A model generated the notes under the pieces. That model was not told the origin of the DNA. It saw only the letters and a list, made by a program, of their open reading frames with translations, and did not search any database. Of a DNA stretch of 31,729 nucleotides, positions 1 to 31,729 are shown piece after piece (position 1 is the first letter of the stretch; each line of letters starts with the position of its first letter). A program made the translations under genes and the position numbers. The DNA is from a virus. Location: the IMG/VR virus record IMGVR_UViG_3300029258_002923, positions 1 through 31,729 of that record. One strand, written 5' to 3'.

Positions 1-715
1 CTTTATCCCCAAAAAACAATATTCTAGGTGGATTACTAGTGATGCGTGTAACGAAGCTAGAAATACTATCCAATAGCCTTTTCTTATGGTCCTTTGTGAA
101 TCCTCCGAAATGCGCTTTAAGTAATAAGCAAACATTTTCGTTTGGCTTAAACTCTTCTACGAAAGCTGTTATTAAAGCCTCAAAGTTTTTTCTTTCAGTA
201 AAGTCACCATTGGAAATAAAAGTAAACTCTTTTTTGTTAAGAATTTTAGCTTTAGGTCCCTCAACTGTGAAATCTTTCTCTACCCCATAAGGCAATACAA
301 CAATCTTATCTTCCGGTATACCTGAGTTTTTAACCCACATTTCTTTATTGAAGTTACTAAACGTGAATATCTTCTCCATATTTAATAACCCATCTTTCCA
401 AGGCTCTGGAAGCTTATCAGTCTCGAACAGCGTATAACAATACTTTTTAGTACCCTCTACCAATCCTGGAAGAAATGCTTGTTGCTCCTTTTGATGCATT
501 ATAGCGGGAGTACCGGCAAGAATTTTAGTGTTTAGCATTCTTTTAAGTCTACTATCTACATCAACTGGTAAGGAAACTTTTTCTAAGTTCCAAGTATACG
601 CGTCATTTAAAGCTACTTGGACACCCATTTTATCTAACGCAATAAGAATGTTCCTCGTAATAACCTCATAGCCTGATTGCCCGAAAACGGGTCCGTGCCA
701 AATTAGCTGAATCAT
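1..715 (-). CDS. GT4-family glycosyltransferase, 3' end cut by window edge
   Basis: An open frame of 238 codons runs from an ATG at 715 to the window edge without a stop, so the C-terminal half is missing. The N-terminus (MIQLIWHGPVFGQSGYE) has the beta strand and glycine-rich loop of a GT-B fold. A middle stretch (LFETDKLPEPW, then FTFSNFNKEMW and a VVLPYGVEKDF segment) matches the linker region of GT4 sugar transferases and resembles the GT4 protein at 18689-19807 (VFETNKIDE, TPSNWAKE, VVPEGFDP), so the two are probably the same subfamily. The donor-sugar motif EX7E would lie beyond the window. Its ATG overlaps the stop of the upstream glycosyltransferase (ATGA), which implies coupled translation. 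The sugar donor and acceptor are unknown. Confidence 0.85.
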   Translation of the reverse strand, partial: MIQLIWHGPVFGQSGYEVITRNILIALDKMGVQVALNDAYTWNLEKVSLPVDVDSRLKRMLNTKILAGTPAIMHQKEQQAFLPGLVEGTKKYCYTLFETDKLPEPWKDGLLNMEKIFTFSNFNKEMWVKNSGIPEDKIVVLPYGVEKDFTVEGPKAKILNKKEFTFISNGDFTERKNFEALITAFVEEFKPNENVCLLLKAHFGGFTKDHKKRLLDSISSFVTRITSNPPRILFFGDK

Positions 716-1935
716 ATTCCTACCTCCTCTAATATTAGTGGGTGTCTCGTTGGATTTTCTAATTTGTCAAAATACGCAATCCATTTTTTACCTACTTCAT
801 CCCACGTATGATTCAGGGCGAATTTATAAGCTTTTTCCTTTAAATTTTCCCTTAGGTTTTCATCTTCGTACATCGTTATCATTTTAGCCGTTATAGCTCT
901 CGGTTCTGGTATAGGTCTTTCCGTTAAATACTTTCCTGTTAAATAATGTGCTGGTTCGACGAGTAACGACCTGTCGTCGCTTCCTAATTCTCCCGTAGCC
1001 GAATGATTAAGTACCAAAGTCGGTACCTTACATAACATAGCTTCAAGGACTGGGAGGCCAAAACCCTCACCGCCTACCGAGACTAAACAATCAGCCATAC
1101 GATACAAATTCACTAATTCTTTCTCTGGGGCTAATTCTACTGGGCTATTACCTCTAGCAATCTGTGTATAGAATATAATAGAGTTAGTTTGCGCTAAACC
1201 AAAAGTTTCTAACAAATCATCCATATTATGTCCAGCACCATCATAAAAATAAGTGTGTGGCCAGAACACAGCGTTAGGGCAAAGATTTAACTCTTGTAAT
1301 ACTTTCCATCCTTTAAGTAACTCAGGCCAATTTTTCCTTCCTTGGTTTCTTGCTACAGTTAGGAAAACGAATTTGTCGCTTATTTTGTAGCGTTCCCTTA
1401 GTTCATTTCTGTTAGCTTCGTCAGTAGGAGTAAAAGTATGATGGTCTACCCCGTGATAAATAACATCGACTTTATCTTTTAACTGTGGGAAGGTTTTTTC
1501 AAGTGCGTTCTTCCCATAATTAGTATAAGCTACTACCTTATCCATATATGGTATAACCTGGTTCCAAAAATTAGGTAATCCACCGCCTACCTTTTCACCA
1601 TCAACAGCCGTATAGCCAACCCACTGAAATAATCTCCTAACATTTTTATACGCTGGTTTAGCTACAAAACTGTACATCCAAGGGTCGCCAATCGTTAAAA
1701 CAGTATCCGGCCGTCTACTTAAAATAACTTCTTCGAAAATATCCTCACCAAAAAAGCTACCGCCGGTAGTGGGTATAAGTTCGAAAGGCCATTTCTGTTC
1801 TTTAGTATTCTTGGAAAACCAACCTAGATAAAATACTTTATGTCCATACTTCGCTAACTGTAAAGCTATTTCTCTGCCTACTCGCGCCATCCCTGTATGT
1901 AAATTAGGATTATCTGTCATCACAAGTATTTTCAT
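712..1935 (-). CDS. GT4-family glycosyltransferase
   Basis: The 407-aa product is a complete GT-B glycosyltransferase that likely moves a sugar from a nucleotide donor to an unknown acceptor in the host cytoplasm. The N-terminal domain begins MKILVMTDNPNLHTGMARVG, with the usual glycine-containing loop. The C-terminal donor domain has a TVARNQGRKNW strand near 193-203 and the EX7E motif EGFGLPVLE with both glutamates at 290 and 298, typical of GT4 retaining enzymes. The ATG follows AAAGGAGGAAC. It sits directly after head connector genes, where tail genes would be expected, and is coupled to a second GT4 gene. No signal peptide or membrane segment is visible. Confidence 0.92.
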   Translation of the reverse strand: MKILVMTDNPNLHTGMARVGREIALQLAKYGHKVFYLGWFSKNTKEQKWPFELIPTTGGSFFGEDIFEEVILSRRPDTVLTIGDPWMYSFVAKPAYKNVRRLFQWVGYTAVDGEKVGGGLPNFWNQVIPYMDKVVAYTNYGKNALEKTFPQLKDKVDVIYHGVDHHTFTPTDEANRNELRERYKISDKFVFLTVARNQGRKNWPELLKGWKVLQELNLCPNAVFWPHTYFYDGAGHNMDDLLETFGLAQTNSIIFYTQIARGNSPVELAPEKELVNLYRMADCLVSVGGEGFGLPVLEAMLCKVPTLVLNHSATGELGSDDRSLLVEPAHYLTGKYLTERPIPEPRAITAKMITMYEDENLRENLKEKAYKFALNHTWDEVGKKWIAYFDKLENPTRHPLILEEVGI

Positions 1936-1949
1936 GTTCCTCCTTTAGC

Positions 1950-2399
1950 CTATGTCGAGGATAAAAATATCCTCCGGCATTCCAATTGTATAGTAGCTAC
2001 AATTAGATAAATGTTATCTCCGTACGGTGTTGTTATATAACCAGTAACGCTTGGCTGTGTTGGAGCGCTTAGCCAATTCGAATACCTCTCGTTCCTGACT
2101 ACACTTAAAACATCCGTGACGAACTCCGCTAATTTCTCAATAGCATCTTCTTGTATCATATAATTTCTTGCGCAATATAATTCTACAGTATGCACCACCT
2201 CCCGTTTTGCTGAAGTTATCCAAGTTTCCGGAGAACTTAAAGGAGCTATTCCTATAAATGGAAACTGGTCATTTCTCAGCGGTGGTAGAGATTTGGGGGC
2301 TACTTTTTGTATCGCCGTTTTTGGGACGTAACTCAAAGTACCCCCCGTATCTCTACTATTCGTTAAAGCCGTTTTTATATATGTTAATAGCGTATCCAC
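1950..2399 (-). CDS. Putative head-tail connector / tail terminator protein (Mu gp37-like position)
   Basis: This 149-aa protein starts at a GTG whose G overlaps the stop of the upstream gpG-like gene (TAGTG), with AGGGGGATA as ribosome binding site. It has the size and alpha/beta layout of phage neck proteins: an N-terminal helix, a mid-region strand pair (FPFIGIAPLSS and HTVELYCARN), a helix, and a C-terminal strand pair (NIYLIVATIQLEC). The gene order capsid, gp36-like, gpG-like, then this gene suggests a neck or tail-terminator role such as Mu gp37 (DUF1834), but I do not recognise a diagnostic motif. The function is inferred mainly from position and size. Confidence 0.55.
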   Translation of the reverse strand: MDTLLTYIKTALTNSRDTGGTLSYVPKTAIQKVAPKSLPPLRNDQFPFIGIAPLSSPETWITSAKREVVHTVELYCARNYMIQEDAIEKLAEFVTDVLSVVRNERYSNWLSAPTQPSVTGYITTPYGDNIYLIVATIQLECRRIFLSST

Positions 2400-2899
2400 T
2401 ATCCCCCTATGTCTACCATCTTATCGGTTAATAGTTTTCCAATATACGCGGAAAATATTTTATCTATCCTTTTCTTATCTTCTTCTTGGAATAACATAAA
2501 CTTTCTTTGTGGTATGGTATGAACATAACTTTTAGTGGGTTTTCCCCAAGCTGTATTTCTAACAGTTACGGAGCCGAAATTGTGTGCTGGTGCATACGCA
2601 ATTGAAGTTCCTATCCTAGCTTCCCAATTACTTACTTCTAAAGCGAAACTACCTTTCAATCTACCCGTATCTTGTAAAATAGCTGAGCTCCCTCTCCTTC
2701 TTAACTTAACAGTAGATTGAGATAGGGGTTTCCATTTGTTAGGCCGGCCTTGGACTTTAAAGTTTGTATCGATACTTTTAATCATCAAAAGGCCGGCCTG
2801 TTTTAAAGGGATTCGTAAATCACCAAGTTTTTTGGATATCTTACCAAGATACTTTTCTAAATTTTTGAATTGTTTCGTGTCGAGTTCTACTATAATCAT
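2399..2899 (-). CDS. Mu gpG-like virion morphogenesis / tail completion protein
   Basis: This 166-aa protein carries the pattern of the phage virion morphogenesis family (Mu gpG, P2 gpS): a helical N-terminus, then GRPNKWKPLSQSTVKLRR, a LQDTGRLKGSF segment, an IGTSIAYAPAHNFGS segment and IPQRKFMLF near the C-terminus. Family members act in head completion or tail joining. In Mu the homologue lies before the protease gene; here it lies after the capsid gene, next to the gp36-like connector, so the module is rearranged. Its ATG follows the stop of the upstream gene directly (TAATG). The gene also contains two copies of a GC-rich 10-bp palindrome, listed separately. Confidence 0.85.
   Translation of the reverse strand: MIIVELDTKQFKNLEKYLGKISKKLGDLRIPLKQAGLLMIKSIDTNFKVQGRPNKWKPLSQSTVKLRRRGSSAILQDTGRLKGSFALEVSNWEARIGTSIAYAPAHNFGSVTVRNTAWGKPTKSYVHTIPQRKFMLFQEEDKKRIDKIFSAYIGKLLTDKMVDIGG
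2741..2799. repeat. Two copies of a 10-bp palindrome AGGCCGGCCT
   Basis: AGGCCGGCCT occurs at 2741-2750 and again at 2790-2799, both inside the gpG-like gene. The copies are read in different frames: one encodes Q-A-G-L and the other Q-G-R-P. An 80% GC palindrome repeated within 60 bp is unexpected in DNA this AT-rich. Both copies fall in segments that look conserved in the protein family, so coincidence is possible. No function is assigned. Confidence 0.6.
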
Positions 2900-3396
2900 T
2901 ATTTATCCCTGTCATCTGCAATATCCTCTAAAAGGTCGGGGTCAATTCGCTGGTTTTCTACATCGTCCATATCACAAGCTGGAGTATAACCACTTCTTGT
3001 ATTATAAACCCTATCCCCGAGAGGTGTTTCAATTTCTGGAAACTCCATTTCAAATGAAGCTAGTTTGTCTAACATATCCATTGGCTCTTCGCAATACTCT
3101 ACCCTTCTTTCTTTACTCAAGGGTTGCGAATCGGGATTCTTTCTGGAAAGAACAAAACACATTGTTAACTTATTAGCTATTTCATAGATTATATTAGGCT
3201 CACTTCCAGAAGCCCAAGGGACATAAGAGGGATAAGCTTGCTGCAGTTTAGAGTTTACAGTAGCATAAGCGCTTCTTCTACCTCTTTCAATCAAAGCGCC
3301 TGATATCTGCTCTTCTCCCATGTAATTATCATGGGTAGTAGGTAAACCACCGTTCAAATCTGCTCTTACATCTCCGCTATTTCCATAATACGACAT
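2899..3396 (-). CDS. Head-tail connector protein, Mu gp36-like (DUF1320 type)
   Basis: The 165-aa product has the layout of the gp36/DUF1320 connector group: an N-terminal helical segment with A-x-V-N-S-K-L-Q-Q-A-Y, a short YVPW turn, a helix IIYEIANKLTMCFVL that matches the family pattern of a helix following a proline-rich turn, and a helical segment EEPMDMLDKLASFEM before a divergent tail. In phages of this type the protein forms part of the ring between portal and tail. The C-terminus (about residues 115-165) is acidic and longer than usual. The ATG follows AGAGGTT, just after the acidic small gene. The family call rests on layout and neighbours, so it is moderate. Confidence 0.65.
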   Translation of the reverse strand: MSYYGNSGDVRADLNGGLPTTHDNYMGEEQISGALIERGRRSAYATVNSKLQQAYPSYVPWASGSEPNIIYEIANKLTMCFVLSRKNPDSQPLSKERRVEYCEEPMDMLDKLASFEMEFPEIETPLGDRVYNTRSGYTPACDMDDVENQRIDPDLLEDIADDRDK

Positions 3397-3408
3397 TTTT
3401 AACCTCTA

Positions 3409-3585
3409 CTATTCAGTATCGGCTTCTTCGCCGGGTTCTACGTCTTCAGAATCCTCATCTTCAGCTTCTTCTGCGACTTCTTCTGTAACTTCTTCCTTCT
3501 TTTCCTCTACGGCTACATCTTCCTTCTTTTCCTCTTCAGCAACTTCCGCTTGTTCCTGCACATCGTCTTTTCTGATTTCTTCCAT
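3409..3585 (-). CDS. Small highly acidic low-complexity protein
   Basis: I place the start at ATG 3585 (product MEEIRKDDVQEQ..., 58 aa) because AAGGAG lies 6 nt upstream; a longer reading from 3612 has no such site. The product is dominated by glutamate and aspartate with short EEKKE repeats and has no hydrophobic core, so it is probably disordered. It lies between capsid-side and connector genes. Its role is unknown; a chaperone-like, decoration or DNA-mimic role could be imagined but nothing in the sequence proves one. The ribosome binding site, exact fit between neighbours and intact frame argue that it is translated. Confidence 0.65.
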   Translation of the reverse strand: MEEIRKDDVQEQAEVAEEEKKEDVAVEEKKEEVTEEVAEEAEDEDSEDVEPGEEADTE

Positions 3586-3605
3586 TTTGTTCTCCTTTTT
3601 TTTTA

Positions 3606-4016
3606 TTACCAAAGTTCATCTAATGAGTCTAGCCTTTCGCAGGCCAGTACCATATCTTCTTTTTTTAAAATCTTCCCTGCTAAGTTACTACCTTTTTCTT
3701 TAAGATAATTTCTTAGCTGGTCCTTCGTCATAGATTTAAAATCTATCGTTACGTCTTCTTCTCCTATAGGAACTGTTATTTCTTCGGTGTGTCTAACGCC
3801 AAGTTTTTTATTCCTCTCCTTTAAAACTTCAGGGTCATACTTTATCCCAAGTAAAGGTTTTCCAGCTCTATCATCCTCGAAGTCCCATCTATCCTTTAAA
3901 CGAAAGAAGTCCTCGCACCAATTACCACAAGCGCATTCCGTTGGGAAAGGGAGTTTTTCGTATTCTCTTCCACATTCTTCACAAATCCATATATGCTTTA
4001 TATCAACTTTAGTCAT
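3606..4016 (-). CDS. Zinc-ribbon protein with C-terminal SAP/HeH-like segment (Mu gp35-like position)
   Basis: I choose ATG 4016 (MTKVDIKHIWIC..., 136 aa) because AAAGGGGCGG precedes it; an ATG at 4040 has no binding site. The N-terminus has a Cys4 ribbon (CEECG followed by a CACG pair about 14 residues on), likely binding zinc. The C-terminus (MTKDQLRNYLKEKGSNLAGK, then a helix) looks like a SAP or helix-extension-helix fold, which is also found at the end of Mu gp35/FluMu-type proteins encoded between capsid and gp36. A structural role around the connector is therefore plausible. Recognition is by motif and position only. Confidence 0.6.
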   Translation of the reverse strand: MTKVDIKHIWICEECGREYEKLPFPTECACGNWCEDFFRLKDRWDFEDDRAGKPLLGIKYDPEVLKERNKKLGVRHTEEITVPIGEEDVTIDFKSMTKDQLRNYLKEKGSNLAGKILKKEDMVLACERLDSLDELW

Positions 4017-4026
4017 AGCCGCCCCT

Positions 4027-4302
4027 TTAATATTGACCATCTAAGTGGATGTTTTTACCCGTCTTTTTCATCATACTCTTAACAGAGCTTTCACTTAATG
4101 TGGTCATGCCGCTAATTGCAGCTTCGTTAAAACCTTGATTATGTAACTCTTGTACCATTTTTTCTTTTCTAAATTCCTCTTTGTTTTCCTTACTGACTTT
4201 TCGATACTGTGCGGTGGCGTGTCTCGACCATTTCCCATTATGGGCATTTGGCATCGCACCTTTGGATTTACTTTTACCTTTACCCGTAATAATGTATACC
4301 AT
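4027..4302 (-). CDS. Small basic protein with helix-turn-helix-like C-terminus
   Basis: The 91-aa product has a basic N-terminus (GKGKSKSKGAMPNAHNGKW) and a C-terminal segment, about residues 49-82, that reads as a helix-turn-helix: MVQELHNQGFNEAAIS, a turn, then LSESSVKSMMKKT. Such small HTH proteins occur in phage structural operons and their function is mostly unknown. A strong AGGAGG lies upstream of the ATG, just after a GC-rich hairpin that follows the capsid gene. It could bind DNA or RNA as a late regulator, or be a minor structural protein. No family name is claimed. Confidence 0.7.
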   Translation of the reverse strand: MVYIITGKGKSKSKGAMPNAHNGKWSRHATAQYRKVSKENKEEFRKEKMVQELHNQGFNEAAISGMTTLSESSVKSMMKKTGKNIHLDGQY

Positions 4303-4326
4303 CTCTATCCTCCTAAAAGGCCCTTA

Positions 4327-4350
4327 GGGGGCTAAAGTTAATTAGCCCCC
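4327..4350 (-). promoter_or_regulatory. GC-rich hairpin in the 64-nt gap after the capsid gene
   Basis: In the minus-strand transcript GGGGGCUA pairs perfectly with UAGCCCCC around an 8-nt loop (AUUAACUU). It starts 17 nt after the capsid stop and is followed by UAAGGGCCUUUUAGGAGG, so it lacks a clean U-run. It may slow exonuclease decay of capsid mRNA, act as an attenuator, or be a factor-dependent terminator. Confidence 0.6.
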
Positions 4351-4366
4351 GTCAGGCATATGCGTA

Positions 4367-5290
4367 TTACGTAAGAACATCGTCCAGAATATAACCGCAA
4401 GCTGTTGCTACAAGCTTTTCATCCTGGATAATCTGGGGCTCAATCATATCCCCTTCTCTAGCTTCCTCTCTCCAAGTCTTAACAACTACGCCGCCTTGGG
4501 AAACCCTAAACGTGTAGCCAAGTGTTAAAGCTTCAAGAGATGGTGCTGGTTCTACGTAACTGATTAACACATCATCAGGCCATATCCTAGAATATGACGC
4601 CGTCTGTCCCTGCTGAGCTGTATCTTCAGCTGCCATCGCAAGTGTGACCTTCAATCCGAAAAGGACCGGAGGCAAATCGCCGTTTACAAGAAGTTCCTGG
4701 CCACCAGACCCCGTAATCGTGTAACGGATTAGGTTTCTGATAGTGGAATCTTTTTTCACGACATCTTTAACCTGGTCATTCATCAGAATCGTGTTAGGTT
4801 CAACACCCGCATTTAGTCTAATGCTAGCTTTCGCACCGTCTATATCACTTTCAATAGTCGGGCTAGTACCATCCCATTTCGGGCTGGGGTTAGCATGCGA
4901 TAAACTACCACCAGTTACTAAATCTTTAACGCGTTTTTCATAGCCAAGATTTATCCACTTCAGCAACTTGTTCATAGTTGTTATCCGCGGACGAATCGGA
5001 GCATCTGAATTTCTGACAATTCTGTCAGGTACTAGCTTTTTCAATGCATACGCCTCACAGCTGTATGTCCCTGTGCTTACGTCCCAATCTACTTCATTGG
5101 ACTCTGCCCCTATTGCTCGATGAGTATCTTTCTCTTTGAGCTCTTCCCTGCTGAAAATGTAATACTTATCAGACTCTTTCACTACAGGAAGTACGGGCAG
5201 TACCTTATCAGCTACAAACATCAAATTACGATAGTGTATAGCCAAATTGGTCAACGGAGCACTTACATGTACGTTTGCTCGTTTAGGCAT
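4367..5290 (-). CDS. Major capsid protein, Mu/lambda gpE-like
   Basis: At 307 aa the size and location (after protease/scaffold and decoration genes) fit the major head subunit. The N-terminal part ANVHVSAPLTNLAIHYRN, followed by a VADKVLPVLPV segment, is typical of gpE-like capsid proteins, which start with this 'leading to ADKV-P-V-V' pattern. Later parts include a central alpha/beta domain with NTILMNDQVKDVV and a C-terminal beta-rich part with GYTFRVSQGG. The ATG follows GGGAGGAAAGTAG. It likely assembles on the nested scaffold protein and is matured by the upstream Mu gpI-like protease. Call based on family pattern plus gene order. Confidence 0.85.
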   Translation of the reverse strand: MPKRANVHVSAPLTNLAIHYRNLMFVADKVLPVLPVVKESDKYYIFSREELKEKDTHRAIGAESNEVDWDVSTGTYSCEAYALKKLVPDRIVRNSDAPIRPRITTMNKLLKWINLGYEKRVKDLVTGGSLSHANPSPKWDGTSPTIESDIDGAKASIRLNAGVEPNTILMNDQVKDVVKKDSTIRNLIRYTITGSGGQELLVNGDLPPVLFGLKVTLAMAAEDTAQQGQTASYSRIWPDDVLISYVEPAPSLEALTLGYTFRVSQGGVVVKTWREEAREGDMIEPQIIQDEKLVATACGYILDDVLT

Positions 5291-5303
5291 CTACTTTCCT
5301 CCC

Positions 5304-5705
5304 TTACCTGATAAGTTCCATTACATTTACATAAGCGGTTACAATATCTCCACTTGCCGCAGGTGGTTCCTCGTAGTAACCAACATAACCGTCACCACTA
5401 GCAAACCCATCAGGACTTGAAACTCTGCCGTCAGTATCGTGTATAGCAATTGCAGCACCGAGATTATCGGACTCGCCAGCAATTACGTAGCTCTTACCTA
5501 TCTGAACTACTCTCACGACGTCACCACTTGCAGAAGCATCATCCTGAACAATACCGGCACAAACATCCGCAGCAGCAGCTGGTTTCTTTACGTGACCAAC
5601 ATTAGCAGCAGCAGTACCACTGTATATAACAGCTTGGTATTGAGTCAAAGCCTCATCAGCAATAAAGGAGTCTTGCAATATAGGTCTAAAACCTCTTTTA
5701 CTCAT
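5304..5705 (-). CDS. Capsid decoration protein, DUF2190-like
   Basis: This 133-aa protein is rich in Ala, Gly, Val and Ser and repeats short strand-turn units such as SGDVVRVVQIGKSYVIAGE and ASGDGYVGYYEE. That is the pattern of DUF2190-type beta-barrel decoration proteins encoded just upstream of capsid genes. It probably trimerises on the outer capsid surface and stabilises it. The ATG has AAAGGAGGAAG in front. The 70-nt space that separates it from the protease gene shows no promoter I can recognise. Confidence 0.75.
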   Translation of the reverse strand: MSKRGFRPILQDSFIADEALTQYQAVIYSGTAAANVGHVKKPAAAADVCAGIVQDDASASGDVVRVVQIGKSYVIAGESDNLGAAIAIHDTDGRVSSPDGFASGDGYVGYYEEPPAASGDIVTAYVNVMELIR

Positions 5706-5775
5706 TACTTCCTCCTTTAATTACTAATTTGATTTTCACAATAAACAGTTTTAGGTGCATATAGAAGAATGATTA

Positions 5776-6477
5776 CTATTCGTCTATTGCATCAAGGCCC
5801 TGTTCTTTATCCTGTTTCTTGAATTTCGCACTCACTGCGACTATAGCATCTTCGTAAGTGCACTTGTTTTCTTTCATATATTCCTGGGCTTCTTTTTCCA
5901 GTTCAGTATCACTGAGCTGAAACGTTGCTCCCTGGACTTCTACTTCCTTTGCGTGTTCCACTTTATTATCTCCTTCGCCTTTTTTAGAAGACTCTTTAAA
6001 GTCAACTATTTTCGGGAGTTTCTTCAAAAGGTTCTGAAAGACCTCAAACTGAGATAACTCAGCTTCAGCTTCTTTCCCTTTATCATCAACTATCGAAAAT
6101 TTGCCGACTTTCGTTTCTGAATCCAACCTTGTCAACAATGAGAAAGCTTCTTTCTCAAATGCCGGGACAAGTTTACCTTGACCTTTAAGGTCGTTGATGA
6201 AACTTTTCGCTTCCGTTTCCTTATTCTTTTGAATAAGGTCGTCTTTTTCCTTCTGCGCTTTTTCAAAAGTTTCCTTCATCTTCGTGTAGTCTTCCTTAAG
6301 CTTAGTCAACTCTTCTGCTTGCTTTTTGTAACCAGCAATTTCATGCTCAAGCTTCTTCTTAGCCTCAGCCTCCTTTGCCTGTGTTAAAGCATCTTCTTTA
6401 TCCTTCTGTGCTTTAACAAAAGAAGCAATCTGTGACTCCAACGCTTCGATTTTTGACAGTATTTCTTTTAGGTCCAT
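5776..6477 (-). CDS. Nested scaffold protein from an internal in-frame start (Mu gpZ-like)
   Basis: Inside the protease gene, the in-frame ATG for Met302 (MDLKEILSKIEALE) is preceded by AAAGGAGGTGAAGGA, a near-perfect ribosome binding site 7 nt from the start. Initiation here would give a free 233-aa protein made only of the coiled-coil scaffold part and acidic C-terminus. Phage Mu genes I/Z and lambda C/Nu3 use the same arrangement. The site is seen directly; its use is inferred. The upstream zinc ribbon ends about 15 residues before it, so the boundary also agrees with domain architecture. Confidence 0.8.
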   Translation of the reverse strand: MDLKEILSKIEALESQIASFVKAQKDKEDALTQAKEAEAKKKLEHEIAGYKKQAEELTKLKEDYTKMKETFEKAQKEKDDLIQKNKETEAKSFINDLKGQGKLVPAFEKEAFSLLTRLDSETKVGKFSIVDDKGKEAEAELSQFEVFQNLLKKLPKIVDFKESSKKGEGDNKVEHAKEVEVQGATFQLSDTELEKEAQEYMKENKCTYEDAIVAVSAKFKKQDKEQGLDAIDE

Positions 6478-7380
6478 TCCTTCACCTCCTTTCATGTTTT
6501 TACCTATCATTGTTGCGCCACATTTGGCACATATCGTTTCATTACAAGGTTTTCCTTTCTCGTGGGTAGTTTCATAACCACATTTCGGACACTTACAAAT
6601 CTCAGCGCCTCCGTCTCCCTGTCTGGGACCACCTTGCCCTCGCCCGTCACCTCGGGCAAATTCATTTTCTTCTATAGAAAAGCCTTCTTCATTTTCATCT
6701 AAAGTAAAGGCTACTCCTACTAACTCTTTCGTGTTTAGCTCGTTATCTTCTTTCTGTAACTTTATGGGCTCCATACCCGCTACTGCTGGTATCTCATGTC
6801 CAAGTAAAGCTACTGCGGTTATAACCTTCTTATACTCCTTATCATCAACAACGTACCTCCATAAAAGTTCTATGCTTCTTTCTTTAAATCTTCCATCTCT
6901 AATCCATTCCGCTACTTTTAAAGGTACGTCATCAACATCAGCAAAAAGCTTTAGCCTACCCCCAACCCTATCGGTGTAAATACTAATTACGTCACCGTAA
7001 CTTGAAAGACCCGCTAGCGTTTCCTGTTCATCCCTGTGTGTTATCTTAAGCTTAGGTCTTAAGTCACCTTCGAGATTCTTAAAATTTTGTTCCATCTCTA
7101 AGATGTCTTTTTCTTCGAAAGTATGTCCATTCCATTTACCCGTTTTGAAGATTTCCATTCTTCTTATATTAACCAACGGGCCGTCTAGGAAAAGAGCTAC
7201 TTGAAAATTCTTAACAGCTGCATTAGCCGCCTGTATCGCTTTAGGGGCACATGAATTATCAGAGCCACCTTCTGCAATACAACTACGTAAACTTGAATTC
7301 GCCACCTGCACCCACTTCTTTTTCTGAATAGGACTTAACCCTTTATTGTGTTTATCTACATCTGCTACTGTCCAAGGCAT
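5776..7380 (-). CDS. Mu gpI-like prohead protease fused in frame to scaffold
   Basis: This 534-aa protein has four parts. Residues 1-57 form a ChaB-like helical domain (MPWTVADVDKHNKGL, with an NSSLRSC segment) often attached to phage prohead proteases. About 60-210 is a Mu gpI-like serine protease: likely His115 in LKITHRDEQE and Ser169 in FKERSIELLW, the usual S-I-E context. Around 262-287 a Cys4 zinc ribbon (CPKCG and CAKCG) follows a glycine/arginine-rich linker. From about 302 to the end lies a long charged coiled coil typical of scaffolds, then an acidic tail. The ATG overlaps the previous stop (TAATG) after AGGAGG. The protease presumably cleaves the scaffold and itself during head maturation. 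Confidence 0.85.
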   Translation of the reverse strand: MPWTVADVDKHNKGLSPIQKKKWVQVANSSLRSCIAEGGSDNSCAPKAIQAANAAVKNFQVALFLDGPLVNIRRMEIFKTGKWNGHTFEEKDILEMEQNFKNLEGDLRPKLKITHRDEQETLAGLSSYGDVISIYTDRVGGRLKLFADVDDVPLKVAEWIRDGRFKERSIELLWRYVVDDKEYKKVITAVALLGHEIPAVAGMEPIKLQKEDNELNTKELVGVAFTLDENEEGFSIEENEFARGDGRGQGGPRQGDGGAEICKCPKCGYETTHEKGKPCNETICAKCGATMIGKNMKGGEGMDLKEILSKIEALESQIASFVKAQKDKEDALTQAKEAEAKKKLEHEIAGYKKQAEELTKLKEDYTKMKETFEKAQKEKDDLIQKNKETEAKSFINDLKGQGKLVPAFEKEAFSLLTRLDSETKVGKFSIVDDKGKEAEAELSQFEVFQNLLKKLPKIVDFKESSKKGEGDNKVEHAKEVEVQGATFQLSDTELEKEAQEYMKENKCTYEDAIVAVSAKFKKQDKEQGLDAIDE

Positions 7381-7664
7381 TATAATCCTCCTTTAAATAT
7401 TATCGCTACGCATACGGTAACAATAGCTCCCAATACAGCTAAAGTTATTACCCATAGTCTGGTTACATTACTCTTTAAAGTTTCTACGTTACCTTTTAAT
7501 CCAGGTTCACCATTCCCGAAGACTACTTTATGTATCATGTTTTTAAAATCTATTATGCCGTCCATCTTAGAGTCTATACTTTCCAATTTCTTTTCGATTT
7601 TTCTCGTGTCATCAAATATTCTCGACATAGTTTCATCGTGTTTAGAACACCTATCAGGAGTCAT
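7380..7664 (-). CDS. Small coiled-coil protein with C-terminal membrane anchor (XhlA-like)
   Basis: The 94-aa product has a charged helical N-terminal half with heptad character (IFDDTRKIEKKLESIDSKMD), a GNGEPGLKGNVETL turn and one hydrophobic segment (about residues 70-90, WVITLAVLGAIVTVCVAIIF) ending in KGGL. This is the layout of XhlA/hemolysin-like phage proteins, which assist lysis or sit at the membrane. Its position between LamG proteins and the head protease is odd for a lysis gene. The ATG shares ATGA with the stop of the 59-aa gene. A membrane-anchored structural accessory is an alternative. Confidence 0.75.
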   Translation of the reverse strand: MTPDRCSKHDETMSRIFDDTRKIEKKLESIDSKMDGIIDFKNMIHKVVFGNGEPGLKGNVETLKSNVTRLWVITLAVLGAIVTVCVAIIFKGGL

Positions 7665-7840
7665 AATCCCCTACCTTTATTTAAAAACCCGACTACAGTA
7701 ATGTCGGGGTTTTTCTGATATTCTTCAATATACTGTTTTGCTAATTCACGGCTTTTATTCCCCGACACTTTCTTGCCGCGTATATCGCACATTTGTTTAA
7801 TTATCGCGCCTATGTTTTTAATGTCATCTTCGTATATCAA
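7661..7840 (-). CDS. 59-aa protein of unknown function, TTG start
   Basis: A short frame from TTG 7840 to TGA 7661 encodes 59 aa beginning (M)IYEDDIKNIGAIIKQM and ending FLNKGRGL. The start overlaps the stop of the LamG gene (TTGA) and has AAGGA 7 nt upstream; the stop overlaps the next ATG (ATGA). This tight fit on both sides is strong evidence that it is real. The product is charged and probably helical (ELAKQYIEEYQ), with no recognised motif. Its last codons form a terminator-like hairpin, described separately. The function is unknown. Confidence 0.75.
   Translation of the reverse strand: MIYEDDIKNIGAIIKQMCDIRGKKVSGNKSRELAKQYIEEYQKNPDITVVGFLNKGRGL
7683..7714 (-). terminator. Intrinsic terminator-like hairpin inside a coding sequence
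   Basis: On the minus strand AAAAACCCCGAC pairs with GTCGGGTTTTT around a 9-nt loop (ATTACTGTA), with one bulged C, and runs on into TTTTTAAAT. The A-tract on one side and T-tract on the other make it potentially bidirectional. It lies in codons near the end of the 59-aa gene, upstream of the protease-capsid genes. Complete termination would cut off the head genes, so partial read-through or antitermination is inferred if it works. Confidence 0.6.
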
Positions 7841-9765
7841 TAGTATTTCCTTGTTTTTTCGTATTGTTCTTTAAACCAAGTAGCATTTTTAAGTTCTGAA
7901 TACAATCTTAAATCTTTTATTTGACCGTCATATTTTTGTCCACCTGAATAAGCTAAACCAAAAAACATTGTAGAGTTCAAGGTAGTGTCAACACCACTTA
8001 AAGTTGCTGTACCATCAGATTCACCGTTATAATAATAAAGCACATTCCCGTCAGCGTCTAAAGTTGCACCCACAAATTGCCATTTATTAGCTACTAAACC
8101 TGTATTGGGTTCTGGTGAAGAATTTTGACCGTACTTTCCGATTATCAATTTCTTTTGCTTTGCGGCTGTTGTACCGCTGGTAGACCATAAAAAAGCATTA
8201 TTATTTGAACCTGTACCATAACCGAATAACCCCTGATAATTAACACTTACTGTATCGGGGTTTATCCATGCACAAATTGTTCTTGCACTTGCCCCTGCTG
8301 GGAAACCTGTATCTGTTCCCGTTATTTGACTTGTACTACCATCAAAATCCATGCTTTTACCAATAATGGTAGCCGTGTTAGTTAAAGTCTTAGCTCCGGC
8401 ACTTAAATCTTTCGTCCCATCCAAAACACTTAACTCAAGACTGTCATCCGGTACACCTCTTGAGTATTCAGAAGCTACCCAATCTGCGGTTTTAGCTTCT
8501 GAATATATCCGGACGTCTTTTATCTCCCCGTCAAAAAATCTATCAAGTGCATATTGTTTACCAATAAATACGTCTTGGTCAGAGGCTACGGTATGAGCAG
8601 TTTCGACTGCGGAATCTTCCTCGACCCCATTTACGTATATTTTTAAGTAACCGTCTGCTTTCCTTACTCCTACTACATGATACCATTTCCCAACAGCTAA
8701 TGTTGTCGTACTCACCACCTCTGTTATAGTAGACCCATCATCCACTTTAAAATATATCGTCGACCCGTTTTCCCTCTCGAAATTCCACCAATCGTCACTT
8801 GCCCCGTCATCATATTGCCCTAATACACAATCATAACTACCGTTTGCAGCAGGTTTAACCCAAAAAGAAACTGTCATATCATCAAAATTAAAATCAGTTG
8901 AGTCGGGTATTTGGATGAAACTTGAAGTACCGTTAAACGTTCCACCTACTTTTTCTAATATTACATCTGTTGCCGTACCATCATTATTTTTGCTTGACAA
9001 ATCTTTAGCCGTTCCTGCTACTGACTTGTTTAGCCAAGCGCCTTTAAGCGTACTATCAGCTACGTCTGGTATTCTATCAATCGGTTGTTCAACTTCGGCG
9101 TAGTTAGGATAATTCATCTGAAAAAGTTGTTTTATTTCATCACCCGTCAATCCTATATCATATACTCTTACCTCGCCTATCAAAGCGTTTTGACTATATC
9201 TCCAATGGTCTGTAATCCAATATGAACCGATAGAACCATCAGTATTATCTGTAAACAAACTTCCAGAACAATCCGTTGATGCTGATAACTCACCGTCAAT
9301 ATATAAAGCTAAAGTAGCTCCATTATAAGCTCCCACAACATGATGCCATTCATTTATAGCGTATCCGTCTGCCGAAGTAACGGTTTTAAGGTTACCGCCT
9401 ATTTTTGCCTCGACTACAAACTTGTTAGTAGTTTTTTCTGTAAGCATCCTGTAATTTATATCAGGATAATCCCCTTGTTTTGCGATTATAAACCCGTAGT
9501 TCTGTGTTCCTCCTTCACCACCGAAATAACGAGAATATATCCAAAAAGAAACCGTAAACTCATCCGCACAGTCAACATCACCAAAACTTAAAGCGTTACC
9601 ATCATAAGCACCATCAAAATCAGCTACGCTCTTCCCATCCCATCTATCAGCATAAGTTTCTGTACCAGATTCCCATGTACCGTTATTCCCATACCCGGAA
9701 TAATCCTTAGCGTTAGAATTTAATTTCAAGTACGCTTTTAAGTGTTCACCATTTAATCTTTTCAT
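7837..9765 (-). CDS. Triple LamG-domain (concanavalin A-like) structural protein
   Basis: The 642-aa protein is three LamG-type jelly-roll domains in a row, roughly residues 1-215, 230-435 and 440-642. Each shows the family signature: an early F-(D/N)-G segment (VADFDGAYDG, GGTFNGTSSFI, SMDFDGSTSQI), a mid-domain FSVSFW/ARTICAW strand, W-x-H-V-V-G or WQFVGA, an LYIDGE/IYVNGV strand and a final I-x-D-x-R-(V/I/L)-Y strand (EVRVYD, DVRIYS, DLRLYS). LamG folds usually bind sugars or proteins. No signal peptide is seen, so it is a virion component rather than a secreted host-type protein. The start overlaps the stop of another LamG gene (TAATG). Likely a head or tail surface adhesin; the ligand is unknown. 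Confidence 0.9.
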   Translation of the reverse strand: MKRLNGEHLKAYLKLNSNAKDYSGYGNNGTWESGTETYADRWDGKSVADFDGAYDGNALSFGDVDCADEFTVSFWIYSRYFGGEGGTQNYGFIIAKQGDYPDINYRMLTEKTTNKFVVEAKIGGNLKTVTSADGYAINEWHHVVGAYNGATLALYIDGELSASTDCSGSLFTDNTDGSIGSYWITDHWRYSQNALIGEVRVYDIGLTGDEIKQLFQMNYPNYAEVEQPIDRIPDVADSTLKGAWLNKSVAGTAKDLSSKNNDGTATDVILEKVGGTFNGTSSFIQIPDSTDFNFDDMTVSFWVKPAANGSYDCVLGQYDDGASDDWWNFERENGSTIYFKVDDGSTITEVVSTTTLAVGKWYHVVGVRKADGYLKIYVNGVEEDSAVETAHTVASDQDVFIGKQYALDRFFDGEIKDVRIYSEAKTADWVASEYSRGVPDDSLELSVLDGTKDLSAGAKTLTNTATIIGKSMDFDGSTSQITGTDTGFPAGASARTICAWINPDTVSVNYQGLFGYGTGSNNNAFLWSTSGTTAAKQKKLIIGKYGQNSSPEPNTGLVANKWQFVGATLDADGNVLYYYNGESDGTATLSGVDTTLNSTMFFGLAYSGGQKYDGQIKDLRLYSELKNATWFKEQYEKTRKYY

Positions 9766-11018
9766 TATCTTGTCCTCATATATAAGTCTTCTACCTCAAG
9801 CGTGGTTAAAGCTTTATCATATATCCTTACGTCGTCTATGTATCCGGGCCAGTAAAGGCTGGTGTGTAAAGCTTTACCAAAATAAATATCATCGTTAGTT
9901 GTGTTTAAAGTAGTCCCGCCTTGATATACCTGTGCCCCGTTTGCATAGACCGTAATGTTTGTTCCATCCCACGAAAAAGCCAAAAACACCCATTCATAAG
10001 ACGGAAAAGAGTAACCTGTATTTACGTCACCCCACCGCCAAAACCATAGAACATTAGTCGTTTGAACATAGAACCCGAAAACCTTGCCTGTGCTGACCTC
10101 ACCATAAGCACAACCATGATTATGGGTATCTACACTATCTCTATAAACCCAACAGGTCAACGTTCTTACCGCATCCCCTGAAGGTAAATCAACACCACTT
10201 GTTTTTGATAAGTATTGAGTGCTACCGTTGAAAGATAAACATTTACCTCCGTTATGACCACCTACTATGGTCGGACTGTTCGTAGCAGTTAAATCGTTAC
10301 CTTTGTCTTTCCAGCCAGTATCTTGAGTATTAACTTCGCTCATATCCCAATGGCTAAAAAGGTTTTTACCGTAATCAAACGCTCTACCATGGTACATATC
10401 CGATATTTCCGTTGCCGACAACGCCCTATTGAACACCATTACGTCTTTTAACTTACCGTTATACGGGAAAGACCCGTCTTTTATCCTACGACCGAAACAA
10501 AAACTATAAGTATTTACATATGTTATACTGCCTGTTGCGTCTTCTGAAGCGTCTTCCACTCCATTTGCATAAAGTTTTAAGGTCGAGCCGTTATAAACAC
10601 CAACAAGAAAATACCATGTGTTTATCTGTGGTTCAAACGTACCTACCACTACATCTGTTGTGAGGTCGTTTACCCTGAAAACAAATCTTACAGGTTCAAA
10701 ATCTACAAACAAACCATAACCCGTATTACTCGCATCTAAGTCGTTAGAAACAGGATACATCCTTGTAGATGCATCAACAGGGAGAGCGTTTAAGTTTACC
10801 CAAGCACAAACAGTAAGTGCGGATGTAGGGTTTAAATCGGTGTTTACCCCACAATCTACATAATCGCCCGTACCATCAAAATTCAATGTTCTACCATACG
10901 GAGATTGAGATATTGTAGGATTTCCTGCAACGGTATACCCTTTATCCTCAAGCCCGTCTATACTCGATAAACTCTCTGCAAATACACAACTTGGTAATTG
11001 TTTAAACCTTTTTATCAT
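9765..11018 (-). CDS. Double LamG-domain (concanavalin A-like) structural protein
   Basis: The 417-aa product has two LamG domains, about residues 20-215 and 220-417. Domain 1 shows TLNFDGTGDYVDC, LTVCAWVNL, WYFLVGVYNG, LKLYANGVED and LKDVMVFNRALS; domain 2 shows CLSFNGSTQYLS, LTCWVYRD, WVFLAFSWDG, ITVYANGAQV and IDDVRIYDKALT. It is a paralogue of the triple-LamG protein encoded next. The first 19 residues (MIKRFKQLPSCVFAESLSS) are a short leader that may attach it to the virion; they do not make a convincing signal peptide. Probable carbohydrate-binding virion surface protein lying between the portal and protease genes. Confidence 0.9.
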   Translation of the reverse strand: MIKRFKQLPSCVFAESLSSIDGLEDKGYTVAGNPTISQSPYGRTLNFDGTGDYVDCGVNTDLNPTSALTVCAWVNLNALPVDASTRMYPVSNDLDASNTGYGLFVDFEPVRFVFRVNDLTTDVVVGTFEPQINTWYFLVGVYNGSTLKLYANGVEDASEDATGSITYVNTYSFCFGRRIKDGSFPYNGKLKDVMVFNRALSATEISDMYHGRAFDYGKNLFSHWDMSEVNTQDTGWKDKGNDLTATNSPTIVGGHNGGKCLSFNGSTQYLSKTSGVDLPSGDAVRTLTCWVYRDSVDTHNHGCAYGEVSTGKVFGFYVQTTNVLWFWRWGDVNTGYSFPSYEWVFLAFSWDGTNITVYANGAQVYQGGTTLNTTNDDIYFGKALHTSLYWPGYIDDVRIYDKALTTLEVEDLYMRTR

Positions 11019-11022
11019 TTTC

Positions 11023-11313
11023 TTATATCTCCGGTTGCTCTGGTTCGGGTAATTCAGCTATCTTTTCATTACACACTTCATTCAGTAATGGTTCTATACA
11101 ATAACCATCTACCCTCCCTACGCCATCTGGTAAGTTATTCATGACGTAATCAACAGCATCTTGTAGTAGTATTTTAATTTTAGGTAGATTCACTCTTTTT
11201 TCATCATCTGTTCCTCCGGCTAAGCTATCTACAAAAGCTGCTACTACGTCTTTTACGTCTCCTTCATGCTCGCTTATGTCAGCGTGTATATAACCTGTAT
11301 TTTCTAATGCCAT
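11023..11313 (-). CDS. Hypothetical 96-aa acidic protein
   Basis: I do not recognise this protein. It is acidic, mostly helical by composition (DVKDVVAAFVDSLAGG and IKILLQDAVDYVMNNL), and ends in a proline-glutamate tail (ELPEPEQPEI). The ATG overlaps the stop of the upstream structural gene (TAATG) and GGAGGTAGATA serves as binding site. The position between a beta-rich structural gene and the LamG genes suggests an assembly helper or minor virion protein. Confidence 0.7.
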   Translation of the reverse strand: MALENTGYIHADISEHEGDVKDVVAAFVDSLAGGTDDEKRVNLPKIKILLQDAVDYVMNNLPDGVGRVDGYCIEPLLNEVCNEKIAELPEPEQPEI

Positions 11314-12335
11314 TATCTACCTCCTAAATATTTAACTGTATAAGTTCCATCAGTTCGTGAGTGTATATTAGCCTTCACATACTTATATTTGTCCTCATAA
11401 GTATATTCGTAAACACCATTAGCTGTTATATCCCCAGAATATAATTCATACCAGTTAGAATTGTCTAATGAGGTAAACAGTTTCAAACTACCTCCTGTAG
11501 ATATACCCGAAGCCGTTAAATGAAATGTATGATGTATATGATTTAACGGACTTATTACACCACTATCTCCAGTAGCAGTAACAGCATTCAGTAAAGTGCT
11601 TTCCAAAGTTTGATTTTCAGGAGGTACTATATCACTAACGTCTACAACGCCAGTAGCTTCATTATACCCTCCAGTCATTATCTTCCTATATTCAGTTAAT
11701 GCTAAGAATCCTGCATCCCCGGAATCTAAAGCATCTGGTGCTTCCCCGTAATACTTACCACCTACAGGGGTTAGTTCAGTACCGGAAGCGGCATCGTCAG
11801 TTACGGATAATCCGAAACTTGTTATCTGATTACCGCTAGCATCTGATATCTCTACAGTTAAGGCTCTTTTACTTCCTCTCTGACTCATTGATATAGCTTT
11901 TACATTACTCCCATCTTCTCCAGCTACGATTGTTACCCCTGTATCACCTGAGGTAAATGCGTCCATATCATCAGCGCTTGCACCAAACTGTGTTATCTGA
12001 TTATCAGCATCATCGTAAATCGCTACCCTCTTCACATCTGTCGAGCTAATCGTTGTTTCGGAGTTATCCATCTTCTCAACAGCCGTTTTAATAGCCGCTG
12101 AATCACCGGATATCTGCGCTAACTCCGCTCCTCTTACATACAACGATTCTTTACCGCCTAACGCCTCTACCTTTGTTCTAACATCATTTTCAGAATCTTT
12201 AATCTCTACCGCTCCAAGCGTAACATCACCGCTTAAGGAAGCATCTGTGGATAGACGACCACTAGAATCTATACTTACAGGTTTTCCAGTGGAGGCATCC
12301 ACTAATATTACTGATTGACCGTACTCATTGCCCAT
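11313..12335 (-). CDS. Putative beta-rich virion structural protein
   Basis: This 340-aa protein lacks a named domain but looks structural. The N-terminus is SVILVDASTGKPVSIDSSGR-like, followed by repeated strand units; IYDDADNQITQFG and ISDASGNQITSFG are an internal duplication about 60 residues apart. The last 75 residues form a compact beta sandwich (FHLTASGISTGGSLKLFTSL, SNWYELYSGDI, YKYVKANIHS, TYTVKYLGG) like the terminal domains of phage collar or baseplate-wedge proteins. The ATG lies just after the portal-MuF stop with AGGAGG upstream. Candidate head fibre, collar or attachment hub for the LamG proteins; function not proven. Confidence 0.65.
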   Translation of the reverse strand: MGNEYGQSVILVDASTGKPVSIDSSGRLSTDASLSGDVTLGAVEIKDSENDVRTKVEALGGKESLYVRGAELAQISGDSAAIKTAVEKMDNSETTISSTDVKRVAIYDDADNQITQFGASADDMDAFTSGDTGVTIVAGEDGSNVKAISMSQRGSKRALTVEISDASGNQITSFGLSVTDDAASGTELTPVGGKYYGEAPDALDSGDAGFLALTEYRKIMTGGYNEATGVVDVSDIVPPENQTLESTLLNAVTATGDSGVISPLNHIHHTFHLTASGISTGGSLKLFTSLDNSNWYELYSGDITANGVYEYTYEDKYKYVKANIHSRTDGTYTVKYLGGR

Positions 12336-12338
12336 TGG

Positions 12339-14798
12339 TTACATTTCCTCCTTTTTAAATCCTTGTGGTCTACCCACTTTACTATTCTCTTTTTGCCAAT
12401 TATCTACAACTACTCCTCCAGCTTCTTCTACCTCTATGGTAGTAACTGGAACAACTGTAGACCTACAGTTAAAATGCGCTGGTGGTAGTAACACCTCGCC
12501 CTTCTTAAATATCTTACCATCCATACTCCTACAGTATTCCGTAGTCCTAGTATCCATTATAGAACTCCATTGCAAATAAGGAACGAAATCATCTACGTCT
12601 GGGTCCTTATACATCGTCATTCTACCTTCGTTTAGCGCCTCTGTTATGTTCGTCCTCGCTATCGTCTCTAGGCGTGAAGGAGTAACTAACTTCCCGTCTT
12701 TTATCTCCCCTGTCTCCAAATACTTACTGAATAAATCTTTAAGGCTATTCATCGTGTCTTTTAACAACCCATCCCTTATCCCTTTTTCTATAGCAAGTTT
12801 TGCCTGGTTTAAGATATACTCATTCTCTATCCCTGTAATGGTAAAGGCTCTCTTATCATAGTAACTTATCTCTTGCATCTTACCTATAGCCATTAACTTC
12901 TTTGGTTGTCCTTCTTTCTTTATCACCGCAATGACTTTTCTGTTATAGAAGTCTAGTGCTTCTTTTGGAGGTATGGGGTCCCACGGTTCAAGTGCGAAGT
13001 TACTCATAGAAAGCAACCCGAATTTCCTCTTGACTTCCACAGGAAACCCCACTTCCTGTATTTCCTCCAATGCGTGTAACTTTGAATCTAAATAGGTTTT
13101 GATAAGGTAGTCTCTTAACGTATTCTTAAACTCGCCTACGCCTCTTATCTGTAACTTATTGACATCTGTAAGATTCTTCTCGTACAATAACTTCTCCGCC
13201 TTCTTAAGTAAATCCTTTTTCCAACTTTCAAGAATAGGCGTTAAAGCTATTTTTAATCCATCAGTTAAAAGGTTTAGCTCTGCATCCATTCCTTTAAAGT
13301 CGACCTTCTTTTCAAACTTAGTAATAGGCCTATTTAACTGCATCTCTTCTTTATCATTTACCTTATCGATACCCTTATCTGGTATCTCTTTGTTACCCTT
13401 GCCCGGAGTTTCTTTAGGTGGGTTGGAGGGTGTGGGAGAGGTTGGAAAATTACCTCCGGCACTAATCGGAGGCGAGGTCGGTGTTGAAGAAACCTCTCCC
13501 ACTGGGGTTGCGTAGGGGTACTTATTCAAGTCCCTTTCCGGCAGCGAAAGATAATCTCTAACCCAATCTTCTCTTTTATCTATTAGATTCGCATCAGCGA
13601 GCATCTTAACGACTCTAGACCTCGCCTCAGTATCTTCATCTATTAAAGATTCGAATTCGAAGTTGGGTTCAATCTCTTCTGGTACGTCTCCGTAGTTAAG
13701 TTGTATCAAAGGCTTTATTATTTGTTCGCTTACTATCGTCTCTTCTATATCCCTCCCTATCATTTCAAGTACGAACATAAACACGTCGAAATGACTTTTA
13801 CCTAAAGCGTAACTACCCGTGGCTTCTCTAGCGTTAAACCCTAACAAACTAGGTACCAATATACTCCTAGCTATCATAAGGTCGTATTTATCAATAGCCA
13901 CCCCGTACGTCGATTCCCCTCTGCGTTGAGCCTCGAGTAACTCTAGTGTTATGTTATCCGGTATTCTAACCCCGCTCTTAGCCTGTAAATTCTTTAGTAC
14001 ATCATCAATCTCATCTATTGCTGCCTTACTTAACCCCTTCCCTTTGGCTGGATATTTCGCTATCGCAGTCGGCATCCCAAACCTTTCATTGAATATATTC
14101 CACCACTTTATGTTTAAGTCTTTACTCCACCACCCTCTATACGCCGCTCTCAAATCACTAACCCCATAAGGATTACCATGCTCTGAATTATAAGAGTATA
14201 TAACAAACTTATCTGGAGGATATGGATTAGTGTATGAACCCAATTCACTGCTATCATTAGCTAGCCCAGCTTGGTCAAAGCATATACCTATAATGTTGTT
14301 GTGGTCGTCTGTTTTGAACGTATACCCAAAGGGTTCTCTATTAGCTAACTTTACTAACCCTACTTTCCCTTTAAAAGGTCCATCCCTATATATGTCAAAC
14401 ACCTTCTCTGTTATGCTAAACCCGTAATCGAAGGCTGACAATATTTCTACGAGGTGTTTCTCAAACGTCCCTTTTAACTTCCTAAAGCAATATCTTACAA
14501 AATCCGCTATCTCTACACTTTGTGGGCTATTCTCATCCCCTGGCTTTACATCCCAGGTAGTTGACATCCTAGCAAACTTCTTAATAGTAAGGCACGCTTT
14601 GACTTGGTCATCCTCTTTCATTTTCCTGTAAACTTCTAACCCTTTCTTGCCTACAAGAGTGTCTGGGTTATACTTATAGAACGTAATGTTTGAAAATATT
14701 GACGACCTGTTGCCGCTTATTTCTTTACGTAGAAGACCATCGGTAACTTCTACCTTGTTTTGCCTTTGATATGTTTGAGTAGAGTATGGGTTTATCAC
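12339..14798 (-). CDS. Mu gp29-like portal protein fused to MuF head-morphogenesis domain
   Basis: The 819-aa product joins two proteins that are separate in Mu. Residues to about 435 are a DUF935 portal: DDQVKACLTIKK, a FDYGFSITEKVF segment, PFGYTFKTDDHNNI, and a GWWSKDLNIKWWNIFNERFG helix typical of the family. About 440-500 is a Pro/Ser/Thr/Gly-rich linker followed by KGNKEIPDKG-like charged repeats. The C-terminal third is a MuF domain with RLETIARTNITEALNEGR, WSSIMDTRTTEYCRSMDGK and a final PPAHFNCRSTVVPV. The portal ring admits DNA into the head; the MuF part is carried inside or near the portal. GTG start sharing GTGA with the upstream stop, with AAGGAG 6 nt before it. Confidence 0.92.
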   Translation of the reverse strand: MINPYSTQTYQRQNKVEVTDGLLRKEISGNRSSIFSNITFYKYNPDTLVGKKGLEVYRKMKEDDQVKACLTIKKFARMSTTWDVKPGDENSPQSVEIADFVRYCFRKLKGTFEKHLVEILSAFDYGFSITEKVFDIYRDGPFKGKVGLVKLANREPFGYTFKTDDHNNIIGICFDQAGLANDSSELGSYTNPYPPDKFVIYSYNSEHGNPYGVSDLRAAYRGWWSKDLNIKWWNIFNERFGMPTAIAKYPAKGKGLSKAAIDEIDDVLKNLQAKSGVRIPDNITLELLEAQRRGESTYGVAIDKYDLMIARSILVPSLLGFNAREATGSYALGKSHFDVFMFVLEMIGRDIEETIVSEQIIKPLIQLNYGDVPEEIEPNFEFESLIDEDTEARSRVVKMLADANLIDKREDWVRDYLSLPERDLNKYPYATPVGEVSSTPTSPPISAGGNFPTSPTPSNPPKETPGKGNKEIPDKGIDKVNDKEEMQLNRPITKFEKKVDFKGMDAELNLLTDGLKIALTPILESWKKDLLKKAEKLLYEKNLTDVNKLQIRGVGEFKNTLRDYLIKTYLDSKLHALEEIQEVGFPVEVKRKFGLLSMSNFALEPWDPIPPKEALDFYNRKVIAVIKKEGQPKKLMAIGKMQEISYYDKRAFTITGIENEYILNQAKLAIEKGIRDGLLKDTMNSLKDLFSKYLETGEIKDGKLVTPSRLETIARTNITEALNEGRMTMYKDPDVDDFVPYLQWSSIMDTRTTEYCRSMDGKIFKKGEVLLPPAHFNCRSTVVPVTTIEVEEAGGVVVDNWQKENSKVGRPQGFKKEEM

Positions 14799-15019
14799 CA
14801 GCGTCTCCTTAAATCTTCAAAAGTGTTTATGCTATCCATTGGCCGTTCCTGCGTTCGTCTCTTGTTCCTTCTCGCTTCTACGTCAACGCTTGGGCTACGT
14901 CTTAAGTGACTGTAAAGGGCCCTGCAAATACCTAACTTATCAGCCCCAGCACAGGCACTGATTAACTCTCTATGGTCTCTCTCTGTCATACCTTCAAGTT
15001 TTATTATGACATCCACCAT
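14795..15019 (-). CDS. Small basic hypothetical protein between terminase and portal
   Basis: This 74-aa product (MVDVIIKLEGMTERDHREL...) contains two cysteines (ISACAGADKLGICRALYSHL) and an arginine-rich C-terminus. No family is recognised. The ATG at 15019 has GGGAG about 8 nt upstream and overlaps the end of the preceding zinc-ribbon gene by 16 nt; its stop overlaps the portal GTG. Position suggests a packaging or portal accessory role. Confidence that it is translated is higher than any functional idea. Confidence 0.65.
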   Translation of the reverse strand: MVDVIIKLEGMTERDHRELISACAGADKLGICRALYSHLRRSPSVDVEARRNKRRTQERPMDSINTFEDLRRRW

Positions 15020-15288
15020 GAAATACTCCCTTTTCTTAAAAAACTAAACTTTTTTCCCCTTTTTCTTCGCAAATCCCCTATGCCCCTATTAACCCGGCTT
15101 AGAGCCACTTTCACTGGTTCCACAGTACTTACATCTACCTGATTGTTATCTTTCTTTATAGCCTGGTTTTGCGTTGGTTTTTTACCTAACCCCAATACTA
15201 TAAAGTCGGTATCGTTTATGTTTCCACATTCACACTGGAACTCTTTACTCTTACTTACGCGACCACATATAGTACATATTATTTTCAT
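15004..15288 (-). CDS. Small zinc-ribbon protein downstream of terminase
   Basis: I set the start at ATG 15288 (MKIICTICGRVSKSKEF..., 94 aa), 4 nt after the terminase stop; reading from 15348 would run 56 nt back into the terminase gene. The N-terminus is a Cys4 ribbon: C-x2-C-G in the first eight residues, then CECG. The rest is basic (GDLRRKRGKKFSFLRKG) and ends WWMS. It may bind nucleic acid or the packaging complex. The binding site in front is weak, so translation may depend on coupling to the terminase. Confidence 0.65.
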   Translation of the reverse strand: MKIICTICGRVSKSKEFQCECGNINDTDFIVLGLGKKPTQNQAIKKDNNQVDVSTVEPVKVALSRVNRGIGDLRRKRGKKFSFLRKGSISWWMS

Positions 15289-15292
15289 AATA

Positions 15293-16948
15293 TTACCAAT
15301 CCATGTTTGCCGTGTCTCTACCTCTATCAACGCCAGCACCAGAAACACTTCTGACTAATTCGACGTCTCTATCGGCTCCGCTACAACTTCCAGAGTAGAA
15401 AGCCCCTACTCCTTCTTCCTTTATCTTGCCGGCTATAAAGTCGTATATGTCGCTGTGAAAATAATGGTCTGCCTTATTGAACTCTTTATATTTTGCTACA
15501 TCGTTACCGTTTCTATCTTTCTCTACTACTCTTAATGGGGCTGTCAATTGACTTAAGAAATATGGTATATTCTCTACGTCAATAGGTAACAATACTCTTC
15601 TATGTTGATACTGTCCAACTACGTAATCCCCGGCTTGTGTCCTATTTATTTTGACTACGTCGTGCCCTTCTTCTTCGTCTTCCTCTATTGACAGTAACTC
15701 TTGACGTCTATCGTCACTAGGCCAATAATACGCTAGGTAAACTCTACCCGCAAACTTTGACTGGAACTCTTTTGCCTTTCTTGTTTCCGGGTTGGCGTCA
15801 ATCACGCAAACGTCTACGTCGTAGGCGTTCATTAGATGTTCTAAGTCTTCGAACTTTGACGTTGTGCCTATATAACAAGCTTTACGTTTACCATTTTCTA
15901 TTACACTTATCTTTATATTCAATACGCTACCTACGTCAACACCCATCGTGCAATGTTCCGCTACCGCTGGGTGTGTATACTCTCCTATGCAACTTCTTAT
16001 GTCTCCCTTTGATAGTCTATTGCCTTTAGCTGCATACGGTAAACCTAGGTCTGAGTTATAGAACTCTTGTAATTCAAATTGGGCTATCTTCTTACTATTC
16101 TCTATTAGCTCCTCTAAGTCTGTACGTTCACAGAATAGTTTGTTTATGTGATACCCTCTTATCTTTCTACCATTATAAGTAGGTACCCATCTCCCTTCTT
16201 TACATCTATCTAACTCTTCATGGCAATTACGGCAAACTACTTTCTTTCTTTCTACGTCTACGTTATGTTCAAATTCAAGTGTTTGCTCCATGCCGCAATT
16301 ATCACATACGATAAACCATTTACATTGGTCACTCTCTATGTACAACTTATCTATTCCTTCTTCTGGATAGGTTGGCGTAGACACTGCTCTTTGCCATTTT
16401 AAGTTACTATGTCCTAACCTCTTTTCTCCTCTTGCTAATGTTCCCTCGGTCAACTCATCTAATTCGTCATATAGGATACAGTCACTGTCAATAGTCTTTA
16501 GTTTATGAGGTTTACGGCTACCCCTGAAGTAAATAAACGCTTTCCTTACTTTCTTTAGTCCTATATTGTCAGTCACAGAAACTAAGCTACGTAAATAGTC
16601 ACAATCCTGTATAGCGGGATTGACTCTACCGTTAATGAAATCGCTTACTTCTGGGTCTCCTGGAAACACTACTGTTGAATTGTATCTGTGATGGTCAGCA
16701 AGCCATAAAGCTGAGTTGATAAGCCATTCGCTTACGCCACACTGTGCTGATTTACGTATAACTATGAAGGGATGTTTATCCTGGTAGATACCTGACAGGT
16801 ATTTGTGGCCTTTGAAACTGAAAGGTATACCTCTTATGGTCCTATACCGTAACGTCCATAGCGCGAGGTTTTCTTTCGTTCTTTCTTTCAAAAGCTGAGA
16901 TGAGTATCTCGTCAACTTTTTTTGCCTGCTCTGGCTCGAGGTGGACAT
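15293..16948 (-). CDS. terL: Terminase large subunit, GpA type
   Basis: The 551-aa protein is the ATP-driven packaging motor and nuclease. The ATPase domain has an adenine-proximal PFSFKGHKYL segment, a Walker A-like RKSAQCGVSEW (65-75) and Walker B CILYDELDE (157-165). A Cys4 zinc insertion (C215, C218, C239, C242) is characteristic of GpA-type terminases. The RNase H-like nuclease domain follows, with acidic residues in MGVDVGS, CVIDANPE and HYFHSDIYDF. Start ATG 16948 is supported by GGAGGG 8 nt upstream, and the first 60 residues match the family, so a 107-nt overlap with the small subunit gene is accepted. GpA types in lambda cut at cos sites; the end type here is not visible. Confidence 0.93.
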   Translation of the reverse strand: MSTSSQSRQKKLTRYSSQLLKERTKENLALWTLRYRTIRGIPFSFKGHKYLSGIYQDKHPFIVIRKSAQCGVSEWLINSALWLADHHRYNSTVVFPGDPEVSDFINGRVNPAIQDCDYLRSLVSVTDNIGLKKVRKAFIYFRGSRKPHKLKTIDSDCILYDELDELTEGTLARGEKRLGHSNLKWQRAVSTPTYPEEGIDKLYIESDQCKWFIVCDNCGMEQTLEFEHNVDVERKKVVCRNCHEELDRCKEGRWVPTYNGRKIRGYHINKLFCERTDLEELIENSKKIAQFELQEFYNSDLGLPYAAKGNRLSKGDIRSCIGEYTHPAVAEHCTMGVDVGSVLNIKISVIENGKRKACYIGTTSKFEDLEHLMNAYDVDVCVIDANPETRKAKEFQSKFAGRVYLAYYWPSDDRRQELLSIEEDEEEGHDVVKINRTQAGDYVVGQYQHRRVLLPIDVENIPYFLSQLTAPLRVVEKDRNGNDVAKYKEFNKADHYFHSDIYDFIAGKIKEEGVGAFYSGSCSGADRDVELVRSVSGAGVDRGRDTANMDW

Positions 16949-17498
16949 TTATGTTACCCTCCATCTTACTTACTCTACTATTACCAGTGTAAACGTCACC
17001 AGTTTGAAATAGGGGTACTTTGCCTTCCCTCTCTACCCGAGCTTTCTCAAGAATATTTGCTGCCTCGGTTAATTGGCCACCGTCCATAAGTCGAGTGTAA
17101 ATCTTCTCATATCTGGCTAGCCTCACTTCTTTTTGTGCTATAGGAATGTATGCGAAGTCAACTCCAAATACCTCTTCCCTTAACTCCGCTATTTTGTGCC
17201 TGTATCTATCTTTATACCAATATATTGTTGACAACTCTATATGAAGTTTACCGTAGTCGTATAGAAGCTTTTGTATCTCTGTGCCTGCGTAGCCTGCAGC
17301 AAACCATTTCACTATTGCTTCCTTATGTATATTCTTAAGTTTGCCTTTTGTCTTCTTTACTTCTTCTGGATTGGACGGTAAACAATTTGGATGGGCCTTT
17401 TCTATCTGTCTTATTATTCTTTCATTGATGTCGTCAAAGTTTACGTTCTTGTTTTCTTCTTTTTTAACTATCTTTTTTATTTCTTTGACGGTAGACAA
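16842..17498 (-). CDS. terS: Putative terminase small subunit
   Basis: The 218-aa protein lies directly in front of the large terminase gene and is the likely DNA-recognition subunit. Residues about 58-85 (HKEAIVKWFAAGYAGTEIQ, then a LLYDYGKLHI turn) read as a helix-turn-helix, and the middle is helical and charged (EKIYTRLMDGGQLTEAANIL), suited to oligomerisation. The start is a TTG at 17498 chosen for AGGGGAGG 5 nt upstream. A consensus promoter lies about 30 nt further up, so this is the first gene of the packaging-head transcript. Sequence identity with a named family was not recognised; the call rests on HTH and position. Confidence 0.75.
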   Translation of the reverse strand: MSTVKEIKKIVKKEENKNVNFDDINERIIRQIEKAHPNCLPSNPEEVKKTKGKLKNIHKEAIVKWFAAGYAGTEIQKLLYDYGKLHIELSTIYWYKDRYRHKIAELREEVFGVDFAYIPIAQKEVRLARYEKIYTRLMDGGQLTEAANILEKARVEREGKVPLFQTGDVYTGNSRVSKMEGNINVHLEPEQAKKVDEILISAFERKNERKPRAMDVTV

Positions 17499-17525
17499 AT
17501 TAACCTCCCCTGTATCTATTTATAT

Positions 17526-17553
17526 ATTATACTGAATATTTTATAATGGTCAA
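17526..17553 (-). promoter_or_regulatory. Consensus sigma70-like promoter before terS
   Basis: Read on the minus strand, TTGACC (17548-17553) is followed after exactly 16 bp by TATAAT (17526-17531), five of six and six of six matches to the -35 and -10 consensus. Predicted start of transcription is near 17519, giving a leader of about 20 nt before the TTG of terS. It would let host RNA polymerase drive the packaging and head genes. Confidence 0.75.
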
Positions 17554-17593
17554 GGGGCAACCTTTTTCTTCTCTGTTTCTCTTTTTACTATCT

Positions 17594-17633
17594 CTATTTA
17601 TTTTAAGTAGTTAGGTGTAGCTAAAATAAATAG
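17594..17633. repeat. Perfect 12-bp inverted repeat in the gap upstream of the promoter
   Basis: CTATTTATTTTA (17594-17605) is repeated inverted as TAAAATAAATAG (17622-17633) around 16 nt. It lies between the stop of the small zinc-finger gene (17643) and the terS promoter. On the minus strand no T-run follows; on the plus strand AATTTTTT follows. It may be a weak terminator that insulates the promoter or an operator for a dimeric regulator. The rest of the 144-nt gap is a purine-rich tract on the minus strand. Confidence 0.65.
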
Positions 17634-17642
17634 AATTTTTTA

Positions 17643-17909
17643 TTATTTATCCCTTGTTTTTCTTCTTTCTTTATTTTTTGGTCTTCTTGTTCTTCTTTTT
17701 TCTCTATTTTTCTCTTTCCAAAAACACTCTGAGCATAGGCTGCTGCCTTTGTATATAAACGTAGCTCTCCTATTACACTCTACACAATAGTTAGCATACA
17801 TAATAGAATTTGTTTCGACTATTTTTAAGGGTTTCTCCTTTTTCATTTTTAACTTCTCCCCCGACATTGTCTTGTGCAAGTAAAGACTCTGGTTTAGTGA
17901 CATCTTCAT
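17643..17909 (-). CDS. Small basic zinc-finger protein
   Basis: I choose ATG 17909 (MKMSLNQSLYLHKTMSG..., 88 aa): it overlaps the TGA of the frame upstream (ATGA) and AGGGGT lies about 10 nt before it. A TTG at 17999 has no binding site. The product has one Cys4 zinc knuckle (CVEC, 13 residues, CSEC) and an extremely basic C-terminus (KNREKRRTRRPKNKERRKT), which suggests nucleic-acid binding. An internal ATG at 17846 behind GGGGGAG could yield a 67-aa form containing the whole finger. It is the last gene before the packaging promoter. Confidence 0.65.
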   Translation of the reverse strand: MKMSLNQSLYLHKTMSGEKLKMKKEKPLKIVETNSIMYANYCVECNRRATFIYKGSSLCSECFWKEKNREKRRTRRPKNKERRKTRDK

Positions 17910-18094
17910 TCTGTCTCTACCCCTATATCGGTAGTTGGCATAAATAATGAATTTGCACTGTAAACAACCGGCATAGCAGTTTGGAGTCCGTTTGTCCAAA
18001 TAGGAGCGGTAATGGACATACTCGTATTATCAGTTCCCGAAGATTCTTTTTTCTTTTTTGCTTTAGTTACTGTTGAACCTTCAGGAGTTTCTAG
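17906..18094 (-). other. 62-codon open frame reached by a candidate -1 frameshift
   Basis: Directly after the TAG of the 64-aa gene, the -1 frame stays open for 62 codons (LETPEGSTVTKAKKKKESS..., ending TDIGVETE) and stops at TGA 17906-17908, which overlaps the next gene's ATG. It has no start codon with a binding site; the only ATG in it (18019) lacks one. Together with the slippery heptamer, this suggests a C-terminal extension of the 64-aa protein, giving 126 aa in all. The extension has a lysine-rich linker and then a hydrophobic, proline-containing segment (ITAPIWTNGLQTAMPVVYSA). A decayed or wrongly assembled single gene is the alternative. Confidence 0.55.
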
Positions 18095-18285
18095 AAAGGG
18101 CGCACCACCACCTTTATTTGGTCTATATCTTCGTCTTTTAACTCTGCCTTTTTGATTGTTTTTATAGCAGCACTTTTTTCATCCTTAGCTATAATTATTT
18201 CGGGACTTAGTATCAATTCCTCAAGCTTACCGTCTTTCTGTTCTTTCTCTTTTGGTTCCTTTACGATTGCTACCCAAAAAATCAT
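18091..18285 (-). CDS. 64-aa small phage protein ending VVVRPF, possibly extended by frameshift
   Basis: The zero-frame product (MIFWVAIVKEPKEKEQKDGK...) has a first beta strand, a charged loop, a strand with SPEIIIAKDEKSAAIKTIKK and a final strand QIKVVVRPF. This compact beta-alpha-beta layout, with an A-K-D-E-x-x-A segment and an RPF end, is one I associate with small phage proteins of unknown function. GGAGG sits 7 nt before the ATG. The stop directly follows a slippery heptamer, so a longer product is likely made part of the time. It could be a major small structural or regulatory protein; function unknown. Confidence 0.7.
   Translation of the reverse strand: MIFWVAIVKEPKEKEQKDGKLEELILSPEIIIAKDEKSAAIKTIKKAELKDEDIDQIKVVVRPF
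18094..18100 (-). promoter_or_regulatory. Candidate -1 ribosomal frameshift heptamer C_CCT_TTC
   Basis: The heptamer has the X_XXY_YYZ form in the zero frame and is followed at once by TAG. A purine-rich AAGGTGG element lies 7 nt upstream (18108-18114), similar in placement to the Shine-Dalgarno-like stimulator known in dnaX. I see no strong downstream hairpin. Confidence 0.5.
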
Positions 18286-18299
18286 CTCTTACCTCCTTG

Positions 18300-18488
18300 T
18301 TAAACTTTAACTGTTTTTCTTGCCTGGGCTAGCTTAACAGCTTTCCTAGCGCAAACTTTACACAGATATCCTACTAACCTTCTCTCTTTCTTACCTTCCG
18401 CGTCTACAACTGTAGGCATTACCGGTATAGGAAAGTTCTTTTTATTGGCTTTGCTGCTCCTCCCGCACCGGTAGCATATTAGTTTCAT
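18300..18488 (-). CDS. Small zinc-ribbon protein
   Basis: Start ATG 18488 (MKLICYRCGRSSKANKK..., 62 aa) is chosen because AAGGAG lies 8 nt upstream; a further ATG at 18506 would lie upstream of that site. The protein is a Cys4 ribbon (CYRCG near the N-terminus, CKVC about 40 residues later) with a basic C-terminus (ARKAVKLAQARKTVKV). It overlaps the end of the 78-aa gene by 47 nt. Likely binds nucleic acid or a host protein; no precise role can be given. Confidence 0.7.
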   Translation of the reverse strand: MKLICYRCGRSSKANKKNFPIPVMPTVVDAEGKKERRLVGYLCKVCARKAVKLAQARKTVKV

Positions 18489-18678
18489 CTTTGGCTCTCC
18501 TTTCACTAAAATTATTTTTTATTAGTGTTCTACCAGCATTTATTAGCTTGTTTCCCATAGCGATAGCTACACTTGAAGGAAACAGCTCTGTATGTACTGA
18601 CCCTGATTTTTCACCTACGAAATCTAAACAAACTTTGTTGTTTTTAGAATAGACTACAAACCTTTTTGTTTCCGCCAT
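18442..18678 (-). CDS. Hypothetical 78-aa protein
   Basis: I do not recognise the family. The product starts MAETKRFVVYSKNNKVCLDF and contains two or three beta strands, a helix (SSVAIAMGNKLINAGRTLI) and a polar tail that overlaps the next gene. AAGGAG lies before the ATG. The strand-strand-helix pattern may be a small alpha/beta fold. It heads the group of tiny genes that follows the glycosyltransferases. Confidence 0.65.
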   Translation of the reverse strand: MAETKRFVVYSKNNKVCLDFVGEKSGSVHTELFPSSVAIAMGNKLINAGRTLIKNNFSERRAKDETNMLPVREEQQSQ

Positions 18679-18688
18679 CTCTTCTCCT

Positions 18689-19807
18689 TCAGTTTTTATC
18701 TAGCTTCTTTAAAATTCTATCTAAATTTTTGGCCGCATTCCCCCAAGTAAAATCTTGAACAGCTTTAGAACACGTTTCACTCTTTCGTAAGTAATCTTCG
18801 TAGTTATGCGCCATACTTTGAAGTTTGCTAATAACTTCTTCCTGGTTCGGAAGATACCATTCTCCTTTGTCTCCTTTGTAAAATTTTCCATCATCTGCGA
18901 TTTCCCTTTCATAGTTTTCTATTTTTAATTCGCTTGGGTAGTTACCCAAATACTCTGTCATCCCGGTAACGTTGGTCGTCAACGCTGGTATACCGCAAGC
19001 TATACACTCAAGGAGTGGTAAATTCCAACCCTCTGCCTTAGACAACCATATACCGAAATCCCCACTTTCGTAAAATGAAGCCATTTCAAGGAACGTTGAA
19101 AAGCTTCCGATTATAAGTTCAATGGATAAGTTACCTTTTTTGAAATACCTACTGCCTTGACTAATAAACCCTTTATCAACTAAAAATCTAGTACTGCTAT
19201 CTCTCCAAGATTCGTCGAAAAAGTTTTGTATATGTGCCTTTAGTAAAACTTTTTGCTCGCTACCTGCAAAAGCTTTGTCGAAACAATCAAAGATATCTAA
19301 AGTACCTTTCCTTTTTTCGTATTTACCTACGTGTACGAAAGTTATGTAATCTCTTTTCAATAGTCTATGTAGTTTATACTCTATACCCCTCTTTGGATAA
19401 AAAATGTTTGGGTCAAATCCTTCGGGAACAACGTCAACTGCATAGTTAACCCCCGCCTTTAACACTTCTTTTGCCCAATTACTGGGCGTTAATAGCCAAT
19501 CACAATTTCGCATCGTAGTTTTTGAAAGTTCATCTATCTTGTTTGTTTCAAATACTGGGAAGCCTATTCTAAATGCCCCGCTAAATTGATTTAGGAAAGG
19601 CGCGTCAAATATCATTATCCCCGTGTCAAGCTTAGACATTTTTAATCTATTCTCTGTCCATACTTTTATTAAGTTATCTTTCCAAGCTACTCTACCAAAA
19701 GGTGGCGTTAAAGAAATGTCAGAGTTTAACTTACTATATGCTTTCATAAGGTTGTAAGTATGGACGCCATATCCTAAAAAGTTTATCGGACCATAAAAGT
19801 TTATCAT
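18689..19807 (-). CDS. GT4-family glycosyltransferase
   Basis: The 372-aa enzyme shows a GT-B layout: N-terminal INFYGPINFLGYGVHTYNL, a linker with FPVFETNKIDE and TPSNWAKEVL, a VPEGFDPNIFYP acceptor-side turn, a FVHVGKYEKRKG donor-domain strand (157-168) and the EX7E motif EGWNLPLLE with glutamates 259 and 267. It probably adds a hexose or related sugar to a glycan or protein. It ends an operon-like run of radical SAM, AKR, two methyltransferases and GT2, each separated by a few bases. Paralogous in pattern to the partial GT4 at the left edge. ATG preceded by TTAGGAGACTAA. Confidence 0.92.
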   Translation of the reverse strand: MINFYGPINFLGYGVHTYNLMKAYSKLNSDISLTPPFGRVAWKDNLIKVWTENRLKMSKLDTGIMIFDAPFLNQFSGAFRIGFPVFETNKIDELSKTTMRNCDWLLTPSNWAKEVLKAGVNYAVDVVPEGFDPNIFYPKRGIEYKLHRLLKRDYITFVHVGKYEKRKGTLDIFDCFDKAFAGSEQKVLLKAHIQNFFDESWRDSSTRFLVDKGFISQGSRYFKKGNLSIELIIGSFSTFLEMASFYESGDFGIWLSKAEGWNLPLLECIACGIPALTTNVTGMTEYLGNYPSELKIENYEREIADDGKFYKGDKGEWYLPNQEEVISKLQSMAHNYEDYLRKSETCSKAVQDFTWGNAAKNLDRILKKLDKN

Positions 19808-19815
19808 TTAGTCTC

Positions 19816-20466
19816 CTAACCGTTTCTGTCAGTTTCTACTTCTATCCACTTATCTTCGTGATATTCCATCCCTTTGTTATTTTCAGGCCTTGCTTTTATA
19901 TCATTGTTTACGTTATAGTACAAAGCGTTGTTAAATAGCTGTCTTTTCATAGTATGTTCGTGAGTCATGAAATATTCTTTAGGGACTTTAAAGCCAGTAT
20001 ACCCAGCGTTAAACTGAATTCCTTCGTGTATCTTTCCTGTCCACGTACTGAAAACCTTATTTACTAAACGCCATTGGTAGTCTATTCCTCTTTCCTCTCC
20101 GTCGAATATCGATTTTCTAAAAATTTGATACCCAGCACAAGTATCTGGGGTAGCTGTTACTAATGCTGGTAGTAGTGAATAGAAAGTATCGCTAAAATAT
20201 TCATCAACGTCTAGCCAAAGAATCCAGTCATATCTGCATTTAGTGTGCGCGAAGTTTCTTTGTTTGGAAAAGTCAAAATCGAATTTATTCTCTACCACTT
20301 TACAGCCTAACTTCGTTGCTATATCGATGGTTTTATCCTTACTACCGCCATCAATAACGACTAACTCGCCGACGTGAGGGGTCATATTTAGAATAGCTTT
20401 TTCTATATACTTTTCTTCGTCTTGAGCGATTATACAGCCGCTAATTGGTATTTTGGGGTTACTCAT
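19816..20466 (-). CDS. GT2-family glycosyltransferase
   Basis: I choose ATG 20466 (MSNPKIPISGCIIAQ..., 216 aa), behind AAAGGAGG and overlapping the stop of the methyltransferase gene by 8 nt. The fold is GT-A: ISGCIIAQDEEKYI, ELVVIDGGSKDKT with Asp39 and Asp44, and the metal-binding DXD-like motif WLDVDEYF (Asp86, Asp88). GKIHEGIQF resembles the acceptor-side H-E segment of SunS/WaaE-like GT2 enzymes. At 216 aa it is a minimal, single-domain enzyme with no membrane segment, so it acts in the cytoplasm. The substrate is unknown. Confidence 0.9.
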   Translation of the reverse strand: MSNPKIPISGCIIAQDEEKYIEKAILNMTPHVGELVVIDGGSKDKTIDIATKLGCKVVENKFDFDFSKQRNFAHTKCRYDWILWLDVDEYFSDTFYSLLPALVTATPDTCAGYQIFRKSIFDGEERGIDYQWRLVNKVFSTWTGKIHEGIQFNAGYTGFKVPKEYFMTHEHTMKRQLFNNALYYNVNNDIKARPENNKGMEYHEDKWIEVETDRNG

Positions 20467-21214
20467 CTTCCTCCTTTGTAACATACATTATCGTGTTATC
20501 CTCTACATTTATTATATTGAAGCTTCTAAATACCGTAGTAAAAGCATCTCTATATTCATCTAAAGTCGGCATCGTTTCTATAAGTCCAAAGTCTTTCATA
20601 TATCTTACTTTATCATCATCATTCTTCCCTACTCTGGGAGGATTGCCTTGGGAAATGTATGTACCTCCGAGTTTAAGAACTCTATTTACCTGCCCCAACA
20701 CTTCATACAAATATTCAAAGTGGTGAAGAGCCGAACAATCAAACACAAAGTCGAACTGCTCTTCTAAATAAGGAAGGTAGTAGCCATCCCCTATTACTGA
20801 AGTAAGATTCGGGATTCCTGTACCCAACAACTTCTCATCAATATCTAGGAGGGTTCCTTCTTTGGCTCCTTCGTCAAGAAATCTAGCAGATGCCCAACCA
20901 CTAGCTCCTCCTATCTCTAAAAAAGTCTTTCCTGTCGGTTGAATAATCTCTATAACCTTCGATATCATCTTTTCATTCATTTCTTTGCTTCTATTTCTTT
21001 CCTCACTCTTTGTTTCAAACCTATTCTGATACGATTGGCAACTTTGTTCAGCTTTTCTTACTGCCTCTACCTGCCCCAAGCACTTCTCCCAAGTAGCATC
21101 ATTTCTATGTGCATGTACTACACCATTAGAATCTACTTTCATCTCATAGTTACACTTAGAGCATTTATTCTTTTCTAAACTCTTAAAACAAAGAGGGCAA
21201 ACAAACTTAATCAT
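20459..21214 (-). CDS. Class I SAM methyltransferase with N-terminal zinc ribbon
   Basis: The 251-aa protein starts with a Cys4 ribbon (C6, C9, C18, C21). A Rossmann methyltransferase domain begins near residue 90: motif I FLEIGGASGWAS (98-109), acidic strand LLDIDE, motif with FDFVFDCSALHHF and a RVLKLGGTYISQG strand. SALHHF and LK-GG-TY are typical of type 11 methyltransferases acting on small molecules or sugars. In rRNA methyltransferases such as RlmA a similar zinc ribbon precedes the catalytic domain. Here the sugar-chemistry neighbours suggest a sugar or lipid-linked substrate, but that is inference. Confidence 0.85.
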   Translation of the reverse strand: MIKFVCPLCFKSLEKNKCSKCNYEMKVDSNGVVHAHRNDATWEKCLGQVEAVRKAEQSCQSYQNRFETKSEERNRSKEMNEKMISKVIEIIQPTGKTFLEIGGASGWASARFLDEGAKEGTLLDIDEKLLGTGIPNLTSVIGDGYYLPYLEEQFDFVFDCSALHHFEYLYEVLGQVNRVLKLGGTYISQGNPPRVGKNDDDKVRYMKDFGLIETMPTLDEYRDAFTTVFRSFNIINVEDNTIMYVTKEEDE

Positions 21215-21242
21215 TATTTCCTCCTAAAGCTTATAGTTAAAA

Positions 21243-21938
21243 CTACCTTGCTCCTGTCTCAAATATAACTGGGTCGGTATTGTTTATTCTTTTCAAACCA
21301 AATTCTTTTAAAGTTGCTGGGTCTCTCCTATCTAAAAGGGTCATCCAACCAAAGTTCTTTTCTATATGCATAGGATGAGCGTTGTTTGGATTAGAAGGGT
21401 CTACTCTCAAAACTAAATATCTACTTTTTTCTGCTATTAAGTGTAAGGCCTCTTTAGCTCTCTCAATATGCTCTAAAACAGCTATACAGATACAAACGTC
21501 GACTAATGGGAGGTTTACTGTTGGTAATTCTGTTTCTTCTGAGATTGTTATGAATTTTACCCTATCCTCAAACCCTCTTTTCTTAAGTCTCCACCTCATA
21601 TAGTCTATGTGCGGCCCCTCAATATCGACAGCTGTTACTTCATCCATTCCGCACTCTAATAACTTTATAACTTCAGACCCTATACCGCAACCATAATCCA
21701 TAGCCGTCTTACAATTATACTTTCTTATAAAATTTTCAATTTCCCTTTGGTATTCTTCTTTACAAGTAGAATTTTCAAAGTTAGTTAAGTCATACAAGTA
21801 AAAGTCCGTACTTTTGTAGAATTGAACTACATTTCTTCTGGTTTTCCATATTTCGTTTATGTTAATTTCTGAAAACTTCTTCTCGCAATCTTCAACAGAA
21901 GTTCCCAAATACTCGCTTAATTCTTTAAACTGTTCCAT
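21243..21938 (-). CDS. Class I SAM-dependent methyltransferase
   Basis: This 231-aa enzyme has motif I AMDYGCGIGSEV (79-90), the acidic strand AVDIEGPHIDYM, and a motif IV-like VDVCICIAVLEHI followed by a helix, all typical of small-molecule methyltransferases. The first 70 residues are helical (YLGTSVEDCEKKFSE) and may cover the active site. The sequence differs clearly from the zinc-ribbon methyltransferase that follows, so it is not a recent duplicate. Its ATG overlaps the AKR-like gene by 22 nt, after GGAGGTAGTAGGGTT. The substrate is probably a sugar or polyol made by the same cassette. Confidence 0.88.
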   Translation of the reverse strand: MEQFKELSEYLGTSVEDCEKKFSEININEIWKTRRNVVQFYKSTDFYLYDLTNFENSTCKEEYQREIENFIRKYNCKTAMDYGCGIGSEVIKLLECGMDEVTAVDIEGPHIDYMRWRLKKRGFEDRVKFITISEETELPTVNLPLVDVCICIAVLEHIERAKEALHLIAEKSRYLVLRVDPSNPNNAHPMHIEKNFGWMTLLDRRDPATLKEFGLKRINNTDPVIFETGAR

Positions 21939-22564
21939 AACCCTACTACCTCCTTTAAATGTTTCCTATTTTTTGTTCCAAATATTATATAGTCTGCGCC
22001 AATCCACGTCTGGTAGCGTAAACAATCTATAACTGATAGAGCTTTTAAAGCTCTTCCATCATCGAAAGGTTTTATAGCGAAAACACTTCCTCTGGTTTGT
22101 AAAAACTCTACTACTTTTTGGGTTATTCCGCTACCGGGATATATCGGAACCATAAAATTTCTACATTCAGGATAATCAAGAGCGAACTTAATAATCAAAT
22201 CTGGGTTTTCTGAGGTTATTCCTAAAGTTGTAAAATGTTTAGCTGAAAGTCGTTCATAGATAAAAACACCCTTACCATAAAGAAGTTCGTCATCCAAATC
22301 TGAAACCCAGTATATGTATGGTTTTCCTATACTCTTTATGGTATTATTCATTAACGAAGTCCACTGATTCGGATGGTAAGCAGATACTTTTGACATTACT
22401 TTTATTTCCGGTACCTGGCTTAAAATCTTTTCACAATTACCGTATCTGTGGTGTGCGTCGAAAATATCAATACCTAAGTCCTTAGCCTCAAGAACTAGCT
22501 CCTTACCTTCTTCTAAGGACGTCTCTACCATCTTACCTCCACCTAAACATAAAGTCTGCTGCAT
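21917..22564 (-). CDS. Aldo/keto reductase-like protein, reduced
   Basis: Start ATG 22564 (MQQTLCLGGGKMVETS..., 215 aa) lies 8 nt after the radical SAM stop with AAGGAGG in front; an ATG at 22531 is a second option. The order of segments is that of the AKR TIM barrel: LCLGGGKM, a GKELVLEAKDLGIDIFDAHH helix-strand, RYGNCEKIL, VMSKVSAYH, LGITSENPDLI, MVPIYPG, FAIKPF and the C-terminal IIFGTKNRKHLKEVV cofactor end. Asp36, Tyr41 and Lys59 fit three of the catalytic tetrad. The usual histidine is not seen after Lys (YIYWVSDLDD instead), and 215 aa is short against about 280-330 aa. It may be a reductase with altered chemistry, or a binding protein. Confidence 0.75.
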   Translation of the reverse strand: MQQTLCLGGGKMVETSLEEGKELVLEAKDLGIDIFDAHHRYGNCEKILSQVPEIKVMSKVSAYHPNQWTSLMNNTIKSIGKPYIYWVSDLDDELLYGKGVFIYERLSAKHFTTLGITSENPDLIIKFALDYPECRNFMVPIYPGSGITQKVVEFLQTRGSVFAIKPFDDGRALKALSVIDCLRYQTWIGADYIIFGTKNRKHLKEVVGLWNSLKN

Positions 22565-22572
22565 AAACCTCC

Positions 22573-23514
22573 TTACTTTGGCCACCATTCTGGTGCTACA
22601 AAAGATTCCATATAATCGCAATCTTTACAAAAAGCTATTTGCTCTTGTTCCATTCTGAGATGTATTTTTCGTACTTGCTCCATTCCATATTGCCAGATAT
22701 GTTTTAGTGATTCCTTATTCAAATCTCCTACTACACATTCCCCTCTTACGTCTTGACAGCATACAACGGCCTTACCATCAGCGCAAATACTTAAATCTAA
22801 AAATACTCTCCAACAAGGACTTTTAATATTACCTCTGGTATATTGGGTGTTCATTCGTAGTTTTTTAGAGTCTACATAACCCCCTATGTTGTTTACTCCA
22901 CTTCCTCCTACGTCATCTATCCCCATTCCCCCGAATATCTTATAGTATTGTGGTAAAGAACTACTATTATAGATATTAGGGATTATTGCAGTTTGTGTAG
23001 ATATGTTACTACCTTTGCTTCTTTTCAAATTCATAAATTCTCTAATGTTTTCAGTAACCATTTCCCACTTTAATCCTGGCCGGCATTTCTCAAAAGCTTC
23101 TTTCGTACCACCATCTACGCTAAAGACTATCTTATCCAATTTAGAATCTAATAGCTTTTTACTTTTTTCTATGGTAAGCAAAGAAGCGTTCGTAAAGAAA
23201 CAAATAATTGGGTATTCGTTCACTCTTGGTAGGTTATCCTTAGCATAATCTATCCTCCAACATAACTCATCGATAGGTAAATAAAGGGGTTCCCCATTAA
23301 GGTGTAGGTGAAAATAGTCGAGTCTCCAATCATTTTCTTTTGTTTCGTCTATTCCTTTTTGAAAAAGTTCTCGTGACATCTCTCCTTGATATCTGGTCAT
23401 TCCTTCTCTAGGACAAGTGATACATGCCCCATTACACCTAGAGCTACTTTCGAAGTGTAGTTCTTTAGGCTGCTTAAAACTCTGTTTTACGTAATCTTCT
23501 AATTGTTTATTCAT
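22573..23514 (-). CDS. Radical SAM/SPASM-domain enzyme
   Basis: The 313-aa protein has the radical SAM cluster motif C27-N-G-A-C31-I-T-C34 in an ELHFESSSRCN context, then the barrel strands HLHLNGEPLY, ICFFTNASLL and IVFSVDGGTKEAF. The C-terminal SPASM-like region holds further cysteines (SPCWRVF, SICADGKAVVCCQD, FCKDCDYME), likely ligands for an auxiliary Fe-S cluster. ATP-independent radical chemistry on a peptide or a sugar are both known for this architecture. Heading a run of AKR, methyltransferases and glycosyltransferases, a role in sugar or cofactor tailoring is plausible; peptide modification cannot be excluded, but no obvious precursor peptide was found. Confidence 0.9.
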   Translation of the reverse strand: MNKQLEDYVKQSFKQPKELHFESSSRCNGACITCPREGMTRYQGEMSRELFQKGIDETKENDWRLDYFHLHLNGEPLYLPIDELCWRIDYAKDNLPRVNEYPIICFFTNASLLTIEKSKKLLDSKLDKIVFSVDGGTKEAFEKCRPGLKWEMVTENIREFMNLKRSKGSNISTQTAIIPNIYNSSSLPQYYKIFGGMGIDDVGGSGVNNIGGYVDSKKLRMNTQYTRGNIKSPCWRVFLDLSICADGKAVVCCQDVRGECVVGDLNKESLKHIWQYGMEQVRKIHLRMEQEQIAFCKDCDYMESFVAPEWWPK

Positions 23515-23521
23515 AACCCTC

Positions 23522-24502
23522 CTAATGTGGTATGTTCTCTACCCAATTACCATTATCGTAAAGTAACGTAATTTCTTGTTGTGTTAAGGCTTTATTAAAA
23601 AGTATAAAATTATCTATGTCACCGATATGCTGATAACCAATACTGCTTTTATAGTGAAACGCTCCGAGATAAGGACTTAGGATTGATTCATAATCCGCCA
23701 TTACTACGTTGGTACTTCCCCAATCAAATTTTCCGTCAGAAGGTTGGGTAGCTACTCCTAACTCTAAATTTGAACCATCCATATAGAGATATATTTGTCG
23801 TGTGTTGTTATCCACTACCATGTGTACTAAATGCCAATCAGAGTCCCCCGCCTCCAAAACTGAGTTAGTTGTATAAGCTTGAGTTATCTTCAAATTCGAA
23901 GTATAAAAACCAGCGAGTGAACGGGCTACTCCAGTAGGACCGTTATACAAACCTACGCCTACCTTACTTACTGCCCAAAAGTCCGGTGCGTAGGAAACAC
24001 CAAAAAATGTTTGTGGTGAGTTTGCTAAATTATCAAACTTAACTCCCACCATAACGCTAAAACTATCTCTAAAGGTTGACTGGAGAATATCATTACAATC
24101 GACATAATCGGTAGAACCATTAAAGCTTAAGGCTCTTCCAACCTTTCCACCAACAGATATATCTTCTGTATTTTGGACAGAAGTTCCATTACTATTTCCT
24201 TTACTATCTATAACTACTTTAGAAGAAGTATTATCATTCATCTTGTATTGAATGACTACATTATTCCATAAATTCAAAACTATTGGGTCAAGTCCTTGTG
24301 CAATTACTTTATCGACTATAAGGTCTTCGGAAATAGTAAACCACTCATCTTTAAATTCTTCTAAGGCTACTCCTTTGTATTTGTACTCCCTTACTTTTAT
24401 GGTTAACGGACCTAACTTTTCTACTACTCTACAAACCCTCCCGTTCCATACTATATCGTCATTTACCGATAGGTTGCTTACTTTTATTTTTATATAATCC
24501 AT
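23522..24502 (-). CDS. LamG protein with N-terminal beta domain, paralogue B
   Basis: The 326-aa protein has an N-terminal domain of about 75 residues (MDYIKIKVSNLSVNDDIVWN...) that looks like a small SH3/KOW-type barrel: VSNLSVNDDIVW, CRVVEKLGP, TIKVREYKYKG. A LamG domain fills the rest (ALSFNGSTDYVDC, SFSVMVGVKF, WHLVHMVVDN, IYLYMDGSN, IDNFILFNKALT). It is a tandem paralogue of the neighbouring 327-aa protein over its whole length. No signal peptide is visible. Encoded between the SbcC gene and the radical SAM gene, far from the head operon, so it may be a late-moved adhesin or a glycan-binding partner for the cassette. Confidence 0.88.
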   Translation of the reverse strand: MDYIKIKVSNLSVNDDIVWNGRVCRVVEKLGPLTIKVREYKYKGVALEEFKDEWFTISEDLIVDKVIAQGLDPIVLNLWNNVVIQYKMNDNTSSKVVIDSKGNSNGTSVQNTEDISVGGKVGRALSFNGSTDYVDCNDILQSTFRDSFSVMVGVKFDNLANSPQTFFGVSYAPDFWAVSKVGVGLYNGPTGVARSLAGFYTSNLKITQAYTTNSVLEAGDSDWHLVHMVVDNNTRQIYLYMDGSNLELGVATQPSDGKFDWGSTNVVMADYESILSPYLGAFHYKSSIGYQHIGDIDNFILFNKALTQQEITLLYDNGNWVENIPH

Positions 24503-24511
24503 TCGTCCCCC

Positions 24512-25495
24512 TTAATTATACGTTATATCTTCAGCCCAAGACCCATTATTATATAAAGCTGTTATTTCTGCTTGGGTTAAGGCTTTGCTAAACAACATAA
24601 AATTATCCAAAATCCCGTAAACATTATTCGACAAAACGTCCTCTGCATTTCTCGCTCCAACATAAAAATCATAGTTTAGGGCAAACTCAGTCATATCTAA
24701 AGCTGCAGAAAAACTACCATCTTTTGAACTTCCTGTTCCTAAGGTTTGTAATATACCATCCACATAAAGGTAAATTTGCCTACTACTGTTATCCACAACC
24801 ATAACAAACAAATGCCAATCTTGGTACCCACTTGAAATACATGCGCTTGATGTCTCTGCCTGAGCATTTTTAAAATTTGGGACCCCTTCCTCGTTTGAGT
24901 AATAATAGCCTTGTAAAATCCAATTACTATCTAACTGTATATGGATTAAATTCTTGGGTGTATACGAATCGTTATACTCATAAAAACCACACAAACTCTG
25001 GTCAGTTTTTACACTAAAATCATTTATTTTCGCTCCAACTACAATACTAAAGCTGTCTTGAAATGTAGATTCAAACCCTTTATTGCAATTTATATAATCA
25101 GAAACACCGTTTAACTTAAAAGCGCTACCAACTTTTCCAGTAGTTGTCAATAGATTAGTATTTTGTGTTATAGTAGCATTATTAACACCTTTAGTGTCGG
25201 TAACAGTTGTTGAAGCGCTTTTATCATTCATCTTATACTGGGTGACTAAGTAACTACTTAGTTCCGCGAAAAGCGGACTACTGTCTCTAGTTATTATTTT
25301 GTCTATAGGCATTCCTAAGTCTCCTATAGCGATTTTCCTATCTTTTAACTCTCTATCCCCTACTTTCCTATTTTTGTACTCTTGTATCTTTACGGTATTG
25401 GGTCCCAATATTTCTGTTACTTTGCAAGGTTTTCCTCTCCATAAAATGTCATCACCTATTACTAAATCAGATACGTTTGCTTTTATATAATCCAT
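24512..25495 (-). CDS. LamG protein with N-terminal beta domain, paralogue A
   Basis: This 327-aa protein has the same plan as its neighbour: an N-terminal SH3/KOW-like part (VSDLVIGDDILWRG, CKVTEILGP, TVKIQEYKN), a short connector (IDKIITRDSSPLFAEL), then one LamG domain (AFKLNGVSDYINC, SFSIVVGAKI, WHLFVMVVDN, IYLYVDGILQT, LDNFMLFSKALT). The two copies align end to end but have diverged well beyond a recent duplication. The ATG follows CGAGGAGAATACAA, just downstream of the SbcC stop. LamG folds bind glycans or protein partners; which one applies here is unknown. The N-terminal part may be an anchor to the virion. Confidence 0.88.
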   Translation of the reverse strand: MDYIKANVSDLVIGDDILWRGKPCKVTEILGPNTVKIQEYKNRKVGDRELKDRKIAIGDLGMPIDKIITRDSSPLFAELSSYLVTQYKMNDKSASTTVTDTKGVNNATITQNTNLLTTTGKVGSAFKLNGVSDYINCNKGFESTFQDSFSIVVGAKINDFSVKTDQSLCGFYEYNDSYTPKNLIHIQLDSNWILQGYYYSNEEGVPNFKNAQAETSSACISSGYQDWHLFVMVVDNSSRQIYLYVDGILQTLGTGSSKDGSFSAALDMTEFALNYDFYVGARNAEDVLSNNVYGILDNFMLFSKALTQAEITALYNNGSWAEDITYN

Positions 25496-25510
25496 TTGTA
25501 TTCTCCTCGT

Positions 25511-27325
25511 TTACCATAACTCCTCTTCGAATTTCATCTCTGGTAAGGAAGCTGGTTTAGTAGGCCTTTCGAATTTTACTTCCTTTTCTTCAAAATCTAT
25601 TTTTTCTATTTTTTCTCCCTCTATCCTACTTCCTTTATCATCCTTAACGATTACTATTTTCTTTACAAAAAAGTCTTGAATATCTGTAGCATGTGTTATT
25701 AGAAAGCATTTTTTAAAAGAAAACCTATTCATAACTTGTTGTACTGCCGCCATGAACTTCTTTCTATTATCATCATCCAAACTTCCTAACCCTTCATCTA
25801 TTATTAAAGTCTGGATTTTAGCTTTATGTCTATTACTAAGTATAGCTGACAAAGCCGTCCTGGTACAAAAATCTATCAAAAATTTTTCTCCGCCACTGTA
25901 GCTTAAATAAGGTCTTGTATATAATCCATCGGTTATCAGTATATCTAAAGTATCAGAACTTTTCCCTGATTTTAACTCTTTCTCCGTCTCTATACTTATC
26001 TTTAACCTCCCGTCAGTCAACGGTTGAAGTATAGAGTTTGCTATTTCCTCTATCTCTGGCTTAGTATTTTCTATAATAAAAGCTGGTATGCCATCTTTAC
26101 TAAAAGCTTTAGTCAACTTTTCGTATATGGAATACTTCTCTTCTGCTTCTTTCATTTTGTCTCTTAATTCTTGTATTTTTCCTCTCCTTTTCTGACACTC
26201 AGCCAACTTTCCTTGTATTACTCCGATTTCGTTGGATAACGTAACCTTCCTACTACCTAACCTTGCTAGTTTATCCTTAGTGGTATTATATTCGGTACTT
26301 GTAGAACTCGGGGCGCAACATTCTGTAAAAGACAATTTCATTGCATCTAACTCTAAAGTAAATTTTTTATAAATTTCTTCACCGTTGGCTATTCTGTTAT
26401 TTAAAACGGAAAAAGCTTCTGTTAGATATTCTTGTGTTACCTGTTGTTTACAAGTCGGACAATTTCCTTTATCTCCTAAAGCTTGTAGATTACTTTTTTC
26501 TCTTTTTAAATCGTTAAGTCTAGTTATCACTGGCGTTATTTTGGCTCTTTCAAACTCAACTATTTTATTTTTTATTTCTTCTTTCTTCATTTGGTACTCA
26601 GTAAGCTCAGAATCTAAATTTAGTATTCTACTGCTTAGCGCTTTTTCAGTATTTTCGAGGCTAGATAGCTCTAAGCCTTTTGAAACTTCTTCGCTCTTCA
26701 AACTAGACTCATCCGAATCACCACTATGCTCAAGTAATGATAATTGAGACGAGTAAGTAACTTTTGAATGAGATGCTTCGGATAACTTCATTTTTGCTTT
26801 ACTATAAAGTTTTTCGTATATTCCTAGTTGTAACAATCTAATCACTACTTCTTTAGCTTCCTTTGGTGTTAACTTAGAAAAGGAATCTGCGGCACCTTGT
26901 TCAAAACAAGCGCTATTTTTAAAAGTATCGTAATCCATACCTAGTAAATTTTGGATATAGTCTTGAGTCTCTTTTAATGTTTGCCCGGTAAAAGAATTGC
27001 AATTTAACTTAGTAGTACCGTTTCTCTTTTTACTTCTCTTTACTAAATATTCCTTACCCCCTTCTGACATACTAAAGCCTACTATAACTTCAGCCTCTTT
27101 TTCCCCTCTTTTTATAAGCTCATCAGCATTCTTCGAACCGAATCTTGATTCCCCGAATAGTCCCCAAACGATAGCTTCTCTAAGAGAACTTTTCCCTGAC
27201 CCGTTACTTGAACCGTTTCTTTGAAAATTTTTCCCTATAAGTAGATACAAATTATCCTCATCGAATTTTAAAGATGCTTCTTTGTAACTTAAAAAATTCT
27301 TTACGTAAATATATGTAAGATTCAC
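25511..27325 (-). CDS. sbcC: SbcC/Rad50-like (gp46-type) ATPase subunit of recombination nuclease
   Basis: This 604-aa SMC-like protein pairs with the SbcD-like nuclease to process DNA ends. It shows Walker A GSSNGSGKSS (38-47), a Q-loop FEQGAADSF (Gln143), a coiled-coil arm with a zinc hook CPTC (289-292), the ABC signature LSYSGGEK (474-481) and Walker B TLIIDEG (506-512) followed by a D-loop GSLDDDN. At about 600 aa it has short arms, like T4 gp46 rather than the 1000-aa bacterial SbcC. GTG start at 27325 overlaps the SbcD stop (GTGA), after GAGGAGG. Probably used for replication-linked recombination and DNA end processing. Confidence 0.93.
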   Translation of the reverse strand: MNLTYIYVKNFLSYKEASLKFDEDNLYLLIGKNFQRNGSSNGSGKSSLREAIVWGLFGESRFGSKNADELIKRGEKEAEVIVGFSMSEGGKEYLVKRSKKRNGTTKLNCNSFTGQTLKETQDYIQNLLGMDYDTFKNSACFEQGAADSFSKLTPKEAKEVVIRLLQLGIYEKLYSKAKMKLSEASHSKVTYSSQLSLLEHSGDSDESSLKSEEVSKGLELSSLENTEKALSSRILNLDSELTEYQMKKEEIKNKIVEFERAKITPVITRLNDLKREKSNLQALGDKGNCPTCKQQVTQEYLTEAFSVLNNRIANGEEIYKKFTLELDAMKLSFTECCAPSSTSTEYNTTKDKLARLGSRKVTLSNEIGVIQGKLAECQKRRGKIQELRDKMKEAEEKYSIYEKLTKAFSKDGIPAFIIENTKPEIEEIANSILQPLTDGRLKISIETEKELKSGKSSDTLDILITDGLYTRPYLSYSGGEKFLIDFCTRTALSAILSNRHKAKIQTLIIDEGLGSLDDDNRKKFMAAVQQVMNRFSFKKCFLITHATDIQDFFVKKIVIVKDDKGSRIEGEKIEKIDFEEKEVKFERPTKPASLPEMKFEEELW

Positions 27326-28281
27326 ACGACCTCCTCTAAAATAGTTAATCCTTGCCTTATTGTTTCCTCGTCAAAATCGAAGTGCTTACTATATTCCAAA
27401 AAACAATCCTTCGGTGTTTTGGATTCGTTTATCTGTTCGTTTCTTACCTTTTTCTTTTCAATTATATCAAATTCGATTGACGCTATTTCATAAGCTTCTT
27501 TGTATCGTTGACGTACCTTATTCAAATCTACTTTCTTTAAGTATTCCTTCTCTATGTTTATAATTACCTTTATAATGGCGTTTTCCACGGAAAATTCCGG
27601 CTTATTAGGTCTTTTTCCATCTTCCCATACTTCTTCTATCTGAATCATGGTTCTCGCAGGAGAACAAATAAAATCCGGTGTGTTGTCATGAAACCAGATA
27701 AAACCTTTTTTCTCGTTTCTTTCCCCGAAATTTTCTCTTTCTGGACTGCCGACATATATAACTGGTTTACTAGCTTCTACTGTTTGGTTCTTATGTACGT
27801 CACCTAAGAAGAAGAAATCACACTCGGGATTAGCGTCGACTAATTCCTGCGCTGTTACTCCTTCTTCGTAAAGATAGTTATGTGGCCCTAATTTAGCTCC
27901 TTTGAGTAAAAAGTGCCCGTAATAAACGCCATTCTCTTTATATCCGGACTCTACTACTTTTACTTTTGACAGTCCCAAATTTGTAAATTCACCAAAAGTA
28001 TAATAGTTTTTATCTGACAACTTCGAAGATACGGTATCGTGGTTGCCTATAACGATTAGTACTTTCACGTTCTCTTTAACTAAAGACATTACCCATTGTT
28101 GAAATATCTTTTGTTCTTCCGGTTTAGGCGTTCTATATTCATAAATATCCCCACATACTACCACTCTACTACACTTTTTTTCTATTGCAAAGTCCTTTAT
28201 ATATTTAAGTACCTTTATCGTGTCTTTAGGCCGGTTATTCAGGTTTATTTGTAAATCTGCTGTTATAACTTCATTTACCAT
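27322..28281 (-). CDS. sbcD: SbcD/Mre11-like (gp47-type) exonuclease subunit
   Basis: The 319-aa metallophosphoesterase holds CGDIYEY (Asp45), IGNHDT (Asn80, His81, Asp82) and a late GDVHKNQ motif (about 160-166), all metal or catalytic ligands in the Mre11 family. The first motif reads TADLQIN, so the usual D-x-H is D-x-Q here (Asp9, Gln11). A C-terminal capping and ATPase-binding part follows (IIKVIINIEKEYLKK onward). The gene is coupled to the SbcC gene by overlap and overlaps the RecA-like gene by 7 nt, which fits a recombination operon. Confidence 0.92.
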   Translation of the reverse strand: MVNEVITADLQINLNNRPKDTIKVLKYIKDFAIEKKCSRVVVCGDIYEYRTPKPEEQKIFQQWVMSLVKENVKVLIVIGNHDTVSSKLSDKNYYTFGEFTNLGLSKVKVVESGYKENGVYYGHFLLKGAKLGPHNYLYEEGVTAQELVDANPECDFFFLGDVHKNQTVEASKPVIYVGSPERENFGERNEKKGFIWFHDNTPDFICSPARTMIQIEEVWEDGKRPNKPEFSVENAIIKVIINIEKEYLKKVDLNKVRQRYKEAYEIASIEFDIIEKKKVRNEQINESKTPKDCFLEYSKHFDFDEETIRQGLTILEEVV

Positions 28282-29204
28282 GAGTTCTCCTCTTCCTTTT
28301 CAGCTTCTGTCTCCTCTTGCAAAAGTTGCCCCTTAAGAATTGCCGCCTCACCGGTAAACCCTTTATCAAAATAAAACGGCAATGCTACTTCTGTGCCTTC
28401 CATTGCTGACTTTACGTTTCTTTTTTTATCCAGTTTAACTATACATCTAAACCCGATAGGCATCTCTTTACCGTTTACCTCTCCTTTAGGAGCTACTGAT
28501 TTGGCTCCCCTTCTTACTCGTAGCCTCAAACTACAATAGTGTTCTAGGGCTTTACCCCCTGGAATGGTTTCCAAGTTACCATACAGCATTATATTGGTTC
28601 TTATCTGAGCTATTAAAACTACGGCGCATTTAGCTTTACCAGTTAATCCCACACTCATCCTAAAAAACTGTGATATCTTTCGTGCTTGTACTGCTATAGT
28701 ATTATCTTCCATACTACGCATACCCTTTTTATCTTGTAACTCTTGTAAACTTCCTAAAGCCGATATCGAGTCAACTACTAAAAGGTTGACTGCTTTAGTT
28801 GCTAAAAGGTCGCGTACTTTGTCTAAAGTAGGTTCTAAAAAAGAATCGTCTATAATCAGCAAGTCATCTACGTTTACCCCTTGACAGGTCAACCACCCTT
28901 TATCTAATTGATGTTCAGCGTCAACAATAACTACCGTACCATTTCTCTTTTGTACATTTTCCATAAGCTTTGCGCATAAGGAACTTTTACCTGCTTTTTC
29001 CGGTCCTGCAATTACGGTGAATTGTCCGCAAGGTACCCCGCCGACAACCTCGTCTAAGGTACTTATACCGAAACGACAGTATTTAGTTATGCCTTCAAAG
29101 TCTTTACCAAATTTAATAACAGACTCTTCACCTTTTCTCTTAGCTTTTCTATTATATTTATTGATTACTTCTTGAATCGCTTTTACTTTATCTTCTTTCC
29201 GCAT
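28275..29204 (-). CDS. RecA-like recombinase (UvsX role)
   Basis: The 309-aa protein carries Walker A GPEKAGKS (67-74), an IVDAEHQLD segment (Glu97 is placed like RecA Glu96), Walker B LLVVDSISAL (141-150), the loop motif LIAQIRTNI with Gln200, and the filament/ATP segment PGGKALEHYCSLRLRVRR that matches RecA's GGNALKFYASVRLDIRR. It lacks the long RecA C-terminal domain and ends in an acidic tail (EETEAEKEEENSW). It should pair homologous DNA during replication and repair, working with the SSB, resolvase and SbcCD genes around it. Whether it descends from RecA or UvsX needs phylogeny. Confidence 0.93.
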   Translation of the reverse strand: MRKEDKVKAIQEVINKYNRKAKRKGEESVIKFGKDFEGITKYCRFGISTLDEVVGGVPCGQFTVIAGPEKAGKSSLCAKLMENVQKRNGTVVIVDAEHQLDKGWLTCQGVNVDDLLIIDDSFLEPTLDKVRDLLATKAVNLLVVDSISALGSLQELQDKKGMRSMEDNTIAVQARKISQFFRMSVGLTGKAKCAVVLIAQIRTNIMLYGNLETIPGGKALEHYCSLRLRVRRGAKSVAPKGEVNGKEMPIGFRCIVKLDKKRNVKSAMEGTEVALPFYFDKGFTGEAAILKGQLLQEETEAEKEEENSW

Positions 29205-29523
29205 AATGAAAAGCCTCCATTAACTCTTTAAAATGTAAAAAGTCTAAAACTACAAAGGTATCTCCTTCGGAATTTCTACGTACGTAAAGGGGTATTTTTT
29301 CTAAGGCCGTAGCTCTTTGCCTTATCTTCTTCCAGTGGTTAACGTCGATACTTAAACTTTTCGTGTTATGATTTTTACACTCAGTTAAGAATAGTTTACT
29401 TATTACGTCACCGAATTCTTTAGAAGCTTTTTCAGTTGAAGTATCAAAATCTTTAAAGTTCTCTATGACAAATTCTTCAAGCCTATCTCCCTTATCTTTC
29501 CTATTTCTCACGGAATTGCTCAT
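29188..29523 (-). CDS. Small PD-(D/E)XK-type nuclease, Hjc/VRR-like
   Basis: The 111-aa protein begins with a charged helix containing KGDRLEEFVIE and then shows a D ... E-x-K pattern: EFGDVISKLFLTECKNH, where the D and the E-C-K match the PD-(D/E)XK active site. K-G-x-x-x-E followed by D-x(n)-ECK is the arrangement in Hjc-type junction resolvases and VRR-type nucleases. The remainder is a helix (DVNHWKKIRQRAT) and a strand (TFVVLDFLHF). It likely cuts branched or foreign DNA. The ATG overlaps the end of the RuvC-like gene, behind AAAGGA. Confidence 0.75.
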   Translation of the reverse strand: MSNSVRNRKDKGDRLEEFVIENFKDFDTSTEKASKEFGDVISKLFLTECKNHNTKSLSIDVNHWKKIRQRATALEKIPLYVRRNSEGDTFVVLDFLHFKELMEAFHYAERR

Positions 29524-29983
29524 GTGTTCCTTTCGTTAACACGTTTTCAAAAAACTTTACTAGCGCAAAAGAATCGGCCAAGTTGTTATTATCAAACTCC
29601 GCGCCCCATCGTTTGTATATTTTTAGTAGCATCTCTTCTTTTTTAGCTTTACCACCGCCAGTAACAAATTTTTTTAATGTTGCGGGCTCTACAATATAAA
29701 GGGGTATCCTTTCTTGGTAAATAGTAATTTTTAAAACGCCACCCAATTCACCTAAGTCGAAGATGCCTCTACCTTTAGATGCGAAAGAATACCCCTCCAT
29801 AACTATAAAAGCCGGTTGATTAGCCTGAAGAATTGTAAGGAATTTACGTTTTATATAGTAAAGTCTTTCTATTCCTTTAAGCTTTTTAGGCGTTATAGTA
29901 AAATGGCAATAATCGCCAGTACTTTTTTTAATAGTAACGCCGGACTCTACTAAAGATTGGTCTATTCCTAATATACAATTCAC
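29501..29983 (-). CDS. RuvC-like Holliday junction resolvase
   Basis: I choose GTG 29983 (MNCILGIDQSLVESG..., 160 aa) because AAGGAG lies 7 nt upstream; an ATG at 30034 would overlap the SSB gene and adds residues foreign to the family. The RNase H-like fold is visible: ILGIDQSL with Asp8, FIVMEGYSF with Glu63, and DNNNLADSFAL near 131-141 with Asp131 and Asp137. These match the RuvC catalytic acids. The spacing and length (RuvC about 170 aa) fit. It should resolve recombination intermediates made by the RecA-like protein and debranch DNA before packaging. Confidence 0.88.
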   Translation of the reverse strand: MNCILGIDQSLVESGVTIKKSTGDYCHFTITPKKLKGIERLYYIKRKFLTILQANQPAFIVMEGYSFASKGRGIFDLGELGGVLKITIYQERIPLYIVEPATLKKFVTGGGKAKKEEMLLKIYKRWGAEFDNNNLADSFALVKFFENVLTKGTHEQFREK

Positions 29984-29996
29984 TGCTATCTCCTTA

Positions 29997-30716
29997 TTAG
30001 AAGAATGTATCATCACCGGCTTCAACAGCGCCATTAGCGTTTACATCCCCGCCTACACCGGGCATTTGAGCTGCTGGAGCCTGCGTTGTTTTTTGTGGTG
30101 CTTGGACTGTTTGTCCTCCGCCAGCAAAAAGTTTATTCAATTCCTGAGGGGTGATAGATTTATACTGTTCTTCTAAATTTATCATGTTCCCAGATAATGC
30201 TTGGTCCTCGGGAGTTAGTGCAACCGGCTTAGATGAAATCTGAAATTCATAAGTGGTATCAAAACCGGTACCCTTTCTCGTAACTCTGATTTCATAATTG
30301 GTTAATGGATTTTCTTTGTTAATATCTACTCTATTTGCGATTATAGAGTGGATGATTTGTTTAGTCTGAGGCGCAAAATCCCAAACCTTTAAAACGCCGT
30401 CTCTCCTGTCAATAACATTTATGAAACATCTCCAAGAGGCTTTTATATCTTTGTTACCTGTTCTTTCTGCTATATCGCAAATGGGGCAAGCCGCTTTTGG
30501 GTCATCAGTTTTGGGACATACTATCATTTTTTTTGATGCGTGCGCTCCCCAATGTATCTTAGCCTCTTTCCTCTTACCTAACATCCTAATTTGAGCCGTT
30601 TCTTTATCTTTCAAAGAAAACTTACTCAAATTACTACCACCGGACTCGGTATTAGCCCTTGATTCTCCCCATTCATCGTTTGCGTAATCTGTTCCGAAAC
30701 TTCCTTGTTCTACCAT
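29997..30716 (-). CDS. Single-stranded DNA-binding protein, T4 gp32-like
   Basis: The 239-aa protein has a zinc site His55-X11-Cys67-X9-Cys77-X2-Cys80, nearly the gp32 pattern (H-X12-C-X9-C-X2-C), within an OB-type core (ASWRCFINVIDRRDG, LKVWDFAPQT, YEIRVTRKGTGFDTTYEFQI). The C-terminus has a Gln/Pro/Ala-rich linker and an acidic tip EAGDDTFF, the type of tail that recruits other replication proteins. It coats single strands in replication and recombination. Excellent binding site AAGGAGG before the ATG. It lies between the small helical gene and RuvC, in keeping with an early recombination operon. Confidence 0.92.
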   Translation of the reverse strand: MVEQGSFGTDYANDEWGESRANTESGGSNLSKFSLKDKETAQIRMLGKRKEAKIHWGAHASKKMIVCPKTDDPKAACPICDIAERTGNKDIKASWRCFINVIDRRDGVLKVWDFAPQTKQIIHSIIANRVDINKENPLTNYEIRVTRKGTGFDTTYEFQISSKPVALTPEDQALSGNMINLEEQYKSITPQELNKLFAGGGQTVQAPQKTTQAPAAQMPGVGGDVNANGAVEAGDDTFF

Positions 30717-30733
30717 TTCTTTCCTCCTTTTTT

Positions 30734-31183
30734 TTAAAACGACCCCGCGTCACTAGGCTCATTTTGCCTAGTATTTGAATAATCTTTAAGTAAATCTTTA
30801 CACATAAAATGCGCTTGTTCTAAATCGACTCTCTTCATAACCAAAAACTCCTCTACTACCTTAGCCGTATTGTAAGCCTCTGACTTCGTGTTGTAGTCTT
30901 CGCTTGATTTAGCTTCCCTTTCTTTTGCGGCCTCACTCTTTTCGTCTGACTGACTTTTTAGTAAACTAAGAGATTTTTCTAAATCATGCTTATAAACCAT
31001 TGTTAATCTTTTAGCTTTCGTCACCCACTCAGAGGTAGTAGCTTTCATAGCCCAAAACTTAACCATAAGTTCCCTAGCTAGTTCGTATGGGATGTCGTAA
31101 CCGCTTTTTTTCACCTCCCCCTCTAAAGCCTTTATCGCGCTTGGGTCAATGTTTAACCTTTTTATAACGTCTTTAACTTCCAT
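30734..31183 (-). CDS. Helical charged protein next to SSB; possible UvsY-like mediator
   Basis: The start is ATG 31183 (MEVKDVIKRLNIDPSAI..., 149 aa), 7 nt after AAGGAGGT; an ATG at 31216 overlaps the preceding gene more. Residues 30-149 are a highly charged helix (DLEKSLSLLKSQSDEKSEAA, then AKVVEEFLVMKRVDLEQAHF). Size, charge, the helical build and direct position beside the SSB gene resemble T4 UvsY, the recombination mediator, but I see no motif that proves it. A structural chaperone or SSB-interacting protein are alternatives. Confidence 0.6.
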   Translation of the reverse strand: MEVKDVIKRLNIDPSAIKALEGEVKKSGYDIPYELARELMVKFWAMKATTSEWVTKAKRLTMVYKHDLEKSLSLLKSQSDEKSEAAKEREAKSSEDYNTKSEAYNTAKVVEEFLVMKRVDLEQAHFMCKDLLKDYSNTRQNEPSDAGSF

Positions 31184-31565
31184 CTTCAACACCTCCTTTT
31201 TCCCAAGGATAAACAATCCACTGGTTTATTGTTTTAACACAAAAATCGGGCTCTGTTTTTGTCCCGTCTTTTCTATGTAAAGTAGCTATCTTAAAATCCT
31301 TAAATCTACTAAGCGCCTCTCCCGTATCGGATACATCGTCAACCACTAATGTTTCTGTCTTTTTCCATTCGTGGTACGTAAAACATAAAGGTAAGTCAAG
31401 AAGGTGTGATAACCTAACGGCTATGATTAAACCGCCTCTGGGAATAGCGTAAATATTTTTCATATCCTTAAATAGCTCTGAGCCAAGAATCTGATTTGAT
31501 AAGTCAGTACAAAGGCCATCGAATTCTTCCCAAGTAACTATATACTTATTCTCCTTCGTATTCAA
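31173..31565 (-). CDS. Type I phosphoribosyltransferase-like protein
   Basis: The 130-aa protein starts at TTG 31565, chosen for GGAGG 6 nt upstream. The PRPP-binding motif is clear: ETLVVDDVSDTGEALS, with the double Asp and T-G of PRTases, preceded by IYAIPRGGLIIAV, the PPi loop strand of the family. It is short, with a reduced hood. It may salvage a purine or pyrimidine base, or prepare a base derivative linked to the QueC-type pathway next to it. The stop lies 10 nt past the downstream ATG. Confidence 0.85.
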   Translation of the reverse strand: MNTKENKYIVTWEEFDGLCTDLSNQILGSELFKDMKNIYAIPRGGLIIAVRLSHLLDLPLCFTYHEWKKTETLVVDDVSDTGEALSRFKDFKIATLHRKDGTKTEPDFCVKTINQWIVYPWEKGGVEDGS

Positions 31566-31729
31566 TTGGGTCCTCCTCCGCCGCTTTTATAAACGCTTCT
31601 AACCTTTCCACGCAACTACCGCATTTACCGCAGGCTAACTCTCCACCTTTATAACATGTCCACGTATATTCGTAAGGAACTCCTATACAACAGCCTATAC
31701 TAGCTATGTCCCCCTTATCTAAATACATA
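31546..31729 (-). CDS. queC: QueC-like 7-cyano-7-deazaguanine synthase, 5' part beyond the window
   Basis: Only the last 60 residues are present. They contain TWTCYKGGELACGKCGSCVER, shown here in two parts: TWTC, then 7 residues later CGKCGSC, the zinc site C-X7-C-X2-C-X2-C seen at the end of QueC, followed by LEAFIKA. QueC converts carboxy-deazaguanine to preQ0. In phages this pathway feeds queuosine-type tRNA or 7-deazaguanine DNA modification that resists restriction. The rest of the gene and any partners (queD, queE, folE, DpdA) lie outside the window. Confidence 0.85.
   Translation of the reverse strand, partial: MYLDKGDIASIGCCIGVPYEYTWTCYKGGELACGKCGSCVERLEAFIKAAEEDPIEYEGE

Follow-up and report, generated by a model that had tools for sequence, protein, structure and literature searches.

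A probable programmed -1 ribosomal frameshift site abutting the stop codon of a small phage gene

Phage proteins that gain a tail through programmed frameshifting are already known from gene 10 of T7 and T3, from the Listeria phages PSA, A118 and A500, and from gpG/gpGT of lambda (PMC5009743). In T7 (10A/10B) and T3, a structural gene yields a minor, C-terminally extended form through a -1 shift close to its end (PMC5009743), and in lambda a small protein receives a frameshifted C-terminal extension, an arrangement common across tailed phages. The Listeria phages shift at a proline codon at or next to the stop, and corresponding genes, encoding capsid and tail-shaft proteins, use +1 at CCC_UGA in some cases and -1 in others (PMC5009743). 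The sequence C_CC.U_UU.C is reported to support high-level -1 frameshifting in E. coli, with H_HH.U_UU.Y in the most efficient class; Shine-Dalgarno (SD)-like sequences 6-17 nt upstream are known stimulators, and a downstream hairpin or pseudoknot is not obligatory in bacteria (PMC4066793). Slippage of +1 at a stop requires or favours TTT and TGA (PMC12421855, PMC5009743), and TTTTTGA variants of the prfB site are known (PMC12421855).

The locus described here lies in a window (the whole stretch of DNA analysed, 31,729 nucleotides) that is a single 31.7-kb metagenomic viral contig with its main genes on the minus strand. An earlier note had read the end of a 64-aa ORF in this window as a candidate -1 frameshift site and, on the comparison of sequences reported below, we consider it very probable that this small phage gene ends in a programmed -1 ribosomal frameshift site. 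The features of the junction are as follows.

18094..18285, minus strand: zero-frame domain of 64 aa, stop TAG at 18091..18093 (ORF translation and 32-sequence alignment)
18094..18100, minus strand: slippery heptamer C_CCT_TTC, zero-frame codons CCT TTC (base-by-base check)
18091..18093, minus strand: zero-frame stop TAG, directly abutting the heptamer
18108..18114, minus strand: SD-like AAGGTGG, candidate stimulator, ending 7 nt before the heptamer
17909..18094, minus strand: -1 frame extension of 62 codons, LETPEG...MPVVYSANSLFMPTTDIGVETE, stop TGA at 17908..17906
17936..17968, minus strand: tail motif region VVYSANSLFMP of the extension, counterpart of the family motif (T/S/V)Y-x-A-S-x-L (boundaries approximate)

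The ORF (18285..18091) has AAGGAGG before its ATG and ends GTG CGC CCT TTC TAG. Base by base, CCCTTTC (18100..18094) is a zero-frame X_XXY_YYZ heptamer touching the stop (TAG, 18093..18091), as the earlier note had stated. After the heptamer the -1 frame reads CTA GAA ACT CCT GAA GGT (LETPEG) and stays open for the 62 codons claimed, to a TGA (17908..17906) that overlaps an ATG (17909..17907) as ATGA; translation gives the proposed 126-aa fused product. The same frame is already open from 18178, so that roughly 26 codons of it overlap the 3' end of the first ORF.

The 64-aa ORF lies just upstream of a presumed small terminase gene, the terminase large subunit (TerL) gene and the portal gene, with one small Cys-rich ORF intervening; head protease, scaffold and major capsid genes follow beyond the portal.

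17643..17909, minus strand: small Cys-rich (zinc-ribbon-like) ORF downstream of the extension, first ATG shared with the extension stop (ATGA)
16842..17498, minus strand: presumed small terminase ORF
15293..16948, minus strand: TerL (phrog_675, 2.5e-107)
12339..14798, minus strand: portal ORF, 819 aa (phrog_113 match at residues 46-509)
4367..5290: major capsid gene (phrog_1005, 1.3e-57)

The overlap with the next gene's ATG that had been described is present, but that gene's start there is only a candidate, because a later ATG at 17846 has GGGGGAG before it. This position, upstream of terminase and portal, differs from that of lambda gpG/gpGT, which lies between the tail tube and tape measure genes, and the Pfam and PHROG searches gave no match to known chaperone families better than E about 0.02. 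There is a 107-nt overlap between the presumed small terminase ORF and the beginning of the TerL ORF, and one true start may be elsewhere. The C-terminal third of the portal ORF (residues 584-809) matches head morphogenesis / minor head protein families, making it a portal-head morphogenesis fusion. Between the replication and packaging genes there are, by reading, glycosyltransferase-like ORFs (18689..19807 and 19816..20484, minus strand) and methyltransferase-like ORFs (20459..21214 and 21243..21938, minus strand), and a further glycosyltransferase (712..1935, minus strand) is a PHROG match. A 417-aa virion-like protein (9765..11018, minus strand) has the C-terminus YIDDVRIYDKALTTLEVEDLY, which recalls the ends of LamG/concanavalin-type domains.

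The single window protein, the window TerL and a two-sequence alignment, used as queries for related loci, gave no matches, and the window extension had no phage match. IMG/VR and the species genomes were scanned at the DNA level for the pattern D-x-h-x-V-h-V-R-P-F-stop with all synonymous codons free, and for a second codon-free pattern, an Ala/Ser/Pro/Thr variant; candidates were then filtered with a protein-domain profile. These codon-unconstrained scans yielded 24 non-redundant homologues. A scan that required the heptamer added approximately 10 members, which for that reason carry no weight for heptamer conservation and were left out of the heptamer statistic. About a dozen TCCATTT pattern matches were set aside as unrelated, since they had no homologous ORF and their -1 frames ended after 8-22 codons. 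The family comprises 34 further loci (35 with the window), with 19-52% identity to the window protein where aligned and G+C contents of 32 to 69%; clustering at 60% identity divides the 32 aligned members into 22 clusters, and the median pairwise identity among these members is 34%. A tblastn search against 50,697 named phage records returned a single match, a 735-kb uncultured phage (LR756501/LR756503). With 32 members as input, no Pfam family was found, PHROG gave nothing above noise, and no match was better than E about 0.02; PDB sequence and Rfam searches gave no matches.

The earlier note had set out two patterns that would speak against a frameshift: one continuous frame in relatives, or homologues that keep the first gene and lack the -1 frame. 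A continuous frame is absent from every orthologue (35 loci), and the first gene is accompanied by a -1 site and an open -1 frame in 31 orthologues and by a +1 site and +1 extension in the other 4; the only exceptions to either statement are extra, weakly matching copies in two genomes, described below. Since the window is a single metagenomic contig, a sequencing or assembly error or a recent frameshift mutation could be suspected of having split one continuous gene, but more than 30 contigs and the named 735-kb record are split in the same way at this very codon, and this explanation is vanishingly improbable.

The site itself is conserved at the level of codons. CGC_CCT_TTY_stop was found in 19 of the 24 homologues from the codon-unconstrained scans and CCC_TTT_TGA in 4 (L021, L114, L127 and L130). 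L138 reads CGT_CCT_TTT_TAA, with a -1 frame that is still open for 69 codons, and the protein of the 735-kb phage ends DVIVRPF, encoded at its end by GTG CGC CCT TTT TAA. It is exceedingly unlikely that RPF-stop is merely a conserved peptide end, with the CCT codons and the open frames reflecting chance or overlapping-gene effects. VRPF is invariant at the protein level in the 32-sequence alignment, as a conserved peptide end would be, but its synonymous codons are fixed against local usage: from each phage's own codon usage CGC-CCT is expected in 0.73 of 23 homologues (the set without L127; P=2.6e-27, independence assumed). The homologues are not independent and such P-values are only indicative; kinship weakens this one but is unlikely to erase the effect, because the family spans 22 clusters at a median identity of 34%. 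L015 and L017 have CGC at the junction yet no other CGC in the stretch examined. Moreover, no homologue was found with a Lys, Ser, Asn or AGR codon before CCN TTY, and a scan for AGN/AAN preceding CCN TTY returned 7 stretches, none of them homologous.

The stop codon is equally fixed in position. A profile-derived scan without a stop in its pattern returned only stop-ending members, and an abutting stop is present in all family members found. The slip site always touches the stop, in contrast to T7 and T3, and its distance of 0 nt compares with a reported mean of 26-36 nt in tail assembly genes (PMC10885494). A fixed stop position might also be expected of stop-codon readthrough or a recoded stop leading to a zero-frame extension; against this, the -1 type members use all three stops (TGA 11, TAA 10, TAG 9) and their zero frame is soon closed, at a median of 17 codons (7 in the window), leaving this explanation almost no probability.

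Beyond the site, each of the 31 -1 type members has at least 42 open codons in the -1 frame. In the 30 of these counted frame by frame (window counted once; a further contig, L100, with 78 codons, falls outside the count), it continues for a median of 67 codons (minimum 42), compared with the median of 17 for zero-frame readthrough and 13 for the +1 frame. Openness carries less weight than it might seem to: of 222 ordinary gene ends in these loci, 49% show 43 or more open codons in that relative frame, a control that favours the conserved-peptide-end explanation; the chance that all members have an open frame under this control is about 8e-10. On the sequences compared, a single 62-codon open frame is not beyond chance, whereas its conservation across the family is far beyond chance. 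The extension proteins are themselves conserved, which also argues against a mere peptide end. Extension dN/dS is modestly below 1 (0.27/0.56 and 0.42/0.72), with the L009/L016 pair above 1 on a poor alignment.

It is very unlikely that the -1 frame is a gene in its own right, read by ribosomes that re-initiate past the abutting stop or begin at an internal start. Overlapping gene ends are common in phages, the extra copy L089 has a downstream -1 frame with its own ATG and GGAGG, and the earlier note's remark that the window -1 frame has no usable start was overstated, as in-frame ATGs occur at 18019, 17974 and 17941; the first of these, however, lacks a Shine-Dalgarno sequence and lies 25 codons inside the extension. 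The extensions of L075 and L080 contain no ATG, GTG or TTG anywhere, so canonical independent initiation is excluded there, and in L017, L018 and L138 the first start codon comes 37-54 codons into the extension. The -1 frame of the 735-kb phage continues for 188 codons past the site and is collagen-like (Pfam Collagen, 8.2e-9, extension residues 33-87), and the Collagen match starts before the first start codon of the extension (codon 51). An independent gene would, in addition, leave both the CGC_CCT conservation and the codon-linked switch of frame in L021, L114, L127 and L130 unexplained.

This switch is regarded as the strongest single argument for frameshifting from the sequences. In L021 the -1 frame closes after 8 codons and the +1 frame carries the extension, which is 67% identical over 81 codons to the -1 extension of L022; +1 extensions with a Tyr-containing tail are present in L114, L127 and L130 as well. 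In each of the four, TTT precedes a TGA stop, a combination that would let tRNA-Phe re-pair one base forward. From these sequences, the direction of the shift appears to have changed in the four CCC_TTT_TGA homologues while the fusion was kept. The extension follows the frame as the codons switch, so what is conserved is the fused protein, whichever frame holds the tail. A slip at TTT_TGA beside the stop, with TGA only, recalls the prfB +1 site, but in the +1 members an SD-like GAGGT/CGGTGG lies approximately 10-12 nt upstream of TTT (the prfB spacing is 3 nt) and the protein concerned belongs to a phage and is not known to be linked to RF2. The Listeria phage genes encode different proteins from this family, in which the toggle is made through synonymous R-P-F-stop codons, CGC_CCT_TTY vs CCC_TTT_TGA.

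The lysine-rich linker and hydrophobic tail attributed to the extension by the earlier note hold for the window but not for the family, whose extensions have a Ser/Thr/Gly/Ala-rich body and, in most members, a C-terminal (T/S/V)Y-x-A-S-x-L-like motif (e.g. TYASASNII, VYASASSLL and SYTASNLV; VVYSANSLF in the window). A regular expression for the motif matched 19 of 34 tails, compared with a mean of 5.4 and a maximum of 12 over 1000 shuffles, but it was chosen after the data had been seen and the motif is therefore treated as descriptive; it is weak in L002, L130 and L082.

The extra, weaker copies occur in two genomes (G023 and G003), and three such copies have no shift site. In G023, copy L106 is fused in frame to another C-terminal segment via VLVSPF-AGGSR, with the codons AGC CCG TTC, so the slippery codons are gone where a shift is not needed; its tandem neighbour ends VVRAL. 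In G003, the extra copy L089 reads CGT CCC TTC TGA at the junction. These copies fit a domain that, judging from their sequences, may carry different tails or none. The L106 tandem copies are located at bases 320..988 of a 159-kb phage contig, the in-frame C-terminal segment has 77 residues, and the same contig also has a frameshift copy 56 kb away.

AAGGTGG lies 7 nt upstream of the window heptamer as described earlier, and its suggested role as a stimulator is backed by pairing to the anti-SD upstream of the site across the family, which averages -6.1 kcal/mol compared with -4.3 kcal/mol for synonymous resampling (p=1.8e-4, 31 members); several members have no counterpart of the SD-like element. 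Downstream RNA folding is scattered (mean z -0.8, SD 1.7), with no common structure across the family. In the proposed mechanism, the majority of ribosomes would stop at TAG and release the 64-aa protein, and a minority would move back by one base on C_CCU_UUC, where tRNA-Pro would re-pair to CCC and tRNA-Phe to UUU, a slip aided by pairing of the upstream AAGGUGG with 16S rRNA. The slipped ribosomes would read 62 more codons to give the 126-aa fusion. The domain would thus exist in two forms, one short and a rarer one with an S/T/G-rich tail and a conserved Tyr-containing C-terminal peptide. The stop codon would probably be in the A site or beside it when slippage takes place: the distance from site to stop is always 0, from which we infer that the stop is in or entering the A site and that termination and slippage compete. 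Sequence comparison establishes the conservation of site, open frame and fusion, even across the change of direction; the timing of slippage, the ratio of products and the role of the fusion are what we infer from it.

An AlphaFold2 model from 32 sequences (pLDDT 86.7) predicts a three-stranded alpha/beta domain, beta-(short helix)-beta-alpha-alpha-beta, in which VRPF ends the last strand. Structural matches to PurS, PII, ribosomal LX, phi29 p6, T7 Gp2 and a phicrAss001 vertex chain were rejected as common alpha/beta folds (best Z 6.5, Foldseek E at least ~0.1), and with only such folds matched at weak scores we do not assign the domain to a fold family. In the window and in seven further loci, with several different terminase families, the gene lies 0.4-4.5 kb upstream of the terminase large subunit or portal gene, and in other loci the neighbouring genes look, by reading, like those for a methyltransferase, integrase, polymerase or lysis-type protein. 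One large subunit, in L093 (9216..12515), is 1100 aa long, and its family matches are split around a stretch that is intein-like by reading.

The position of the gene and the composition of the tails suggest, tentatively, that the fusion is the minor, longer version of a virion- or packaging-associated protein. This role is preferred because the gene is near terminase or portal and the tails resemble virion display segments (S/T/G-rich, one of them collagen). By analogy with T7 10A/10B, the preferred reading of the tail is a display or docking segment. Gene 10 of T7 and T3 encodes the major capsid protein, whereas the carrier in the window is a 64-aa domain for which no capsid similarity was found, and the capsid gene is elsewhere.

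No description of this gene family was found in the open-access literature covered by the search. What is new is the family itself, a slip site always at zero distance from the stop, and the synonymous -1/+1 toggle at one junction. Taken as a whole, the locus may possibly represent an undescribed family that combines stop-locked (0 nt), termination-coupled slippage, synonymous -1/+1 retuning, and a variable tail with a conserved C-terminal docking peptide, although we hold this fuller picture with less than even confidence. If the termination-coupled reading is true, the level of extension would report, or be regulated by, the supply of host release factor. A single junction that uses -1 or +1 through synonymous changes is a natural experiment on the evolution of frameshift direction, and the family also bears on the effect that an A-site stop codon has on slippage. 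Annotation pipelines would call the short ORF only and miss the extension, and family libraries do not hold the gene; the finding flags a widespread phage protein that often adjoins packaging genes.
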